64,000 nt of DNA from a virus. Position 1 is the first letter of the stretch. Every line of letters starts with the position of its first letter. The notes under the pieces are model-generated. The model was not told where the DNA came from, ran no database searches, and worked only from the letters and a program-made list of their open reading frames with translations. Shown in pieces: positions 1 through 64,000 of the stretch. The position numbers and the translations under genes are program-made. The stretch is from the IMG/VR virus record IMGVR_UViG_2162886007_000107, positions 124,001 through 188,000 of that record; one strand, given 5' to 3'.

Positions 1-1
1 G

Positions 2-1111
2 ATCCAACCCTTTCGCGACGACCTCATGATTGAGATTGTAGAGCGTCAGGGTTTCGGTCAAGTCATGAAGAAGTATCGGGCCATTCCAATGAGTGGCAGC
101 GACCCTGAACTGGAAGGTAACCACACTGCATTGGCTAACCTCATGGCCAATGACCACTTGAACATGGTTAGTGTGGACTTTCAGTTGTTTGAAATGGGCT
201 TTGCCAAATTCCGTAACGCCCCAGCAAGTGACATCTTCTTGATGGCTAAGCTGGAAGACGTATTCCACGACAAGCTGTCTGAATTCGGCGAGACTCTAAA
301 CCTTACCGGACCAGACTCTTGGAAAGGAGTTGATGTAGAGCAACCTGTAGACAACGACCGCATATTTAAGCAGGTGGTAATCCCGGCTAGTGTGCGTCTT
401 ATTGATTTGGGGGACTACCTTCAGAACGATGAGAAGTTTGGTGTGTACAACACTGGATTGGGGTTGTATTACAGGAAGGGCTTGTGGCGCATCTATCCCC
501 TCTACAGGGACGGACGTTATGAAAAGGCACGTAGGGTACTAAACATCTACAGACTGCCTGAGAACGCGTTTCCAACGCTTCACAACACATGGATTGAAGA
601 CGAGAAGAGTATCACTATCTTCTCCACGGGTAAAAGTACCAACAACGACGATACGGACATCGATCGTCAGACTCATGGCGTTGGTCAGCGGGTAATTGCT
701 GCAGATGCTGTGATGGGTGAAACTGGGCGCTACTACAACAAGGGTGTGGCGGTTACTACTCGTGAGGATAGTCTCTCTGAGTTCAAAACAGTTAACCGTA
801 AGTCTGGGGAAGAATGGATTCCATTGGACCCTACTCCAACCAGTAACCTTGGTAAGCGTTTAACCAAGAATGCGGAGAACGATACCTCGGTTACTACAGT
901 GCCTTGGCATAACTCCGATGCACTGAAGATCGATCCTGGGATGCCCCTGCGTTTCTTCTACATGCGTGGTGACATTCTTGTTTACAAGGAGGGTAGTGTG
1001 GCCGGTCTGTTGAGTAAGTACCAAATGGATACTGAAAGTGTTCAACCAGTATTCAGGGAACACTCGGTTATTACCTTGACCATCAACAGTCAGGAGTACG
1101 TCGTCAAGTAA
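2..1111 (+). CDS. virion structural-type protein, 5' end outside window
   Basis: The frame is open from the first bases of the window to the TAA at 1111, so the true start probably lies upstream. The first in-frame ATG is at 26, giving 361 residues. I do not recognise a named family. The visible part is soluble, with no signal peptide or membrane segment. It is rich in beta-prone stretches separated by Gly/Asn/Asp turns, and has an aromatic patch (LYYRKGLWRIYPLYRDGRY) around residue 150. This composition suits a virion or packaging protein, and its neighbours are structural-type genes, but the role is inferred from context only. It is followed by a roughly 130-base gap with RNA-fold potential. 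Confidence 0.75.
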   Translation: MQPFRDDLMIEIVERQGFGQVMKKYRAIPMSGSDPELEGNHTALANLMANDHLNMVSVDFQLFEMGFAKFRNAPASDIFLMAKLEDVFHDKLSEFGETLNLTGPDSWKGVDVEQPVDNDRIFKQVVIPASVRLIDLGDYLQNDEKFGVYNTGLGLYYRKGLWRIYPLYRDGRYEKARRVLNIYRLPENAFPTLHNTWIEDEKSITIFSTGKSTNNDDTDIDRQTHGVGQRVIAADAVMGETGRYYNKGVAVTTREDSLSEFKTVNRKSGEEWIPLDPTPTSNLGKRLTKNAENDTSVTTVPWHNSDALKIDPGMPLRFFYMRGDILVYKEGSVAGLLSKYQMDTESVQPVFREHSVITLTINSQEYVVK

Positions 1112-1115
1112 AAGT

Positions 1116-1203
1116 CCACTGGAGGTTTGCTCTTATACACTACTAGAAAACTGTCTGCGGAAGCGGGTGGGGAGATCCCTTCCTTATTTCTGCAACCTAG
1201 TGG
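1116..1203 (+). other. intergenic segment able to form a long closed stem
   Basis: CCACT (1116-1120) and AGGTT (1123-1127) can pair with AGTGG (1199-1203) and AACCT (1194-1198), enclosing about 60 bases. That interior carries a second pairing, GGAAG (1159-1163) with CTTCC (1179-1183). There is no T-run after it, so it is not a plain intrinsic terminator. It may be a processing site, leader structure or small RNA. Confidence 0.35.
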
Positions 1204-1243
1204 AGCGTAAGCGACCTCCTTCTTCTTGTATCGAGTAATCACA

Positions 1244-1549
1244 ATGGAAAAGCCAGATCTTCAAACCATGTTGAACCTTGCTTCTAAAGCTTATACCGAA
1301 GCTTTGCAGGAAGGCATTATCTCTACTGTTGAGGTTGGCGACCGTGTCAACAAATCTCTGGAAGACTACATCAAAGGCGGAGACTTTCCTCCAACCACCG
1401 CCTACAAGTTTTCTATTCAGGGTGATGGTGAAGGGAACGTTATCAAGAATGGTGTGGTGAAGGCTCACTTCCTTGGTGGTGGCTTGAACATTGAAATTGT
1501 TGAAGAACATATTACCTTTCGTAACACCCAACCATCTTTAACTAATTAA
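1244..1549 (+). CDS. small protein of unknown function (101 aa)
   Basis: The ATG at 1244 is preferred over an in-frame TTG at 1226. No strong ribosome-binding site is visible before either. The protein is 101 residues. Its N-terminal half is helical (residues about 5-45) and its C-terminal half is beta-rich, with a GGGLNIEIVEEHITF segment. No known motif, signal peptide or membrane segment was seen. It sits 12 bases before the next rightward gene and probably shares its transcript. Function unknown. Confidence 0.7.
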   Translation: MEKPDLQTMLNLASKAYTEALQEGIISTVEVGDRVNKSLEDYIKGGDFPPTTAYKFSIQGDGEGNVIKNGVVKAHFLGGGLNIEIVEEHITFRNTQPSLTN

Positions 1550-1561
1550 TGGAATATCCCG

Positions 1562-2356
1562 ATGCAACAAGACAACGTTAAAGAAGCACTGTGCCAAGAA
1601 CTTTGTGGTTATGCGATGCTCGGCCTGCACAAGTGCCATGAGAAGAATTGGCAGTCGTCCAAATACGCAGCCAAAGTTATCAAGCACGAAGTAAAGACTC
1701 AGGCTATTCTCAACAACTCCCAGCTCAAAGGAGTGCAGTTGGGGATTGCTATTGAAGAGATGTCTCCAGGCATCATGGCCCCTGCTTGTGAAGTTACTGT
1801 AAAGTGCGTTAGCAAAGATAATTTCATCATCTACCTGGTATCGAAAGCCCCAACGGCAACCACTCATGTGGAAGATACGATCGTGGATGAACCAGAACCT
1901 CTGGAACCTTACGAAGGAACTCCAAAGGCTGCTCCACAAATGCGCATGCTGCGTAGCCACATTCCTTTCCAAACCAATCCGGCTGAAGACAAACTCATCG
2001 AGACCTGGGCAAAGGGATTGGGGCAAAGTCTGGAAGACGATATGCGTTCGAAGTTCGAGCATATCAAGAAAGTGGTTATGGACGAGCTGGGGTATACGGA
2101 AGATCGTCAGCTCATGCCATTGGGTCTGAAGACTCACCTGGAGCGCTTGGCTGGCCATCGTTTCAATTACCTTGAGATGTTCAAGGATGACATCAAGTAC
2201 CAGGATGAAGCGTCCCTACGTCGTCAACTGTACTTCTTCAACCTACTGGCAGCTTTGAACACAGTAGGAAGCTACCTCAAAGGCGAATGGGCTGGTCACG
2301 AAGAAGTCATGGTTGAAGGTAAGGCTACCGACGAGATCCCTCACGTCCAGGTTTGA
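1562..2356 (+). CDS. protein of unknown function (264 aa)
   Basis: A 264-residue soluble protein starting at ATG 1562, 12 bases after the previous gene. The N-terminal 100 residues look alpha/beta. A Pro/Glu-rich linker follows around residues 105-125 (DEPEPLEPYEGTPKAAP). The C-terminal half is helical and contains an FNLLAALNTVGSYLKGEW segment. No catalytic motif recognised. Its place between structural-type genes suggests a late protein, possibly a virion or assembly factor, but this is context only. Confidence 0.8.
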   Translation: MQQDNVKEALCQELCGYAMLGLHKCHEKNWQSSKYAAKVIKHEVKTQAILNNSQLKGVQLGIAIEEMSPGIMAPACEVTVKCVSKDNFIIYLVSKAPTATTHVEDTIVDEPEPLEPYEGTPKAAPQMRMLRSHIPFQTNPAEDKLIETWAKGLGQSLEDDMRSKFEHIKKVVMDELGYTEDRQLMPLGLKTHLERLAGHRFNYLEMFKDDIKYQDEASLRRQLYFFNLLAALNTVGSYLKGEWAGHEEVMVEGKATDEIPHVQV

Positions 2357-2375
2357 CCATCTTATCTATTTGACG

Positions 2376-2398
2376 CTGTGGTCCCTTGTGGGCCACAG
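2376..2398 (+). terminator. weak hairpin between genes
   Basis: CTGTGG (2376-2381) pairs with CCACAG (2393-2398), extended by CCC/GGG inside with one bulged T and a TTGT loop. No T-run follows, so termination is uncertain. Confidence 0.35.
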
Positions 2399-2426
2399 TG
2401 GCTTAACTATCTGAAGAGGAACTATC

Positions 2427-3401
2427 ATGAGAGACCGCGAACTTTATCGAGCCGCAGTTGAAGCCAACAATACTTTCCTGCGCACTCAAGAGAAACAAAT
2501 TTTTGATACGTTTCTTGTTACCAATTACATTAAAGATGCCATCTATGCACATCTTCAACAACTCAACGTTATTGGTGTTAAAGATGTTGCAGTTGTTTTT
2601 ACAAAAGACTTTACAAAGGGAAGGAGAAGCCCTGGCTATCAAAAAGCAGACGCTTCTTATGAAGATGGTGTACTAACCATTACTATTTATTCAAAGAGAT
2701 TTCTCATGGAACAGAACAATCTTAAAAATGCTCAAGCTGAAGAACTTGCATTGGGTCAGCCTTCTAATACCGCCACAGTTCTGGACGAACTTCGTAAACT
2801 TGATCCCGACACTCCTTTATCCCCATTGGCTGAAAAGTTTAATAGTTTGACTGAAGCGGTTGAAGAAATCATTCATCACCCTTTGGGCGACCTTGGTGCA
2901 CCCCCAACAGCCGTCAGAATAGGTGAAGCGCTTAAAGTCGATCAGAAGTATGCTTGGGCTGGTGATGTCTACGACTACCTGGACATGTACACAAAAGACA
3001 TCGAAGACGTTTTGGGTGTAACTGATATACGCCTGTACAAAGACGGTATCCGTATGGCGGTTGGGTTGTTGTTCGACGCTGCCGACAAGTACGAAGACAA
3101 AGAACGGAAGAAAAGCTTCAAGGCTTACGTTGTTCACAAAATGCTTTCCCACATTGATGACCTTACCAGACAGGTTGCTAAAGCCGAAGAGATGTTTACC
3201 GGTGTTAACCAAGGTCTACAGATGTTGAGCCAATCAACCAAAGGTTACCGCGAACCAATACCGCCCCATGGATTTACCGGACAGGTCATGCCAGAGATCC
3301 GTCAGCCAGATGCTTATGAACGAGCATTGACCAAACAGCGCCAGACTAGCATCATGGATGCAGCATTGTCAGCCGGTAAACCAGGTCCCTATATGGGCTG
3401 A
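2427..3401 (+). CDS. protein of unknown function (324 aa)
   Basis: ATG at 2427 with GAAGAGGA about 10 bases upstream. The 324-residue protein begins with a helical region (residues 1-50), then a short beta section, then a mostly helical body with many Lys, Glu and Asp. The tail (residues about 275-324) is rich in Pro, Gly and Gln and probably disordered. No domain was recognised. It ends the rightward block, about 30 bases before a perfect 15-bp hairpin that separates it from the leftward helicase gene. A virion or assembly role is possible. Confidence 0.8.
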   Translation: MRDRELYRAAVEANNTFLRTQEKQIFDTFLVTNYIKDAIYAHLQQLNVIGVKDVAVVFTKDFTKGRRSPGYQKADASYEDGVLTITIYSKRFLMEQNNLKNAQAEELALGQPSNTATVLDELRKLDPDTPLSPLAEKFNSLTEAVEEIIHHPLGDLGAPPTAVRIGEALKVDQKYAWAGDVYDYLDMYTKDIEDVLGVTDIRLYKDGIRMAVGLLFDAADKYEDKERKKSFKAYVVHKMLSHIDDLTRQVAKAEEMFTGVNQGLQMLSQSTKGYREPIPPHGFTGQVMPEIRQPDAYERALTKQRQTSIMDAALSAGKPGPYMG

Positions 3402-3431
3402 AAGCTCCTATAACGCAAAATAGAGCCTTAT

Positions 3432-3464
3432 ATACCCCCTACCCCATTGTGGGGTAGGGGGTAT
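3432..3464. terminator. bidirectional terminator hairpin between convergent genes
   Basis: Perfect 15-bp stem, ATACCCCCTACCCCA with its reverse complement, and a 3-base loop. It lies between the convergent genes ending at 3401 (+) and 3499 (-). Confidence 0.8.
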
Positions 3465-3498
3465 AGGTTATTTCTCTTGCACGCCTATTTAGAGGTCG

Positions 3499-5031
3499 TC
3501 ATATCGAGTCAAAGTCTTTCAGGATATTCCCGTCAGCATCGAGACTAGTTTGTAAGCTTCTTCTGAAACGTGGTTTACCGTTGACGTCATGCTTCAACCC
3601 GTGGATTGGGTCAATGTCGTAGATCGCAAACCGATGTTCCGGTAGGCAACCTTCACCGCGCTGTTTACCAATGCAGAATGTCCAGTAAGACTTGTAAGAA
3701 GTCTTAGCAACGTGGAACGTAATCTCGACATCCACTTCGTTGGTAATCTTGGTAGAAGTTTCGGTGTATGATTTACCAGCTACTTCCTTGGCGAAATAAA
3801 CTTCCGACTCTTCATCAGCCTCCTGCAACCGTTTCTTGGCATCAGGAGATAATTGGTGAGGAGTAAGGAAGCATATACCACGACCAATAATAAACGCTCG
3901 AATCTTTCGAATGTGTAGCTGTAACTTGTCAGACTTGGAATCGCCTGGCAACATATCAAAGTTTTGCAGTGCGCAGTAGTCGTAAGCGTACCAAATGATC
4001 TCGTGACCTTTCAGCTCCAGCTTACGAACACGATCGAACATAGCTTGAGCGCTATCCTTGTTCGAATCGATTACTTTCATCAGCAGTACCCAGCCGTTGT
4101 CAGCAAAGCACTTGCAGATAGCATCGATGATTTCTTCACGACCAGCCATAGCGAAGTCTGGTTCAGCATCACTGGTGGAAGTGATAGCCAACTTGTACAT
4201 TCGCATGATGATCAAGTCCATGGTATCTTCCGCAGATTCCATGAGAACAGTTGGGATCTTCGAAGCATTACGCAACATGGGCTTGTTATACAAACCGACA
4301 GAGGCCGTGAGATGCGCTACAGTCAACGACTTACCACGGTTGGTCAGTGCGTTAAGCAGATAGAACTTACCACGTCGGAAACCACCATCAGGACTTAGAG
4401 CCAGGTTCAATGCCTGGATGCCGCTCTTGATGATGCCTTCCTTACTGTTCTCCATCTTGGCTTGTTCAATAACAGCGTGGAAACTGAGTCGATCAGCAGT
4501 GCTAATCTCAGACAGTACTTCACTCTGCTTCTCTTCGTACAAAGCACCCATGCGATCGTTGATCATGTCGCTGAGCATCACCCACTCATCTTTTGAGATG
4601 TCGGTGTGTTCTTTGAAGAAGAATTGCTTTACTGCTTTCTTCCACTTGTCAGCAAAACCTTTGTCTTCAAAAGACAAACGAACTTCACTCAAGTGTTTGT
4701 AGATGAGCTTGCGAGTAGCTTCATCATTCGGGCAATCTTCTAGGCCGTCCTCAATGGCTAATTTTATAGCCTCATCGTTCTTCGCGAAGATGCGGACTCT
4801 CTGCATCAAGACTGGTTTCATAACCGGTTCGTCGTCGGACTGTTTAAGTAGCCAGGCGATGGTGGATTTGATACCTTCTCGGATTTCCTTGTCTTGGGAG
4901 AAAACATCTGGAGGTGGAGGAGGAAGCTCTTCAAGAGTTTCTTCCAGTTCCTTCATCAGATTCGCGTCATTGAGTTTCTTGGCCTGGTACAGAGCCGAGA
5001 GCAGCTTAACCAAAACCAGTAAGTCATTCAT
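3499..5031 (-). CDS. DnaB-like replicative helicase / RecA-fold ATPase
   Basis: A 510-residue protein. The N-terminal ~200 residues are helical, with a run of prolines near residue 38. A RecA-type core follows. FRRGKFYLLNALTNRGKSLT at about residues 218-237 has the position and shape of a DnaB/KaiC P-loop, but ALTNRGKS departs from the usual GxxxxGK[ST]. VLMESAEDTMDLIIMRMYKL fits the strand and helix that follow in DnaB (ExS...R). ICFLTPHQLSPDAKKR fits the region before motif H4, where DnaB has T..QLNR. The expected role is unwinding DNA at the phage replication fork. It is a single leftward gene, set off by a strong hairpin downstream and a 25-base divergent gap upstream. Assignment rests on motif order; the odd P-loop lowers certainty. 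Confidence 0.72.
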   Translation of the reverse strand: MNDLLVLVKLLSALYQAKKLNDANLMKELEETLEELPPPPPDVFSQDKEIREGIKSTIAWLLKQSDDEPVMKPVLMQRVRIFAKNDEAIKLAIEDGLEDCPNDEATRKLIYKHLSEVRLSFEDKGFADKWKKAVKQFFFKEHTDISKDEWVMLSDMINDRMGALYEEKQSEVLSEISTADRLSFHAVIEQAKMENSKEGIIKSGIQALNLALSPDGGFRRGKFYLLNALTNRGKSLTVAHLTASVGLYNKPMLRNASKIPTVLMESAEDTMDLIIMRMYKLAITSTSDAEPDFAMAGREEIIDAICKCFADNGWVLLMKVIDSNKDSAQAMFDRVRKLELKGHEIIWYAYDYCALQNFDMLPGDSKSDKLQLHIRKIRAFIIGRGICFLTPHQLSPDAKKRLQEADEESEVYFAKEVAGKSYTETSTKITNEVDVEITFHVAKTSYKSYWTFCIGKQRGEGCLPEHRFAIYDIDPIHGLKHDVNGKPRFRRSLQTSLDADGNILKDFDSI

Positions 5032-5056
5032 TCCCGCTACCTCGGAGTTTTAAAAG

Positions 5057-5605
5057 ATGATTCTTAGAACCCCCAATGGGAACCCATTGAAGGTGTTTTT
5101 TCTGACCAATGCGATGGCCAGAGTTCTGAAACGAACCGGTGTTCCTTTCAGCGAAATGAGTTCGGTAGAGACATACCATGACAAGCTCACTCATGGAGAG
5201 ATCGCCGGTATTCTCAAAATGGAATTCTGTGCGGCTAAGGTATTGGGCACCCAAATGTCCAACCCTGATCTGCACTTCAAGAATGATTATCAAGGCGGGA
5301 TGTTAAAAGACGCATTTAATAAGGTTGATGGTGAAACCTTATCGGCTGCATTTTTTAACTGCTCCAAATTCAGCTTCTTGAATGCGGGCAACAACACCTT
5401 GCTGATCAGTTTGGACGACCAGGAGGATGAAACAATTCCTGGTTGGTCCAATGCTAAGGGAACAACGTTCTCCGAAGCTTTGCTGGAAACCATCTATGCG
5501 GTCCATGGTTACATGGAATGTCATCATGGTCCCATCGTTGATCCAAAGGTTGGTGAGTTCACGCTCGCATATGTGTTTAAACTGCTTGGCGACCAGAGTT
5601 CGTAA
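5057..5605 (+). CDS. protein of unknown function (182 aa)
   Basis: ATG at 5057; divergent from the helicase gene with only 25 bases between. The 182-residue soluble protein is alpha/beta, with no cysteine pattern, signal peptide or membrane segment and no family I recognise. It lies just upstream of the major capsid gene, separated by a 98-base leader rich in inverted repeats, so it may be late and head-related. That is inference from position only. Confidence 0.75.
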   Translation: MILRTPNGNPLKVFFLTNAMARVLKRTGVPFSEMSSVETYHDKLTHGEIAGILKMEFCAAKVLGTQMSNPDLHFKNDYQGGMLKDAFNKVDGETLSAAFFNCSKFSFLNAGNNTLLISLDDQEDETIPGWSNAKGTTFSEALLETIYAVHGYMECHHGPIVDPKVGEFTLAYVFKLLGDQSS

Positions 5606-5633
5606 GAGTTCTGTCGACACGCAATAAAACAAT

Positions 5634-5673
5634 CATATGTGTAGCAACATATACACGAACAAACATGTTTGTT
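5634..5673 (+). promoter_or_regulatory. paired inverted repeats in the capsid gene leader
   Basis: Two inverted repeats stand side by side in the AT-rich leader of the capsid gene. ATATGT(gtagca)ACATAT spans 5634-5652 within one base, and AACAAACATGTTTGTT is a perfect 16-base palindrome at 5658-5673. They could be protein-binding sites or mRNA 5' hairpins that protect or regulate the message. The spot is where a late promoter is expected, but none could be defined. Confidence 0.45.
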
Positions 5674-5689
5674 TAAAAGTTTTATCAAA

Positions 5690-5701
5690 AAGGATATCCT
5701 T
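5690..5701 (+). promoter_or_regulatory. self-complementary ribosome-binding site of the capsid gene
   Basis: AAGGATATCCTT, a perfect 12-base palindrome, contains the Shine-Dalgarno AAGGA about 10 bases before the capsid ATG at 5704. The site could pair with itself or with a second mRNA copy. Confidence 0.5.
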
Positions 5702-5703
5702 CC

Positions 5704-7899
5704 ATGGCATACCGCGAGATGGGCTTTGGTCTGCGTAACCAAGGCAATATGTTCAGCATGATCCGCGACCAGATCGCGGCCTCCGCTTTCAGCGCAGTAC
5801 AAGGTAACGAACAGTTCGGCGACTTCGCTTCGCAATTCGAGCTGAACCAGGTGCAAGGCGTTGAAAGCATGACCCTCAAAGGCATGTTGCACGAACGCCT
5901 CAGCACCCGTAACTACAACGCCTTCCACGGCGCCATGAACCGCGCAAGCGTTTCTCAGAGCGACATGGAAGACATCGTTGCTCGTACCGAAGACTTCTAC
6001 AAGACCGTTGGCGGTCTGGAAGGCTTCTCGATGCAGAACTTCAAGGGTTCGGAAGCCGACATCAAAGCGGCCAACATGACCCTGAACGCACAGTCTCACC
6101 TGCAGACCGCTGCTGCTGAAGCACTGTTCGCCACCGTCACCGTGAAGTACGAAGACGAAGGCGCCTCCCTGACCGTACGTGCTGCCGGCCTGGGTACTTA
6201 TGCCTACGGTAACACCGCCTGGCAACAAGCCTCCGATCTGAAGCCAATCTTCGGTCAACTGCGTACCGGCGAAATGTTCAAGGACGAAGTCCTGGCCATC
6301 TACCCTGTGTACCCTGATGACGCGAACGACGACACTCGTGAGCTGTTCGTCGACGCCGGTGTGGTTTCGCCATGGGGTGCTACCTACCCTGAAAACGACG
6401 CCTACGGTCGTGAAAACCACGACACCAGCTACCTGAAGGTTCCGGGCAACATCCCGAACTTCCTGGGTCTCTGCCAGGCTCCTGGTCAGCGTGCATGGAC
6501 TGCTACCGACGAAATCGAGTCCAACTCGATCATGGTCGAAGCCATCCAGGTTAGCGGTAAACTCGGTACTACCGACGTTACCTTCTTCATCAACACCCGT
6601 TCGATCTCGAACAACACCTTCATCACCTCGACCAACATCCAGTCTTCGGATGACCGTCGTCTGAACATCTACCTGAACCGCTTCAAAGGCTTCTCGGTTC
6701 TGGACAAGGATGGCAAGAACATCGGTGATACCCTGTTCAAGACCTTCAAGGACGCAGGCTTCGAACCGCTGCTGGACATTACCCTGACCGGTAACTTCCA
6801 ACGCCAGAAGAACACCCTGACTCTGAACGCTGGTCAGGTCGGTGTGATCGCTCTGGAAGAAATCACCACTGGTAACACCATCGACCGTGGCCGTGCAAAC
6901 GACCAACAGAAAGCGCTGCTGAAGTCGCTGACTGGCGGTATGGTTAACGGCGCTCGCGTTCGCGCGAATGTGAACAACATCTCGCGTGGTAACTTCGGCT
7001 ACCGCATCGAAGTGTTCGACACCATCAAGCACCTGCCGATCCATCGCGGTTCGCCGGTTTCGGTCAAGTACCCAATCTCGAAAGACGACGTTAACCAGGG
7101 TTCCCTGGACTACGCCATCAGCCAGATGTCGGTCGCGATCAACAACCAGTGCTCGAAGAAAGCGTTCGACATGGCTCAAGAGCACCTCCAGTACATCACC
7201 TCGATCGACGGCTACCCTGTTGTGTCCAACAACCAGGGCTCCAACGTTCTTCCTGGTATGCACTACGTGCAGGCTTCGGCCATCAACCGCAAGATCTCGC
7301 TGAAAGAATCCGTCTCCACTGTGGATTCCACCGGCATCTTCGAAGCGGTATCGGCCGTGTTCACCAACGAACTGAGCGACATCACTGCTGCCCTGGCTAC
7401 CAAGTCCGGCATCATGGCGATCGCTGAGTACGGCGGTACCGTAGCACCGAAGTGGAACATCATCGTGCACCAGAACCTGGCGCGCTTCCTGATGCACCTC
7501 GGCGATGCTCGTACCCTGGGTGCTGGCGTTGGCATGAAGGCGGTGGAAACCAACTTCACCAGCCAGATCGGTCAGATCCTGATCGTGACTGAGAACGACT
7601 CGACTTCCGACTACATCAACCCTCTGGGTGGTATCGGCGTCATGGTCTCGAAAGAGAACATCGTTGTTCAAGGTAACGTGACTCGTGATCAGCAAGACTT
7701 CGGTGTTGTCATGACCATGCCTACCTACAAGCACTGGGCGCTGAACCCAATCATCGGCTCGCTGGTGATCGAAGACGCGCACGAGTTCCTGGGCGACGAA
7801 GGTCTGCTGACCAAACTCGGCAAACAGAAAGTCGAGGTGCTGGGTCTGGCTGAAGGCCTGAAGGCAATCGCTGACGCACAGGCGCCAGTAACCCCGTAA
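5704..7899 (+). CDS. major capsid protein, phiKZ gp120-like
   Basis: A 731-residue protein that would form the icosahedral shell. Length, composition and neighbourhood match the phiKZ-type major head protein (about 750 residues), which is made as a longer precursor and trimmed by a phage protease. Its codon choice is strongly biased toward C/G-ending codons compared with nearby genes, as expected for the most abundant virion protein. No membrane segment or signal peptide. The N-terminal ~150 residues, helical and rich in Glu/Gln/Asn, could be the cleaved scaffold-like part; that is inference. The start is set by AAGGA before ATG 5704. The stop overlaps a 14-codon ORF (TAATG). A strong T-tailed hairpin follows at 7994. 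Family assignment is from recognition plus synteny, not from a search. Confidence 0.85.
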   Translation: MAYREMGFGLRNQGNMFSMIRDQIAASAFSAVQGNEQFGDFASQFELNQVQGVESMTLKGMLHERLSTRNYNAFHGAMNRASVSQSDMEDIVARTEDFYKTVGGLEGFSMQNFKGSEADIKAANMTLNAQSHLQTAAAEALFATVTVKYEDEGASLTVRAAGLGTYAYGNTAWQQASDLKPIFGQLRTGEMFKDEVLAIYPVYPDDANDDTRELFVDAGVVSPWGATYPENDAYGRENHDTSYLKVPGNIPNFLGLCQAPGQRAWTATDEIESNSIMVEAIQVSGKLGTTDVTFFINTRSISNNTFITSTNIQSSDDRRLNIYLNRFKGFSVLDKDGKNIGDTLFKTFKDAGFEPLLDITLTGNFQRQKNTLTLNAGQVGVIALEEITTGNTIDRGRANDQQKALLKSLTGGMVNGARVRANVNNISRGNFGYRIEVFDTIKHLPIHRGSPVSVKYPISKDDVNQGSLDYAISQMSVAINNQCSKKAFDMAQEHLQYITSIDGYPVVSNNQGSNVLPGMHYVQASAINRKISLKESVSTVDSTGIFEAVSAVFTNELSDITAALATKSGIMAIAEYGGTVAPKWNIIVHQNLARFLMHLGDARTLGAGVGMKAVETNFTSQIGQILIVTENDSTSDYINPLGGIGVMVSKENIVVQGNVTRDQQDFGVVMTMPTYKHWALNPIIGSLVIEDAHEFLGDEGLLTKLGKQKVEVLGLAEGLKAIADAQAPVTP

Positions 7900-7943
7900 T
7901 GAGCCTGCCCGATACGTACTACGGGGTACTCTCCCCGAAGTAA
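7899..7943 (+). CDS. 14-residue ORF coupled to capsid stop, carrying LPDTYYGVL peptide
   Basis: ATG at 7899 shares a base with the capsid TAA (TAATG), the classic layout for termination-reinitiation. It encodes MSLPDTYYGVLSPK and stops at 7943. The peptide matches, almost residue for residue, the four tandem LP[DA]TYYG[DER]L units that end the 773-residue protein at 18340-20661. Even the ending (LSPK here, LEPKK there) is similar, so a chance open frame is unlikely. An alternative is that a -1 shift near the C-run before the capsid stop adds it to some capsid molecules. The DNA also holds a CGGGG/CCCCG hairpin. Function unknown. Confidence 0.6.
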   Translation: MSLPDTYYGVLSPK

Positions 7944-7993
7944 AGAAACGATCAGGTAGGCAGTAACGCGGTTGTAGAGTAAATCCCCTCCTG

Positions 7994-8019
7994 CCCTACT
8001 CCCTTCACGGGGAGTAGGG
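7994..8019 (+). terminator. intrinsic terminator after capsid gene
   Basis: CCCTACTCCC (7994-8003) pairs with GGGAGTAGGG (8010-8019). A T-rich run ending in TTTTTTT follows by 8040. Confidence 0.85.
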
Positions 8020-8058
8020 TGGGTGGAGGTTTATTTTTTTGCATGTCCAAGAGTTTTT

Positions 8059-8074
8059 CAAACCTAAATTATTA
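8059..8074 (+). promoter_or_regulatory. early-type promoter candidate (CAAACCTAAATTATTA)
   Basis: It lies right after a T-tailed hairpin and 32 bases before ATG 8106. It matches the 54.8-kb element over CCTAAATTATTA, and both align with the TCTATATTACT elements at 13.3 and 51.6 kb. It is weaker than those because it lacks the exact TATATTAC core. Confidence 0.5.
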
Positions 8075-8105
8075 GGACAGATGAACTTATAATGGTATTC
8101 CTAAA

Positions 8106-9185
8106 ATGCATACCTTCCGTTTTAGTTATGAGTTGGTTAACGACTCTAAAGAGAACTGCATCACAGCCGTCTTCAAAGGGGGCCTTCGCTACACAGTACC
8201 CCATAGCAGACGTTCTGATTACTGTGATGAAAGGACTCACTTGAAGGTATCTTTGGAATCCGTCCATTTGGATCGGCTGGGTATTTTCGTAGAAGAAGCA
8301 ATGTCCAAGTTGGATGAGCGGATCCTTCTTTATTTGAAGAACGCTAAACGTGTTATTGAGGCAGAGCCTTATTACAACAAGGACAACGCAGTTCGTTTGA
8401 GCGTAGAGGTAGATTTGGGGGATCTGTTCGAGAACTCCAATGACCACAGTCTACATTCCGAACTGTTAGGTGTTACATGGTATATCGGCGAACCTCGGCT
8501 CAGAGTAAGAGCCAAGAACTCGATGAAGCGGCTCACTGAACAAGAAATGGTTAGAGCTTTTAATCATTGCGGCATGAGCATGAATATTTTCCTGGTAGAT
8601 CCAGGGCGAATCACTAACCCAATGTACGTGAACGTGCTGGGCAAGAGTGTGCAGGTACCGATTGCAGACTTCGAGGAAATCGATTGTGCTAGCCCGGGCC
8701 TGTTTATTACAAGGGGAGACCATAAAAATATACCAGAGAATGAATCTTACACTCTGGACGAATTAAAGGACAGTAAGCTACTAGAACGGCTGGGGGTTTT
8801 CTTGACCAAAGCAGAGTGTGACGCGAACGGTAACACCGAACGTTTCATACAGGCTGAGAAAAATGCCAAAGACCTTTCAAGAAGTCTGGAGGATCGTGAT
8901 AAACAACTGAAAGAGGCCCGCGAGAAACTGAAGAAGGCCGATAAGGAAATCGAAGATCTTCAGAAAACGATCGCCGAAGTCAAGTCTGACTATAAGAGCG
9001 ATATGCGTGAAATGAAGAATGAGTTGAAGCAAGCGGCTAGGGAAGCTAAACTTGATTCAAAGAAATCAGAATACAAGTTCGAGCAATCGAAATCCAAGAA
9101 TGAAATCTTGGCCTGGAGCGACATCCTCAAAGCAGGGGTCAACCTGGTTGGTTCTGTAGTGGGCCTTGGTAAGTTATTCAGTTAA
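8106..9185 (+). CDS. coiled-coil protein of unknown function (359 aa)
   Basis: ATG at 8106. The 359-residue protein has an alpha/beta N-terminal part (residues 1-230) with no motif I can name. A long charged coiled coil follows (about 240-330, rich in Lys, Glu and Asp with heptad spacing). The tail is short and hydrophobic (ILKAGVNLVGSVVGLGKLFS), which could anchor to a membrane or pack in an oligomer. An early-type promoter candidate lies 32 bases upstream. It is followed after 25 bases by the polymerase-like gene and is probably co-transcribed with it. Codon use is unlike the adjacent capsid gene. Confidence 0.82.
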   Translation: MHTFRFSYELVNDSKENCITAVFKGGLRYTVPHSRRSDYCDERTHLKVSLESVHLDRLGIFVEEAMSKLDERILLYLKNAKRVIEAEPYYNKDNAVRLSVEVDLGDLFENSNDHSLHSELLGVTWYIGEPRLRVRAKNSMKRLTEQEMVRAFNHCGMSMNIFLVDPGRITNPMYVNVLGKSVQVPIADFEEIDCASPGLFITRGDHKNIPENESYTLDELKDSKLLERLGVFLTKAECDANGNTERFIQAEKNAKDLSRSLEDRDKQLKEAREKLKKADKEIEDLQKTIAEVKSDYKSDMREMKNELKQAAREAKLDSKKSEYKFEQSKSKNEILAWSDILKAGVNLVGSVVGLGKLFS

Positions 9186-9210
9186 CTATAAGCGCGCGTT
9201 AGGAGCATGT

Positions 9211-10869
9211 ATGTATCCCTTATTGGCCAAGCGCATAAAAGAAGACTACCCCGCATTCAATCAGACCATCATGGATGGGTTTCATATGAGAGAATTCGAG
9301 GGGGCTTTGCGTTACTATGACAATGCGCTGAGGATTATTTTCAAGAGTATTGAAAAGCGAGGGGTATTTTTCATCCGAGTGGACCGGGTTAGTCCCCGCG
9401 AATATATCGAGTACGTCTCGCAGAGCAGTACAAAGATTTACGATATCCACAAGGAAACTATTTATCCTGTGAAGCTGGAGTTTCAGTACCAGGATAAATC
9501 GGGGGCCAGGATACCAATGTCGGCTTACACCATGTTGCCTTACTGTGATAAGTACGGTGATATCTGGTTACGTGGAGTTCACTACAGCTTGCAGATCGTG
9601 CTTGCTGAACAGGGACTTCCAGTCACAAAGGAAAACTCCTTGTTCGTCAAGGTCCTGGGATTCAAGTTCAAAATTGGTATCGAGCATTTCAACTTCGACT
9701 TTATCTTCAACGAGACTGGTCGGGTTACTACTCGTACTGAAAGTATCAACTTGGCTTGTAACCGTTTTTACAGTCCTACTGACTCCAGAAAAATTACCAG
9801 CAAGAACGTACCGATTCCTTTGTTGGCTTGGTATGTGTTTGCTGATATGGGCTTTAGCAAGGCCATGGATAAGTATGCTGAATGTGAGTATGAGGTTGGT
9901 CCAGTAGACGCACTCGTGGACGAGTGTAAGGCGTCTGAAGGCTGGTTAATCATCACACGATCAAGTAGTGCCAACAGTAAAGCGTTGGGTGACTACGTTC
10001 CATTGGATCTCGGGATTGCTGTACGTAATCGAAGCCGTAAGCGAGCGGCGCTGAGTACTCTGGGACTTCAGTATGTGACTGCTATGCAGTTTGTTATTGA
10101 TTGCATGTCGAGTTATTTTGACATCAGTCGTATTGACGATCCTGACTATTGGAAACTGTTGATCGGACGCACTTCTGTAAAGCAGGGCGATACCGACGAC
10201 TATGTCATGCGTTTGATGAATGATCACTTCGATTCGATCAATGATTACTTGGACGAGGATTCCATCAAGAAGTTTGCGTCGCAAAGCATCATGGCGGCAA
10301 ACATCTTCGATTTGTTCAACTTCATCATCAACAACCGTAGTGAGATTGTTCAGACTACTGACCGGGCAACCATGTTCCGTAAAGTGCTCTCCAGTCTTGA
10401 ATTCACGATGGACAAGTTGATTACAGCTGCGAACAACTTCAAGCACGATATAAAGAACAACTCTGAGTTGAGCCAGAAGAAAGTAAGTCGTTTCTTGAAC
10501 GGTCGTTTCCACATCAAGGAAATTGATAACGCACGTACCACTAACCTGATCCAAGAAGCCACTCCGACGGACGTGCCTTTTGTGGATTACATGTTGGGAT
10601 GTATACCCCAAGACAAAGTCTTTACGAGTTCTTCCAAGAACCGTAAGAAGGGGGACTTCGACGTGAATGATAGCGCCACGCACATTCACACCTCACAGCT
10701 GCTGATCAACAGTCACCTGCGAGTTTCGGGTCCTTGTCCAGACGGTCGAGGATGGTTACTCCCAAGTGTTTATCTTGTTGATGGTAAAGTAACTGCGCTT
10801 GATCCAAAGTACGCAGAGAAATATCAGCAGTGGGATAACCGCTTACGATATAGAGAAGAGAGAAAATGA
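9211..10869 (+). CDS. probable non-virion RNA polymerase beta subunit, N-terminal part (phiKZ gp123-like)
   Basis: A 552-residue protein; AGGAG at 9201-9205 fixes the start at ATG 9211. phiKZ-like phages carry a split beta/beta' RNA polymerase that transcribes late genes, and phiKZ gp123, a beta fragment, lies just after the capsid gene gp120 as here. Residues about 95-150 read like the beta region with an IP..(T)..G.F..(N)G.ER.IV pattern: IPMSAYTMLPYCDKYG, then DIWLRGVHYSLQIVL. The rest is helical with conserved-looking charged patches. The other beta and beta' pieces are not in this window. The call combines distant motif resemblance with synteny; the fallback is a conserved protein of unknown function. 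Confidence 0.55.
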   Translation: MYPLLAKRIKEDYPAFNQTIMDGFHMREFEGALRYYDNALRIIFKSIEKRGVFFIRVDRVSPREYIEYVSQSSTKIYDIHKETIYPVKLEFQYQDKSGARIPMSAYTMLPYCDKYGDIWLRGVHYSLQIVLAEQGLPVTKENSLFVKVLGFKFKIGIEHFNFDFIFNETGRVTTRTESINLACNRFYSPTDSRKITSKNVPIPLLAWYVFADMGFSKAMDKYAECEYEVGPVDALVDECKASEGWLIITRSSSANSKALGDYVPLDLGIAVRNRSRKRAALSTLGLQYVTAMQFVIDCMSSYFDISRIDDPDYWKLLIGRTSVKQGDTDDYVMRLMNDHFDSINDYLDEDSIKKFASQSIMAANIFDLFNFIINNRSEIVQTTDRATMFRKVLSSLEFTMDKLITAANNFKHDIKNNSELSQKKVSRFLNGRFHIKEIDNARTTNLIQEATPTDVPFVDYMLGCIPQDKVFTSSSKNRKKGDFDVNDSATHIHTSQLLINSHLRVSGPCPDGRGWLLPSVYLVDGKVTALDPKYAEKYQQWDNRLRYREERK

Positions 10870-13217
10870 CAGACTCCCTTATTCCACGCAGGAATAGTCT
10901 TGGAGCAGCCGGTGTTTCTGTAAATACCGGCGGTGGGCATCCGGGATTCGGGGCCACCAACGCACCAGGCACGCAACAACAATCGTTTACCACCCCAGGC
11001 GCCATGCTCAGGCAGTATCTGAGCGGCCAGGGTGGCGGTGGCGGCGCTACGTCGTCATTCAACTGGAAGTCACACAATGGCGGGTTAGAGTCTAGCGAAG
11101 CATTGGGCAAGATGCTCAATGGCGCAGAGGTCGATGATAAGTCCACGAAAGAGTACTACATCGACAAAGTGGCGCAGTTTATGTTCCACTTCTCTGACTC
11201 GATCATGCGTAACAAACACCAGACTTACTTCTATCAGCACTTCATTGAGGTGCGTGATAACTTCGTCGTAGACCAGCAGCTTCAAACTGTCTGTGCTGTG
11301 AAGAAGGATTTTGTTGAATCCATCATTAAGGTGCATGATTTCAAGCGCGTTGTGGGATTCAACGGATCGATCGTGTTCGGCTACATGCTGATTGATCAAC
11401 TGAAGAAAACTGGTGCTGACGACTGGACGGAGCGTGAGGTGCATTCTGCTTGCCAATTGGCAGTCAGTCACATTATGTCTTTCGAATTCGTCAACTGGTT
11501 AGTGAACACCAAGAAAGGTCGTACGTGGCATAACAGGCTACCGCCTAACGTAGATCGTTCGCTCGGCAATCTGGAGGGTTTGAAAGACCAGTTTGCTGAG
11601 ATGTGGGAAATGTTTGATGTTCCCTTTCCATATGCTAACTTGTCGTTCGCTAAGACGACCAGCGCGCCTATGGAGTATCACCGTGTATTTAACCCAAATG
11701 AATACGGCGATACATTCGGTCGGATCCCTGGGGATTATAACCCAGCGCCCCGCACTGATAATGACAGTGTACTTGCATTAGTAGCTCGAAATGCGCAATT
11801 ACGTAAACGGGTTGTCGAAGAACCCAGGCAAGACGTAGCCGCCGCTCAATACCAGGACATTTATAACGAGGTTGGAATAACTGTGAATACCATTCGCTAC
11901 GATTTCCCCAATATCAATCCGCAGAACATGGATCAATTCGATTGGCGCAAAGAGTTCCGCCCGATCGGTAAAGAAAACCACTACTGGGTCTGTGAAAGTT
12001 CCTGGCTGCACCTCCAGAAGCTTTTCCAACGCCACCCCGAGCAGCGTCAGGAAGAAGCCGTCGGTTCTGGCGTATTCCGCGTAATCGTCATCGATCTGGA
12101 TGGTGCTCGGTCGTGGAACTCCTTCACTGTCCGTAACGAGAAACTCACCGTGCAATATGTGATGAGCAATCCGGAACGACTGCTGCCTCTGCTGGAGAAG
12201 AGTCCAGACGAAGACGCGGTCTATGCTGTACAAGTGACGCCGGTAGAAATTGTCGACGTCAACAACAAGCTGGAAGTTCCAGTTGAAATGGTCAAGGAAC
12301 TGGGCGATGGTATCCCGGTCATTGCTGTAAACCAAACTTTGGTTGCCACCTCTACTCAAGAGCTGCTGACCAACGTTGACCTGACCACCATCAGCCTGAC
12401 CAAAAATCTGAAAGGCACCTCGGCCGTTTCATTCAACCTGGGTGAGTGGGATACCTACTCTCTGAAACCAGATCAGCAGAATGTCAAAGTCCGCATGCTC
12501 CAGGACCTGCCATTCTTGTTCAACGACTCTGGCGATAAAGGCAAGAACGTAAGTATGTATCAGGCTGGTCGTAAGCTGATCAACTACTTCAACGAAAACA
12601 TCCTGCCTGAAGGTCTGTCCAAGTTCATCAACGCTCGTCTGATGAACATTGTTAACGAATGGCTCGTTAACGAAATGGGTTACAACGTGCTGGCCAACAA
12701 AGGTGGTGGCGGTAAGCTGCAAATCTCCAACTTTGTGGGCGACCTGGAAGATCTCAACGGCTACCTGAAAGCCAAAGACCCAATGGCTTACGAACTGTTC
12801 CACGATGGTTCGAAAGACAACTACCTCACCAAGGGTCTGAAGGTTTTCTACTACAACAATCCATTCGGGGTAGACCCGGAAGAAATGGAAGCACTGGATC
12901 GTCTGAAGTCGGAAATCACCTTGTACGTTGTCCGCGACATCTTCATGGTGAACGTGGTTGGCGACAAAGGTCCGTTGTACTCCGAAGAAAATGCTCCTGT
13001 GTACATTCGTCGTAGTGTGTGGCCGGAAATCTTCCGGATGATCGAAGATGCTTTCGACAAGACCACCGAAAACAATTTCGACACCACTGACAAGGTGATT
13101 CGTTACGGTGAGTCGGGTAACTTGTGGCTGTTCAGTTACACCAACGAAGATCGCAACGTTGCAACTCTGCGTCACATCTCGAATGGTAAGCCTCTGGTTC
13201 TGATGGCTCAGAACTAA
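10866..13217 (+). CDS. large virion structural protein (783 aa)
   Basis: ATG at 10866 overlaps the previous stop (ATGA), so translation is coupled. The 783-residue protein has a Gly/Pro/Gln-rich, probably disordered N-terminus (residues 1-60, with a GGGGGA run). A largely helical middle follows, then a C-terminal region of about 400 residues whose codons shift to the C/G-ending bias seen in the capsid gene. This suggests high late expression. No enzymatic motif or membrane segment seen. Position after the capsid and polymerase-like genes suits a head or inner-body protein. It ends before a strong T-tailed hairpin. Confidence 0.8.
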   Translation: MTDSLIPRRNSLGAAGVSVNTGGGHPGFGATNAPGTQQQSFTTPGAMLRQYLSGQGGGGGATSSFNWKSHNGGLESSEALGKMLNGAEVDDKSTKEYYIDKVAQFMFHFSDSIMRNKHQTYFYQHFIEVRDNFVVDQQLQTVCAVKKDFVESIIKVHDFKRVVGFNGSIVFGYMLIDQLKKTGADDWTEREVHSACQLAVSHIMSFEFVNWLVNTKKGRTWHNRLPPNVDRSLGNLEGLKDQFAEMWEMFDVPFPYANLSFAKTTSAPMEYHRVFNPNEYGDTFGRIPGDYNPAPRTDNDSVLALVARNAQLRKRVVEEPRQDVAAAQYQDIYNEVGITVNTIRYDFPNINPQNMDQFDWRKEFRPIGKENHYWVCESSWLHLQKLFQRHPEQRQEEAVGSGVFRVIVIDLDGARSWNSFTVRNEKLTVQYVMSNPERLLPLLEKSPDEDAVYAVQVTPVEIVDVNNKLEVPVEMVKELGDGIPVIAVNQTLVATSTQELLTNVDLTTISLTKNLKGTSAVSFNLGEWDTYSLKPDQQNVKVRMLQDLPFLFNDSGDKGKNVSMYQAGRKLINYFNENILPEGLSKFINARLMNIVNEWLVNEMGYNVLANKGGGGKLQISNFVGDLEDLNGYLKAKDPMAYELFHDGSKDNYLTKGLKVFYYNNPFGVDPEEMEALDRLKSEITLYVVRDIFMVNVVGDKGPLYSEENAPVYIRRSVWPEIFRMIEDAFDKTTENNFDTTDKVIRYGESGNLWLFSYTNEDRNVATLRHISNGKPLVLMAQN

Positions 13218-13243
13218 GGCGAATTGACCCCAGGTTAATTCTG

Positions 13244-13271
13244 CTCCCTACCCCTTAAGTGGGGTAGGGAG
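13244..13271 (+). terminator. intrinsic terminator
   Basis: CTCCCTACCCC (13244-13254) pairs with GGGGTAGGGAG (13261-13271) across a TTAAGT loop. Eight Ts follow at about 13283-13290. Confidence 0.88.
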
Positions 13272-13292
13272 TATTACCGTTCTTTTTTTTGC

Positions 13293-13326
13293 TTTAACTT
13301 CTGGGGGTTCTCAAGTCTATATTACT
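13293..13326 (+). promoter_or_regulatory. early promoter with TATATTAC core
   Basis: TTTAACTTCT (13293-13302), 13 bases, then TCTATATTACT (13316-13326). The same two blocks with the same 13-base spacing occur at 51618-51651. TATATTAC is the core reported for phiKZ early promoters, used by the virion RNA polymerase. It lies directly after a terminator and 57 bases before ATG 13383. Confidence 0.78.
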
Positions 13327-13382
13327 TGGGTAGAATGAATGACAGTAATCAATTTCCGATTACTAAATTTAGGAGATTTCAA

Positions 13383-13847
13383 ATGCTTGATTATACCGTC
13401 CAGCAGATCGCTCATGTTGATCGCGCCCTCTTGAAAAATAAGGGTAAGGCTTTTGACATGAATGACAAGCCTGTCACTATTGTGGTGACAGCTATTCTGA
13501 ACAAAGCTGAAGGAGAAGGCATTGTTGGATACTCGGCTGAGCGTCCTGGCAAGCTTCACTTCATCTATGTGGATGAATATAGTGTGCTTCGTTGGTCCGA
13601 GGTTGATACGGTCGATAACATCAACCTCGAAGGCCGTCCCAGCAATGACCTAGGAAACTTCTTTGCTGAACGTAATCGGATAACAGCCGATCAAGCGTTT
13701 GGCGCGAGTTTCTTGAGCCATGTAAAGCTGGTGACCAATGATGGTCGGTCATGGTCGGCAGGCGGTGTGTTTAAAATGGGAGAGTATGAAAAACTACTTG
13801 CCCAGATTAAACGCAAGGCTGATACTTGGCACCCTACTGCAACTTAA
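13383..13847 (+). CDS. early-type protein of unknown function (154 aa)
   Basis: AGGAG at 13371-13375 fixes ATG 13383; the open frame itself extends further upstream. The 154-residue soluble protein is first gene after the TATATTAC promoter and so is likely early. Its C-terminal third (FGASFLSHVKLV then a charged helix) resembles that of the next gene (FTASFLTDIHFLV then a helix), suggesting the two are old duplicates. No known domain, signal peptide or membrane segment. A host-takeover role is possible but unproven. Confidence 0.82.
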   Translation: MLDYTVQQIAHVDRALLKNKGKAFDMNDKPVTIVVTAILNKAEGEGIVGYSAERPGKLHFIYVDEYSVLRWSEVDTVDNINLEGRPSNDLGNFFAERNRITADQAFGASFLSHVKLVTNDGRSWSAGGVFKMGEYEKLLAQIKRKADTWHPTAT

Positions 13848-13927
13848 GTTAGTTGCAGTAGTCTCACCGTTAATATATTTACCCCAACTGCCATTCTGGC
13901 AAACAAATAGTTATTAGGAGATACACC

Positions 13928-14404
13928 ATGACTCAAGTAAACAATTTCGCTGCTCTGGTTGCTGCTGTTAATGCTACTGAAGGTAAAGTGATGGATGATC
14001 ATCGCGGCGCTGGCTGGATGACTGCTGGCGGCATTGCCAACCTGGTACGCGATGACAAAACCGTTCCGGTGCTGTTGCTCCGTGGCACCGCTTACTTCTC
14101 CCTGAACCTGCTGTACATCGGTGAGAATGGTGAAGCTCGTGTATCCCGTGACAGCGTCGGTGGCTGCGTGAAACTGCTGGGCGCTTCTCTGGAAGACGGC
14201 ATTCTGGCCTATAACGAAAGCCAGAAAGAAAACCTGTTCACCGCTTCTTTCCTGACCGACATCCATTTCCTGGTTGACGGCCAACTGGTTGCCAGCGACA
14301 TGGTAACTATGGAACAAGTTGTCGAAATGCAGACCGCAGCTAAAGCAGCTGCCGAAGCATGGAAGAAAGATTACGACGCACGCCAAGCAGCTAAAACTGC
14401 ATAA
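13928..14404 (+). CDS. early-type protein of unknown function (158 aa)
   Basis: ATG at 13928 with TTAGGAGA about 8 bases upstream. The 158-residue protein has an alpha/beta core and ends in a long Ala/Lys-rich helix (residues about 135-158). It shares the pattern [FL]xASFL(x)2[IV] with the preceding gene, and the two may be paralogues. Codon choice is more biased than in its neighbours, hinting at abundant expression. It probably shares the 13.3-kb promoter; a hairpin and terminator follow. Confidence 0.82.
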   Translation: MTQVNNFAALVAAVNATEGKVMDDHRGAGWMTAGGIANLVRDDKTVPVLLLRGTAYFSLNLLYIGENGEARVSRDSVGGCVKLLGASLEDGILAYNESQKENLFTASFLTDIHFLVDGQLVASDMVTMEQVVEMQTAAKAAAEAWKKDYDARQAAKTA

Positions 14405-14417
14405 GCTTTATGGGAAA

Positions 14418-14463
14418 CCTAACAAACGGAATGGAAGGGCCAACCTCCAAACTGTTTGTTAGG
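14418..14463 (+). other. long imperfect hairpin after early gene
   Basis: CCTAACAAAC (14418-14427) pairs with GTTTGTTAGG (14454-14463). An inner TGG-AGG/CCT-CCA stem and outer GGG/CCC pairs extend it. With the terminator just downstream it may protect the mRNA 3' end. Confidence 0.5.
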
Positions 14464-14478
14464 CTACCCGCCAAATAT

Positions 14479-14509
14479 AAGAAAAGGCCTTAGGGTCTTT
14501 TCTTTTTTG
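14479..14509 (+). terminator. intrinsic terminator
   Basis: AAGAAAAGGCC (14479-14489) pairs with the complementary arm ending CTTTTCTT at 14504, immediately followed by more Ts. Confidence 0.8.
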
Positions 14510-14557
14510 TCTGGATACACCATCTTGTGGTATAACTCACTAATTGGAGAACACCGA

Positions 14558-15214
14558 ATGAGCCGATTGAACGATGGCGATCTGTTTCGTGACGAGATGA
14601 TCCGCCTGGATAAACTGATCAAAGAAAAACCAGAAGGGGAGTTCAAGAAGTTTCCAATTTTCTTCCCTCTGTCCGGCATCTATCTGCCTAAAGAAGGCAA
14701 TCCCGAAAAGACTGTTGTCCAAGTGGGTGCTGTCAGCGAAGCACTGAAGAATATTGAAAAGGAAGGTAACCGTCCGCAGGAGTTCATGAAGAACGTCCAT
14801 TGGAACCAACTCCTGTCACGTATCGCTACTTACCTGTGCGGCATTCTGGACGCAGAGCAACTCAAGGGCAAAGATCTCACCCAGGTCTATCTGTTCGTGG
14901 ACATCCCAGAAAACTCTGAGCTGATCAAAGAGCTGCGTGATTTCTACGTTAGCAAAGGTCGTACTCCGATCTACTGGGCAGTACTGACTCCTATCGATCC
15001 GGCTAAAAAGACGACGGTTGTTGAGCAGCCACCGGTTAAGGAAGAAAGCCCTGATGTTGAAGACGACGCCCTCGTTATCGGCAATGAAATGGTCCAAGTA
15101 CCAGAAGAACCAGTTGTCGAGCCAGAAGCTCCTGAGCCGGTGCCTGAAGAGCCTGCCGAAGAACTGGTAGCTGAGCAGGAAGAACAGACTGAAGAACCTC
15201 CAAAAGACGCATAA
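14558..15214 (+). CDS. protein with acidic Pro/Glu-rich tail (218 aa)
   Basis: GGAG at 14546 supports ATG 14558. Residues 1-150 form a folded alpha/beta domain of unknown kind. Residues about 155-218 are a strongly acidic tail built of Pro, Glu and Val (EEPVVEPEAPEPVPEEPAEE), likely disordered. Such tails can bind basic proteins or mimic DNA, but nothing here proves that. The portal-like protein encoded convergently has a similar acidic tail. A bidirectional hairpin separates the two genes. Confidence 0.82.
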   Translation: MSRLNDGDLFRDEMIRLDKLIKEKPEGEFKKFPIFFPLSGIYLPKEGNPEKTVVQVGAVSEALKNIEKEGNRPQEFMKNVHWNQLLSRIATYLCGILDAEQLKGKDLTQVYLFVDIPENSELIKELRDFYVSKGRTPIYWAVLTPIDPAKKTTVVEQPPVKEESPDVEDDALVIGNEMVQVPEEPVVEPEAPEPVPEEPAEELVAEQEEQTEEPPKDA

Positions 15215-15225
15215 GCGGCCATAAA

Positions 15226-15254
15226 CCTACTACCTCCCATTGGGAGGTAGTAGG
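15226..15254. terminator. bidirectional terminator between convergent genes
   Basis: CCTACTACCTCCC (15226-15238) pairs with GGGAGGTAGTAGG (15242-15254) across ATT. A T-rich run follows on the + strand. Confidence 0.85.
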
Positions 15255-15278
15255 GATAGGGTTTATTTCTTTTTTGCT

Positions 15279-18200
15279 TTAGAACGGGTTGTAATGAGGG
15301 GAACTCGGATCATTTTTACCAGCAGCTTTCTCTTCTGCGGTAGCCGTGTCTTCTTCCTCTTCCTGCCCGGTGGCCTCAGACTTTTCGCCTTCTTCCTTAG
15401 GACCGGCCTCATCCTCTAACTCATCCTTGACTTCTTCACCCTCTACGACTGGCTCATCTTCAGCCGATGGCAATGCACCGTCTTCCAAAGGAGGTTCGTC
15501 AACTAAAGGAGCGTTTTCGTCAACAGGAAGTTGAGTACCATCACTACCATCCAGACCATCTTCCAAGCCACCTTCTTCGCCTTCACCCAACAGCTTGAGG
15601 AGTTTCTTAACTTCCTTGCTATCTTTGAACGAACTTTCCGTTTCTTTGAGAGCAGTGAGGTATTGAACAAGGAACTCTTGAGCGTTGAGTTTCTGGTGAA
15701 CGATGCCTTGAACCAGGGAAGCAATACCGCCACCTTTACCATCGTTGACAATGTCGTCGAATGGCATCGGGATGTTGTAACGACGGAATGCTTCTGCCAA
15801 GAAGTAAGCTTTAACGTGAGCGGTGATTTCTTCTGGGCTAGCCAGAGTAGTCTGAAGACCAAGAGATGCAGCAACGTGCTTCATGGACTCTTGGGTAGAC
15901 GCGATCTCCATCCACTTAGCAACCAGCTGATCAATTGCATCCAGTTGGTTACGCAGCTTATCTGTGGTCTCAATACTGCTACGCTCAGGGAACGAGCAAT
16001 ACACAGCCGTCAAGAAGTCCGACAGGAGGGTTTTGATAATTACATCATCTTCACCTTCCAATGGAGTCTTACTATCAGTTTTCCACAGCTTCTTGTTATC
16101 ACGGATGCAGTTAGCCATTTCAGTAAGCACCGGAGCATTCACACGAATGTGCTTACGCTGGTGATCAGTGATTTGGATTGCCAGACTACTTTGCCAGTTG
16201 GCCGCCTGGTTACTTACCATCTCGTGTTCAGTAACTGCTTCAATCTTGAAGTTGTTACTGTCGTCCTGTACATCCAACCAGCTCCGTGGAGTGGAGAAGT
16301 AGTTGGAGATATCGTTCAGAACTTTGGTGCGACTTGCTTCATCAACCGGCTGGAAGAAGTTCTTCTCCATACGTTCCAGGCTAATCTCAGGCATTGCTAC
16401 CAGAGGGTTCTCACCTGGGTTAACCCGAACAGTAAGTGCCGAGTTACGCATGGACTCCACAATCATCGGAACAGATAGTTGAGCTGTGTTCATCAGACTG
16501 TGAATCTTCGGGTTCTGGTCAAAGAACGCAGCACGAGCAATTTCTGCCGTGTTGGTTGGATCGCCATCATCCTTACCGTGGGTAATAGTCATCAGCGTAT
16601 GAGGCTGAGCACGTTCCAGGTTAGCCAGGGTATCTGCAATGTCGAATGCAGCCAGACGAGCAATGTGCATTTTGGCCAACTGAGTAAGGGACTGACCAGT
16701 GCCCAAACGGTTGTACTTCAATGCAATGTAGGTAACTGCCTCACCTGGTACATAAAGGCAACGCACACCTTGACGACGGAAGATGCGAGAAAGCCAAATC
16801 TTGTTGGTCTCTTCGTCGAGAGTAATGCTGATGTTTTCAGCTTTGTCACTCAGGATAGAAGAAGTCCAGCGCTTGATCAAACTGGCCTCGGCCAGCTGAG
16901 CAAACTCAGACATGTCAAACTCACACTCCTTACCTTCCTGGATAGTCCGCAGGCTACTGATCAAACCGTTCTCACTACCGGACTTAGGCTTGTTAGCAAC
17001 ACCGCCTTTGGTCTTGGAGATCGATTGGTAATACTCGGGGTCAACAGTGTTCTTGAGGAACGTACCGTCTTCTGGGTCAACCAGGAAGATGTAGTCACAC
17101 TTGGCCTTGTTCTGCCCGTTGTAGTGAATTGGGATTACCGCCTCACTAGGAATGTGCCACACCAGACCACGACCATAAGGAGGAACCGACAAGGTGTCCA
17201 AAGGCTTAACGAACTGCATGGATTGGTGACGAATGTTGCGACTACGATAGATTTCGTAGGCTGCATCAATCACTGCCTTTTCATCCAGGTTCTCAGTGGT
17301 CGCTTCAGGACCAGCTGCCTTCTTCTGTTTCTTGTTGGTTTCGCCGTCTTTGATCGGATCACGACTGCGTTCTGGATCTTTACGACCAGCACCGCCTTTC
17401 ATGGAGGTGTCGACAATGAAGTCAAGATCTTCCACACCCATTACAGTGTTGATCGAACGAAGACGATCATTCTCTTTCAACTTAGGCTGGTACAAGCAGG
17501 CCGGGTTGTCAGTGAAGGTAATGTTGAAAAGGTTTTCCGAATCCAGGTCACCAAACAGGTTGAACTCCAGCTCGTCTTCAACAGCTCTGCTGGTGAACAA
17601 TTGCTCCAAACCACTAACACGACCATTGCTGACCTTCTTGGCATTAGGGTTACGAATCAGACCAAGGTTCTTCAGACGAACTTCTTTGTTGTCTACCAAA
17701 CCGTACTCATGACTCAGAGCATCAATCGCCTTACGACGATAGTCCTCGTAATTCTCGTTACCAGTCCGTTGGTGACGTGGGTCGATTTCACTACCATTGA
17801 TCAAGTAATCAAGACCAGGACGACTCAAGTTGAACAGGCAATAACTACCAGTGTTCCACAGGACATCGTTGATAATAGTGCTTAAATCCTGCTCGATCTT
17901 ATAGTTGTTGGTGAAGTATTCTTCCCAAATCTTGAGCAGTTCAGTGTGTAGCGCGGTATTCTTGAACTTGCTCGGAATCGTATCGTAAGTAAGAATCTTG
18001 TCCTGCTTCCCGTTGGGGTAGAGCAGGATCGTGTTCCAGATAAGCTCCGCCTTATCAATGTAAGGAGTAATCGCTCGAAGGTCAGTAACCGCATTGATGT
18101 TGTTACTGATAATGTCGCTGAGTCGCTGTAGCTTATACGGGTTAACTACGTCAGTCCCACCGATGTCTCCTTTGTCTGGAGTAACACCGTTACGAGGAAC

Positions 18201-18314
18201 TGCGTTACGCAAAGTGGCTTGCGCAAATGCGGGCAAGTTGCTGAAATCCTTTCGCACTTTGGTGTAATCTGCGCGATTATTGCCCAGCGTAGTCCCTCTT
18301 GATCTAAGAGTCAT
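15279..18314 (-). CDS. portal vertex-like protein (1011 aa)
   Basis: A 1011-residue protein likely to form the dodecameric ring for DNA passage at one capsid vertex. The middle part has the layout of T4 gp20-type portals: a YRSRNI/HIP segment, then EAVTYIALKYNRLGTGQSL, a long helix with R and D residues, and a region before an ITDHQRKHIRVNAPVL helix. The C-terminal ~110 residues are very acidic (Glu/Asp/Pro-rich) and probably disordered. A Lys/Glu-rich loop near residue 320 looks like an insertion. It is larger than classic portals (about 520 residues), as in phiKZ relatives. It is leftward amid rightward structural genes; only 25 bases separate it from the divergent neighbour. Assigned by overall pattern; another large head protein is the alternative. 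Confidence 0.62.
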   Translation of the reverse strand: MTLRSRGTTLGNNRADYTKVRKDFSNLPAFAQATLRNAVPRNGVTPDKGDIGGTDVVNPYKLQRLSDIISNNINAVTDLRAITPYIDKAELIWNTILLYPNGKQDKILTYDTIPSKFKNTALHTELLKIWEEYFTNNYKIEQDLSTIINDVLWNTGSYCLFNLSRPGLDYLINGSEIDPRHQRTGNENYEDYRRKAIDALSHEYGLVDNKEVRLKNLGLIRNPNAKKVSNGRVSGLEQLFTSRAVEDELEFNLFGDLDSENLFNITFTDNPACLYQPKLKENDRLRSINTVMGVEDLDFIVDTSMKGGAGRKDPERSRDPIKDGETNKKQKKAAGPEATTENLDEKAVIDAAYEIYRSRNIRHQSMQFVKPLDTLSVPPYGRGLVWHIPSEAVIPIHYNGQNKAKCDYIFLVDPEDGTFLKNTVDPEYYQSISKTKGGVANKPKSGSENGLISSLRTIQEGKECEFDMSEFAQLAEASLIKRWTSSILSDKAENISITLDEETNKIWLSRIFRRQGVRCLYVPGEAVTYIALKYNRLGTGQSLTQLAKMHIARLAAFDIADTLANLERAQPHTLMTITHGKDDGDPTNTAEIARAAFFDQNPKIHSLMNTAQLSVPMIVESMRNSALTVRVNPGENPLVAMPEISLERMEKNFFQPVDEASRTKVLNDISNYFSTPRSWLDVQDDSNNFKIEAVTEHEMVSNQAANWQSSLAIQITDHQRKHIRVNAPVLTEMANCIRDNKKLWKTDSKTPLEGEDDVIIKTLLSDFLTAVYCSFPERSSIETTDKLRNQLDAIDQLVAKWMEIASTQESMKHVAASLGLQTTLASPEEITAHVKAYFLAEAFRRYNIPMPFDDIVNDGKGGGIASLVQGIVHQKLNAQEFLVQYLTALKETESSFKDSKEVKKLLKLLGEGEEGGLEDGLDGSDGTQLPVDENAPLVDEPPLEDGALPSAEDEPVVEGEEVKDELEDEAGPKEEGEKSEATGQEEEEDTATAEEKAAGKNDPSSPHYNPF

Positions 18315-18339
18315 ATGAATTCCTTCATTGGGTCAACTT

Positions 18340-20661
18340 ATGAATAATGCCGATAAAGATAAGTTCTATCGGGATACCTTTGCATTAGCCCGGACAATGA
18401 TCGTAAAGATCGAGCCCTTGGCTAACAGGTATAACCAGGCTTTAGAACGAACAGGGCATGTTGTTTCGCAGGACAAACGTACCTGGCGTTATTACATGAA
18501 CCTTAATGGGGACTATCACGAAACTGATGAACCCATGATGATCCGTTCTTTGGATACGGATGATGAGATTCTCTTCAGTAAAGAAAACCTCAAAACTCAC
18601 ATTAATACCTTCCGAGAGTACTCTCGGGGGGAGTACTGGTTTAAACGTCTGTCTGAGCGTTACCCAGCTCAGCCCGTACTCATCCGCGGTATTCTGTCGC
18701 CCATCCCGTTTGACGAGACAATAGGCGCCGAAGACTATAAGATCCTCCGGTACAACGAGAAATTGGTGCTCCCCAACGAGACCCAACTGATCCCTAATCT
18801 TCAGACTTTCATCAAGTCAGAAGTGGAGCAGACGTTCAATACCGAATACATGATCACTGATGACTTGTTCCTGTCGTTGATGGTCAAACTGCTTTACGCG
18901 GATATCATTAAAGGTATCCATGTGATTCGTATCGAGAACATGTACACTCGACACAGTCACGATTTTTATATTTGGAGTCACATTGATTCCTTCGGGGAGT
19001 TTTCCCAATATAAGAATAGTCTCAGCTTTGAACAAACGATGTGGCTTTTCCGCAACATCGCCTGGATCAAAAACAACCCAGGTCAACAGTTCACCTTTGA
19101 CAAGTTGATGCACAACCTGTTGAGCAAGGCCAGAATTCCTTTGGCTAAGTTTGACATGGTAGAAGGTACCGAAACCCAGCTGGAGGACTTAACCCCCACC
19201 CCGCTGTATCGTCACCTCAACCTCAACTTGCTTGACGACTATGGTCTTGAACCGACCTACATCGACACAGCCGCCCTGATCCTTAAGCAGCAACCTCTGG
19301 CTAAGGACAACCTTTCCCAGATGGCTATTTATCAGGATGATGCGCTGGCTAAAGGTAAACGTAGTCTGCACTCCGAGTTGCCTACCAAGGTGCTCGAATC
19401 CAGCATGAAGGATTACACCAACCGACACGCAGACACATTGATGTCTGTTCTGTTGAACGAGTGGATCTATCTGGCTGGTAAAGGTAAGTTCCAGGGTCGC
19501 GTTATTGTTGCTGATCCAAAGACTGGTCGACAAGTACGTTTGCCAGTGGCTGATGCATACAACATCTGGAAATACCTGGTCGATTATGCAAGTGGTAATG
19601 AGCCGGTCAAAATCTGCCCTGCTTACTACCAGAACGTCATGAAGATCACTCCTCCGAGTATTGGGGAGATCATCCATGTTGGCGGTAAGGATTTCATCTA
19701 CCCGCTTTACTTGGCTTACGACATCCGCAACATCTGGTTCCCTGTGGCTAACTTTGTTGCTCCAGATTACCTCGTGCAGTACGCTATCGAAGTGTACGAC
19801 GCGATGTGGAAACACAAGAAGTTGTACAGTCAGTTCTATGATCTCAACAAACGTGCTCGCGTCAAAAACGCTTGTAAGACGTTGTATGACTCAGGGGTAG
19901 TTCAGCTCGGGACGTTCACCAATTACGCTGATTTGATTTCCAGTTACAAGTTCGATTTCTCTGATTACACTGCTGCTGAGTGTAGAGACTTTGCTTGGGA
20001 CATCTTCAAACGTGTCACTGGTTGGGATACCAATCAGCAACCAACCATGCGAGTCAAGCAGAGTGATTTGCTCGACATCATGATGAAGCTGTCGTCTTAC
20101 AGCATTCACGTTATCAAGGAAATGGATGACGGGGCTACTGTAGACGAACTCATTAATGAGAACTTGGTAGGTGATAGCCGTTGGGTTGGTTTGGGTAACA
20201 AACTCGAAGCCGACTTCTCCAACGTTAAACCTACACTGCATCCAACGATTGATGGGATCTATGCCCAGAAGTCTCTGACCAAACTCCTGTCATCGCCTCA
20301 CCCTACGGTTGAAGCGGTAATGGAACTGAAGTTAAGACTTGAGGACAACCGTCACATTAAACGTGTGCAGCTGGAGACAGACCCAGTTAAGTACGCATTG
20401 CGTCTTACCCCACGTCGTTACTTGCGTCGGGTTTATGGTGATGAGCCAGTACCAGAGATCGATACTCTCCCAGATACCTACTACGGGGATCTGAGCGACC
20501 CTATCGTTATCGATGATCTGCCTGACACCTATTACGGAGAACTCGGGGAAACTGTTACTCTTGATGATTTGCCGGCCACTTACTACGGTGACCTGAGTGA
20601 TGAAATCATTATTGACGAACTCCCTGCTACGTACTACGGTCGATTGGAGCCCAAGAAATGA
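18340..20661 (+). CDS. large structural-type protein with four C-terminal LPxTYYGxL repeats (773 aa)
   Basis: ATG at 18340 is preferred to an in-frame TTG at 18328; neither has a good ribosome-binding site. Residues 1-710 are a mixed, mostly helical body without any motif I recognise. The last 65 residues hold four copies of a 17-residue unit, LP[DA]TYYG[DER]L followed by an acidic stretch and a short Ile/Val strand. The fourth is cut short and ends LEPKK. The same peptide stands alone after the capsid gene at 7899-7943. The gene is divergent from the portal-like gene and coupled (ATGA) to the next. It is likely a virion or head-assembly protein, with the repeats acting as a multivalent docking tail (inference). 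Confidence 0.8.
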   Translation: MNNADKDKFYRDTFALARTMIVKIEPLANRYNQALERTGHVVSQDKRTWRYYMNLNGDYHETDEPMMIRSLDTDDEILFSKENLKTHINTFREYSRGEYWFKRLSERYPAQPVLIRGILSPIPFDETIGAEDYKILRYNEKLVLPNETQLIPNLQTFIKSEVEQTFNTEYMITDDLFLSLMVKLLYADIIKGIHVIRIENMYTRHSHDFYIWSHIDSFGEFSQYKNSLSFEQTMWLFRNIAWIKNNPGQQFTFDKLMHNLLSKARIPLAKFDMVEGTETQLEDLTPTPLYRHLNLNLLDDYGLEPTYIDTAALILKQQPLAKDNLSQMAIYQDDALAKGKRSLHSELPTKVLESSMKDYTNRHADTLMSVLLNEWIYLAGKGKFQGRVIVADPKTGRQVRLPVADAYNIWKYLVDYASGNEPVKICPAYYQNVMKITPPSIGEIIHVGGKDFIYPLYLAYDIRNIWFPVANFVAPDYLVQYAIEVYDAMWKHKKLYSQFYDLNKRARVKNACKTLYDSGVVQLGTFTNYADLISSYKFDFSDYTAAECRDFAWDIFKRVTGWDTNQQPTMRVKQSDLLDIMMKLSSYSIHVIKEMDDGATVDELINENLVGDSRWVGLGNKLEADFSNVKPTLHPTIDGIYAQKSLTKLLSSPHPTVEAVMELKLRLEDNRHIKRVQLETDPVKYALRLTPRRYLRRVYGDEPVPEIDTLPDTYYGDLSDPIVIDDLPDTYYGELGETVTLDDLPATYYGDLSDEIIIDELPATYYGRLEPKK
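20467..20661 (+). repeat. four tandem 51-bp coding repeats
   Basis: Units start at 20467, 20518, 20569 and 20620, exactly 51 bases (17 codons) apart. Protein identity is high (LPxTYYGxL) while synonymous codons differ, so the peptide rather than the DNA has been conserved. Confidence 0.9.
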
Positions 20662-21065
20662 CCCCCAAAGAACTAAGCTTAATCAAGCAGAAATACTGCG
20701 AGGATCATTTCATTCGGGACAACATCTCCAAGGTTGAATTCGAGTTGGTCAGGACGACTGTTAAAGGACAGGGAGTCTTTTTGGTCACAGTACCTGGTAA
20801 ACAGTCAGTGCATTTTGAGTTGCACAAACAGGACCTCTCAGGGTTAAGTGAAAACAAAACCCTGAGTATCCCCAAGCAATACCGGAATGATTTCGATGCA
20901 GCCCACAACAAAGCTATGATAGCAGAGTGGATAAATCGAGGAACCGGAATCAATCTGCTTGAGACTGACATCGCCAATCTCTCCACCACCAAAACCCATT
21001 TGATAGTTGGTATAGCAGCAGATTCTATGCGCTTTAAATCCGACTTCCGGCTTATTCGGCTATAA
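20658..21065 (+). CDS. protein of unknown function (135 aa)
   Basis: ATG at 20658 overlaps the previous TGA (ATGA), indicating coupled translation with the repeat-tailed protein. The 135-residue soluble protein is alpha/beta and basic at its C-terminus (MRFKSDFRLIRL). No motif recognised. It may work with the gene before or after it; structural or assembly role inferred from position. Confidence 0.78.
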   Translation: MTPKELSLIKQKYCEDHFIRDNISKVEFELVRTTVKGQGVFLVTVPGKQSVHFELHKQDLSGLSENKTLSIPKQYRNDFDAAHNKAMIAEWINRGTGINLLETDIANLSTTKTHLIVGIAADSMRFKSDFRLIRL

Positions 21066-21074
21066 GGAATTCCC

Positions 21075-22007
21075 ATGTCCCTGTCTGCAACAGAAATTCA
21101 AGATCAGAATCGTTCGGAAGTTCCCGTACAAACTACGACCAATACTGGTTTCGGCAACATCATCATGGATTGCGTGGCTACTCGCCAGCCATTCACCCTG
21201 CCACAGTTCACGACTCTCAACGAACGCTACAACGTTCTGCCAGCAGAGTCGATCGGTCCAAAGCACGGCAAAGACTTCGAACTCAAATACTTCGGTGTTG
21301 GTATCCGTGGTGCCAACTGTGTTGGTACTGACCCTCTGACCGGCGTAAGCCGCATGAAGGTTAACCAACACCAACCAACTGACGGTAACCTGTTTACCCA
21401 CATCCCAATGGCCTGCCGTCCTCTGGACAACGACTTCGATAACGTTGCTCGTGCGCAGTTCCGTTTGCGTGTGGTTGAAAACGGTTACGACGGTCAACCG
21501 TATGCCTTCTACTACCTGCGCCTGATCAACTTCGATCATTACAACCCGCAGGTTCTGAAGATCATCCGCGACAAAGATCAGAACGAGACTCCAGTTCCAT
21601 GGGTGCCTACTCGTGACGATCTGTTCAACCCACAGCCACGCCAGTTCACCAGCGAAGGTTCTGTACCGGTTTCCGATACCTACCTCAACGCTTCGGCTAT
21701 CCTGGGCTGCTCGTTGGATCAAGGTGCTTTGCAAGAAATTGCAAACGCCTGCCGTGTAAAGTACAACGATGCCAGCTACGGTGCTATCAACGAGACCATG
21801 ATCTGCTGGGGTTACGACACCAAGACCGACGGTTCCATTGGTAACGGTGCAACCATTCGTTACGACGAGATCCTGAGCGCTGTTGCTGCTCATTTCATCA
21901 CTGAACGTGATGCTCGTAACGTCCTGGCGAACACCTTCCTCACCATGGACTACGACCACGGCTCCAGCGAACCGATGTTGCTGGGTGATGCCACCTCTGC
22001 CCCATAA
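21075..22007 (+). CDS. virion structural protein (310 aa)
   Basis: ATG at 21075 with AAGGAA about 9 bases upstream. The 310-residue protein is mostly beta-rich with Asn/Asp/Gly turns, and uses C/G-ending codons like the capsid gene, pointing to high late expression. No signal peptide or membrane segment. I do not recognise a family. Expression bias and neighbours favour an abundant virion component such as a tail, neck or head protein. Confidence 0.8.
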   Translation: MSLSATEIQDQNRSEVPVQTTTNTGFGNIIMDCVATRQPFTLPQFTTLNERYNVLPAESIGPKHGKDFELKYFGVGIRGANCVGTDPLTGVSRMKVNQHQPTDGNLFTHIPMACRPLDNDFDNVARAQFRLRVVENGYDGQPYAFYYLRLINFDHYNPQVLKIIRDKDQNETPVPWVPTRDDLFNPQPRQFTSEGSVPVSDTYLNASAILGCSLDQGALQEIANACRVKYNDASYGAINETMICWGYDTKTDGSIGNGATIRYDEILSAVAAHFITERDARNVLANTFLTMDYDHGSSEPMLLGDATSAP

Positions 22008-22018
22008 GGAACCCGGCA

Positions 22019-22630
22019 ATGGATCTTTTCGTAGCACTGGCTGATAGCCTCGGGGTAACCACTCCACACCTCCCTCTCAAGGAAGGCATGGTTACTGATG
22101 ATGCTTTCAACCTGATCAACATGCTGTACCTGGACAACAATCCCCAGGATCCTGCGAACTATGCAGAGAGCCAAGCGTACTACAACCGGGATGGTCGTCT
22201 GGAGTTTGAAGTAATCGACAAGGAAACTGGTTGTGTGCTCATGACCTTTGTCAATAAGTCGATGACTCCAATCGTTACTGCACATGCTGAACTGATCGAC
22301 AACTCTCAGCTGATGGATGACCCTCTGGTGTTGGCACAAGATGATGCTCATCTGCTGGATAATCTGGTCACTGGGTTGAAGTATCCGATCGACAGTCCAG
22401 CATGGGATGACTTTCCTTTTACTCTGGCACAGTATCTTACTGACCGTGAGTACATTGGCGTATGGGTTGCTGGTACTTTCGGTAATCTGTGCACTGGTGG
22501 CTTGGAAGTCATCTACAAGGGTCCTGGCAAGGAAACTCCGGATGGGTTCCCTAAACCAAATTCTCCTATGGTTGCGATCATTGCATTCAACCAAGGTCAG
22601 CAGAAAGGGCGCATATGCTTGGTGACTTGA
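22019..22630 (+). CDS. protein of unknown function (203 aa)
   Basis: ATG at 22019 follows the previous gene by 11 bases. The 203-residue acidic protein contains an alpha/beta core and a Pro-rich stretch near residue 175 (GPGKETPDGFPKPNSPMV). It overlaps the start of the RuvC-like gene by 16 bases, so the two are probably translated together. No motif recognised. Confidence 0.78.
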   Translation: MDLFVALADSLGVTTPHLPLKEGMVTDDAFNLINMLYLDNNPQDPANYAESQAYYNRDGRLEFEVIDKETGCVLMTFVNKSMTPIVTAHAELIDNSQLMDDPLVLAQDDAHLLDNLVTGLKYPIDSPAWDDFPFTLAQYLTDREYIGVWVAGTFGNLCTGGLEVIYKGPGKETPDGFPKPNSPMVAIIAFNQGQQKGRICLVT

Positions 22631-23259
22631 TAAAAGTCCCCCACGTAGTAAGGGTCATGGGAATTGACCCTTCTACCACCAACATGGGGGTAACGGTAAT
22701 TGACGTCGATATCTCCGAGCGCAAACCGTTTAAGTTGGTCTACTGCAACACCATCTACGGTGAGAAGGTGACCTATGACGTACCCGAACAGTATGACGAT
22801 ACAGCAGCAACCGGCGTAGCAGCTCGTAGCTTTTGTCTTGCTCGTGCTTTAGGTGCCTTGATCGATATTTACATGGTGGACTGGCTTAACCGGGAAGATG
22901 AAGTGTTCGGGCTGTTATTGAGTAAAAGTGTGACAGGTATTACCGAAGATAACTTCCTCGGCATGTCCGCTCTTACTTATAAACAGTTGGTGCAGTTCGT
23001 CTCCCTGTCCCACCAAGAATTCATCAATCGGGGGATTCATGTGTCTAACGTTCTCCCTAACCAGGCAAAGGATATTGTCGGTGCAAACTTCCGTGGTACT
23101 ACCAAGGATGACGTGCGCAAAGGTTTGTTAGCCTATGACTGGCTAGATTGGGGGGATGTGGATTTGGAAGTAACAGACGAACACGCTAACGACTCTAACG
23201 CCGTTACTTTGTATCGTTGTGAAGTCCTTGCAAAACAATGGGGGGTGTTCCGTGACTGA
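22615..23259 (+). CDS. RuvC-like Holliday junction resolvase / RNase H-fold nuclease
   Basis: A 214-residue protein expected to cut branched DNA during phage recombination or before packaging. VMGIDPSTTNMGVTV at residues 14-28 is the RuvC first motif (GIDPG-like), with Asp18 as the first metal ligand. A Glu in the central region (near TGITEDNFLG) and the C-terminal DEHANDSNAV, matching the RuvC D..D.A pattern, supply the other acidic residues. Length is close to bacterial RuvC (about 173) plus extensions. It overlaps the genes on both sides, linking it to late structural and lysis functions; phages commonly keep such nucleases near packaging genes. Confidence 0.72.
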   Translation: MLGDLIKVPHVVRVMGIDPSTTNMGVTVIDVDISERKPFKLVYCNTIYGEKVTYDVPEQYDDTAATGVAARSFCLARALGALIDIYMVDWLNREDEVFGLLLSKSVTGITEDNFLGMSALTYKQLVQFVSLSHQEFINRGIHVSNVLPNQAKDIVGANFRGTTKDDVRKGLLAYDWLDWGDVDLEVTDEHANDSNAVTLYRCEVLAKQWGVFRD

Positions 23260-23635
23260 CAATACTGAACCGCCTGCCCAGTTTCACGATGCATTGGAAA
23301 AGAACGTTTACGGTGAACAGAGTGTAAAGCTGCGCAATACCGGTGGGATACTCGCCGTTATTACCGTGTGCGTAACCGCTCTGGTCAACTCGTACACAAT
23401 CTACTTGTCAGTGAATGACAAAGGGATCTGGCCAAGTGAAACCAGCATGTTCATCATGATGGTTGGTCCAGTGATTGCCGCGTGGAGTTGGATGGCGGTG
23501 AACAAAACGCTTCAGACGCTTTTGTCTGGAGAGTCTGGGTTTACGAAGATTCGTGCCAAGTTGGCAGACGCTATTGCCCCGAGCCCACCAAAGGCTCCGC
23601 CAGTAGCTCCTGACAACAGTAACAACAACGGTTGA
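23252..23635 (+). CDS. holin-like two-pass membrane protein (127 aa)
   Basis: GTG at 23252 with GGGGGTG upstream; it overlaps the RuvC-like gene by 8 bases. Two hydrophobic spans are clear: about residues 33-54 (GGILAVITVCVTALVNSYTI) and 67-88 (SMFIMMVGPVIAAWSWMAV). A short soluble N-terminus precedes them and a Pro-rich, Asn-ending tail follows. This fits class II-type holins, which open the inner membrane at lysis. The convergent spanin pair just downstream supports a lysis role. No endolysin gene is visible in the window. It could instead be another small membrane protein. Confidence 0.55.
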   Translation: MTDNTEPPAQFHDALEKNVYGEQSVKLRNTGGILAVITVCVTALVNSYTIYLSVNDKGIWPSETSMFIMMVGPVIAAWSWMAVNKTLQTLLSGESGFTKIRAKLADAIAPSPPKAPPVAPDNSNNNG

Positions 23636-23663
23636 AGCCGATGTACTGCTATGCAGCTATAAC

Positions 23664-23695
23664 CCCCTAGGAGCCCCGTCAAGGGCTCCTAGGGG
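23664..23695. terminator. bidirectional terminator between lysis genes
   Basis: CCCCTAGGAGCCC (23664-23676) pairs with GGGCTCCTAGGGG (23683-23695), a 13-bp stem between the convergent holin-like and spanin genes. Confidence 0.82.
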
Positions 23696-23724
23696 TATAT
23701 GGTTGTTACTGTACTTTTGCCTAT

Positions 23725-24213
23725 TCAGGGAGGCTTGGTATCACTGTTGCTCATTTTCGGGGCGTTTTCAACAATCGTCTTGATGTTCTCACTCAGACGC
23801 TGAACTGTTTTCTTAGCCACCCATAATTCCATTTCGATGCCGTCGAGCTTTTCAGTGGACTGAATCAGTACCACTCTGGTAAGTCGATAGCACCCAACCC
23901 GTTCGGTGTCGGTGAGGTCTGGCTTGAGACAGTTATTCGTTTCAAGGAATGTTGCCAGCTGCCCCACCCTACTCTGAGGGGGCGTTGGAGCTACCTCCCG
24001 AAGCTCCGGTATTACTTCGGCCATTTGCTTCTCCGCTATGCGGAGCTGGGTGTTGTAACTGTTGAACTCCGCCTGGGTGGTCTTTACCTGGAGGTAAAGC
24101 TCCGCTTCGTTCAAGGTCGGTTTCTGGCTGCAACCCGAAACCAAGATCAGTAATAGGCCCGCTAGTAGGGCTTGGTAAACTACCGATACCATATTGCTCA
24201 TAGAGCGTTGCAT
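23725..24213 (-). CDS. outer-membrane lipoprotein, o-spanin (Rz1-like)
   Basis: The predicted product of 162 residues (154-162 depending on the start) has a signal sequence ending in the lipobox LVSGC, so it should be lipid-anchored in the outer membrane facing the periplasm. The body is helical (coiled coil about residues 40-70) with Pro-rich joints. Its start lies inside the gene ahead of it, in another frame, with 245 bases of overlap: the embedded Rz/Rz1 layout. With the inner-membrane partner it would fuse inner and outer membranes in the last step of lysis. Longer than typical Rz1 proteins, so the class call is from architecture. Confidence 0.68.
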   Translation of the reverse strand: MQRSMSNMVSVVYQALLAGLLLILVSGCSQKPTLNEAELYLQVKTTQAEFNSYNTQLRIAEKQMAEVIPELREVAPTPPQSRVGQLATFLETNNCLKPDLTDTERVGCYRLTRVVLIQSTEKLDGIEMELWVAKKTVQRLSENIKTIVENAPKMSNSDTKPP

Positions 24214-24484
24214 AGTTCGACTTCCTCAATTGGGCCTGAACCGATAACTCATGTTGCATGGATGTTCGAAACTGAACGTTATCCTGAGCCGTCTGTTCCA
24301 TCGCTGTAGCTGCTTTACGCATTACGTCAGCAGCGTTAACGAACGTCTCGGTGGTTTTCTCGTCCAGCTTAACCGGTTTAGGAAAGAAGTGAGACATTGC
24401 CAAAAGTCCTGCAATGATCACTAGTACGATGAGAGTTGCGAACCCTCGAAGCTTATCGAAAAACAAGGCATTAATTACTGCCAT
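23969..24484 (-). CDS. inner-membrane spanin (Rz-like, 171 aa)
   Basis: CAGGGAG just upstream supports the ATG at 24484. One N-terminal membrane span (LRGFATLIVLVIIAGLLAM, residues about 13-31) is followed by a periplasmic helical region (about 40-100). The C-terminal ~70 residues are Gly/Pro/Ser/His-rich, in exactly the region that overlaps the o-spanin gene, as expected where two frames constrain each other. The type II-like topology and the nested lipoprotein gene support the i-spanin call. It starts one base after the preceding leftward gene's stop. Confidence 0.68.
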   Translation of the reverse strand: MAVINALFFDKLRGFATLIVLVIIAGLLAMSHFFPKPVKLDEKTTETFVNAADVMRKAATAMEQTAQDNVQFRTSMQHELSVQAQLRKSNYATLYEQYGIGSLPSPTSGPITDLGFGLQPETDLERSGALPPGKDHPGGVQQLQHPAPHSGEANGRSNTGASGGSSNAPSE

Positions 24485-24485
24485 G

Positions 24486-25733
24486 TTAGTCTCCCTGAAT
24501 TACACCACGAATGTACAAGTGGTATCCTGTGTGAAGTTTACTGGGTTTCCATCGATTAGTATGCACGTGGTGCACTGCATCCTGATCATAGATCCCAGCC
24601 GTTTTACCTACGTAGAGCCGTTGAATACCGATATCAATGTCCAGGAGTCTCCTGTTGATGATGCTTCTGGTGAAGTATTTAGGAAGCAAGCCGTTCCCCG
24701 TGAGGAGAGGTATGTTTCGCTTTTCTTCCGTGTGGAAAGTGAACGGGTAGCTGTAATGAACCAGCGGTACGGTGTAAGCATAAACATGTGGGTTGTCGAG
24801 AACGATCAGGAAAGAAGAAACCTCCAACAACAAGTTGGTGAAGAACTCTTCAGTCTCGAAGAAGCCAGCCGGCACTTCCTCACGATCTTTCTTGATTACT
24901 TTACCCAGATCAATAAGACGCTTGGAGTCGAAGATAGCCCGAGCCCAATCAACCTTTTCGATATTGATGGCGATGCCTTTATTAGCACGCACATGGATGA
25001 TATCTTCGCGATACAGACGACCACCCAAAGAAGCCCATACTGTTTTACCTAGCAGATCGAAGTCCGTTTTGACATGCAGGTAGATGGAGCCATTACGACT
25101 TTCGAACTTGATATCCTCCAACTTGAAAGGATAGGTCGAAAGCTTACTGACTGTGTTGAAGTTCAGCGAGCAGACATGGGCAGTGTCGTCTACCCGGAAG
25201 TGCTTACCTGCACCACGCAGATAGAAGCAACGCTCATCAGTTTCGCCTTTAGTAGCACGAACCATGTGACCATTGATAGTCCACAAGCAACGATCAACCA
25301 AAGCACCATAATCAACATCAGAGTTGTTGGTCTTGGTAATTCGCATGTCTGGAGCTTCGCCAACTCGCAGCAGTTCTTGTTGTTCCCGACCGAGCCGTAC
25401 ATCACCTGGCAACTTACTGAAAGCCCTGTATTCGATATCGTCGATCAGAACGTAACGGTAACGATCCCCAGGCAAAGTGTTTGAAGTCTGGAGCGGAGTA
25501 TTTTTCTTGGTATCGAGCCAAGCTTGGATGTTGCCAGTGAAGCTACCCAAGTCACCCAGGTAAAAACTGAGGTCAATAGCCACGTCACGATTGGCGTAAG
25601 CATCGGCAACAACGATGGTCAATCTGGTGTAACTGGTAAACAGCGTATTGCAGGGAACACCGCTGATATCCAAAAGCTCCTCTCCCTTAGGGGAAAGGCG
25701 GCTGTTACCAACAGCCCTTTTGTAAGTATACAT
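24486..25733 (-). CDS. virion structural-type protein (415 aa)
   Basis: Leftward; ATG at 25733. The 415-residue protein is beta-rich, with many Tyr, Asp and Arg residues and no membrane segment, signal peptide or enzymatic motif. It heads the same leftward unit as the spanin pair and abuts it, so all three are likely late. It is divergent from the fibre block, and a tail or baseplate role is plausible. I do not recognise a family. Confidence 0.75.
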   Translation of the reverse strand: MYTYKRAVGNSRLSPKGEELLDISGVPCNTLFTSYTRLTIVVADAYANRDVAIDLSFYLGDLGSFTGNIQAWLDTKKNTPLQTSNTLPGDRYRYVLIDDIEYRAFSKLPGDVRLGREQQELLRVGEAPDMRITKTNNSDVDYGALVDRCLWTINGHMVRATKGETDERCFYLRGAGKHFRVDDTAHVCSLNFNTVSKLSTYPFKLEDIKFESRNGSIYLHVKTDFDLLGKTVWASLGGRLYREDIIHVRANKGIAINIEKVDWARAIFDSKRLIDLGKVIKKDREEVPAGFFETEEFFTNLLLEVSSFLIVLDNPHVYAYTVPLVHYSYPFTFHTEEKRNIPLLTGNGLLPKYFTRSIINRRLLDIDIGIQRLYVGKTAGIYDQDAVHHVHTNRWKPSKLHTGYHLYIRGVIQGD

Positions 25734-25851
25734 AAGGGGGAGACTCCCATGGATTCTATGTCAAAATGGGGGCCATATCACCTATAGCGCCCAGGTTCTC
25801 TGTATATGGCAGGTCATAAAATGCTCGTTGAGCCCCATGGAGTTAATGCTA

Positions 25852-26595
25852 ATGGCTAACATCACTTTTCCTTGGAACCCCTTCCAGGATCAGATTCTTT
25901 GCCGGGTTAAAGGAGAGGTAATCAAAACCTCCACCGATGGCAAGCGACGTATCTTTGTTCCACGAGCAGCTCCCTTCTTCATGAAGAACGTTGTGCTCCG
26001 TAAACAGGGTAGTGTTACTCCCCTGAATCCTGGTAGCGACTTCTTGTACGCCCACACTTTCGACCGCTTCATTGTCGATAAACGTCGTAACGTTGCTGGT
26101 GCAATTGTTCTGCGTAAGGACTTCGAAAACGAAATCCTGGTCATGGATTACGACACCATTGGTGGTCCGTTCATTCTGGATGAAGTTGCCTTCGTTCAGC
26201 TGGTTGCAAACATCGTCAATGCTCCTCGTGAAGCTGATTGGAGTGACTTGGTTGGCGTACCTGAAGAATGGCCTGCTGATCCACACGATCACCCGCCAGT
26301 TCAAGGCTACGACTACGAAGACATGTACCTGGCCCTGAAGCACCTTATCCTCATTATGAGCGATTCGGAAACCAACGGTGCTAACCTCATGTCTCTTCTG
26401 GAAGATCACCTCAAGAAACCGATCCTGCAAGCCCACACCGGTAACAAGGCAGACCTCGGTCTCCCGGACACCGCTAACTTGCGTCCTTCTGTTGTTGCGG
26501 ACATCGCTGGTGGCGAGCCAGGTGTCGCTCTGACCATGGACGTGGCTCTGGAGATGTTCCGCCGAGCTGCTAAGGGTACGCTTAACCTCAATTAA
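25852..26595 (+). CDS. short fibre/baseplate-adaptor protein related to the tail fibres (247 aa)
   Basis: GGAG at 25839-25842 supports ATG 25852; earlier in-frame ATGs at 25837 and 25846 lack a spaced site. The protein matches the N-terminal ~200 residues of the giant proteins that follow: a VP..APFF strand, an LNPGSDF/L.PGDKGDY turn, a LVMDYDTIGG/IDYDVVGHF strand, and a DPHDHPP loop. Its tail has HTGNKADLGLPDTANLRPS, related to the H(x)nKxxxGL.xxxN segment common in tail fibres. It therefore looks like a stand-alone copy of the attachment domain, joining fibres to the baseplate (inference). Confidence 0.75.
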   Translation: MANITFPWNPFQDQILCRVKGEVIKTSTDGKRRIFVPRAAPFFMKNVVLRKQGSVTPLNPGSDFLYAHTFDRFIVDKRRNVAGAIVLRKDFENEILVMDYDTIGGPFILDEVAFVQLVANIVNAPREADWSDLVGVPEEWPADPHDHPPVQGYDYEDMYLALKHLILIMSDSETNGANLMSLLEDHLKKPILQAHTGNKADLGLPDTANLRPSVVADIAGGEPGVALTMDVALEMFRRAAKGTLNLN

Positions 26596-26605
26596 GGAAT
26601 GTTGC

Positions 26606-29600
26606 ATGAACTTCCCCATAGTTCCCGAATATCGGAAAGACATTCTCAATACCAACATTGAGAACAAGATTAAGGGTGAGCCGTTCGAGCTTCCTGCCAA
26701 ATCTAAAAAGGGTTACATCCTTGTTCCGGTACACGCTCCATTTTTCGTAAAAAGTTTGAAAGTTTACAACGGTAACGGCGAGCCACTCACTCCTGGTGAC
26801 AAAGGCGATTACCGTATCTACAGGATTATGGGGGGTTTGACTGATCTGACCGCTAAGTCTGTGTCGTGCATGATTGAATTCCTTAACCCGGATATTCGTT
26901 CAGGCTTCATCGACTATGATGTTGTTGGTCACTTCAGTCTGTTCGACGCCGCCTTCCTGAAGATGGTTGAAGAAGCAGCCAACGACGAACGCCCGGTTTG
27001 GTGGGAGAATGTCCACAACAAACCTACCCATTTCCGTCCGAAGCTTCACGGTCACAGCTTGTTGTATGAAACTGTGGCAATGATGGATATGGTTGGTCTC
27101 ATTGACGACTTGCTTGCTTTGCTTAAGAGCCGCGGTCGTACTCCTTTGGAGATCAAGTTCGAGCATTACCTGCGACTGCTCATCCACTACATCAAGACTT
27201 ACAAGACTGAGCTACTGCTTGCCCTGGAGAGACACAAAGGGGCTTACAACCCACACGGTTGGAACAAAGCACAGTCTGGTCTGGAGTTGGTGGATAACTT
27301 CCCTACTGCTCGTGGTGCTGAACTCCTGCAACCACGCAACGATCGTCACCTGACTCCTGATGGCATCAAAACCATTATGGATGTCTACGGCTTTAACAGC
27401 TCTGAGTTGTTGGAGCAAATGAAGTTGCCTATTAGCCAGTTCGGTAACAGTAACTTCATTCCTGCAAACATCGACGGTTCGTTTGAAGGCTTGGGCGGGA
27501 CGATTGAAACTGGCGGGATGTGCTTGGAGAGTGATGGTACTATCACTTACCTGGCTAGCCGGATGGATGGTCGTACGCGTGGTCTGTATTTCTCTGTAAT
27601 GGAGAACACGACCGATCAAAATAAAGCATCTTTGGATTTCACAGGCTACAAATACGAACACGCCAAGTTTAATGCAAGCAACGCAAACGTTGACCGCATT
27701 GTTCAGGGTAGTGGTAGTGAATGTATCCTGGTTTCCGATAGTGTCACGGACCTTTGCTTTATTGGTGTGACTAACGGGTCTAACGATCCTGCTCGTCACG
27801 TTTACTCCAAGATCAATATGCGTCCTTTGGTCGAAGCCATCTTTAGCAACCCTGGTTCTTACCGCGCTCAAGATGTTTGGAATTACTTGAGTATTGCCAT
27901 GATGGGGGATTGGGTTTACATTTTCCTAACTGCCTCCACTCCTGTACCAATTGCTAGCAATAACGTGGGCTCTAACTGGAACTATAAGCATATTTTCCGT
28001 GTGCCGATTGCTTCCATTAAAGCAACTGTTGACGTGACTCCGGTTCGTCAGAACGTTAGCTTTGTCGATGCCGATGGCGTGCAGGTTAACAACAGTCCAT
28101 GGTGGCGCTGGTTCAGCATTACCCGAGATAGTAACGGCTATGTAACAAAGGCTTTGCACACCTTTGCTCCTTACCCTTCTAACGGATGGATTGGTCCGTA
28201 CCGTTCGGCAGTGACCGTAGTGGCGCAGGATCCTAGCCGTCCTGGTATCTACGCACTGAAGTTCATGACGGCCTACTACGCAGCGTACACGTCGCCTAGC
28301 GTTAACGGTCAGATGAACGTAACCCCTGAGATCAACTACGATTTCAACCCGTACACAGGGGTGTTTACATTAAAGTCGCAGTCCCCAAGCTTTAACGTAA
28401 ACTTTGGTGCAAACCCAATTGTTCCACCACAGTACACAGACGTTTCTCTGAAATATCTGTGTGTGTTCTTCTATCAAGCGCAAGGTATGAACATCTTTGA
28501 AGATGGCCGTATTTCGTCTTGCGGAGCATACGGGTTCAGTGGGTTCCCTCGTGGAGCTTTGATCATCAACTTGCGAGGGTCGTCAACTCGTTACGCTACA
28601 GTATCCAGGTTCTGGAATCGTGGTGAAGATTTTGGTCTTAGTGGGGTTACACGGGTTGTTCCGGAAAACATGATCAGTCCGGTAGAGAGCAGTGTTTGTC
28701 CACGAGCCTTCCTGTATGTTCCAGGTGGTGAGTATTACGTGGCCGGTCGGAAGAACGATGCTAATGCTCTTGGACTGTTTTTCAAAACAGTATCGGGTAA
28801 GTTTGCACCTCGACCTGAAATCAATAACCTCTACATGTCGAACGTCGTGGCTCGTCCATTGACTAACAACATTCGCAGGGTTAACTCATTGCCTGGTTTG
28901 GGTGGGGCTACCATCTCTGTCCCTTCTGCCAATTTGGACTTTGCAGGGATTGAAGTAGGTGAATCGGCCTTTTGTGTCAGCTACCAGAAAAAGAACTTCG
29001 ACCGAGATCGGATGGGCACTGCATGGCCAGGAGGTGTTGCTGATGGCGACGTAGTGTTGATTCAAACACACACTCGTCGTCTTGAAGCAGATGGAACTTT
29101 AACAATAGTTCCTACTCTGGAAGTTCTTTATCCAGAATGGATTGTTAACGTTATCAAAGCACAGGTACAGTTCCCTGCGCTGCTTCCTGGTAGCCGCAAT
29201 GTAATTGTTACTGTCAATGATCCGACATTCTCCCCTCTCGCAAGATTTGGGTGGTTGCCGGTCACGGTTTCGGTTCAATATTGCGGTGGTCTTGGTACTG
29301 CTGATGCGAACACCTTGTTTGCGACCATTCTCAGTATTCAACCGACTTATGTAGACAGTGGTGGCCGAAAAGTTGTAAACGGTCTTACTGTGGTTAACGT
29401 GCATCATGGTCGTTTTGAAAGTACCGCAATGAACACTCCGTATCCTTGGGGTAATCAGGAATACTCCGACACTCCGTTGTCAACAATGGACCCGGCTCGT
29501 ATTCAGTATTACCTTGATGGTAACAAGTTGTCTGTTTTCCATGGGTGCGGTGTAATGGCGCAAACCCCTGGCGACTCTTGGGGCGTTGATGCAACATTTG

Positions 29601-30181
29601 TCTACAACGACAGAACAGCATCTCATGCCTGGAGTTCGGTTGACTGGAGGGCGCGTTCTAGCCGTGGTACGGGGATCATCATGACTCCGGACAACGGTAT
29701 TCAAGTAATGCGTGGTTGGGATCAGTCCACTGGTAGTGCCGCTACTATCTCTGAAGGCCCGGTTAACCATCCATTGGTTGGTTCAGTGTATCCGGAGATT
29801 GGTTGGGTTGTCTTCTTTAAGACACCGATTAAAGCAACCTTTAACGGGAAGCTCTACATCATCCCAGCCGGCAACATTGACTTGCGCAATGTTGTTCCTA
29901 ACCCGGCAAACAAAACGTTCTACATCTACGCCATCCTCCGTAACGGTATCCCTGTTTACGAGGTGGCTGAAGATAAACGCCTGGAGACTCCGTTCCAAGT
30001 GTGGGTAGGTAAGGTGATTACAAATACCTTGCAAATCCTGACAGTGGAGCGGTTCAACGTGGTTACCATTAACAGTAACCGAGTGTCCGAAATCAAACGG
30101 GGTAACTGTATCCCGGCTACTTCTGGTCTTGCTATTGAAGAAGGTCAGTTGCCTTGGTTGCGGGCTGACGAACTCTCTTAA
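26606..30181 (+). CDS. tail fibre protein A (1191 aa)
   Basis: A very long beta-rich protein. Residues 1-200 match the preceding adaptor-like gene. Around residues 210-235 is NPHGWNKAQSGLELVDN, a form of the NPHGxTKAQVGLxxVxN motif of many phage tail fibres. Residues about 290 onward begin with GSFEGLG and consist of repeated strands with few motifs. The last ~130 residues match the next protein (YPEIGWVVFF..., IDLRNV..., ending LPWLRADELS). No catalytic site seen. It should bind the host surface. Ten bases separate it from the adaptor-like gene, so the two are one unit. Confidence 0.82.
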   Translation: MNFPIVPEYRKDILNTNIENKIKGEPFELPAKSKKGYILVPVHAPFFVKSLKVYNGNGEPLTPGDKGDYRIYRIMGGLTDLTAKSVSCMIEFLNPDIRSGFIDYDVVGHFSLFDAAFLKMVEEAANDERPVWWENVHNKPTHFRPKLHGHSLLYETVAMMDMVGLIDDLLALLKSRGRTPLEIKFEHYLRLLIHYIKTYKTELLLALERHKGAYNPHGWNKAQSGLELVDNFPTARGAELLQPRNDRHLTPDGIKTIMDVYGFNSSELLEQMKLPISQFGNSNFIPANIDGSFEGLGGTIETGGMCLESDGTITYLASRMDGRTRGLYFSVMENTTDQNKASLDFTGYKYEHAKFNASNANVDRIVQGSGSECILVSDSVTDLCFIGVTNGSNDPARHVYSKINMRPLVEAIFSNPGSYRAQDVWNYLSIAMMGDWVYIFLTASTPVPIASNNVGSNWNYKHIFRVPIASIKATVDVTPVRQNVSFVDADGVQVNNSPWWRWFSITRDSNGYVTKALHTFAPYPSNGWIGPYRSAVTVVAQDPSRPGIYALKFMTAYYAAYTSPSVNGQMNVTPEINYDFNPYTGVFTLKSQSPSFNVNFGANPIVPPQYTDVSLKYLCVFFYQAQGMNIFEDGRISSCGAYGFSGFPRGALIINLRGSSTRYATVSRFWNRGEDFGLSGVTRVVPENMISPVESSVCPRAFLYVPGGEYYVAGRKNDANALGLFFKTVSGKFAPRPEINNLYMSNVVARPLTNNIRRVNSLPGLGGATISVPSANLDFAGIEVGESAFCVSYQKKNFDRDRMGTAWPGGVADGDVVLIQTHTRRLEADGTLTIVPTLEVLYPEWIVNVIKAQVQFPALLPGSRNVIVTVNDPTFSPLARFGWLPVTVSVQYCGGLGTADANTLFATILSIQPTYVDSGGRKVVNGLTVVNVHHGRFESTAMNTPYPWGNQEYSDTPLSTMDPARIQYYLDGNKLSVFHGCGVMAQTPGDSWGVDATFVYNDRTASHAWSSVDWRARSSRGTGIIMTPDNGIQVMRGWDQSTGSAATISEGPVNHPLVGSVYPEIGWVVFFKTPIKATFNGKLYIIPAGNIDLRNVVPNPANKTFYIYAILRNGIPVYEVAEDKRLETPFQVWVGKVITNTLQILTVERFNVVTINSNRVSEIKRGNCIPATSGLAIEEGQLPWLRADELS

Positions 30182-30190
30182 GCCTTAGGA

Positions 30191-30216
30191 AGAGTGGGGG
30201 GATCTCCCCTCACTCT
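30191..30216 (+). terminator. hairpin between fibre genes
   Basis: AGAGTGGGGGG (30191-30201) pairs with CCCCTCACTCT (30206-30216), with one G-T pair. No long T-run, so it may attenuate rather than stop transcription. Confidence 0.55.
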
Positions 30217-30240
30217 CTCCATTGTTAACAGGTATTTTAA

Positions 30241-33200
30241 ATGAATCCGTTGCGAGTTGTTGAATTCGACATCCACGGTAAGAATCCCAAGAACAAGATC
30301 TCTGGGGAAATCATTCCTATCTTGGATAAGACCTGTCAATGGGTCATTCCTGATGGTTCGCCTTTCTTTGGCGATTACCCTGATCCTGGTCAATTCCCTA
30401 TTACTGTAGTTTACGATCAAGCTGGTCGTGAACTTGTGCGTGACCGCGACTACTGGCTTGAAGAAGAATTCATGCCACTGGTTGAAGTAACCGGTCGTCC
30501 TGTTGTTTGTTTTATCCGTCTTTCCGAGGCGGTGCTCGCTGCTAACAAATTCATCAAGGTCAACTACATCTCTGTAGGGGCTTACTTCATTCCTCGTAAC
30601 AGCATCGAAGAGTGGCTTAAGACTATTCAGAAAGGCCACGTCCCAGTTCCTTGGGAAAAGGTATTCGGTGTTCCTCCTACTGTACCTTCCGAATGGCACA
30701 GTCACAGCATCAAGACTGAGATTGGCGATTGGTTCGAGTTTACCCTGTTCTACACCTACGTAGCCGAGAACCTTTCGACTCGTCATGGTGGTGAACTCAA
30801 CCGTCAATTGGAAGCTGCTGCTACTGCTGCTTTTGCCCGTCTGGTTAGCGAACGCGATCTGAACTACAATCGCATGCGCACTCACACCAGCAACTACAAT
30901 CGTCCGCACGGCATCTTGCCTAAAGACGTGAACATGGGTAACCACCCTAACTACCCTACTGCCACTCTGGAAGAAGACCGTGCAGGTACAGCAGCTAACC
31001 GCCTGAGTACTCCTCAGGGTGTGCAAGAGCTGCTTAAAGACCTCACTCCTGATACCAGCGGTGCAATGCGTAACGGTATGGTTCCATTGAGCAAGCATTC
31101 CAATGGTACTTATATTCCGCCAAACATTACCGGGTCGTTTGAAGGTCTGGGTTCTCGTAGTGAGTGCATGGGGATTTGTCTGGAAGAAGACGGTCGGATG
31201 GTAATCATCCAGAACCACTTCGATGGTCGGAATGAAGGTTTGTACTACTCCACTCTGACCCAGTACAACAAATCGTTTGATCCGAAGAACCCGTACGAGT
31301 TTGTTTACACGAACTACAAATACGAGCCTCCGGTTCTGATCAACCAGGGCATTGTTCCTGATTCGATCATCATGGGCAGCAGCAACGAAGTTATCATGGT
31401 GGGTAAAACCACTACTGGTAACCCAGGTGCTAATGACCAATGGTTTGTTGCTCTAACCAACAACAGTTTTGACCCAAGTGGTCACCGTTATATCAAGACT
31501 GATATTTCGGACATTGTTGCGCAGACCGGGCCGTTCAACCCTGACAGCAAACTGGTTGCCGAGCCCTATCACGGTCGCTGGGCTATTTCGTTGATTGACG
31601 ATTGGATTCTCTTGATTGTCAACTCGTCGGAAGGTGGTGGTAACTTTGAATGGCAAACTGGTCGAATCTCCTATTGGCGAATCCCTAAAGCTAGTGTGAT
31701 TTCGGGTACTCCTGCTAAATGGCAGTTGATCCGTATCAACTATGTGAACGGTGATGGTGTTCAACTGAACAACCAGGCTTGGTGGGAATACGCTACCCGC
31801 GTGAAGGACGGGAACGGGGCCACGACTAAATGGGGTCGGTACACCTTTAGTCCTATTCCAAATGTGGGAGCCACGTATTTTGGTCGTCGTGCTTTGACGC
31901 TGACTGCTAAAAAGACAGGGTTCCAAAACGTCTGTTATTACAACCTGATGATGTACACCTTCTTGGAGTACACTCCTCCTGGTCGTGGCCTTAACCCAGT
32001 GGCCTTGTACACCAACATGGTGTATGAACTCAACGTGGCTACAGGGAACATGACGTTGTTGTTTGCTCAGCCGACTTACAACGTCGATTACTCTAGTCAG
32101 GCCTGGAATACTGAGAACGCCAAACTCGCCAATTTCTACAACTTCCTAGTTCGTTATACCAAGCAGGCAACAATCGTAACTGCTAAAGGTGAGTTTGTTA
32201 CCGGGGTCACAGACTGGGCGGCGGAGATGATCCCGCTTAACACTTTGATCCAAATGTCTCACTTCAAGTTCAAATCCAATAACCAGCCAATGGCTAACCC
32301 TGAGCAACTGCTGAGTGGGGATTTGAGTACCGATCGCATTATCCCTTACAACTTTGAAAACAAGTTCCGGGATATTCTCACACCGATTCCTGTTGGTTTG
32401 AGTCAGCGATGCTTGGCGTATGAGGCTGACGGTGAAAACTTTGTCACGACGTCCACACGTACGGATAAAGTGACCAATGCTTCTGTAGGGGCTAAAATTG
32501 GTTTCCGTACGGTGACCGGTGATTATGCTGTGCGTCCTCAAGTGACAAACTTGACGTACGCTAACCTGAAAAGCCGTCCCTTGGTTAACACCGCTTACGA
32601 AACCAACATGACCACTCTGGAGACGGTCATCAACGCTACTGGTACTGCTGCCGATTTGGCTGCCAGAGGAGTTGAGATGGGGACAATGGCATTAAGTGGC
32701 TGTTCTTGGTCTAACCTTAGTCGTTATGGCAACCGTAACTTGGTTTCTCCTAGTGCGGCTTTCCGGGCCAAGAATGAGGCGGGGGCTTTCCTCTCCTTCC
32801 CTAAAACTCATCGTCGGGAATTTGATGCGGCAGCCAGAAAGATGAACTACATCCCTAATGACTATTATGGTCTGGCGGAGTCGTTCAAGAATCAGGTTCG
32901 TGCATTGATCCCTGCTGGTAAGTTGGGTGCTTTGTGGTGCTTCTCACTGTACGTGTTGGATGGTGCTAACGGAGGCATGTTTGCTGGGATGAACAGTGCT
33001 TTGCTTCACGTAAAGTATTCGCGAGTTCCAGATGGACAAACTCCATTTGTTGACGCACAGTTCTTGCATGTGACGTTAAACGTGGAAGCTCCAAATGCTA
33101 ACCATCCCGGGTGCTACTTGATCACTGGCTTTAATGCGGCTAGTGGTACTGGCGAGTACGTACAGCATCGGGACATTGTTCCTGAACGTGCTGGTTTTGG

Positions 33201-33951
33201 TACGGACAACATCAACCGTGCAGCAATGCAGATCTATCGCAATGGCGGGATGCTTCGAGTAGCAGTGATGGGCAATCAGATTTGTGTGGGCGGTACTCAG
33301 TACTTTGACACGACGATCTTTGATATCAACACTGCCAACGGAGCTATTAGTCTTGTGGGTGCTAACCATATCGGTTGGGAGGCTGGCGATACTGTCACTG
33401 CTATTCCAAGAATTGGTCTTACCCATTTCACTGCGGACGGAAGTAAATGGCTGACGGACGTTGCCAGCATCGCCGAGACGGTTTATCCATCTGGTGGTTC
33501 TGCGCGGATATTCCCAACTCAGGGAAGGGTTGACCGCTACGCAACCCTCACGGCTTATCCAGAAGTGGCTTGGGCTTTGTTCATCCTGGAAGAAGTAGAG
33601 GTATTGTTCTCTGGTACTTTGTATCGCATGCCAACCGGTACTATCGATTTGCGTGATATCGATGCAGACCCACGGAACAAAGTGTTCTACCTTTACTCCA
33701 CCATGGAAGGCCAAAAGCCTCAGTACATCCTCACGGATATCAAACTGCGTCAAACCGCCAAGATCCTGCATGCGGCTACGATCACCACTGGTCCTAACCA
33801 GATCCTGTTGATCGAACGTCGTCAGCCGTTCCTTGTTGGTAACCTGGAGTTGAGCTATAACCGCAAAGGTGGTTCCATTCCGGTCAGTTCAGGCTTCCCT
33901 CAGGATCAAGGTAACTTTAATTTCCTGAAGGCTTCTGAGCTGTTGCCTTAA
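30241..33951 (+). CDS. tail fibre protein B, paralogue of A (1236 aa)
   Basis: ATG at 30241. It aligns with fibre A along most of its length: the N-terminal attachment domain; a PHGILPKDVNMGNHPN segment where A has NPHGWNKAQ; GSFEGLGSRSE against GSFEGLGGTIE; NNQAWWEYATRVKDGNG against NNSPWWRWFSITRDSNG; and a C-terminal domain (YPEVAWALF, IDLRDID, RKGGSIPVSSGF, FLKASELLP). The middle has diverged most, as expected for receptor-binding parts under host selection. A and B probably arose by duplication and may form different fibres or one mixed fibre. No enzymatic residues recognised. Confidence 0.82.
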   Translation: MNPLRVVEFDIHGKNPKNKISGEIIPILDKTCQWVIPDGSPFFGDYPDPGQFPITVVYDQAGRELVRDRDYWLEEEFMPLVEVTGRPVVCFIRLSEAVLAANKFIKVNYISVGAYFIPRNSIEEWLKTIQKGHVPVPWEKVFGVPPTVPSEWHSHSIKTEIGDWFEFTLFYTYVAENLSTRHGGELNRQLEAAATAAFARLVSERDLNYNRMRTHTSNYNRPHGILPKDVNMGNHPNYPTATLEEDRAGTAANRLSTPQGVQELLKDLTPDTSGAMRNGMVPLSKHSNGTYIPPNITGSFEGLGSRSECMGICLEEDGRMVIIQNHFDGRNEGLYYSTLTQYNKSFDPKNPYEFVYTNYKYEPPVLINQGIVPDSIIMGSSNEVIMVGKTTTGNPGANDQWFVALTNNSFDPSGHRYIKTDISDIVAQTGPFNPDSKLVAEPYHGRWAISLIDDWILLIVNSSEGGGNFEWQTGRISYWRIPKASVISGTPAKWQLIRINYVNGDGVQLNNQAWWEYATRVKDGNGATTKWGRYTFSPIPNVGATYFGRRALTLTAKKTGFQNVCYYNLMMYTFLEYTPPGRGLNPVALYTNMVYELNVATGNMTLLFAQPTYNVDYSSQAWNTENAKLANFYNFLVRYTKQATIVTAKGEFVTGVTDWAAEMIPLNTLIQMSHFKFKSNNQPMANPEQLLSGDLSTDRIIPYNFENKFRDILTPIPVGLSQRCLAYEADGENFVTTSTRTDKVTNASVGAKIGFRTVTGDYAVRPQVTNLTYANLKSRPLVNTAYETNMTTLETVINATGTAADLAARGVEMGTMALSGCSWSNLSRYGNRNLVSPSAAFRAKNEAGAFLSFPKTHRREFDAAARKMNYIPNDYYGLAESFKNQVRALIPAGKLGALWCFSLYVLDGANGGMFAGMNSALLHVKYSRVPDGQTPFVDAQFLHVTLNVEAPNANHPGCYLITGFNAASGTGEYVQHRDIVPERAGFGTDNINRAAMQIYRNGGMLRVAVMGNQICVGGTQYFDTTIFDINTANGAISLVGANHIGWEAGDTVTAIPRIGLTHFTADGSKWLTDVASIAETVYPSGGSARIFPTQGRVDRYATLTAYPEVAWALFILEEVEVLFSGTLYRMPTGTIDLRDIDADPRNKVFYLYSTMEGQKPQYILTDIKLRQTAKILHAATITTGPNQILLIERRQPFLVGNLELSYNRKGGSIPVSSGFPQDQGNFNFLKASELLP

Positions 33952-33957
33952 TTGGTG

Positions 33958-33980
33958 TTGGGGGAGAACTTCTCCCCCAA
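33958..33980 (+). terminator. hairpin between fibre genes
   Basis: TTGGGGGAGAA and TTCTCCCCCAA flank one central base, giving a perfect inverted repeat, followed by TTCTTTT. Confidence 0.65.
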
Positions 33981-34002
33981 TTCTTTTCACTAGGAGACAC
34001 CT

Positions 34003-36891
34003 ATGATTGTTCACGGTGGACCACCGCCCTTTATTGAAGAACCGAATCCTCGGTTTGGCGGAGTAATCAAAGCTCTCAATGAGTTTGCGACATTTGTTGC
34101 TGAGCGCACTGAGAACTTCAGTTCCTCCACGCAGGAACGGCTTATCGAGTTCACCCAAGAACTGGACGGGTTTGTTCGTGATGTAGCAATCCCTATCACC
34201 GATCACATCAGTGCAACTGGTGCGGTACACGGTGAAACCAAAGGAACCATCGGTCTGTCTCTCAAGGATAACTTCCGAGCGGCTACTTTGGCTGAACAGA
34301 TTGCTTTGGCTCGCGTTGACGCTTTTGTTACCTCCCAAGGCGCAAAGGCCGCTATCCAGGGTAATGCTGCCTCGTATGTGGCAAACAACTATCAGCAGAA
34401 TGACGTTATTCAAATGGCGTCGTACTTCTTCCCTGATGAATACCCCACCTTGGTTCCGACTGCTCCAGAGCCGGTACGTTTCTTCAATGGTGACGGTAAG
34501 AACAACACAGTATCGATGTTGCTTAACGGTGACCGTCTGGTACTGTCGGCTTTTCAACCTGCTGGTCGTTATCAGAGACAGAGTCTGTTCGTTTCTGGTC
34601 CAACTAACCAGATCGGTAAAACGCTGTTGCAGGAAGTGCAGAACGTTACCAGTTCTTATTCGGTAAATGGTTGGAACAACATTGCCGGACAGGGAGCAAA
34701 TGGTAAGGTTACTTTCTTCCACCCAATTGCTGACAAGAACATTTACGAGTTCGCTGACAACACCGGTCTTCCAGCAGTTGCCTCTAAAGCTCACCTGATT
34801 TATCAGAGCTTTGGTGGTGTTGTCTATAAAGGCATTGGTGCATCGGCTCAATATGTGGGTGACACCGAGCTGGCGATCGTTCAACGGTTCTTTAGCGTTA
34901 CAGCCTTGGCTACCAACCCTACCATGTCTAACGTGGTGGATACGAGCTATCAGGCAACGTACAAGACCCCAAGTGAAACTCGTACTGGTGCAATCCAGTC
35001 CACTCACAACTATCGTTTGGCGGACTTCTTCCAACTGCCTGCTGGTGCTACAGTTAAAGCAGTGACCAGTGTACCGATCAGTGTAAGCTTGTTCTGGCAT
35101 GCTCAGGATATTGAGGCTTATCTGTTTGTTGCCTGTCCTGTGATTGTTACCTTGGCAGATGGCAAATCTCGCCGGTTCATCCTGCGCTTTGTGGAATCGA
35201 TTCGCCCTGGTACTTTGCGTGCTGGTAGTAGTGGTGCGATTCAAACTCTTGGTCTGGGTGCTAAAGACATCATTGGTGCAGATCTGGCTATCCCTGCTGG
35301 TGCTACTTGGATTGAGCAAGATGATCCAAGCAACTTTAACTCCCCACTCTACAGTCCTGGTGCGGTATTGGCCAACGGCGAAGTAGTGAAGTCGCGGAGT
35401 GGTAAGTATGGGATCACAGTCAAGCGCTATAAGTCCAACTTTGCTGGGCTGCATGATTGGGTTCTGGGCAACCGTCCAGTGGTGCCGCTGTATGAAGCAC
35501 TTACTGAAACCAACGTCCCAGCCCGACACCTTACGTTTGGTCCTTTGCCAGAACGGATCATCCCTGTGCAACATTCGGGTGGTGACACGACGTTCCTGGC
35601 TTATGGTTTGGATATCGCCACCGGCCGTTACAACTGGCAGGAAGTTCGTTGGTCCATGACATCCATGGTTGGCGCTACTACCGGTAACAAGTTTGGTATC
35701 CGTAGTCCAGATTCTGTGACCGTGCAGAAGAACCTGTCGAAGATCCCTAACGGCGTTGTGTCGGTGTCTAACCTGAACGTAGACGGCATTACCGTAACCG
35801 GCTTGGCTTTCAACAAAGAAAACCAGTACAAGGCCTACACTACCTTCACCTACTCTAGTGGTGTGTTGGTGTTGGGTACTCCGGTTACCTTGTCTCCGTT
35901 GACGTTGTTTAGCCTGCAGGCTTCTGCTGCAATGGTAGTTACTCGTGCCAAAACAGTAAGTCCGTTGCCAGCAGTCGATGCTCAACGTGAAGCACAGATC
36001 CAGGTGTTCGCTATTAACGGAACCCGCGCTGTGTTCTTGTTGTCTGATGGTTTGTGCTATGCCGAAGTAGGCGTTGCTCCGTACACCATTACTAACGGTG
36101 TTCTTCTGCTTGACTTTGCCCCAAGTAACGGTGTGAGAACTGTTCCGGTAACTCCGGCAGTTGCTAGCCTTCCTGGTGTGAGTCGTGAGTCGAAGTCCAA
36201 CGATGGTGTGGAAATGGAGTTCAGTGACCTGCTGGCTAGCCAGGATGGTGTTGGATACTCGATGGTGGTGACTCGTCCATTTGGTAACCTGTATGGCGAT
36301 GTCTCGTTCACCATTCAAGACGTATCTGTTCCCGCCCCTGTCATTACTGGAGTCAAGGCCAACAACGCTAAGCTCTACCGCAATGATCAGGCAATTGACA
36401 TGGTAGATCAACCCTACCCACCTTTTGCAATTCCTCGTAAAGGACTGTTCCAATATGACCCGACTAACTCGGAGGTTACAACAAACTGCTTTAACGTCGC
36501 TACTCCTGCTCAAACCGTTGACCCGTTCGACGTTAACGAAGCAGGGTGGGTTCGAGTCCCGGCCGGCGCCAAAGTCATCCTCAATGGCCGTGGGTATTAC
36601 CTCAACCGTGATTACCCTGTAAAGGTTAATCCGACTGGTGTGACGTATTGCTATCTGTCCCGTCAAGGCGACACGTTGCAAGCAATCGGTTCTCCGATTA
36701 TTCGGGAAACCAGTAACAACGAAGTATTGTTTGGTATCTCTACCAATGGCGTGCTGAGTGTTAGCAATAACTACTTGGTACTGGACCGTCACCTGGTTAG
36801 TAGTACTCGCCGTGGTTCGGCTGTCCCTTACTTTGAAGATGATGGTGGTAACGGACCTAACAAGTTCTTTACCAATCGAGACCGCATCTAA
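34003..36891 (+). CDS. tail fibre protein C (962 aa)
   Basis: ATG at 34003 after ACTAGGAGA. The N-terminus differs from A and B: a helical segment (residues 15-65), then ATGAVHGETKGTIGLSLKDN, another version of the fibre H.xTK..IGL..N motif. A long beta-rich shaft and body follow. The C-terminal ~110 residues are related to the ends of A and B (VPAGAKVILNGRGYYL; RRGSAVPYFEDDGG; FFTNRDRI). It therefore shares the distal domain but not the same base domain, and may attach differently. A convergent hairpin separates it from the spike-like gene. Confidence 0.8.
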   Translation: MIVHGGPPPFIEEPNPRFGGVIKALNEFATFVAERTENFSSSTQERLIEFTQELDGFVRDVAIPITDHISATGAVHGETKGTIGLSLKDNFRAATLAEQIALARVDAFVTSQGAKAAIQGNAASYVANNYQQNDVIQMASYFFPDEYPTLVPTAPEPVRFFNGDGKNNTVSMLLNGDRLVLSAFQPAGRYQRQSLFVSGPTNQIGKTLLQEVQNVTSSYSVNGWNNIAGQGANGKVTFFHPIADKNIYEFADNTGLPAVASKAHLIYQSFGGVVYKGIGASAQYVGDTELAIVQRFFSVTALATNPTMSNVVDTSYQATYKTPSETRTGAIQSTHNYRLADFFQLPAGATVKAVTSVPISVSLFWHAQDIEAYLFVACPVIVTLADGKSRRFILRFVESIRPGTLRAGSSGAIQTLGLGAKDIIGADLAIPAGATWIEQDDPSNFNSPLYSPGAVLANGEVVKSRSGKYGITVKRYKSNFAGLHDWVLGNRPVVPLYEALTETNVPARHLTFGPLPERIIPVQHSGGDTTFLAYGLDIATGRYNWQEVRWSMTSMVGATTGNKFGIRSPDSVTVQKNLSKIPNGVVSVSNLNVDGITVTGLAFNKENQYKAYTTFTYSSGVLVLGTPVTLSPLTLFSLQASAAMVVTRAKTVSPLPAVDAQREAQIQVFAINGTRAVFLLSDGLCYAEVGVAPYTITNGVLLLDFAPSNGVRTVPVTPAVASLPGVSRESKSNDGVEMEFSDLLASQDGVGYSMVVTRPFGNLYGDVSFTIQDVSVPAPVITGVKANNAKLYRNDQAIDMVDQPYPPFAIPRKGLFQYDPTNSEVTTNCFNVATPAQTVDPFDVNEAGWVRVPAGAKVILNGRGYYLNRDYPVKVNPTGVTYCYLSRQGDTLQAIGSPIIRETSNNEVLFGISTNGVLSVSNNYLVLDRHLVSSTRRGSAVPYFEDDGGNGPNKFFTNRDRI

Positions 36892-36905
36892 AGCAGTTAT
36901 AACCC

Positions 36906-36938
36906 CTACCCCTACTCCCACTGAGGGAGTAGGGGTAG
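36906..36938. terminator. bidirectional terminator between fibre and spike genes
   Basis: CTACCCCTACTCCC (36906-36919) pairs with GGGAGTAGGGGTAG (36925-36938), a perfect 14-bp stem between convergent genes. Confidence 0.82.
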
Positions 36939-36947
36939 TAAGGTTAC

Positions 36948-37943
36948 TTATGGAAGTGGCGTTGACGTAACTCCGTTGCCGCCTTGCACACCGCCGTGAA
37001 TATGTAGATTGAGACTGATAATAGCAGTCCGTACATCAGTAAGGCCAATAACAGTCCCAGTACTAACAGTGTTGCCAGTCCGGTCAACATCGCCCGTATG
37101 CGTGTACATCCCCGTTTGATCAAAGTTACCTTCCTGTTTATAGTTACCAACTTGTTCGGTGTTGCCGGTGTGTTCTTTGTTGCCCTTCCATTTGGTAAGA
37201 AGAATATCGATGAAAGCTTCTTGAGCTTGTATTCTAAGAGTCTTTGTTTTGAGGTTGACTTCATTGTCAGCAAACAAATTGAACTTGTCCGGAAGGTACA
37301 GGTTGCAAATCTGTTTGATGATGTTGAAAACAGCACCGTCTCGGTTGGTGTAAGTGAATGACCGTTCAATGTCATCGAACTTGAGATAACTGCCTTCGTT
37401 ACCCGCCCAACTGATGGTCCCGTTCTGTCCATCAAGAATGACGTCAAAGCGAGTAGGCTCACCGTTAGCCATACTGGTACGAGCAGTCATGATGCCGGTA
37501 CGAGTGTCAACCTTCATCACGTAGAAGTTATCCACGTTGAAGTCAGCGTTGGCATCCAGGGTAGGGTTAGCACTCCAACCCCACATGACCGACTCCATAC
37601 GGAACGTGTTGGGGTTTACGCCGTCTAGAGTCCAGTAGTAGGTGTTACCCCCTTGTACTGTGTAGATCGCTACAGGAGTGCCTTCCCGTACGTCAGGAGA
37701 GGTAATCCGGTTGCTGTCATCCATTCGCTTCCAAGTAGCTGGAATAGCGTTACTCTTTAACGTGTTACTCGATACATCCTCGCCAAAAGCGTTTTTACTC
37801 TTACGTTCAACCTGTTCAACTTTAGCAGCTACCCGTCCTTCAGCATGAGGAAACATACTGGGTAGATAGACCATAATGTCGTTGGTATTGGTGTCCTTGG
37901 TAGCAGCTACCTGACCCACACCTAAAAACTGCAATAAACTCAT
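36948..37943 (-). CDS. baseplate spike / tail-puncturing protein, gpV-like (331 aa)
   Basis: A 331-residue leftward protein. The first ~100 residues look like an OB-type domain (MVYLPSMFPHAEGRV...). After a beta-rich middle, residues about 260-310 form a run of short strands rich in T, G, N and Q (KWKGNKEHTGNTEQVGNYKQ and similar), typical of a triple-stranded beta-helix needle. The end contains LNLHIHGGVQGG, like the HxHGG tip or terminal segment of phage P2 gpV/T4 gp5-type spikes. It would pierce the outer membrane on contraction. The location beside the fibre genes agrees. Confidence 0.7.
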   Translation of the reverse strand: MSLLQFLGVGQVAATKDTNTNDIMVYLPSMFPHAEGRVAAKVEQVERKSKNAFGEDVSSNTLKSNAIPATWKRMDDSNRITSPDVREGTPVAIYTVQGGNTYYWTLDGVNPNTFRMESVMWGWSANPTLDANADFNVDNFYVMKVDTRTGIMTARTSMANGEPTRFDVILDGQNGTISWAGNEGSYLKFDDIERSFTYTNRDGAVFNIIKQICNLYLPDKFNLFADNEVNLKTKTLRIQAQEAFIDILLTKWKGNKEHTGNTEQVGNYKQEGNFDQTGMYTHTGDVDRTGNTVSTGTVIGLTDVRTAIISLNLHIHGGVQGGNGVTSTPLP

Positions 37944-38000
37944 ACAACGGACCCCATACTTTAGAGTGGGATGAATACGTGGGATTAGGGAATCTATACC

Positions 38001-40469
38001 ATGCTTAAAAAGCTTATACTGGAAAATTACATTCCACTGTTATCCAGCGGTATCACTTCTGTCGAATTAGACATTAAGGGGATGGTGAACCTTTTCATCG
38101 CTCCCTCGGGGACTGGTAAAACAAGTATTCTGAAAGAACTCCATGCATTGCCACCTGAGAACGGTAATTACAAACAAGGTCGCAAGTATGTTGAGATCCA
38201 GCATCAAGGTAAGTTGTTTAAGTTGGATTCCAGAACCGGAGTAGGTAACGGACACAGTTTCAAGATTGGGGATGGTCCTGAACTGAACACTGGAGGAACT
38301 TTCAGTGCGCAGAAGGAACTGGTCTTCAACTACCTTGGTCGTATGAACTCTGATATTGTTAAAGTACTCAACGGATTGAAGATTCTTGATCGCTTATCAG
38401 CAATGTCGCCTAACCGTCGTAAAGATATCATCATGGCTGTGTATCCGAATGATACCAGTGAAGCACTTGATGTGTATCAAAAGCTCAAGACCGAACGTAA
38501 TGAGCTTAAGGCGACTATTAAAAATCAGGTAGCACGATTCACCGCGGAGAATGCAAAGCTTCAGCAGATCACCGCGACTGGTACAGCAGAACTGGAAGCA
38601 CGTATTAAACTCATTGACGAAGATGTAGCGAAGTCGTTGATGATGCGTGGTGAGTTGGCTAACATCAAAGCCAATCCAGAACTGCGGGTCAAGATGGAAC
38701 GATTCAACTTCCTTACAGACAAACTCTTGGTTAACAAACTGGGTGGTGGCCTGCATACGGAAGAAGAGTTGGTTAATGCATTGGGTACAGCTCAGAGTCT
38801 GATGGAAACTCATCAAGACCAGATGAATGTACTTAAGGGCATCATTGCTGAACACAGTGAGTTCTTGGATGGACTGGAGGATCTGTTAAAAGATCCAGAA
38901 GCCTTCCGTGAGCAAGCCAGGCATTTAGAAGAAGACATGGTGCGGACCAATCTTGGTTTGAGCCAGTATGATCAACTTCTTTTGCGAGCAGACGTATTTA
39001 ACGATCCAGATACACCTTTAGACGGCCTACAGCACATCGTAGAAGCGTTTAAAACTTACTTGAATGACGTTGTCATGGCCAGCAGTGAAGACCTCACTAG
39101 AGCCACTTACAGGAAGTATCTGACTGATGATGAAGAACTGGGTAACCTTATCCGGAACCGCACTAATCAGTTAGAAGACTTGCGTCATAAGCTCAAGCAT
39201 TATCAGTCGATGGATCATGTTGAGTGTCCAGACTGTAACAGTAAGTTCAAGGTGGGTGTAACTCAGCAGGATATTGAGCGTCTGCAAGGTGACATTGTTC
39301 TAGCCACAGAGTTCTTGGAGACTTGTAAAGCGCGGAAAGAAAAGCTTCGTGCCAAGATCGACAATGATGCTGAGTGGTATCGTGGGATGAACAACTTGTA
39401 CGACTTCGTAAGAAGTAACGCGCAGGTTCGTTGCTTGCCGGAACTGGTCAAGGCTTACAACATCGGCAAAGCACCTTCTAATGTACTGTGTAACGTCCTT
39501 AGTGCTTACGTAGAGAGCGTTGAGCTTAAGCGTTACAAAGCAGTACTGGCCGAAGAAGAAAAGATCGTTAAGAGCCGTTTGGACTTAATCAACCGAGAAG
39601 GTCTGACAGACACTGCCGAATACGTAACCCGTAAAGAAGCAGAGTTGTCCAAGTCGACTGGGTTGATGCAGTACTATCAAGGTAAGGTAACTACTCTTAC
39701 TGCGGAACTTAATAACGTCAGGTTCTACCAGCGTGATCTGGAAGAGCTGCGTTCACTGCGTCGTGAGATCTTTGCAGACTTTGCTAACCAGGCTAACGTC
39801 AAGCTGCGTGGTGCATTGGATGAACACGTCAGCCAGCTTCAAAGCGAAAAGAAAGAAGCCATGATGGGGTTGATTAGCGCCAGCAGTCTAACTGCGGTAG
39901 TACAATCCATCTCAGCCGACATTGAAATGAAGAAACGTCGGTTGGCTATCGTTGAAGTATGGATGGACGGCATTTGTCCTAATAAAGGTTTGATCGGTAA
40001 GCTGATGGGCGATTTCATTAATTCCCTCTGTGGGAACATTAATGCGACCATCAAACGTTTCTGGAACACTACTTTGTACATCAAGCCATGTGCAAAAGAG
40101 AACGGTGACCTGAACTACAAATTCCCGGTAGTAACTGGGGATAAGGAACCAACTCCAGACGTCAGCGATTGCAGTGGTGGTGAAACCGATGCAGTTGACT
40201 GGGCTTTCCGATTTGTTCTTATGGATTACGTGGGCTTCCCTTTCCCGTTGGTATTGGATGAGGTGGGTATCACGTTCGATGAAATCAAAAGGGGTCGATT
40301 CTTGGACTTCCTCAAAGATTACACCATGGGCAAGAACCCGCGTCAGCTCTTTATGGCTTCGCACTACTTCGCTCAATACGGTGTTTTCAACAAGCCGAAC
40401 ATCATTGGTTTACGACACGAGGGACTCACCTTACCAGGCCAGGCCAACACGAATACTGTGATTGCGTAG
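38001..40469 (+). CDS. SbcC/Rad50-type recombination ATPase (T4 gp46-like)
   Basis: An 822-residue SMC-family ATPase. Walker A APSGTGKTS at residues 34-42; long coiled coils at about 150-400 and 425-640; a zinc-hook CPDC (Cys409, Cys412) between them; an ABC signature-like SDCSGGETDAVDWAFRF near residue 722; Walker B LVLDEVG near 752; and an H-loop-like MASHYF near 782. Such proteins pair with an SbcD/Mre11 nuclease (T4 gp47) to process DNA ends for recombination-dependent replication. No nuclease partner gene is in this window. It starts the long rightward block, divergent from the spike gene with 57 bases between. Confidence 0.85.
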   Translation: MLKKLILENYIPLLSSGITSVELDIKGMVNLFIAPSGTGKTSILKELHALPPENGNYKQGRKYVEIQHQGKLFKLDSRTGVGNGHSFKIGDGPELNTGGTFSAQKELVFNYLGRMNSDIVKVLNGLKILDRLSAMSPNRRKDIIMAVYPNDTSEALDVYQKLKTERNELKATIKNQVARFTAENAKLQQITATGTAELEARIKLIDEDVAKSLMMRGELANIKANPELRVKMERFNFLTDKLLVNKLGGGLHTEEELVNALGTAQSLMETHQDQMNVLKGIIAEHSEFLDGLEDLLKDPEAFREQARHLEEDMVRTNLGLSQYDQLLLRADVFNDPDTPLDGLQHIVEAFKTYLNDVVMASSEDLTRATYRKYLTDDEELGNLIRNRTNQLEDLRHKLKHYQSMDHVECPDCNSKFKVGVTQQDIERLQGDIVLATEFLETCKARKEKLRAKIDNDAEWYRGMNNLYDFVRSNAQVRCLPELVKAYNIGKAPSNVLCNVLSAYVESVELKRYKAVLAEEEKIVKSRLDLINREGLTDTAEYVTRKEAELSKSTGLMQYYQGKVTTLTAELNNVRFYQRDLEELRSLRREIFADFANQANVKLRGALDEHVSQLQSEKKEAMMGLISASSLTAVVQSISADIEMKKRRLAIVEVWMDGICPNKGLIGKLMGDFINSLCGNINATIKRFWNTTLYIKPCAKENGDLNYKFPVVTGDKEPTPDVSDCSGGETDAVDWAFRFVLMDYVGFPFPLVLDEVGITFDEIKRGRFLDFLKDYTMGKNPRQLFMASHYFAQYGVFNKPNIIGLRHEGLTLPGQANTNTVIA

Positions 40470-40481
40470 GAAAATAACAGA

Positions 40482-40492
40482 CCTACATTATC
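40482..40492 (+). promoter_or_regulatory. weak early-type promoter candidate (CCTACATTATC)
   Basis: Resembles the CCTAAATTATT elements at 8.06 and 54.85 kb and sits between the SbcC-type gene and the next small gene. It lacks the exact TATATTAC core, so this is tentative. Confidence 0.3.
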
Positions 40493-40504
40493 TGGTTAGT
40501 GTTA

Positions 40505-40528
40505 GGAGAACGGATTCGTCTGTTCTCC
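40505..40528 (+). other. leader hairpin with TTCG loop
   Basis: GGAGAACGGA (40505-40514) and TCTGTTCTCC (40519-40528) form a 10-bp stem with one G-T pair around TTCG, a stable RNA tetraloop sequence. No T-run follows; it lies in the 123-base gap before ATG 40593. Confidence 0.5.
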
Positions 40529-40592
40529 GGTAAGGTTAGTCAAAACTCTATGGGTCTTAAGCCAATTCCTAACTATTCCGGAGTATCTCCTA

Positions 40593-40865
40593 ATGCAACT
40601 CTCAGTATCCGTAACGCAAGATGATGTGGGGGCTCTGGTTCCCTCACCGATGGGGCATGGCGTTGCTTACGTCACCATCAACCACAACGATTCGCCGAAG
40701 AGTGCAATCATCAGTTTTGCTGGCATTAACCAGGCGGTCGCTACATTCGATGACTTCGGTACTCGTGCGCTGACCTACAACCTGCTTAACCCAGGCGCCT
40801 GTATGGTCATTCAGCGGTCTGTGGAAAACATCATCGAACACATGAATAACAACATGTTGGGGTGA
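40593..40865 (+). CDS. small protein of unknown function (90 aa)
   Basis: ATG at 40593 with CGGAGTA upstream. The 90-residue protein is beta-rich in the first half and ends in an amphipathic helix (IQRSVENIIEHMNNNML). It precedes the nucleotidyltransferase-like pair by 4 bases and is probably translated with it, so it may be an accessory or partner. No known motif. Confidence 0.75.
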   Translation: MQLSVSVTQDDVGALVPSPMGHGVAYVTINHNDSPKSAIISFAGINQAVATFDDFGTRALTYNLLNPGACMVIQRSVENIIEHMNNNMLG

Positions 40866-40869
40866 GTCT

Positions 40870-41307
40870 ATGTCTCTGGATCGCGCTGCTGTAATTCGTA
40901 ATGCTAAACAACTGGCTGTTAGTCTTGGTCTTGACCCCAAGAATGTAGTACTTTCTGCCGGTTCCGCTTTGGTGTTGATGGGGCTTCGAAAAACTACCAG
41001 TGACTTGGATGTTGACGTTCCTAAAGAGTTCTTTGAAAAGCAGAAAGCACGGAAAGGAGCCAAACAAGGCATTATCGGTGAATACGTTGAATGGGATGGG
41101 ATCACTGATCTTCACCCTATCCTGTCAGAGTCAACTGTGGGGAAGGTAACAGTTGACTATGAAGGTGTGCGTGTTTACCACCCGGAATACCTTCTTGCTG
41201 TAAAAGAAGTAATGGTTGCTCACCCTGATCGCCAGCAGGATAAGGCTGCTCAGGATCGTAAAGACATCAAAGCGCTCAAAGAACTTTTGGAGCGTGTAGA
41301 AGCATAA
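40870..41307 (+). CDS. nucleotidyltransferase-fold protein, copy 1 (145 aa)
   Basis: A 145-residue protein with the minimal nucleotidyltransferase signature: a GS motif and acidic pair in SAGSALVLMGLRKTTSDLDV (residues about 30-49), then a possible third acidic strand, KVTVDYEG. The C-terminal half carries a helix with HPEYLLAVKEVM, typical of AbiEii/MNT-like small nucleotidyltransferases that use the PEYLLAxK segment. All metal-binding acids appear present, so it may transfer a nucleotide to RNA or protein. Members of this superfamily occur in toxin-antitoxin, abortive infection and RNA-repair systems. The target here is unknown. Next to a diverged copy. Confidence 0.68.
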   Translation: MSLDRAAVIRNAKQLAVSLGLDPKNVVLSAGSALVLMGLRKTTSDLDVDVPKEFFEKQKARKGAKQGIIGEYVEWDGITDLHPILSESTVGKVTVDYEGVRVYHPEYLLAVKEVMVAHPDRQQDKAAQDRKDIKALKELLERVEA

Positions 41308-41333
41308 CGTAAACCTCTGCCAAGGCATCTTAA

Positions 41334-41789
41334 ATGTCCAAGAAAATCACTTCCGTCAACCACGTGAACGAACTTGTTTACTCTTTCGCCAATGTCCATC
41401 AGGTTCCTGTTACGGATATGGTAGTGGGAGGCGGCGCTGCCCTCATGGCGCATGGATTGCGTGATGAGACTGATGACATCAACGTATGGATCGAAGAAGG
41501 TTATTTCGCTCGCCTGGCTGAACGTGAGAAGGTTATCTGTCACCCAATGACTGATACTGCTTTCAAGATCGATCATGCCGGTATCGAATTCTGGATTCGC
41601 AAGCTCAACCCGTATCACCAGTATGAACGCCTGGGGGTTCTGGAGGTTTACGGAGTGCTTGCACTGATCGTTCAGAAGCGTGGCGGTATTCTCCGTCCTG
41701 AACGACCAAAGGTCAAACGAGATCAAGATCGGGAAGACCTGATCAAACTCGACGTGATCTATCGCGAACGTAACAAAGTTTACGCTTGA
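41334..41789 (+). CDS. nucleotidyltransferase-fold protein, copy 2, partly degenerate (151 aa)
   Basis: Clearly related to the gene before it: VVGGGAALMAHGLRDETDDI then NVWI matches LSAGSALVLMGLRKTTSDLD then VDV. The second acid of the DxD pair is replaced by Asn (DIN), and the GS motif is GG. A third acid may be supplied by GIEFWI. The C-terminal helix region (VLEVYGVLALIVQK) follows the same plan. It may be a pseudo-enzyme regulating copy 1, or bind nucleotides or RNA without catalysis. ATG at 41334, 26 bases after copy 1. Confidence 0.65.
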   Translation: MSKKITSVNHVNELVYSFANVHQVPVTDMVVGGGAALMAHGLRDETDDINVWIEEGYFARLAEREKVICHPMTDTAFKIDHAGIEFWIRKLNPYHQYERLGVLEVYGVLALIVQKRGGILRPERPKVKRDQDREDLIKLDVIYRERNKVYA

Positions 41790-41795
41790 GTATTA

Positions 41796-41824
41796 CCTGG
41801 CAGCCCTCATAAGGGGCTGCCAGG
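41796..41824 (+). terminator. hairpin terminator candidate
   Basis: CCTGGCAGCCC (41796-41806) pairs with GGGCTGCCAGG (41814-41824). No T-run follows closely. Confidence 0.65.
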
Positions 41825-41862
41825 CTACCCTTATAGCTGCTATTTCAAATTTCGAGGTTCCT

Positions 41863-43815
41863 ATGCAGCACGAGGCCGATATCTTTAAGCGGATGGAAGA
41901 CCTGAGTAATCAAATTTCCAAACACGCTTATTTGTACTTTTACAAAGACAAATCTATCATCTCCGACTTTGCTTACGACGAGCTGACCAAGCAATTTAAA
42001 CAACTGTGCAAGGATCACCCTAAACTAGCCGAACTGTTTGAGATCAGAAACAAACCAGTCCCTATTCGGGAACCTGGCGGTCAAGGTCTGAAGGTTATTA
42101 CCTTTAATGAGCCGATGCTTAGTCTGGATAAGGTTTATACCCTAGACGAAATCGAACGGTTTAAAGCCAAGTTCCCTAAAGACACAGCTTTCTTTTACGA
42201 GCTGAAGTTGGACGGTTTGGCGCTGGAGATTGAATACAAGGACTGGAAGCTGTTTCGGATCACAACTCGTGGTAGTGGGCTGAGTGGTGAGGACGTTACT
42301 CACTCGCTGCCTTTGTTTGATAATTTACTGATGGACCTTCCACCTCATTTCCCACCTGACTTTAAAGTGCGCGGTGAAGCGATAGTTAGTTACGAGAACT
42401 ATCACATCTATAACGAAGCAGCCGCTAAGCCAGCCAAGAGTCCGCGTAATGCGGTTAGTGGTTGGGTACGAGCCCTTAAGAAGAACCAAAATAAGCAAGC
42501 CTTTGGTTTAGTTTACTTCTACGTTTACTGGGTAAATGATTCCCTTGGGTGCAAAACCTACGAGGATCTGCGTAATCAGTTGTTTAACGCTGGGTTCAAT
42601 GCTCCTCCACAGGCTTCCATGGAAGCGATCCGTGATGAAGTCGATAGTCAAGATTGGCCTGCTGACGGTATTGTCATTAAGGTCAATGACCTGGAGCTGC
42701 GTAAAGCAACAGGAGAAAACAATCAGTTCCCATTGTGGGCTACTGCTTGGAAGTATCCAAACAAAGAACTGACCACTCCTATCGAAGACGTTGAATGGAA
42801 TACAGGTATGACTGGCCGGGTAACACCAGTTGGTATTTATAACCCGGTTCATTTCGGTAGCGTGGAATGTAGTCGTGCTTCTATCGACAACTACTTCCAG
42901 TTCATGAAGCTCGGTCTACGCAAAGGCAGCGTCGTTACTGTTAGTAGAAACGGCGATGTTATCCCGCGTATTGTTGAGATGGTTGAGGAGGGAGATGGCG
43001 AACACTTCCAGGCTCCAGAGACCTGCCCAAGCTGCGGTAGTCTCTTGGAAGTACGTAAGGGCAAAACCAGTGCTGATCTCATCTGTAACAACGTTGTAGA
43101 GTGTCCTGAGCAGCTCATGCGTCGTTGTGAAGAGATGGTTAGCAAGAAGTGCTTGGACATTGAAGGTTTAGGCCCTGTGAAGATTGCAGAGCTTATTGAA
43201 GGTGGCCATGTTACTCGTACCGCCGACATTTTTAAGACGATGATTCCGATGCCTCCTAAAGCTTTAATCCAACTGCTTAGTTGTCAGGAGCAGCCGGCGC
43301 ACATCATCATCAAGGCATTGGGTCTACCAAAGATCGACTTGACTCGTGCTAAGAAGTTGGCAAGCGCTTGGCCTAGAGATACCAGTTTGATCGAGTTCCT
43401 CAAGGACACTGATCAACTCATGGCTATTGACGGTATTTCTGCGGGGATTGCTTTCCCTATTGCCAAGATCATGAAGAACGCGGACTTTGTAGCCAATGCT
43501 GAGGCTATCCTTGCTGTCCTTAAAGAAGATAGTTCCAAGGATAAGCAAGAGTACTGGATCAAAGGTTGCATCACAGGTTCTCTGGGGCAGTCTAGAGACG
43601 AACTAAAGGAGGTGTTTGGTGAACACGGCATTGAGCTAGTAGAAGACCTGACTAAGGACTGTCAGTTCCTTATTGTGGGCGAGCGTCCGGGGTTAAGTAA
43701 GAAATTAAAAGCAACTGAGCTGGGCATCGCTATAGTCGAAGGATCTAACGCGACCAGTATCGAAAAACTCATTGAAGAAATCAAATCAAGGGTACCGGGT
43801 AATGTCAACTCCTAA
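41863..43815 (+). CDS. ligA: NAD+-dependent DNA ligase
   Basis: A 650-residue enzyme that seals nicks with NAD+. Domains in order: an Ia-type helical region (residues 1-70); adenylation domain with the KLDG nucleophile Lys115 in YELKLDGLALEIEY and the TTRGSGLSGEDVT motif after it; an OB-fold region (about 305-370); a four-Cys zinc finger (Cys388, 391, 408, 414); a helix-hairpin-helix section (about 420-540); and a C-terminal BRCT domain (about 555-640). E. coli LigA is 671 residues, so it looks complete. ATG at 41863 after GAGG. The end overlaps the next gene by 14 bases. Most phages use ATP ligases, so an NAD+ ligase is notable though known in large phages. Confidence 0.95.
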   Translation: MQHEADIFKRMEDLSNQISKHAYLYFYKDKSIISDFAYDELTKQFKQLCKDHPKLAELFEIRNKPVPIREPGGQGLKVITFNEPMLSLDKVYTLDEIERFKAKFPKDTAFFYELKLDGLALEIEYKDWKLFRITTRGSGLSGEDVTHSLPLFDNLLMDLPPHFPPDFKVRGEAIVSYENYHIYNEAAAKPAKSPRNAVSGWVRALKKNQNKQAFGLVYFYVYWVNDSLGCKTYEDLRNQLFNAGFNAPPQASMEAIRDEVDSQDWPADGIVIKVNDLELRKATGENNQFPLWATAWKYPNKELTTPIEDVEWNTGMTGRVTPVGIYNPVHFGSVECSRASIDNYFQFMKLGLRKGSVVTVSRNGDVIPRIVEMVEEGDGEHFQAPETCPSCGSLLEVRKGKTSADLICNNVVECPEQLMRRCEEMVSKKCLDIEGLGPVKIAELIEGGHVTRTADIFKTMIPMPPKALIQLLSCQEQPAHIIIKALGLPKIDLTRAKKLASAWPRDTSLIEFLKDTDQLMAIDGISAGIAFPIAKIMKNADFVANAEAILAVLKEDSSKDKQEYWIKGCITGSLGQSRDELKEVFGEHGIELVEDLTKDCQFLIVGERPGLSKKLKATELGIAIVEGSNATSIEKLIEEIKSRVPGNVNS

Positions 43816-45334
43816 AGCAAAAGACATCATCAAAGATATGACCGCTGTGATCAATAACGCCAAGGCTACTCCCAAAGATGTGGAGTTGGCTACCAAAATC
43901 GTCAACGGCGCAGTTAGTGGGAAACCAGGTGCCGGCCTCAAGCCTAGCCTCAAACTGGTCGATGTCAAACTCAAGCCAGTCGAAAAAGCGGCAGATAAGC
44001 CGGATGCGGCCGTAAAGGGTCCTTCTCCGGTCTTCAAGCAAGAGCATCGTTACGGTCGTAAAGTCACCACCAAGGTTGCTCTTTCCCAAGTGGGTGAAGA
44101 AATCGTCAGCATTGAAGATTTCGATCGCATGACTACTGGTGTAGTGGTGATGGGTCGTCTGCTGCAGCCGGTAGAAACCCGCGAGGCTAACAACCTGCGT
44201 GGTGGTTTCAGCAGTGGTTTCCGTCGCATGGACCATGAGGACGATCTGGATGATCCGTTCCTCATCAATACCTATCAGCATACTCGCGGCGCTGACTTCC
44301 TGAACGTTAATGGTGAAGACAAAACTCCGTTCAACGTTTATCGCTTTACCTTGAACAATCGAGCCACTACTGTCCTGATGGATGAAACGTCCAAACTGCG
44401 GCTCGGCGAAAACCAAGGCGATGGCGTTGAATGGGATCTGCGCGATGAGCACATCAACCGTGATGGTCCCGTTATCATCATCATGAAGAACTCTATCGCG
44501 GTCGATTGCCACTTCTACGATCAGGTTACCCTGGTTGGTGTTATAGCCAAGGAAAGCACCTTCCAGTCTTCGGCTGTTGCCAATTACGAACAGCCTCCTG
44601 TGATGATGAATCGTCTTCCTTGGAGTTCGCGTCGTCGTTACCACTACAGCTTCAAGAAAGAACAGCGTACGCAAATCACTGGTACTACCTTGACCAACAT
44701 GGTTATCGACAACTCCGATATCCCTGCCGGTGGTAGTTACTACAACGGTAACATTCGCGATTCGATCATCGAATGCCCTGGCCAGGTCACCTTCCGTGAT
44801 GCTTCGGTTTACGAGTCCACTGTGAAAGCAGTAAATCGTCTGTTCCTGGGCAAGGTAACCATGAAGGCTTGCAGCATTGAAGCCAAAGGCGAAATCCGTC
44901 TGCACATGCCATCATTGACCGACATGTGGCTGCGCGCTGACAGTATCTATGCTCGCAACAAGTTCGCGATCACCAAGATCGAAGTACCTAACCCAGCACA
45001 CACGGATGACTACACCCTCATCCGCACCAGCAGCCAGGAAATGATCCTGCAACTCGGTCGCAACGGTGAGTTCACCATCAAGCTGGGTGCCGAACCTTGG
45101 TCGTTGGCTCACGAACTGCGTGAATGGTTGCGCAAGAATGACCTGCCGGAAGAGAACGAAGCCAAGGGTACCCCTGACGCCCCGTACTCGCCGATCACTG
45201 AGTCGGTTCACACTTACGTGATCGACACTGTCATCTCGCGTATTAAAGTCATCAACATGTTGGATGACACGGTCGAAACCGCTCGCAACTTGGAATCCAA
45301 GGATATGAGCCGTTACTTCCACCGTTACTTCTAA
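43802..45334 (+). CDS. protein of unknown function with a beta-repeat middle (510 aa)
   Basis: ATG at 43802 overlaps the ligase end by 14 bases. The N-terminus (residues 1-80) is Lys/Ala/Pro-rich and probably flexible. The middle (about 240-400) is built of short strands with Asn/Asp turns (TTLTNMVIDNSDIPAGG; RDSIIECPGQVTFRDASVY), the pattern of a right-handed beta-helix. The C-terminus is helical. Codon bias rises in the second half, suggesting strong expression. No catalytic motif. It could be a structural or DNA-associated protein; function unknown. Confidence 0.78.
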   Translation: MSTPKAKDIIKDMTAVINNAKATPKDVELATKIVNGAVSGKPGAGLKPSLKLVDVKLKPVEKAADKPDAAVKGPSPVFKQEHRYGRKVTTKVALSQVGEEIVSIEDFDRMTTGVVVMGRLLQPVETREANNLRGGFSSGFRRMDHEDDLDDPFLINTYQHTRGADFLNVNGEDKTPFNVYRFTLNNRATTVLMDETSKLRLGENQGDGVEWDLRDEHINRDGPVIIIMKNSIAVDCHFYDQVTLVGVIAKESTFQSSAVANYEQPPVMMNRLPWSSRRRYHYSFKKEQRTQITGTTLTNMVIDNSDIPAGGSYYNGNIRDSIIECPGQVTFRDASVYESTVKAVNRLFLGKVTMKACSIEAKGEIRLHMPSLTDMWLRADSIYARNKFAITKIEVPNPAHTDDYTLIRTSSQEMILQLGRNGEFTIKLGAEPWSLAHELREWLRKNDLPEENEAKGTPDAPYSPITESVHTYVIDTVISRIKVINMLDDTVETARNLESKDMSRYFHRYF

Positions 45335-45344
45335 CAGCAACATG

Positions 45345-45373
45345 TAGGGTATGGGGTCTGACCCCATACCCTA
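45345..45373 (+). terminator. hairpin terminator candidate
   Basis: TAGGGTATGGGGT (45345-45357) and ACCCCATACCCTA (45361-45373) form a perfect 13-bp stem with a CTG loop. Its 3' arm abuts the next gene's ribosome-binding site (TTAGGAG), so it may also affect translation of RNase H. Confidence 0.7.
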
Positions 45374-45386
45374 TTAGGAGCCTATT

Positions 45387-45938
45387 GTGTCAAAGCCGTG
45401 GAAACACTTTAAGAAAGCTCCAAAGGTACCAGTTTTACAGGATCCCCATATCGTCTATACGGACGGTAGTTCTTTGGGGAATCCTGGTCCAGGTGGGTAT
45501 GGTGTAGTTGCCATCCACGGAACCACAGTAGTGAAGATGTCTAAAGGTTACAAGCACACTACTAATAACCGCATGGAGATCATGGCGGTCATTGCAGCGC
45601 TTGAAGAATTTGGACCGAACCAGCAATTTATCATTGCTACTGATTCGCAGTATGTGATTAACGGTTCTACTATCTGGATGAAAGGTTGGGTTCGTAATGA
45701 CTGGATCGGTACCATGTCAGGTGAGCCTATTAAAAATGGTGATCTATGGAAGATCATGAACGAGTTGCTCAAAGTCAACAAAGTCGTGTTCTTCAAAGTG
45801 AAGGGTCACTCAGGCGATCCTTTGAACGACGCTGCGGATGCACTTGCAGTTGCAGCAGCCAAAGACAACCCGGAAACTATCGATGAAGGGTACATTGCAT
45901 CGCTTTCTCATAGTGAGGACACCAATGGAAGAGTTTAG
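45387..45938 (+). CDS. rnhA: ribonuclease HI
   Basis: A 183-residue enzyme that cuts RNA in RNA-DNA hybrids, removing replication primers. Catalytic residues align with E. coli RNase HI: Asp26 (YTDGSSLGNPGPGGYG), Glu64 (NNRMEIMAVIAAL), Asp86 (ATDSQYV), His141 and Asp151 (VKGHSGDPLNDAADALA). The basic-protrusion region has WMKGWVRNDWI. Short extensions lie at both ends. GTG is at 45387 after TTAGGAG. With the ligase just upstream it completes a lagging-strand maturation set. Its end overlaps the next gene by 14 bases. Confidence 0.93.
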   Translation: MSKPWKHFKKAPKVPVLQDPHIVYTDGSSLGNPGPGGYGVVAIHGTTVVKMSKGYKHTTNNRMEIMAVIAALEEFGPNQQFIIATDSQYVINGSTIWMKGWVRNDWIGTMSGEPIKNGDLWKIMNELLKVNKVVFFKVKGHSGDPLNDAADALAVAAAKDNPETIDEGYIASLSHSEDTNGRV

Positions 45939-46257
45939 CATTCTGCAAGTAATCGTCACTTCTGAATTGGAAGAGACGTATCACAAGTACCTCAACTTCA
46001 GCAAGTTCCCGGAAATCCGTGTTGTAGACAAACTGTCGGCCAGTACTCTGTTGCCTCGTAAAAGTGACGCCCATAATCACGGCAAAGTCTTCTTGGAACA
46101 GCTCCTGGTTGGCGGGCCTTTGGGTCGGGGCTTTCTCAAGCAACACGATGCAGTAGGTGTCGGGGTTCGTCTTATTCACTATAGCGGTGAGTTTGCAACC
46201 TCGATGGTGTCTGAGATCGAGCATGTAGGCAGTGTGACTATTAGCAAGGGGAAGTAA
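45925..46257 (+). CDS. small protein of unknown function (110 aa)
   Basis: GAGGA about 8 bases upstream supports ATG 45925, overlapping the RNase HI end. The frame is open further upstream but in the RNase H coding sequence. The 110-residue protein is alpha/beta with a Gly-rich loop (LLVGGPLGRGFLKQ) and no motif I can name. The stop shares a base with the next start (TAATG). Confidence 0.78.
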   Translation: MEEFSILQVIVTSELEETYHKYLNFSKFPEIRVVDKLSASTLLPRKSDAHNHGKVFLEQLLVGGPLGRGFLKQHDAVGVGVRLIHYSGEFATSMVSEIEHVGSVTISKGK

Positions 46258-46577
46258 TGAACAAGCTTATTGTGGGTCTGGTCTGTTCCATTGTTCTCCT
46301 TGCTGGCTGCAAGGTAGAAGGTGTCGAAAGCACTGGAACTATGGACATGATAGTAAACAAAGTTGATATGTTCAGCCAGTACAACAGCACCGTCGATTTG
46401 GCGGATCTGAATACCGGTAAAGTTTATACCAAACAACGTCTAGAATGTTCTACTGAACGAGCATTCAAGATTGAAGTTGGTACCGTGTGGGATGTGCAAT
46501 ACAAAGACATCAAGAAAGACGGGGTGGTAACTCGTAAGCTGGTGGACGTTCGCAGGATCTGCGATCGAAGTCAATAG
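46257..46577 (+). CDS. lipoprotein of unknown function (106 aa)
   Basis: The N-terminus, MNKLIVGLVCSIVLLAGC, is a type II signal sequence with lipobox LAGC, so the mature protein should be lipid-anchored at the cell envelope. The ~88-residue mature part is beta-rich with two Cys (residues near 63 and 103) that could form a disulfide. Phage-encoded lipoproteins can block superinfection or modify the envelope, but nothing in the sequence proves this. ATG overlaps the upstream TAA. Confidence 0.8.
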   Translation: MNKLIVGLVCSIVLLAGCKVEGVESTGTMDMIVNKVDMFSQYNSTVDLADLNTGKVYTKQRLECSTERAFKIEVGTVWDVQYKDIKKDGVVTRKLVDVRRICDRSQ

Positions 46578-46588
46578 GGGAGGGGGTC

Positions 46589-46939
46589 ATGAAACACGAC
46601 AGTTATCAATTAGAGCAGCACTTTGGATTATTGTGTGACAAAGCTGAAACGACTCAACGTTTCTACACATTCGATGATCCTCGTTATTGCGTGTTGTTCC
46701 GTTGTATTCAGGAGCCAGCTACACCGGTCTACAAAGGGGCTGTTCAGACCATTGGTACGCAGCCTCGCTACCTGCTGTACATTTACGATTCGCAGAACTA
46801 TAACGGTTCTGTTGCTTACAAGGTTACCAAAGAAGGTATCCTAGGGTTGAATGGTCGACCTGAACAAGTTGCAGAACAAAAGCTTTTGATTGGCGACATC
46901 GTAGCGCGGGTTGTTAATCAAGTATTAGGTAGACCTTAA
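46589..46939 (+). CDS. small protein of unknown function (116 aa)
   Basis: ATG at 46589 with a strong AGGGGAGGGGG site. The 116-residue soluble protein is mainly beta with Tyr-rich strands (RYLLYIYDSQNYNGSVAYKV) and a helical end. No recognised family. Its stop overlaps the next start (TAATG), linking it to a membrane protein gene. Confidence 0.78.
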   Translation: MKHDSYQLEQHFGLLCDKAETTQRFYTFDDPRYCVLFRCIQEPATPVYKGAVQTIGTQPRYLLYIYDSQNYNGSVAYKVTKEGILGLNGRPEQVAEQKLLIGDIVARVVNQVLGRP

Positions 46940-47259
46940 TGTGGCTGGTCTACTTGGCCAGCTTTGGGGTGGCGTTCTTGTCTGTGTTTCTCAAGGGGTT
47001 CCAGACCAAGAACGTTATTAAAGACCTAGAACGTTCAGCGTTCATTACAAGCTTCTTGCAAGGCGCCTCACAGATCCTCACAACCGCTTTAGTTGTATAC
47101 GCGGGGATCAACTCAGGTATTACGGCAAGTGTCTCTATGGCGCTTACAGCTGGTCTGGGTAGTGCCTTCGGAATTGTTGCATCAATGCGACTTCATAATT
47201 ACATCTTCAAAGAAGGAAAAGAAAAAGATGGAAAGTCAATACCTGCTGGAACTGAGTGA
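46939..47259 (+). CDS. small three-span membrane protein (106 aa)
   Basis: Three hydrophobic stretches: residues 2-20, about 34-58 and about 61-85. The sequence LKGFQTKNVIKDLERSAFIT between the first two resembles small membrane proteins with a KGFQxKNV segment that I recall from several large phages, whose function is not known to me. A Lys/Glu-rich tail follows. Translation is coupled to the gene before and the end overlaps the next gene by 32 bases. Could affect the inner membrane during infection; unproven. Confidence 0.75.
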   Translation: MWLVYLASFGVAFLSVFLKGFQTKNVIKDLERSAFITSFLQGASQILTTALVVYAGINSGITASVSMALTAGLGSAFGIVASMRLHNYIFKEGKEKDGKSIPAGTE

Positions 47260-47485
47260 ATTTATCTGGGGCTGTGGTAACGGGTTCCGTTGCCCTGATG
47301 CAATGAAGCGTGCTGAAGAAGCGGCTCGTCGTCTGCAAAAGAAATGCCGTGAGCAACGTCCACTGGTTTCGATCACCATCCTGAACCCACGTTGCTCGCT
47401 GAACAAGAAAGCCGAAGATATTCCGGCTACCATTCAGATTACCGACCTGGGCGATCAAATCCAATTGCCAGTGGAAGCGGTCTGA
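47228..47485 (+). CDS. small Cys-containing protein (85 aa)
   Basis: AGGAAAAG lies upstream of ATG 47228, overlapping the membrane gene. The 85-residue protein has a helical first half with Cys residues (WGCGNGFRC...KKC) and a beta second half (ITILNPRCSLNKK). The Cys set could bind metal, but spacing fits no standard finger. Stop and next start overlap (TGATG). Function unknown. Confidence 0.75.
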   Translation: MESQYLLELSEFIWGCGNGFRCPDAMKRAEEAARRLQKKCREQRPLVSITILNPRCSLNKKAEDIPATIQITDLGDQIQLPVEAV

Positions 47486-47802
47486 TGTCTCGTTATCGTT
47501 TCTTCAAACATGGTAACGAATGGCGTTGCATTGAAAAGGGTAGCGACAAAGCTGAAAACATCACCACCTCCATTCTGGAATGTGTACTTGGTGTGGTCGG
47601 CGGTCCTGAAGTAATTGTAGTCTCCAAACAGCCAAATGGTGATACGTACCACATCAATATCAAGAACGGTTTCATTACCGCTGTCGATAAAGTGTGGGAG
47701 ACCAACCATTTGGTTGGCGGCGGTCACGGCGAAGGGTACTATCAAGTCACCGCGCTTGAACGTAAATCACAGACAGAGTTCTACATCGAGAACGGAGTTT
47801 AA
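47485..47802 (+). CDS. small protein of unknown function (105 aa)
   Basis: ATG at 47485 overlaps the preceding TGA. A 105-residue beta-rich soluble protein with a C-terminal Gly/His loop (LVGGGHGEGYYQ). No motif recognised. It directly precedes the DHH phosphoesterase gene by 3 bases and may be co-translated with it. Confidence 0.76.
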   Translation: MSRYRFFKHGNEWRCIEKGSDKAENITTSILECVLGVVGGPEVIVVSKQPNGDTYHINIKNGFITAVDKVWETNHLVGGGHGEGYYQVTALERKSQTEFYIENGV

Positions 47803-47805
47803 GTA

Positions 47806-48831
47806 ATGGAAGACAGATTCCAACATGATGTAGTGTGTCTCTACCACAAGAACTGCCTGGATGGTTTAGCGGCAGGTTGGGTGGTCTGGAGTTTCTTCGG
47901 TGGCTTCCTTGACATGGTTGCCATCCAGTATGGCGATGATTACGAAGCAATGTTTGGTGAGGGCTTCCAGAGCCTCGTGGGTAAAAAGGTCATCTGCGTT
48001 GATTTTGCATTTGATCTGAAAACCACCAAGTTTCTGAGTGAGATCTGTGATCTGTTGGTACTGGATCATCATGATACCGCTCAGCGTGATTTGGGCGAGA
48101 TCGCGTACAAGTCCTTTGTACAAGCTCGTAATGAGTTCACCCCACGTGGCTTAATGTACAACATTCCTAATGAGCCAAACATGACGGTGGTTGTTGATAA
48201 CCGTCATTCCGGTGCTCGTCTGGCCTGGGAATGGTTTTACGCCACTGCCCTTGTTCCTACACCGATCAAGTTTGTTGAAGACTACGATCTGTGGAAGTTC
48301 CACTATGCCAATACCAAGGCTTTTGTTGCAGCGGCTTTCAGCGGTGAAATGACCCCTGAACAGTTCAACAAGTATGTGTCCAATGATCCTGATGAACAAA
48401 GCAAGATCATTGACCGCATGGTCTTGGAAGGCAACGCCATCCAGCGCCATATCGACAAGACTGTTAAAGGTCTGTCGAGAAGCGCACGGCGCTTTAAGCT
48501 GGATGGCTACGACGTACCTATTGTCAATGGCAATTCCGTGTTCCGTAACGAACTGGGTGCGATCTTGGCAGTAGATGAGCCGTTCTCTGTGACGTACACC
48601 GATCACCGTGACGGACGGCAGTATTCACTGCGTAGCAAAAAGGATGGTTTGCATGTAGGTGACATTGCCAAGCGCTTCGGTGGCGGTGGTCATGCTAACA
48701 GTGCGGCTTTCCGTATCCACATGGATGATGACCAATTCCATAACTCTCATCTGGAACTCTCTTCTACTCGGCACGTCAAGAACGGCAACGAGTGGGTCGA
48801 AGTTCCACGTTATGCAAAGAAGGATAGTTAA
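47806..48831 (+). CDS. DHH-family phosphoesterase (NrnA/RecJ-like, 341 aa)
   Basis: A metal-dependent phosphoesterase. Motifs: YHKNCLDGLAA (His14, Asp19) is motif I; VICVDFAFD (Asp66) is motif II; LVLDHHDT (Asp87-His88-His89) is the namesake DHH. A C-terminal DHHA1-type nucleotide-binding domain carries RFGGGGHANSAAF at about residues 286-298. The size fits NrnA-type enzymes, which hydrolyse short RNAs or linear cyclic-dinucleotide products such as pApA, rather than full RecJ. It could recycle nucleotides from host RNA, or clear signalling nucleotides of antiphage systems. The 2H phosphoesterase gene 2.3 kb downstream makes the second idea worth testing. Confidence 0.85.
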   Translation: MEDRFQHDVVCLYHKNCLDGLAAGWVVWSFFGGFLDMVAIQYGDDYEAMFGEGFQSLVGKKVICVDFAFDLKTTKFLSEICDLLVLDHHDTAQRDLGEIAYKSFVQARNEFTPRGLMYNIPNEPNMTVVVDNRHSGARLAWEWFYATALVPTPIKFVEDYDLWKFHYANTKAFVAAAFSGEMTPEQFNKYVSNDPDEQSKIIDRMVLEGNAIQRHIDKTVKGLSRSARRFKLDGYDVPIVNGNSVFRNELGAILAVDEPFSVTYTDHRDGRQYSLRSKKDGLHVGDIAKRFGGGGHANSAAFRIHMDDDQFHNSHLELSSTRHVKNGNEWVEVPRYAKKDS

Positions 48832-48833
48832 TA

Positions 48834-49298
48834 GTGAGAATGCGCTCCCCACGGTTAAATAAATCCTTGGAACTCGGGCGTAGTCGTATGCGAGAAGCCT
48901 TTGTTACGGAGGAAATGCAACTCCTTCGTACCAAGGCTTTTGAAAATCTGGAGACCCTCGGGTATTTTGACAAAGCCAACAAAGAGCTTCAAGGCTTTGA
49001 AGTAAGTATCCGTAATGAAATGTATGGGTTTGATAACCCTACTGCTCCAGAGTTCATCAAGATTCGCGTTACTACTACCCAAGAACCATACCCGATGTTT
49101 GTAATCACGCGCGACGTGAAAATTACTGGTAAACGCTTTGATCCAAACAAAGCACGCTTCCGGTTTTGCGCGGGTACCAAGAAGTGGTCGATCTTCAGCG
49201 AAAGCGCTGGGTATCCACTCCATGTGTCTGTTTACAAGAAAGTATTGGAAACTCTCGTTGCCCACGATAAGGCACCTGTCAGGAGACCTGTTAAATGA
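48834..49298 (+). CDS. protein of unknown function (154 aa)
   Basis: GTG at 48834 follows the phosphoesterase stop by 2 bases; an ATG at 48840 is an alternative start. The 152-154-residue protein is basic at the N-terminus (RMRSPRLNKSLELGRSRMR), which could contact nucleic acid. An alpha/beta body follows and a KKWSIFS segment. No known motif. The end overlaps the next gene by 4 bases. Confidence 0.75.
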   Translation: MRMRSPRLNKSLELGRSRMREAFVTEEMQLLRTKAFENLETLGYFDKANKELQGFEVSIRNEMYGFDNPTAPEFIKIRVTTTQEPYPMFVITRDVKITGKRFDPNKARFRFCAGTKKWSIFSESAGYPLHVSVYKKVLETLVAHDKAPVRRPVK

Positions 49299-49672
49299 CT
49301 TGCAATAACTGCGGCAATTGCAAATGTGAGCCACAACCAACCCAGTACGAACTCGCCATGAACAAAGCTGGCGACGTCCTGGAGTACGCTCTGGATCATG
49401 TGGACCATCCACAGTTCGATCGTATCAAGTACCCTAACCGTGTTTCGGTTGGTGGCTACTTCGCCGGTATCCACGAAGACGAGTTCTTCGGTCCCCGCAT
49501 TTATCTGTGGGAAAGCGACAAGCCTGATGAAGATCCGATCGTGTACATCAACCGTACTGCGATGGGTCTGCACAACGTGGATGCTACTCCTCCAATGATC
49601 ACCTCCAAGGAAATGAATGATCTGATGGCGCAGTTCAAAGACCTGCTCAACAAACACTTCTTCCAGGGGTGA
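49295..49672 (+). CDS. protein with Cys-rich N-terminus (125 aa)
   Basis: The N-terminus MTCNNCGNCKCEP holds four Cys in nine residues and could bind zinc or another metal. The remaining ~110 residues are acidic alpha/beta with no motif I know. ATG at 49295 overlaps the preceding TGA. Codon bias is stronger than in neighbours. Function unknown. Confidence 0.78.
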   Translation: MTCNNCGNCKCEPQPTQYELAMNKAGDVLEYALDHVDHPQFDRIKYPNRVSVGGYFAGIHEDEFFGPRIYLWESDKPDEDPIVYINRTAMGLHNVDATPPMITSKEMNDLMAQFKDLLNKHFFQG

Positions 49673-49676
49673 TATC

Positions 49677-50396
49677 ATGAATCAGACTTCTCAAAACCTT
49701 TTTGATCGGATTGTTAACGTACTCGAATATGCCTGGGTAGCTGCTCCAGGTATGGTACAAAAGACTTCCGTTACTAGTGCTACTTTTGTTTTCAAGAAAG
49801 ATGGGGAATGGACGATCCACTATTACGAGTACCCGCTTGTTATTGGCGCGCCCTTGTTCAGCATTTCCAAGAACGGCCTTCAAGCTGACTTGAATACGAC
49901 TGACGCCATTGTCGAAAGTAAGCTTCGTAATTTGCTACATCTTCTGCGCACCGAATACGGTAACCCGTTACAAGCTAAAATGGTGACGATCGATAATTTC
50001 GAAGCCCGAGGTATGGTATTACCACCGGGGGTTGAAAGTTCTATCCAACCAAACGAAATTCTCAGTGCGGTAAGTGAGCTGTATCACCGGATGTTGGAAT
50101 CCCTTCGTGTTGCCAATGACTACTATGGCTTCACTGGTCGACTGGCTACTGTCAACGGAGTAATTGTAACTACTGGACAGAATCGTACTTATGGTAAGGA
50201 GTTCACTTTTGAATTTCCTGCCAAAGACGGGGTTCGATCATCCACGGTTAACCTCTATTCCACTGGGTTCACGTTCTACTCCGGTGAACAAAGAAACATA
50301 CCGGATTGTGAAGCCATGTTGGTTAACCTCCGTGTTATCAGTAAGGCGGTAATCGAATCCCTCACTCCATCCGGCATCAGCCATTTGGCTAGCTAA
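49677..50396 (+). CDS. protein of unknown function (239 aa)
   Basis: ATG at 49677, 4 bases after the previous gene. The 239-residue alpha/beta protein is related in style to its right-hand neighbour: both start with a helix of 20-30 residues and contain a beta-rich core with a Gly/Asn-rich turn. No clear alignment could be made by eye. No signal peptide, membrane segment or catalytic motif. Confidence 0.76.
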   Translation: MNQTSQNLFDRIVNVLEYAWVAAPGMVQKTSVTSATFVFKKDGEWTIHYYEYPLVIGAPLFSISKNGLQADLNTTDAIVESKLRNLLHLLRTEYGNPLQAKMVTIDNFEARGMVLPPGVESSIQPNEILSAVSELYHRMLESLRVANDYYGFTGRLATVNGVIVTTGQNRTYGKEFTFEFPAKDGVRSSTVNLYSTGFTFYSGEQRNIPDCEAMLVNLRVISKAVIESLTPSGISHLAS

Positions 50397-50405
50397 GGAA
50401 TAAAC

Positions 50406-51089
50406 ATGAGTTCCATCCGTGACTGTATGACTATAGCTGCTGATGTGGTATCGGTCTACAAGAAAATTCTGGATGTCAGTATAGGGGACGTACCTATTGG
50501 TTGCGTTTACGTAGCTGATGGTATCTACGCTTCCGTGCTGACCGATACCGAGCCGTATCGTGTTGCGTTCTATGACTTTACTGTTTCTCACGAACCGTTC
50601 TTTATTGTAGGTGAAAAGACCTACGATCCTCGTGCAGATGGTAAGGATGGGGTTTACTTCTATCCTTTTGTTGTAGAAGCTCTGTATGCGTTCCTACGTC
50701 TGTTCGTTTCACGCGATCAGGTCAGGCCAGTACAGAACCCTGACATCTGGGATTGGGATCGTTCTCCACGAGTGTTGGTTGCATTCCACCACATGTGGCG
50801 TCTCATGAAGAAGAGTTATCCGAAAAGCCAGGAGATTACCACGCGCGCTGATTACTTCGTTAAAGGCGAGTCAAGCATGTGTGTCTGGATATGGAACGAC
50901 GAACTTCAAACGGTAACGGCCTTTTGGGGCGGTATTGATTTGAATGGTCAAACCCGCGGCTTGGGTATTACCTATGACGGTAAAGCTCTAAGCAATGTCC
51001 GTGCAGACTGGGGAATCCACCTTGACGGTAATGACACTTTGTTCTGTAAGGCTATTGCACATATCCCGTTCAATCCAGCGTTGCAGTAA
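50406..51089 (+). CDS. protein of unknown function (227 aa)
   Basis: ATG at 50406 after AAGGAATAA. The 227-residue soluble protein has a Trp-rich C-terminal half (VWIWNDELQTVTAFWGGIDL). No known family. It ends the transcription unit: a T-tailed hairpin follows at 51106. Function unknown. Confidence 0.76.
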   Translation: MSSIRDCMTIAADVVSVYKKILDVSIGDVPIGCVYVADGIYASVLTDTEPYRVAFYDFTVSHEPFFIVGEKTYDPRADGKDGVYFYPFVVEALYAFLRLFVSRDQVRPVQNPDIWDWDRSPRVLVAFHHMWRLMKKSYPKSQEITTRADYFVKGESSMCVWIWNDELQTVTAFWGGIDLNGQTRGLGITYDGKALSNVRADWGIHLDGNDTLFCKAIAHIPFNPALQ

Positions 51090-51105
51090 TTTGTAAATCG
51101 TATAG

Positions 51106-51131
51106 CCTACCAGGGGTAATTCCCTGGTAGG
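51106..51131 (+). terminator. intrinsic terminator
   Basis: CCTACCAGGGG (51106-51116) pairs with TCCCTGGTAGG (51121-51131) across TAAT. CTTTATTTTTTT follows by 51152. Confidence 0.88.
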
Positions 51132-51167
51132 TACACCCTTCTTTATTTTTTTGTTCAAGGCCTCTTT

Positions 51168-51608
51168 ATGGATCGTGATTACAGCTACATACAGGTGTCT
51201 CTAAGAGACGATCTCGTACAGGACGTATATAGCCAGCTCATTGAGATTGGCGTTGCTCCTAACGACAAGTACGACCTCCACACAACCATCATGTTTGATG
51301 AGCGTGATCTGGTTGCTCCTTTCTGTGAATTGGAACCTAACAAGGAATTCGTTGCCAAGATCAACGGTATGGGTAAATTGGGGGATGCTTACGTATTCCA
51401 CCTTTATAGTCCGCAACTGCACGAGGCTTTTACCAAGCTTACTGAAGCCGGCTACGAGCATTCGTACGGTACTCCGTTGTGGCATCTGTCTTTGGCATAC
51501 AAGCTGGATGATTTCCAATACCTATCCATTGACCATGCATTTGCTCATTGGATGGGTCGTGAGATCGTGTTGCGCAATATGGCGTTTGGTTTTAAGAAGA
51601 ATAAGTGA
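51168..51608 (+). CDS. 2H phosphoesterase, candidate anti-CBASS Acb1-type (146 aa)
   Basis: Two histidine motifs define the 2H fold: LHTTIMF (His38, Thr40) and WHLSLAY (His106, Ser108), 68 residues apart in a 146-residue protein. The T4 anti-CBASS protein Acb1 (gp57B) is of about the same length, with two H-x-T motifs at similar spacing; it cleaves the cyclic nucleotide signals that trigger host CBASS defence. This protein could do the same, or act as an RNA 2',3'-cyclic phosphodiesterase or ligase-like enzyme. ATG at 51168, alone between a terminator and an early promoter. The fold call is strong, the substrate is not. Confidence 0.72.
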   Translation: MDRDYSYIQVSLRDDLVQDVYSQLIEIGVAPNDKYDLHTTIMFDERDLVAPFCELEPNKEFVAKINGMGKLGDAYVFHLYSPQLHEAFTKLTEAGYEHSYGTPLWHLSLAYKLDDFQYLSIDHAFAHWMGREIVLRNMAFGFKKNK

Positions 51609-51617
51609 GGCTGGAAA

Positions 51618-51651
51618 TTTAACTTCTAGGATTAGACACGTCTATATTACT
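51618..51651 (+). promoter_or_regulatory. early promoter with TATATTAC core
   Basis: TTTAACTTCT (51618-51627), 13 bases, TCTATATTACT (51641-51651). The architecture matches the 13.3-kb element, and both are followed 8-9 bases later by ATGAATGAC. It lies 66 bases before ATG 51718. Confidence 0.78.
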
Positions 51652-51717
51652 CCCGTGTATGAATGACAAAGGTTTTTAATAATTGCCTTGTCTCAACTGA
51701 TAGCCGCGGGAGGCTCC

Positions 51718-52833
51718 ATGTTTCAAATAGACACGATCGTAGAAGCGGTAACCAAGCACTCCAAGGTCGAGGACGATCTGGCTGCGGCTATCGTTGGGTT
51801 CTATCTGCTGGACATCAAGTTCATTGCAGTAAACCAACGCAAGAAAGTTCTGGATGCGCTGAAAGAACGTTTGGGTAAAACCTGGACTATCAGCAAGATC
51901 CGTGGTGTCAATCCAAAGATCTTGGGTGATCTGCAATTGCCATCGAAAGAACAACCGGTAACTGGCGATAACGTCAGCCCGACTCACAAAGTCGAGGTCA
52001 CCCCAAATGCCGCTCTGCAATACGAGTGGCCAGAAGGGCAAGGTCCGACAGCCGTCCAACACCAAACCAACACCAACACCATTTCGCACTCCGAGGAAAC
52101 CAGCATGACCAACACCGCCATCACTCTGACCTCCGCCCCTGAAGTTATCCTGGCGCACGTCAAAGAAAACAAGAAGGCCATCAAGGCCCAGGTCGAAGAT
52201 TTCAAAGAGCTGGTCGAATCCGACAAGAAGCGCAGCAAGGCCGTCCACAAGTGGATCGAAGCCGACGAAGATCGTGAAGAAGCCTGGAAAGCTTTCAACG
52301 CTCACCTCGACGGCGCGATCAAGGACAAAGACACCCTGCTGATCACCTTCGTTCGTCTGAGCGAAAAGCCGAAGAAAGAATTCCGCAGCCTGGAAAAAGC
52401 CATGAAGTCCAAAGCGAAAGAAATCGCTGAAGCCTCGGGTGAAGGTCGCAAAGACGTCGCAACCAGCTTCGGCCTGGGCGCAATCGTCGGTGGTCTCGGC
52501 AACATGTTCATGAACGGTTTCACGCCTGGTGCGGCAGTGGGTACCGCAGTGGCCGCTGGCGGCTGCTACTACCTCGGCACCAAGATCGACGAGCAAGGCG
52601 ACGACGACGGCATCGACAAGCGCGCTGGCGCCTTCCTGCTGGGCGGTGGTCTGGGCTACGGCGGTGCAGCTCTCGGCCGCATGGCTGAAGTGCATGTCAT
52701 CGAACAATACGCCGAATGGTTCGGCGGCAAGGAAGACGGCGAAGTTTCCGACAGCGTGTCGGTAGTCATCCACAACAACAACCTTCCGGCCGATAGCACT
52801 CAGAACTCTCTGCGTGCTCTGGGTCTGATCTAA
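51718..52833 (+). CDS. early protein with glycine-zipper membrane-like region (371 aa)
   Basis: GGGAGG at 51708-51713 fixes ATG 51718; an upstream in-frame TTG at 51688 is less likely. Residues 1-80 are a small alpha/beta domain, 80-128 a flexible Gln/Thr-rich linker. From about residue 130 the codons switch to the C/G-ending bias of the capsid gene. That part has a long charged helix (145-240) and a Gly/Ala-rich hydrophobic region (about 243-325) with two zipper-like spans (FGLGAIVGGLGNMFMNGF and GAFLLGGGLGYGGAALGRM). An internal ATG at 52105 with GAGGA 7 bases upstream would give a separate 242-residue product. Likely early and abundant; may insert in or curve membranes (inference). Confidence 0.8.
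   Translation: MFQIDTIVEAVTKHSKVEDDLAAAIVGFYLLDIKFIAVNQRKKVLDALKERLGKTWTISKIRGVNPKILGDLQLPSKEQPVTGDNVSPTHKVEVTPNAALQYEWPEGQGPTAVQHQTNTNTISHSEETSMTNTAITLTSAPEVILAHVKENKKAIKAQVEDFKELVESDKKRSKAVHKWIEADEDREEAWKAFNAHLDGAIKDKDTLLITFVRLSEKPKKEFRSLEKAMKSKAKEIAEASGEGRKDVATSFGLGAIVGGLGNMFMNGFTPGAAVGTAVAAGGCYYLGTKIDEQGDDDGIDKRAGAFLLGGGLGYGGAALGRMAEVHVIEQYAEWFGGKEDGEVSDSVSVVIHNNNLPADSTQNSLRALGLI
52093..52107 (+). promoter_or_regulatory. internal ribosome-binding site and ATG
   Basis: GAGGA (52093-52097) sits 7 bases before an in-frame ATG at 52105. The codon-bias change begins here, so a shorter C-terminal product is plausible. Confidence 0.5.
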
Positions 52834-52840
52834 CCAGGTA

Positions 52841-52870
52841 TAGCAGAGTACCCCGTGGGGTACTCTGCTA
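52841..52870 (+). terminator. intrinsic terminator
   Basis: TAGCAGAGTACCCC and GGGGTACTCTGCTA form a 14-bp perfect stem around GT. A T-rich run (CCCTTTTCTTTTTT) follows. Confidence 0.9.
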
Positions 52871-52903
52871 GCACCCTTTTCTTTTTTGCTGCGAGGTCTA
52901 TTT

Positions 52904-53113
52904 ATGCAACATGTCGTTTTTGCAGTTCTCACTGTTCTCGGTAGTGCAGCACCGCAAGCGCCACAAGTTACAACCTTCAGAACGGATGACTGTAAGGCAG
53001 GCATGGAACAAGTAGTTCGTAGCTACAGCCTGCAACAGTTTGTTCGTTCTTGGTCCGTTAAAAGCATGACTGCCGATAACGGTAAACTTCATTTGAAAGT
53101 CACTTGTAATTAG
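52904..53113 (+). CDS. small exported protein (69 aa)
   Basis: ATG at 52904 after GCGAGG. The N-terminus (MQHVVFAVLTVLGSAAPQAP) looks like a short signal peptide with a possible cleavage after GSA or AAPQA, leaving ~50 residues in the periplasm. Two Cys in the mature part (residues near 31 and 68) could form a disulfide. No known family. Comes just after a strong terminator, so it may have its own start of transcription, not located. Confidence 0.72.
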   Translation: MQHVVFAVLTVLGSAAPQAPQVTTFRTDDCKAGMEQVVRSYSLQQFVRSWSVKSMTADNGKLHLKVTCN

Positions 53114-53123
53114 AGGGTATCCA

Positions 53124-53774
53124 ATGGATCTGTTTAATGTTTTGACTGACGAGGATAAATGCAAATCCATCGTCAAGTACTTCATGCTCAACTTCCTGAA
53201 ACAACCGTTCAACTATCGCCAAACAATCGCGCACAACAAATACCAGTTGGTGTTGGAATATTCCTGCACGTCGCGCGGTCCTAACTACGTCGTCGAGATT
53301 CTCAAGATGACTAGCGGCATGTTCACGCCTGGTCAGTTCAGTCCTGCTACTCAGCAGCGCATGGGCTTCCGTTACTTCCAGGATCGCGATGGTGTTCTGT
53401 CTTTGGGTCATGCCGAATGGCCAGAAGTTCTCGACGTTCTGGAAGACTTCCTGGTTAAGCAGTGCTGTGTCGTAGGTCCTTTGCAAGAGATCATTGCAGA
53501 GAAGACCAAAGACGCTACAGAAGCATCACAAGAGATCATCATCGGTGATGCGACCCTCTACGGAACTGTCGAGTACAATTCCAAAGAAGGCTACAGTCTT
53601 TATCTTGCAGGCGGAGATCCTTCTCGTCCAAGTGAAAAGATCATCATGAAAAGCATGGATACCAGTAAAGACGGTGTGCAATCAGGACTTGTGCGCGGTA
53701 ACCTCAAGGAGCTGGCAGGGAAGATTTTCGATATCCATAAGGACATCTGTAAACAACCCAAACGCGTGGAGTAA
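53124..53774 (+). CDS. protein of unknown function (216 aa)
   Basis: ATG at 53124 with AGAGGG upstream. The 216-residue protein seems to have two parts: residues 1-120, ending in a helix (EWPEVLDVLEDFLVKQCCVVG), and 130-216, beta-rich then helical (GDATLYGTVEYNSKEGYSLY). The same order, strands then a final helix, is seen in nearby paralogue families, but no clear alignment was made. No motif recognised. Confidence 0.76.
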   Translation: MDLFNVLTDEDKCKSIVKYFMLNFLKQPFNYRQTIAHNKYQLVLEYSCTSRGPNYVVEILKMTSGMFTPGQFSPATQQRMGFRYFQDRDGVLSLGHAEWPEVLDVLEDFLVKQCCVVGPLQEIIAEKTKDATEASQEIIIGDATLYGTVEYNSKEGYSLYLAGGDPSRPSEKIIMKSMDTSKDGVQSGLVRGNLKELAGKIFDIHKDICKQPKRVE

Positions 53775-53777
53775 ATC

Positions 53778-54080
53778 ATGCCAGAAAGATCTCAATCCTT
53801 TCGTCGCCCCTGGATCTTCAAATCAATCGACGAGCCAGACATTAACTACGTCTGGTTAGCCGAATACATGGCTCAGCACAACCTGACAATGGAAGTTGCT
53901 TTGGAACACCTTTCGCACAAAATGCGAGAGTTCCTGGAGAAGGGTAAGGAAGTCCTGGAGCAACTGGACGGTAGTAATCCAGACCTGCTCAAGAACTGCG
54001 AGGTCTTTGTTGGTAGTTATCAACACGCTGTAGACTTCTACAGTCCCATTCCGTTGGTGCCGATTATAAAGGAAGAGTAA
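53778..54080 (+). CDS. small W-motif protein, paralogue 1 (100 aa)
   Basis: A 100-residue protein closely related to the next gene: DEPDINYVWLAEYMAQHN (Trp26) and MEVALEHLSHKMREFLEKGK against VNPMWLAEYMHQHDLSLEVA and so on. The EP...W[LV]xxY unit recurs in at least six other small proteins up to 62.4 kb. The rest is a helix and a DFYSPIPLVPI end. ATG at 53778; the stop overlaps the next start (TAATG). Function unknown; a short helical interaction domain is likely. Confidence 0.78.
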   Translation: MPERSQSFRRPWIFKSIDEPDINYVWLAEYMAQHNLTMEVALEHLSHKMREFLEKGKEVLEQLDGSNPDLLKNCEVFVGSYQHAVDFYSPIPLVPIIKEE

Positions 54081-54508
54081 TGTCGGATAAAGACAACAGC
54101 CTAGGCTTAGACGACTTTGGTGAGGACCCTCTTACCAAGCCGGAATTTCTTCGCAAGAAGACTGGTCCTCGTCCAATGCCATGGCTGACGTGGGATAACC
54201 CCAAAGTAAACCCCATGTGGTTGGCCGAGTATATGCATCAACACGATCTCTCTTTAGAGGTGGCGATGGAGCATTGGGCTGTTCACATGGGGCGCTTCAT
54301 AAAGCAGCTTACTAAAACGGTAGAGCTGGTTGAAAGTAGCGACGATAAAACCGTTAACGCCATAAAGGTATTTATCAAAGACCACAAACAAGTCGATGGC
54401 TTTTATGGTGAAATGCCTTTGGTTAATGTTCTCGTTAAGGGTAGCGAATGTCCTGTCCCGTTGAAAAAGAGCTTGCTGCCAGGTTCGAAAAACTCTTCAG
54501 AGACTTAG
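54080..54508 (+). CDS. small W-motif protein, paralogue 2 (142 aa)
   Basis: Start coupled to the previous stop. A ~40-residue acidic/basic N-terminal extension precedes the shared domain beginning at Trp47 (NPMWLAEYMHQHDLSLEVAM). A helix and GFYGEMPLVNVLV end match DFYSPIPLVPII of paralogue 1, so the two arose by tandem duplication. The last 61 bases overlap the next gene in another frame. Function unknown. Confidence 0.78.
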   Translation: MSDKDNSLGLDDFGEDPLTKPEFLRKKTGPRPMPWLTWDNPKVNPMWLAEYMHQHDLSLEVAMEHWAVHMGRFIKQLTKTVELVESSDDKTVNAIKVFIKDHKQVDGFYGEMPLVNVLVKGSECPVPLKKSLLPGSKNSSET

Positions 54509-54777
54509 ACCCCAAAAAGGTCGAAGACTTGATGGAAGAGTTGATTGATCACTACACCTACGGGAAGTATGGGTTGTCTGTGATCAGTGAGGTACGCAAA
54601 GTTAAGAAGTTCCAATCTTGCGTATCTATTCAACCTGTTGCTGAAAAGGCGATCCTCGTAAGCCCCTACGGATTCGAGATCACTTCCGTAACCCAACATC
54701 CAAAAGGTGGGGTCCAAGTTATCATGAAGGAGACTACTCGGAACGAACACATCCGTGAACAAAGCAGTCGAGGTTGA
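54448..54777 (+). CDS. small protein of unknown function (109 aa)
   Basis: ATG at 54448 with AAGGG about 8 bases upstream, nested for 61 bases in the end of the previous gene; a later in-frame ATG at 54532 is the alternative start. The first 40 residues are helical (ELAARFEKLFRDLDPKKVED), the rest beta-rich. No recognised family. A hairpin follows at 54790. Confidence 0.65.
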   Translation: MSCPVEKELAARFEKLFRDLDPKKVEDLMEELIDHYTYGKYGLSVISEVRKVKKFQSCVSIQPVAEKAILVSPYGFEITSVTQHPKGGVQVIMKETTRNEHIREQSSRG

Positions 54778-54789
54778 GAGCAAGAACTA

Positions 54790-54819
54790 CTCCCTACTCC
54801 CCGCTAAGGGAGTAGGGAG
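54790..54819 (+). terminator. hairpin terminator
   Basis: CTCCCTACTCCC (54790-54801) pairs with GGGAGTAGGGAG (54808-54819). Short T-rich stretches follow (TTTGCTTTT). Confidence 0.8.
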
Positions 54820-54843
54820 GACTATTTGCTTTTAAAAGAAACT

Positions 54844-54860
54844 CAAGCCTAAATTATTAC
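54844..54860 (+). promoter_or_regulatory. early-type promoter candidate (CAAGCCTAAATTATTAC)
   Basis: Aligns with the 13.3-kb promoter over CTCAAG[TC]CTA[TA]ATTA and shares CCTAAATTATTA with the 8.06-kb element. It follows a hairpin and precedes ATG 54887 by 26 bases, so it would drive the small-gene array to the right. Confidence 0.55.
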
Positions 54861-54886
54861 GGTAAGAACATAACGGAATTTTAATA

Positions 54887-55327
54887 ATGACCATGAGTAA
54901 GCGGGACCAGTTATTCAATCAGGTGCTCGGTGATTTCAAAGAGTTTTTCAAAGTTCCTGTTCGTGATGGCATGGCTGACGCTCCTGTATTGAACGTTAGC
55001 AATAACAAGAAGTTTCCTAATCTTAACGGTCGTCATTTCCTGGCTGGTTATTCCACGCCCAATGATGTGAAGAACCGTGCAGAAGGCATTGCGTTTGTAG
55101 AGTACTTCCCTGACAGAATAGGGGTGCTCAATGTGCAGTGCATTATTCATATCTCTCCAACATCCGTACCGTCTGATGTATTAGGCTGTGAGGCAGGGGA
55201 AGATTCGGATCTTACCATTGGTGAGTGTGTGGAGTTATTCCGCATCCTGGGGGATTTCCTCACCAATTGGAAAATGGAACGTGAGTTCCTTACATCGGCA
55301 ATCCCTCCCACTACTACTAAACACTAA
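54887..55327 (+). CDS. LxGRxF-family protein 1 (146 aa)
   Basis: ATG at 54887 (or 54893). First of four related neighbours. Shared plan: an N-terminal helix with aromatic residues, then LNGRHFLAGYS (family LxG[RK]xFxF), a variable loop, a GIAFVEYFPDRIGVLN strand pair (family G[IV]xxxE), and a C-terminal helix (GECVELFRILGDFLTNW). Head of the unit behind the 54.85-kb promoter candidate. Function unknown; the repeated fold with variable loops suggests binders of different host targets (inference). Confidence 0.78.
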   Translation: MTMSKRDQLFNQVLGDFKEFFKVPVRDGMADAPVLNVSNNKKFPNLNGRHFLAGYSTPNDVKNRAEGIAFVEYFPDRIGVLNVQCIIHISPTSVPSDVLGCEAGEDSDLTIGECVELFRILGDFLTNWKMEREFLTSAIPPTTTKH

Positions 55328-55338
55328 GAGAGTTAATC

Positions 55339-55761
55339 ATGCAAAAGTCTATCGAAGTAACCCAAGAATTCACCTTCGCAGAAGTTTACCGCGACCTGGT
55401 CTGGTTCGGTAATGAGTTTCAAAAATGTGCGGCAGTGAAGTTCGAAGCGAGTGGTGATCCATCCATTCCCGCCGATCTGAGCGGCCGTCAGTTCGTGTTC
55501 GAAACCCGCGTCGGTACCAACCGTGCTACTGGTAAATCTCTTGCCGGCATCCTGATCTACGAGGTCAAAGTCGACGGTCAGGAAGGCGAATACTTTGCCA
55601 GTGTTTCTCGCGACCTGGATCTGACAGAAGATCCTGAAGTTATCTTCGCTGATCCAGAGAATATGCTGACAGTAGAAAGTGTCGAAATGCTGCTGCTGGT
55701 GGTTCAGAAATCGGTAATCGAATTCCGCGGTGAACTCGACCAACCTAAGGTTGTTCATTAA
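55339..55761 (+). CDS. LxGRxF-family protein 2 (140 aa)
   Basis: ATG at 55339 with AGAG upstream. Contains LSGRQFVFETRVG and SLAGILIYEVKVDG in the shared positions, with a C-terminal helix (VESVEMLLLVVQKSVIEF). It uses C/G-ending codons more than its relatives, so may be made in larger amounts. Function unknown. Confidence 0.78.
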   Translation: MQKSIEVTQEFTFAEVYRDLVWFGNEFQKCAAVKFEASGDPSIPADLSGRQFVFETRVGTNRATGKSLAGILIYEVKVDGQEGEYFASVSRDLDLTEDPEVIFADPENMLTVESVEMLLLVVQKSVIEFRGELDQPKVVH

Positions 55762-55773
55762 GGAGGGGTAGTC

Positions 55774-56187
55774 GTGACTACTTCTGAACCTTTCATCGTG
55801 AAATACGCCAAGGACTTCAAACTTTGGCGTATCCACAAAACGTTCCTGAATTTCGGCTTGGCTACTCGTACCAAGCCCGAGGTTCGCTTCATGAAGAACA
55901 ATCAGACTCCAGCTATTCTTCAGGGTCGTGATTTTGTCTTCAGTACTGCTGAGGGTCTTGACTCTCAGAATAATAATCGCCCAGTGATCGGTGTACAAAT
56001 TACAGAACGTATCATGGGCATGGAAGTTGATTTGTGCAAGGTTGTGCAGTTCAAAGACGACAGATCGTCACCTGCGGTTGTAATGTTACTCGGTGGTAAC
56101 GTGTTGGAAGAAGCGTTCATTAAGGACGTTCTCAAAATTGCTGAAGCAGTTATCCGTAACCATCCGGACTACTTCGACCCTAATTAA
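55774..56187 (+). CDS. LxGRxF-family protein 3 (137 aa)
   Basis: GTG at 55774 with a strong AAGGAGGGG site. Carries LQGRDFVFSTAEG and PVIGVQITERIMG in the family positions, and a terminal helix (FIKDVLKIAEAVIRNH). The N-terminal helix and KLWRIHKTFLNFG segment parallel VYRDLVWFGNEFQK of protein 2. Function unknown. Confidence 0.77.
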   Translation: MTTSEPFIVKYAKDFKLWRIHKTFLNFGLATRTKPEVRFMKNNQTPAILQGRDFVFSTAEGLDSQNNNRPVIGVQITERIMGMEVDLCKVVQFKDDRSSPAVVMLLGGNVLEEAFIKDVLKIAEAVIRNHPDYFDPN

Positions 56188-56198
56188 GGAAGTCACCC

Positions 56199-56633
56199 AT
56201 GAAAACCCCTTTCTACGTTATTCAAGCGGAATCGCGTGCTCCTGGTGAAAGTGTTACCAAAGTCGGCTATCTGTACGTCGACTCCGAATGCGGTATCGTG
56301 TTTGCCGATCGTTTCAACAGCGGTGGTTGGTTCTACACCACCGAAGCCGCCATGCAGCGCTGGGATTTCATCATGAATGAAGAACCCACCAAGTACACCG
56401 CCGGCAGCCTCCCTGGCTATCAGTACGCCATCCCTCACGTGTTGCGCAGCGCTGTTGGTGGTCGGATCGATGTAGACGGCCGCTACGAGTTCACGTTCAA
56501 GCTGATCGAAGTCATCGGTCCTAGCCTGGACAAGATCGAAGTTACCGTGGTTCGTGAGGTGGAAGTTATCGCCATCCAGTTCCACAATGAGTACGACAAG
56601 AAACCGATCATCACCATCAACAACATCAAGTAA
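56199..56633 (+). CDS. protein of unknown function (144 aa)
   Basis: ATG at 56199 after AAGGAAG. It stands among the LxGRxF family but lacks that motif. The 144-residue protein is mostly beta (IQAESRAPGESVTKVGYLYV...; TFKLIEVIGPSLDKIEVTVV) with a Trp-containing loop (GGWFYTTEAAMQRWDF). Codon bias is strong, suggesting good expression. Function unknown. Confidence 0.78.
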   Translation: MKTPFYVIQAESRAPGESVTKVGYLYVDSECGIVFADRFNSGGWFYTTEAAMQRWDFIMNEEPTKYTAGSLPGYQYAIPHVLRSAVGGRIDVDGRYEFTFKLIEVIGPSLDKIEVTVVREVEVIAIQFHNEYDKKPIITINNIK

Positions 56634-56641
56634 GGCTTGTC

Positions 56642-57049
56642 ATGGCTAAGGTATCGTTTAAAGAGATCCACACCAATCTGTCTACTTACATGGAAGCTCG
56701 TAAGGAATACCCTGTAGTTACTTTCGAAGACAACGAAACTGTTCTTCGTCAGCTGCGTGGTAAAAGTTTCATGTTCGCTGCCATGAAAGGTGAGGACAAG
56801 CACAAGAAACCACAACTGGGGATCATGGTCGTAGAAAAGACCCCAGTTGGTGGTAATCCAGTCTGTGCACTCACTGCGGCCGATAAAGCCAAAGATCGTC
56901 GATTCAAAGTGCAGTTCCAAGGCAAACTGCTGCTGCTGGACGAGGAAGTCAACGTCCTTCTCCAGCAACTGGGTAACCGTATGAAGGCTGCGGCTCTTAC
57001 CAGTAATCTGGCACAAGGAGCTTCTGATGGCTCGCAAACAACGCAATAA
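56642..57049 (+). CDS. LxGRxF-family protein 4 (135 aa)
   Basis: ATG at 56642. Family features: LRGKSFMFAAMKG, PQLGIMVVEKTPVGG, and a helical end (LLDEEVNVLLQQLGNRMKAA). Arg is replaced by Lys in the core motif. Its tail (ASDGSQTTQ) overlaps the next gene by 23 bases and is probably dispensable. Function unknown. Confidence 0.77.
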   Translation: MAKVSFKEIHTNLSTYMEARKEYPVVTFEDNETVLRQLRGKSFMFAAMKGEDKHKKPQLGIMVVEKTPVGGNPVCALTAADKAKDRRFKVQFQGKLLLLDEEVNVLLQQLGNRMKAAALTSNLAQGASDGSQTTQ

Positions 57050-57287
57050 AGAACCGGCTATTACTCGTACTTGCCCAGACGGTACTCTCATTATTTCTCG
57101 TGAGTGGATTGGCTGGGTTGTTATCTCTGGGACTATTGGTCAGTATTCGGGTATTGAAAGTATCCTGGCCTACGCCACTCGTCGTCTCAATGAAGACGGC
57201 ATTGCCCCAGAAGGCAAGTATGCTTTGGTTTCTTACGACGGTCGTGCGATCGTTACCTACGTAGATAAAGAGGGAGTTACACCGTGA
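57027..57287 (+). CDS. small W-motif protein (86 aa)
   Basis: AAGGAG 7 bases upstream of ATG 57027, within the end of the previous gene. A basic start (MARKQRNKEP) leads to REWIGWVVISGTIGQYSGIE (Trp27) followed by a helix (ILAYATRRLNED), a looser copy of the W motif found in the cluster. The end is beta. Stop overlaps the next start. Function unknown. Confidence 0.76.
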   Translation: MARKQRNKEPAITRTCPDGTLIISREWIGWVVISGTIGQYSGIESILAYATRRLNEDGIAPEGKYALVSYDGRAIVTYVDKEGVTP

Positions 57288-58369
57288 CCGCCAAAAAAGC
57301 TGCTCGTCGTAATGCTGCAAAAACCCTGGATCAGATCAAAGAAGTTTTGTTTATGACTGGGTCTTCTGACGAACAAGTGTTGGAACACATTCGTCAGTTA
57401 GAGCATTACCATTTTTACTTGAAAGAACTTGGTACTGCTGTTGCCACAGATTTGTTTAACGAAAGTACTGTCGTAGGCCGCGCAGAGCTGTTGTTTGGTG
57501 ACCAAGGTCCATTTAAAGCAATGGCATCTGGCAATGGTCGTAACCTGAGAATCACCGGCGGTATTCACGGAACTCGTGAACTGGTTAAGGGCTTTGTTCA
57601 AATTCTGTCTGAGCATGCGCTGGCAGAGGCTGAGAAGCCAAAAGACCTTTTCTACGATGCAGCGGATTTCATGATTCGCAACACGCCGTCTGATGATGCA
57701 AAGCCTCAGACACTCGGACAAAGGCTTTGGCTGCTTAATCAAAGCCAAGGAATGTTTGCGCTCATGCACAAGCATCCGTCCATCAGCAGTAATGGTCATG
57801 CTGTACTGCGCTTCATTCAAAATGTTGTGGAGCAGCAGGTCGAAGAAAACAAACAGCTGACCGGACAAATTGCCACGGCTTGTTTGGCATTGGGCCTCAA
57901 CCCATCAGAACCCAACCGCCTACCAACGGCATTGTCGAACCTCACCACTGCGTTGCGGTTACTCAAGCCATTTACTGGAGATCTGACTGCAGCAACAGCA
58001 ACTTTGAAACCTGCTGAAAGGGTTCTTCCTGCTGAGCCTGCTGTAATGATGGAACCTTTGAGCGCTGGCTCTCATGGTGTGTTCAAGATCACCCAAGAGT
58101 GGTACGACTGGTTCTGGGCTATCGATGATCTGGATGAAAGCCTCAGCTCCAAGATTCTCGAACGCCAAGGTCGCATGCGTCAAGCCATCGACAAACGTGT
58201 CATTGAAAGAATGACGAGCAACAAAGATGGGTGGCCACGTAACCTTTCCTTGATGGTTAACTTCGAAAGCGAAAAAGCAATGGGTCGTCCTGTTGTTCTT
58301 TTCACCGCTCAGGTTAACGACCAGGTCAATAAGAACTTTGGTCCGGCCGCTCTGCAACAACAATTTTAA
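57284..58369 (+). CDS. mainly helical protein of unknown function (361 aa)
   Basis: GTG at 57284 overlaps the previous TGA. The 361-residue protein is almost all helical, with a Lys/Arg/Ala-rich start. QEWYDWFWAIDDLDESL at about residues 272-288 is like the W motif of neighbouring small proteins, attached here to a larger body. No membrane segment or catalytic motif. It could be a scaffold for the smaller proteins, but that is a guess. Confidence 0.78.
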   Translation: MTAKKAARRNAAKTLDQIKEVLFMTGSSDEQVLEHIRQLEHYHFYLKELGTAVATDLFNESTVVGRAELLFGDQGPFKAMASGNGRNLRITGGIHGTRELVKGFVQILSEHALAEAEKPKDLFYDAADFMIRNTPSDDAKPQTLGQRLWLLNQSQGMFALMHKHPSISSNGHAVLRFIQNVVEQQVEENKQLTGQIATACLALGLNPSEPNRLPTALSNLTTALRLLKPFTGDLTAATATLKPAERVLPAEPAVMMEPLSAGSHGVFKITQEWYDWFWAIDDLDESLSSKILERQGRMRQAIDKRVIERMTSNKDGWPRNLSLMVNFESEKAMGRPVVLFTAQVNDQVNKNFGPAALQQQF

Positions 58370-58385
58370 TCATTAGGAGAATGAT

Positions 58386-58961
58386 GTGGATACCGTAACT
58401 CAAGAACTGCAAGCGATGTTGGCTAAGCCGAAAAAGAAATATGGCTTTCCTCCGTTCGTGCTGGATGAGTCCCTGTACCCTATCGAGCAAGAAAACCAGG
58501 TTATCGATTACTTCCGCGACAACTGGGTAGATAACGATAAAAAGATTATCAAGATGGTGAAGCACGTTTACAACTCTGTGCCTCGCTTTATCCAGAAGTC
58601 TTTCCTGGACGTCATCTTGAAGGTAGCTGACCCGAAAAAGATGTTGGTCTTCTACTTTACAGAGAAAGAGCGTTGGACAGAAATCATCAACCAGATGGTT
58701 GCTGAAGGTAACCACGGGGTTATCTACGACGACCACAACGTTTACGGGTTTGTTGTAGAGACTCGTGAGAACTGGTTGAAGGAAGGCGACAAGTGGCACA
58801 AGGATGACGAACGTGAAATCATCAAGCGCTCCTACTACAAGTGGGCTCGTGAAAAAGGTCTTACTCATTTCAAGGGTAAGGTCATGATGTTTCACCACTT
58901 TGGTTTCTCGGGGATGTCTTACTTCTTCGACCACAAAATCGACGATAGCGAAGGCTACTAA
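58386..58961 (+). CDS. protein of unknown function (191 aa)
   Basis: GTG at 58386 with AGGAG upstream; two ATGs at 58381 and 58384 are out of frame. The 191-residue protein is rich in Lys, Asp and aromatic residues, with helical (NQVIDYFRDNWVDNDKKIIK) and beta portions, and ends in a His/Phe-rich section (KVMMFHHFGFSGMSYFFDHK). The clustered His could bind metal. No family recognised. It comes 11 bases before the ADP-ribosyltransferase-like gene. Confidence 0.76.
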   Translation: MDTVTQELQAMLAKPKKKYGFPPFVLDESLYPIEQENQVIDYFRDNWVDNDKKIIKMVKHVYNSVPRFIQKSFLDVILKVADPKKMLVFYFTEKERWTEIINQMVAEGNHGVIYDDHNVYGFVVETRENWLKEGDKWHKDDEREIIKRSYYKWAREKGLTHFKGKVMMFHHFGFSGMSYFFDHKIDDSEGY

Positions 58962-58972
58962 GGAGAGCTTCT

Positions 58973-59566
58973 GTGACGTTCTATAAAGGTGGCGAGTTGT
59001 TACCCCTAACGTTGTATCGGGGAGAAGTAGATCACCCCAGTGTCAGCAAGCCACACAGCTTCCCGCGTGCTTTGTACTTCGGTGACTTGGAAACAGCTCA
59101 TGCTTATTCCGATTACCTGGAAAACTCGGGCGATTACAAGACCAGTCGTATCTATCCGGTACACATTGTTCTTAAACGCCCATTTATCAATCAACCGGAA
59201 GATCCGTTTCTGGATATGCCAGAGATTGTTAGTCGTCTTGGTCTGGAAGAAGCTCGTCGTATTGCTAAGCGCTTTGCTAAGTACATCGAAGAGACGGATC
59301 AATGGCGGTATCGTGTCAATTCAGAAGGTCGGTATGATGGGGTAGAACATTACCTTGCCTGTCCGCGTTCTGATGTAAACAATCTGTGTTTCCAGGCGTA
59401 TCGATTCTTCGATAGCCAAATGGAAGTAAATCGTTTGAGAAGGTTAGGGTATGACGGTGCGATCCATGCTGGTAGTGGAAGTGGAAGTGCCGGTAAACCC
59501 GAGTACTGCGTGTTCAACATCGAACAAGTCTTTTCCATACCCGGTCAGTCTTTTCTGAGTAAATGA
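58973..59566 (+). CDS. ADP-ribosyltransferase-like protein (197 aa)
   Basis: Motif order matches ADP-ribosyltransferase domains found in phage and toxin proteins: TLYRG near residue 13-17; a P.ALYFGDLETAHAYSDYL segment (about 32-49) like the FFT.....A..YA region; IYPVHIVLKRPFI (about 60-73), like the strand ending KNP[LF]; LGYDGAIHAG (158-167); and EYCVFNIEQVFSI (177-189), like the terminal ExVVFxPxQI strand. It would use NAD+ to modify host or defence proteins, as other phage ARTs do. The Glu at position 177 may be catalytic. No export signal, so it should act in the host cytoplasm. GTG at 58973 after AAGGAG. Confidence 0.62.
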   Translation: MTFYKGGELLPLTLYRGEVDHPSVSKPHSFPRALYFGDLETAHAYSDYLENSGDYKTSRIYPVHIVLKRPFINQPEDPFLDMPEIVSRLGLEEARRIAKRFAKYIEETDQWRYRVNSEGRYDGVEHYLACPRSDVNNLCFQAYRFFDSQMEVNRLRRLGYDGAIHAGSGSGSAGKPEYCVFNIEQVFSIPGQSFLSK

Positions 59567-59925
59567 AAATGGCTAATGATGAGGTATATAAAGCGGGGCT
59601 TGACGAACCTTCCGTCTTTAGTGGTGATGGGGAGCAACCAGTCAGTATCCACTGGCTGGCCTGGTACGTCCGTAACAACCATGGGGCTAGCCTCATGGTA
59701 GCAATGATCGCTGGCAACAATCTGATCCGTCAGCTGTGTAGCGAGGGGCTTCGTGCAGTCTGTACCAATAGCGAACCTATCATGTTTGTAGAAGTGTTCA
59801 TCAATGAGACAGCATTTAGTGTGCCTCGGATGGAATGGGTTATCTGGTACGCCAATCTACACAAGGTTGGTTATACCAGCGCTAACTGGGCAGGAAAGCT
59901 TCAAAACTATATCACTAACAGGTAA
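59563..59925 (+). CDS. double W-motif protein (120 aa)
   Basis: ATG at 59563 overlaps the ART-like gene's TGA. Two copies of the cluster motif: DEPSVFSGDG...IHWLAWYV (Trp31) and SEPIMF...RMEWVIWYANLH (Trp92), each followed by a helix with small residues. Apparently built wholly of two such units. Function unknown; likely a small helical binding protein. Confidence 0.78.
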   Translation: MKMANDEVYKAGLDEPSVFSGDGEQPVSIHWLAWYVRNNHGASLMVAMIAGNNLIRQLCSEGLRAVCTNSEPIMFVEVFINETAFSVPRMEWVIWYANLHKVGYTSANWAGKLQNYITNR

Positions 59926-59944
59926 TCAATAGGAGGTATCCAGG

Positions 59945-60421
59945 ATGGCTGGCTTTAGTTACATTCCTTTGATCAACGAACCGTGCATGTTTACCGGAGT
60001 ACGTTTCCGCTTAAACAGGGATTGGGTTTTCTTCGTTAAACGGTTGGCGGCTGGTATCGCTGTAAACAAAGGTCAGGAAAAGTTTAATGAGAGTGTGAAA
60101 GCATTTGAAGAATTCTTTTCGCCAACCATCCTGGGCTTCAATCAAGACAAATCCCTGCGGTCTCAACACAACTTGCAACACCAACGGGATATGGCTCTCT
60201 TTGTGAACAACATGGAGCTGGTTAAGTCGGGGATGAATGTGATGCACAACATCCATCAAGAGTTGAAAGATGATTTGGATGAAGACGGGTTTGCACAACC
60301 AACTTCAATCCTGACCATGGACAAACTCATCAGTATGCGTTGGGTGATGCATACTGCTCGCGTAGATCGCATGCTTCCTGAAGAAGCCTATGTGCTTGCT
60401 CAGGCTTTAACTAAATCTTAA
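59945..60421 (+). CDS. W-motif protein (158 aa)
   Basis: AGGAGG upstream of ATG 59945. NEPCMFTGVRFRLNRDWVFFVK (two halves of the motif, Trp27) opens the protein, with a weaker version (SMRWVMHTARVD) near its end. The middle is a long helix (residues 75-110). Relationship to the W-motif set is clear at the first copy, weaker at the second. Function unknown. Confidence 0.76.
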   Translation: MAGFSYIPLINEPCMFTGVRFRLNRDWVFFVKRLAAGIAVNKGQEKFNESVKAFEEFFSPTILGFNQDKSLRSQHNLQHQRDMALFVNNMELVKSGMNVMHNIHQELKDDLDEDGFAQPTSILTMDKLISMRWVMHTARVDRMLPEEAYVLAQALTKS

Positions 60422-60436
60422 TTAGGGGTAACAACC

Positions 60437-61735
60437 GTGTCTGATAAGAATGTAACGAATTCGAACGACCCTGTTGAAAAGATCGAATATTTCGAGGACA
60501 AGCTCCACAGTGAGCATCATGTCCACACTGGATTCGCCAGCATTGCCAAAGCAGCGGATAACTCGCTGTGTGAGCGTGAAGAACTCGCTCTGGGCGATAT
60601 GTCCGACAACGACCTGGCAAAGGAAGTGCTCAAGCTGCAAGAGTACCTGCAACTTCCTAGCGGTATTTATTACGGTGAGCTGCTCAAGGCCATTGTTCAC
60701 CGGCTGCGTTTCCTGAGCGGTCGTCTGCGCCACTATGAAGGCAAAGAAGTCTTCGACATGGAAGACCCAACTCCAAATTTGGATGCTGCAAGGAAACGAG
60801 TTCAGGATTACCTATCGGGCCTTCCCCCAACAAACCTCAACGATATTCTTACTCACCCCGGTGGTGGTGATCCACAGCATTTGGTGGACACTGAAGTTGT
60901 TTTCAGCTCTCCTGCAATGGAAGCCTTTGTTCGTGACAATCCTCAGTTGTTGGAGGTTCGTCTTGGCAAGCTGCGGCCACAAGGTACTTTCCATGGTGGA
61001 CTGTATTACGCGATAGGGAAACCTAATCTCGATTTCAATGGCGATGGTGAATTCACCATGCCTAAAGCCGGGGAGGATATTGGTCCTGAGTATAAATACG
61101 TTTCTGCTCAGTCCACGCTAAACATGTCTCCTGAATTGCAGAAACTGATTGCCGACTCAGCGCCAAAGTTTGATGGTTCTACTTTGCGTGATATCGGCAC
61201 GTCACAGACTGTTCATGTTGAAGTCAGCGGCCCTGGCGCCGACGATCTGGTTCAGTCGGCTAACCTCAAAGACCAGCCTTATCTAGTAAAGGTTGGCACC
61301 ATGTTGGCGTACACCCATCCAGTAGGCGGTCTTCTCGTGAGCGACAATTTCGAGAGGACTCGTCGTGACATTCGTAATACACTGGATGCGCAAGCCGACG
61401 TATACCGTCGCACCAAAACCATGTTTGATCGTCTGTGCTTCTTCCTGGGAATTCAGGATAAAGAAAACCTAGGGGCAATTGCTCACAAGTTAGTCGAGAA
61501 ACACAACGCCACTGGTGAAGGAGTGTTCGTAGTACTTCGTGCGGCTGCGCTCATGGACGGTAAAGCATCTCTCGAAGAAGCTGATAAATGCTACTTTGAG
61601 TTGCGCGATCTGGTACTGGCTATCAATCCAGGTTACGGCAAAGAGCCTAAGTACGACGCCAAGAATAGCCACGAGAGTTTCTTCAAAACAATCGTGCTCC
61701 CTTTTCCTGAAACTGGTAACGAGGAGAAGCCATAA
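60437..61735 (+). CDS. protein of unknown function (432 aa)
   Basis: GTG at 60437 after TTAGGGG. The 432-residue protein has a helical N-terminal region (1-125), a central part with Gly/Pro loops (130-260) and a helical C-terminal third with a Leu/Ala-rich stretch. No signal, membrane span or catalytic motif. It is the largest gene in the small-gene array and could be the partner of the surrounding W-motif proteins; unproven. Its stop shares a base with the next start (TAATG). Confidence 0.78.
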   Translation: MSDKNVTNSNDPVEKIEYFEDKLHSEHHVHTGFASIAKAADNSLCEREELALGDMSDNDLAKEVLKLQEYLQLPSGIYYGELLKAIVHRLRFLSGRLRHYEGKEVFDMEDPTPNLDAARKRVQDYLSGLPPTNLNDILTHPGGGDPQHLVDTEVVFSSPAMEAFVRDNPQLLEVRLGKLRPQGTFHGGLYYAIGKPNLDFNGDGEFTMPKAGEDIGPEYKYVSAQSTLNMSPELQKLIADSAPKFDGSTLRDIGTSQTVHVEVSGPGADDLVQSANLKDQPYLVKVGTMLAYTHPVGGLLVSDNFERTRRDIRNTLDAQADVYRRTKTMFDRLCFFLGIQDKENLGAIAHKLVEKHNATGEGVFVVLRAAALMDGKASLEEADKCYFELRDLVLAINPGYGKEPKYDAKNSHESFFKTIVLPFPETGNEEKP

Positions 61736-62085
61736 TGGCTGATATCAACCCTGCTGCTGAACTGCCAAAACGCAATGCGGTTGTTTATCCTGTGGGTCGT
61801 GATCCAGAAGGTAAGCAGATCTGGTCTGTAAGTGTTCTCGGTCATTGCACTCTCAACCGTGCTCTGATGACCGAGATCTCGGCAGACGCCTGCGGAGAAG
61901 TAGAAAACGTTGTTTGGGCTACCGAACCTCCTCTTGTTGATGGGACAACTCTCAACAAGGATTGGTTGGTATGGTGTATGTCTACTCACCACATTGGTGA
62001 AGACGAAGCCAGGCACGAAGGCCATCGTCGATTGCAGTTCTTTCAGTTCTGCGCCATTGCACGAGAAAGAAGCAATGGACAGTAA
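61735..62085 (+). CDS. W-motif protein (116 aa)
   Basis: ATG at 61735 overlaps the previous TAA. A beta-like first half is followed by TEPPLVDGTTLNKDWLVWCM (Trp77) and a helix rich in His, Glu and Arg (GEDEARHEGHRRLQFF), a full copy of the EP...W[LV]xW[YC] unit. Overlaps the next gene by 11 bases. Function unknown. Confidence 0.77.
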   Translation: MADINPAAELPKRNAVVYPVGRDPEGKQIWSVSVLGHCTLNRALMTEISADACGEVENVVWATEPPLVDGTTLNKDWLVWCMSTHHIGEDEARHEGHRRLQFFQFCAIARERSNGQ

Positions 62086-62380
62086 AGAACCCACCTTGGA
62101 AGGTAGCCTTCGCGGTGGAATGAGTAAGTCCTGGGTGGAGTGGTATCGTGCTCAAGGCTACTCGTTATTGGAAGCTCGTGAAGAAGCCTTACGTCGCCTT
62201 GAACTTAAACGCGATAAAGCGGCTGAATTGGCTTCTAACAAACCGGAACCTTCCCTGCTCAATATTCATGGAAGAAAAAATCCGGAATGGGTGCGGTGGT
62301 ATCGCGATAAAAATGGGGTAACTTTACTTGAGGCTTTGAATGCTCAGGTTAGTCGTATTTCTCAACTGAACAAGCAATAA
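62075..62380 (+). CDS. double W-motif protein (101 aa)
   Basis: ATG at 62075, inside the end of the previous gene; the frame is open far upstream but in that gene's coding region. Two clean copies make up nearly the whole protein: KEPTLEG...SKSWVEWYRAQGYSLLEA (Trp20) and PEPSLLNIHGRKNPEWVRWY (Trp72) then LLEALNAQV. It is the best view of the basic unit: EP, a loop, W[LV]xWY, a turn, then (S/T)LLEA helix. Function unknown. Confidence 0.78.
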   Translation: MDSKEPTLEGSLRGGMSKSWVEWYRAQGYSLLEAREEALRRLELKRDKAAELASNKPEPSLLNIHGRKNPEWVRWYRDKNGVTLLEALNAQVSRISQLNKQ

Positions 62381-62388
62381 ATATGCTG

Positions 62389-62416
62389 CTGTCAGGCTCC
62401 TCCGGGGGCCTGGCAG
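62389..62416 (+). terminator. intrinsic terminator
   Basis: CTGTCAGGCTCC (62389-62400) pairs with GGGGCCTGGCAG region (62405-62416), 12 bp with two G-T pairs, followed by TCTTTTCT. Confidence 0.72.
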
Positions 62417-62443
62417 TCTTTTCTGTCAAATGGGGGAATTGTT

Positions 62444-63004
62444 ATGCCGGATATGGTTAAAGGTGGGTTAATTGTTGCGTTTGCTGTTGGTCTGTTTTTC
62501 TTTTTCCGTTGGCTGATGAAACCGGAACCAGCGCTCAAGAAACGCGCTGAAGAATTCAATCGTCAATATGAGGAAGCCCAAGGCTACCCAACTGACGAAC
62601 AACAACAACCGATCTACGACGAGCGTAAAGAAAAGGTTCGAGATCCAGTACCTGCTTTCCGTGAAGGTTATCCGCAACACCGTACTCGTTCCAACCCTCC
62701 TCCTCGCCCTAGTACTCCACCGCCACCTCCAGGTATGCGTGAAGGCAGTGGTCGTGAAGTACCTCTGACTTCTTCGCGTGATCGTGCTCGTGGTCTGCAC
62801 CATCATCAACATTCTCGCGTATCCCATGATGACAACATGGGTACCGGCGTAATGATGGGTATGATGTTATCCAGTAACAACCACAGCTCTCCTAGCCAGA
62901 GTGCGTGCTCTCCTTCACCTTCCTACGACCGCGACAGTCGTGCGGATGACAATCGTTGCGACGACAATAACAGCAGCTCTTCCAGCAACGATTCGAGTGA
63001 TTAA
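62444..63004 (+). CDS. membrane-anchored protein with low-complexity tail (186 aa)
   Basis: ATG at 62444. A membrane span (GGLIVAFAVGLFFFFRWLM, residues about 7-25) is followed by a charged helix, a Pro-rich stretch (PPPRPSTPPPPPGM), a His-rich patch and a Ser/Asp/Asn-rich end (NNSSSSSNDSSD). Most of the protein is likely disordered. First of a run of small membrane proteins to the window's right edge. Function unknown. Confidence 0.76.
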   Translation: MPDMVKGGLIVAFAVGLFFFFRWLMKPEPALKKRAEEFNRQYEEAQGYPTDEQQQPIYDERKEKVRDPVPAFREGYPQHRTRSNPPPRPSTPPPPPGMREGSGREVPLTSSRDRARGLHHHQHSRVSHDDNMGTGVMMGMMLSSNNHSSPSQSACSPSPSYDRDSRADDNRCDDNNSSSSSNDSSD

Positions 63005-63009
63005 CCGTC

Positions 63010-63279
63010 ATGGAAAACGATGAAGAGATTGAAAAGCTCCCGACTGCTGCTAAAGTAATTTTGTGGGTACTGTTTCTTTGTTTGTGCGTGGCTTTGCGTA
63101 GTTGTTACGTTGATGCCAGGAAAGTAGCCGACGATCCCAATGTTGGGGTGGCTGCCGATCTGAAGCGTTTGAAGATGAGTACTTGTTCTAATGAGTACGA
63201 CACTCCTCAATGCCGTGAAGATCAGGCTGCTCGTAGAGCCGAAGCTTACGAAAAAGACAAGCACTTAATGGATAAGTAA
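63010..63279 (+). CDS. single-pass membrane mini-protein with Cx8C motif, 1 (89 aa)
   Basis: ATG at 63010. One hydrophobic span (KVILWVLFLCLCVALRSCYV, residues about 15-34), then an external or internal domain with TCSNEYDTPQC (Cys-x8-Cys) and a charged helix. The two following relatives keep C-x3-[YF]-[ND]-T-x2-C, suggesting a disulfide loop if exported. Function unknown. Confidence 0.75.
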   Translation: MENDEEIEKLPTAAKVILWVLFLCLCVALRSCYVDARKVADDPNVGVAADLKRLKMSTCSNEYDTPQCREDQAARRAEAYEKDKHLMDK

Positions 63280-63281
63280 TT

Positions 63282-63539
63282 ATGTGGGACAGCAGTGGAG
63301 GTGGTGGGGTGAGCAATTCAAGTAGGTTGAACTGTAAAGAAGGACTCGGCCTTTTGGGTGTGTTTTCCTTTATCGGTGCAATAATTTATGGTGCCTGTTA
63401 TTTGCAGGATATAGAAAACCAAGATCGTTGCATGGGTAAATACAACACCTCCGCTTGCTTTGAGCTTAAAGCTAAAGAAGCTAAAGCCAAAGAAGAATAC
63501 CTGTTAAAGGTTGAGGGACTTCGTAATGGAAGTAGTTAA
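63282..63539 (+). CDS. single-pass membrane mini-protein with Cx8C motif, 2 (85 aa)
   Basis: ATG at 63282, 2 bases after the previous gene; a GTG at 63309 is an alternative. Span GLLGVFSFIGAIIYGACYL (residues about 23-41), then RCMGKYNTSACFELK with the shared Cys loop, then a Lys/Glu helix. Paralogue of the genes at 63010 and 63643. Overlaps the next mini-gene by 14 bases. Confidence 0.74.
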   Translation: MWDSSGGGGVSNSSRLNCKEGLGLLGVFSFIGAIIYGACYLQDIENQDRCMGKYNTSACFELKAKEAKAKEEYLLKVEGLRNGSS

Positions 63540-63633
63540 AATTGTTTTTGCTGTGCTTCTGGTAGTTATGTTTGTGGACCTGGCAGTTGATAGTTTCCGG
63601 GAACATCCCACTTGTTGCGAAGAAGATGATTAA
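63526..63633 (+). CDS. 35-residue membrane peptide
   Basis: ATG at 63526 overlaps the end of the gene before. It encodes a 35-residue peptide with one span (VVKIVFAVLLVVMFVDLAV) and a short acidic Cys pair end (HPTCCEEDD). Spacing to both neighbours, a GTAATGG start context and the membrane segment support it as real. It could tune a larger membrane complex. Confidence 0.62.
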   Translation: MEVVKIVFAVLLVVMFVDLAVDSFREHPTCCEEDD

Positions 63634-63642
63634 GGGGTAGCA

Positions 63643-63882
63643 ATGAAATCTCTGACTCAAGCATCGTTAAAAGACGGTGTGGTCGTATGTTTGAAAATGG
63701 TCGTTATGATTACAGCGGCTTTTGCAATTGTTTTTGGTGCCGAGCATCTGCGTGACCGTATCAAGGATCAACGCGGCGGGTTTAACGACCAGAACTGCGT
63801 GGGTAGTTTCAACACTATCCCTTGCCACCAGATGAAGATCAACCAGCTCCTCAAAGAGCGGGATCTAAAAGGAGTCCAGTAA
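63643..63882 (+). CDS. single-pass membrane mini-protein with Cx8C motif, 3 (79 aa)
   Basis: ATG at 63643 after AAGGGG. Span VVVCLKMVVMITAAFAIVFG (residues about 12-31), then NCVGSFNTIPCHQMK with the shared Cys loop and a basic helix. Paralogue of the genes at 63010 and 63282. The stop overlaps the next start (TAATG). Confidence 0.75.
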   Translation: MKSLTQASLKDGVVVCLKMVVMITAAFAIVFGAEHLRDRIKDQRGGFNDQNCVGSFNTIPCHQMKINQLLKERDLKGVQ

Positions 63883-64000
63883 TGGGCGATTGGTTTAAAA
63901 ACTGGTGTGGTATAAACAAACCTGTCGTAGTCGGCATTATTTGTGTCGTCGTGATCGGGGCACCCATTATGTATTGGGTATCTAAAGCAGTGGATAATTT
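63882..64000 (+). CDS. membrane mini-protein, 3' end outside window
   Basis: AAGGAG about 8 bases before ATG 63882, which shares a base with the previous TAA. The visible 39 residues hold a membrane span (PVVVGIICVVVIGAPIMYWV) after a short polar start (MGDWFKNWCGINK). The open frame continues past the end of the window. Probably another member of this membrane series. Confidence 0.7.
   Translation, partial: MGDWFKNWCGINKPVVVGIICVVVIGAPIMYWVSKAVDN

Follow-up and report, generated by a model that had tools for sequence, protein, structure and literature searches.

In bacteriophages T7 and T3, genes 10A and 10B are linked by a -1 frameshift late in the major capsid gene, which involves a slippery site and a downstream structure (PMC4283147) and reaches rates near 10% (quoted in PMC9965538). 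Slippage by -1 has also been described near the natural stop of Kuravirus-like capsid genes (YF01, phiEco32 group), where it occurs at GGGAAAG (PMC9965538), and a conserved -1 frameshift sets the product ratio of the lambda G/GT-type tail assembly chaperone (quoted in PMC9965538). The locus described here resembles 10A/10B in that, judged from sequence alone, a -1 shift late in the capsid gene would give a minor C-terminally extended form, but the T7 extension is long whereas this one has 11-19 residues, it consists of a short linear motif found again at the C-terminus of other virion-associated proteins, and it belongs to phiKZ-like jumbo myoviruses that use another slip sequence. With the Kuravirus-like capsid it would share a -1 slip at a heptamer close to the capsid stop, although the extension there is not a short motif but a large region that includes an Ig-like domain and brings the protein to 892 aa in total. 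The likeness to lambda G/GT is a conserved -1 frameshift in phage morphogenesis, although in a tail chaperone gene rather than a capsid gene, and we know of no shared linear motif in that system. Capsid frameshifts of the T7 10B and Kuravirus type are known; what differs here is the very short extension, the shared motif and the phage group.

Taken as a whole, the data are best explained by programmed -1 frameshifting that yields a minor tagged capsid protein, the motif being a docking tag shared with other proteins, a reading to which we give a probability of about 0.8. No gene of phiKZ-like jumbo phages is used more often as a marker than the major capsid gene, yet its proposed second product is unannotated in the public records examined. 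If the reading is correct, the locus would be a testable example of why phages frameshift the capsid gene, a question that has stood since T7 10B, and the purpose would be to present a short docking motif in a fixed proportion rather than to add a domain. One docking tag on several parts of the virus particle would be a conserved, unannotated strategy in this giant bacteriophage family.

The capsid gene and the -1 frame across its stop

The window, that is the whole 64,000-nt stretch analysed, represents positions 124001-188000 of the 236,430-base virus record IMGVR_UViG_2162886007_000107, and its source is a phiKZ-like jumbo phage. The features at the end of the capsid gene are as follows.

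5704-7899, + strand: major capsid protein (MCP) gene, zero frame, 731 aa, phiKZ gp120 family, homologue of EL gp78 (profile and sequence comparison)
7887-7896, + strand: putative slip region AGTAACCCCG, codons GTA ACC CCG followed by TAA (from the position of the heptamer in 20 of 28 relatives)
7896-7943, + strand: predicted -1 frame extension VMSLPDTYYGVLSPK, including its stop TAA at 7941-7943 (codon-position bias and synonymous changes in the -1 frame)
7899-7901, + strand: ATG overlapping the capsid stop as TAATG (sequence; one codon more, in frame, than in L155 and L163)
7903-7961, + strand: predicted stem-loop, candidate frameshift stimulator (folding z)
7905-7931, + strand: motif LPDTYYGVL in the -1 frame (sequence; codon comparison)
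7994-8041, + strand: intrinsic-terminator-like hairpin CCCTACTCCC/GGGAGTAGGG with a T run, end of the capsid transcript (sequence)

The MCP matched Pfam PF25620 PhiKZ_MCP over the capsid domain (E = 8.7e-136, 454 bits, cut-off 27) as well as phrog_3231 (major head protein), and was 53-59% identical to the MCPs of Pseudomonas phage EL and Erwinia phage RisingSun. The initial annotation had reported a 14-codon ORF starting on the last base of the capsid stop, and this ORF is real: MSLPDTYYGVLSPK, at 7899-7943 in the -1 frame, is opened by an ATG that uses the last A of the capsid TAA.

For comparison, related capsid loci whose 3' end is intact were collected, 34 in all with 28 distinct -1 ORFs, including those of EL, RisingSun, FishSpeaker and metagenomic jumbo phages. 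The motif was encoded in the -1 frame across the capsid stop in every one of the 34 (28 distinct), and the MCPs bearing the extension were 44-73% identical to that of the window. As these EL-like loci come from isolates and metagenomes and from independent assemblies, the idea that the window's motif arose by chance or as an assembly artefact is refuted, its residual probability being negligible. The extension was 11-19 residues long with a motif of the form PxT[YDNFS]YGxL; examples are VSLPDTYYGVLKSFT (L155), VSLPSTYYGELSPGG (L163), LSPTNYGTLTVGE (L173), VSPANYGRLEYPELP in EL, where the peptide reads ...SVSPANYGRLEYPELP, LIPSTNYGRLG in RisingSun and INPYYYGNLGTDVNQDVGV in FishSpeaker. The capsid genes of pTD1, Vibrio phage 5 TSL-2019, Miami, PDCC-1, SXP01, OBP and pAEv1810 had neither heptamer nor extension, and no capsid relative was found in the genome contigs searched.

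To examine the reading frame, pairwise single-base codon differences were counted among 25 distinct motif segments. The -1 frame gave 709 synonymous and 273 non-synonymous differences versus 182/536 and 111/586 in the other two frames, and variation in the -1 frame was lowest at the second codon position and highest at the third. Changes in the motif are mostly synonymous in the -1 frame only, and the direction is clear even though the pairs are not independent. Absence of the peptide from close relatives, with frame-independent base changes, had been named in the initial annotation as evidence against its proposal; the opposite was found, with the motif in 34/34 loci and a synonymous excess confined to the -1 frame.

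A free-standing peptide made from TAATG, as proposed at first, was not supported as a general mechanism, since no start codon and ORF are conserved together. Only the window, L159 and L169, 3 of the 28 distinct sequences, had an ATG at this position, whereas ATG, GTG and TTG were all absent from the -1 frame ahead of the motif in 23; two of these 23 are EL-type, in which the first extension codon, counted with the motif, is GTG, so that 21/28 are without any start. Furthermore, the -1 frame was often closed by a stop just upstream of the slip site, and in L171, L184, L189 and FishSpeaker it was closed at the 5' edge of the heptamer itself (TGA or TAA, then CCC AAA). With the start codon mostly absent and the frame closed upstream, the peptide would be reachable only via a shift from the capsid frame. 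The -1 frame is thus kept as protein without independent initiation, and the alternative already mentioned in the initial annotation, a frameshift extending a fraction of the capsid molecules, appears to be the better fit to this frame, which is conserved but mostly lacks a start.

No joined capsid CDS is annotated in the records of EL, RisingSun, FishSpeaker, MIZ-Pa99 and PaBa1, and a search of openly accessible papers found nothing on a second capsid product or a capsid frameshift in phage EL. In mass spectrometry of RisingSun lysate the capsid protein gp83 was detected with 75% total coverage; it is listed simply as the MCP, and frameshifting is not mentioned (PMC6034870). It was also noticed that in PQ516283.1 (phage vB_PQ1, L032) the capsid and PHIKZ128-like genes lie in many pieces with one stretch duplicated, which looks like sequencing or assembly errors in the record.

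Putative slip site and predicted stem-loop

A canonical heptamer in the correct phase, ending 1-3 codons ahead of the stop, was present in 20/28 distinct sequences at position -10, -13 or -16. It was mostly C CCA AAC, with C CCA AAU in FishSpeaker and A AAA AAC in L156 and L158. Four further sequences had A AAC CCG, while the window, L160, L161 and L183 had A ACC CCG; an X XXY YYZ heptamer in the zero frame is a property of the clade that these last four do not share. Within six of these genomes, such a heptamer at most 5 codons from the stop occurs in only about 0.3-2% of ORFs of at least 100 aa.

Most sequences also contained a long hairpin that starts a few bases past the heptamer and encloses the extension codons, the stem beginning about 3-10 nt past the heptamer, in agreement with the 5-9 nt downstream position of a stimulatory structure. 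Folding over 80 nt gave a mean z of -3.73 for the 28 sites vs -0.42 for 168 capsid coding windows from the same loci, and z was under -2 at 89% of sites vs 9% of control windows (p = 4e-15, which overstates independence because the sequences are related); the folds of L173, L174 and L189 were weak. In the window, the arms GCCUGCC (7903-7909) and GGUAGGC (7955-7961) form a stem with more pairing within, which begins 6 nt past the CCG codon and folds with z -3.3 over 95 nt and z -3.9 over 80 nt. Stem sequences were wholly different between lineages, as seen in the arms CCCUUCAACC/GGUUGAAGGG of RisingSun, AACCCUUAUUAC/GUAAUAAGGGUU of FishSpeaker and UCCGUGAG/CUCACGGA of EL. Covariation was sought in the close L160-L178 group and none was found, the stem hardly varying there and the variation being too small to count.

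The strong stem at the same place and the terminator-like hairpin directly downstream could suggest that a role at the RNA or DNA level preserves the region, such as a stem before the terminator or a processing site, and that the -1 peptide is an untranslated by-product. This is very improbable, as the amino-acid motif is constant while the stem sequences differ completely between lineages, the synonymous excess is seen in the -1 frame only, and the peptide is found again in two unrelated proteins of these phages. The relatives have a hairpin at the same place as the window's terminator-like one, and an Rfam search of window positions 7700-8200 returned chance-level miRNA matches only. Further downstream, at 8056-8075 and upstream of the gene next after the capsid gene, lies a phage-promoter-like TTTTTCAAACCTAAATTATTA; EL has 7 forward-strand copies of the related TTTYAAACCTACATTAT, one of which is an annotated putative phage promoter, and 0 on the reverse strand.

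At the window's own site, CCCAAACCCG has changed to AGTAACCCCG; compared with L155 and L163, the window has also acquired an additional in-frame codon (ATG). The nearest rows in the capsid tree (L155, L156 and L159) retain canonical heptamers, and the loss in the window is therefore recent. The window's GTAACCCCGTAA is also present in L183 and in the L160/L161 group, which occupy separate parts of the MCP tree, and GTAAACCCGTAA is present in L162, L164, L167 and L178; a putative non-canonical slip site has arisen repeatedly. Since L160, L161 and L183 have the GTAACCCCGTAA site and a conserved extension without a start codon, production of the extension there would require frameshifting at this site, and the simplest reading of these sequences is that GUA A(A/C)C CCG UAA would be a working -1 site in itself.

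For the window's phage, termination-reinitiation at TAATG could instead give a separate 14-residue product, in place of or besides a frameshift product, that would act as a regulator or competitor for the partner of the motif. Such a product would agree with the TAATG overlap and the short complete ORF, with the loss of the canonical heptamer in the window, and with the ATG found there in L159 and L169 as well. However, there is no evident Shine-Dalgarno sequence upstream of the window's ATG, L159 and L169 retain CCCAAAC beside their ATG at TAATG, indicating that the ATG is not required, the extension is conserved without a start codon in the three relatives that share GTAACCCCGTAA, and the window retains the stem-loop. 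We regard reinitiation as improbable.

For frameshifting, we propose that, as translation nears the capsid stop, a fraction of the ribosomes slips back by one nucleotide and appears, from the sequence, to add a tail with the docking motif. The conserved site, the stem, the selection on the -1 frame and the sharing of the motif are observed here, whereas the shift itself, its rate, incorporation into virions, docking and the partner are inferred. In the clade the slip would take place at the heptamer (usually C CCA AAC), 1-3 codons ahead of the stop, helped by the downstream stem-loop, in which the codons of the extension lie. Where the site is the derived GUA ACC CCG UAA, as in the window and a few relatives, slipping would probably occur at the last Pro codon adjoining the stop; with the stop codon in the A site, the Pro-tRNA perhaps exchanges CCG for CCC. 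The product would be a minor capsid protein with 11-19 additional residues carrying PxT[YDNFS]YGxL; once incorporated into the virion, it would present the motif to one common virion partner, and frameshifting would set the number of capsid subunits showing it. That the clade makes a minor extended capsid protein by programmed -1 frameshifting is highly probable. The window's phage probably does so as well. The absence of a canonical heptamer in the window counts against frameshifting, as do the weak folds of L173, L174 and L189, the lack of covariation in the L160-L178 group, the silence of the RisingSun mass spectrometry paper on a frameshift, and the retention of the extension in G003, G016 and FishSpeaker beside a PHIKZ128-like protein without the motif.

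The motif in other virion-associated proteins

The initial annotation had also noted the same peptide at the end of a 773-residue protein at 18.3-20.7 kb; the four copies of LP[DA]TYYGxL were confirmed exactly, and the features concerned are listed below.

15279-18314, - strand: portal protein, PHIKZ129 homologue, divergent neighbour of the 773-aa gene (9xpe_M PHIKZ129, 11ed_J Portal Protein gp36)
18340-20661, + strand: 773-aa virion protein, PHIKZ128 / EL gp104 homologue, phrog_3222 (PDB and phrog matches)
20467-20493, 20518-20544, 20569-20595 and 20620-20646, + strand: four motif copies in the C-terminal tail of the 773-aa protein (sequence)
G000 204969-205550 (L054:18969-19550), outside the window: EL gp147-like protein, ending in IPDTDYGQL (sequence)

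A six-frame scan of the phage's own whole 236-kb genome, G001, EL, RisingSun, FishSpeaker and G009 placed nearly all occurrences of the motif in three locations, namely the MCP -1 extension, the tails of the 773-aa homologues and the C-terminus of one family of about 200 aa; the strict motif had 3 matches in total in the same sequences reversed. The shared short linear motif suggested at first is thus supported, and it joins the capsid extension with two protein families.

In the 773-aa protein the copies read, in order, LPDTYYGDL, LPDTYYGEL, LPATYYGDL and LPATYYGRL. Sequence homology places it in the PHIKZ128 family, with PDB matches to 9xqs_C (PHIKZ128, E = 4e-76), 36za_sR (E = 1.6e-79) and 11lx_Bh. 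Entry 36za contains six chains of the PHIKZ128 homologue and twelve portal chains, and these chain numbers suggest that the protein sits in the neck. Residues 1-596 are homologous to PHIKZ128 (PDB 9xqs), whereas the motif tail lies outside the homologous part and is restricted, among the homologues tested, to the EL-like clade. Within the family the tail carries from 0 (G003, G016 and FishSpeaker) to 4 copies; these three phages keep the capsid extension while their PHIKZ128-like protein is without the motif, so that the tail is not an obligatory counterpart of the extension. In L014/L019 (G003) and L259 (G016) the protein stops just ahead of the motif tail, as natural tail losses. A search of openly accessible papers for PHIKZ128 found nothing.

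The third family comprises EL gp147-like proteins, which end in PxT[YDNF]YGxL in 19/19 genomes with a homologue found, metagenomic genomes included: IPETDYGRL in EL gp147, IPDTDYGDL in RisingSun gp205 and gp206 and IPATDYGHL in FishSpeaker, the last copy in G022 and G023 being IPPTNYKQL. RisingSun gp206 has been detected by mass spectrometry of phage lysate (PMC6034870). Members are 21-58% identical, and the motif is their most conserved part. The homologues came from record searches, scans of viral contigs having given no match. A structural model (pLDDT 92) had no PDB match with E under 0.001 in a fold search, and the viral proteins it matched came from related jumbo phages and were either uncharacterised or virion structural proteins. 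PHIKZ128 homologues of pTD1, TSL5, Miami, PDCC-1, SXP01, OBP and pAEv1810 have no motif in their tails, and no gp147-like match was found in these phages. The extension, the gp147-like protein and, mostly, the tail repeats occur together as a set, with lineage-wise variants: YGRL followed by F/Y-P-E in EL and G018, and TYYG in the lineages of the window, G001 and L163.

Because the same motif ends the capsid extension, the PHIKZ128-like protein and the gp147-like family, it is most likely a docking motif, and we consider it rather likely that the extension would serve to dock a partner shared with the other two proteins. Frameshifting could also be real without the extension being a docking tag, the extension marking or tuning extended subunits for assembly, turnover or curvature, and the likeness among the proteins reflecting one shared contact inside the head, such as capsid binding. 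The extended form of T7 10B need not be essential, a precedent for this, and the motif lies in flexible C-terminal tails of all three proteins. Its residues are nevertheless conserved across MCPs 44-73% identical to that of the window, and no part of the gp147-like proteins is better conserved; this favours recognition of the motif as such and makes a non-docking role unlikely.

A wider version of docking is conceivable but somewhat doubtful, namely a virion-wide docking code in EL-like jumbo phages together with a move of the slip to GUA ACC CCG UAA in the window's lineage and at least two others. One reader (e.g. a fibre, decoration or capsid-docking factor) would recognise PxT[YDNF]YGxL on frameshifted capsid subunits, the neck protein (0-4 copies) and gp147-like proteins, with frameshift rate and copy number setting how many readers are held per site. 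The motif in three proteins is a ready bait for a common partner in a group in which capsid docking and assembly are little understood. A phylogenetic profile for a motif reader returned EL gp153, a Kelch-like propeller (PF24681), and several unknowns; as many of the listed ORFs are antisense artefacts, the profile is a lead only, and EL gp153 a weak one.

The gp147-like gene lies directly 3' of the gene for a phage GroEL-like chaperonin in EL (after gp146), G000, G001, G005, G006 and G009. A role of the motif as a chaperonin (GroEL) tag, considered from the gp146/gp147 adjacency, is not favoured, since chaperonins occur in 15/17 relatives, motif-bearing or not.

In G001 only, there is a fourth carrier, a 355-aa adhesin-like protein (...YRPVLEL..., L057:9567-10634) that ends in ELPPTYYEILKGE. 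A sister paralogue of gp147 without the motif was found in L083, L092, L094-L096, L098, L243, L249 and L250; it has another conserved C-terminus, [YF][DN]Gx[YF]x[YHF]DGT[LI][TS]Y, a degenerate form of which also ends a RisingSun virion structural protein (L093). On the minus strand of L055 (G000:206001-226000), several adjacent proteins have GWRPL.E-type C-termini and are probably receptor-binding fibre modules.
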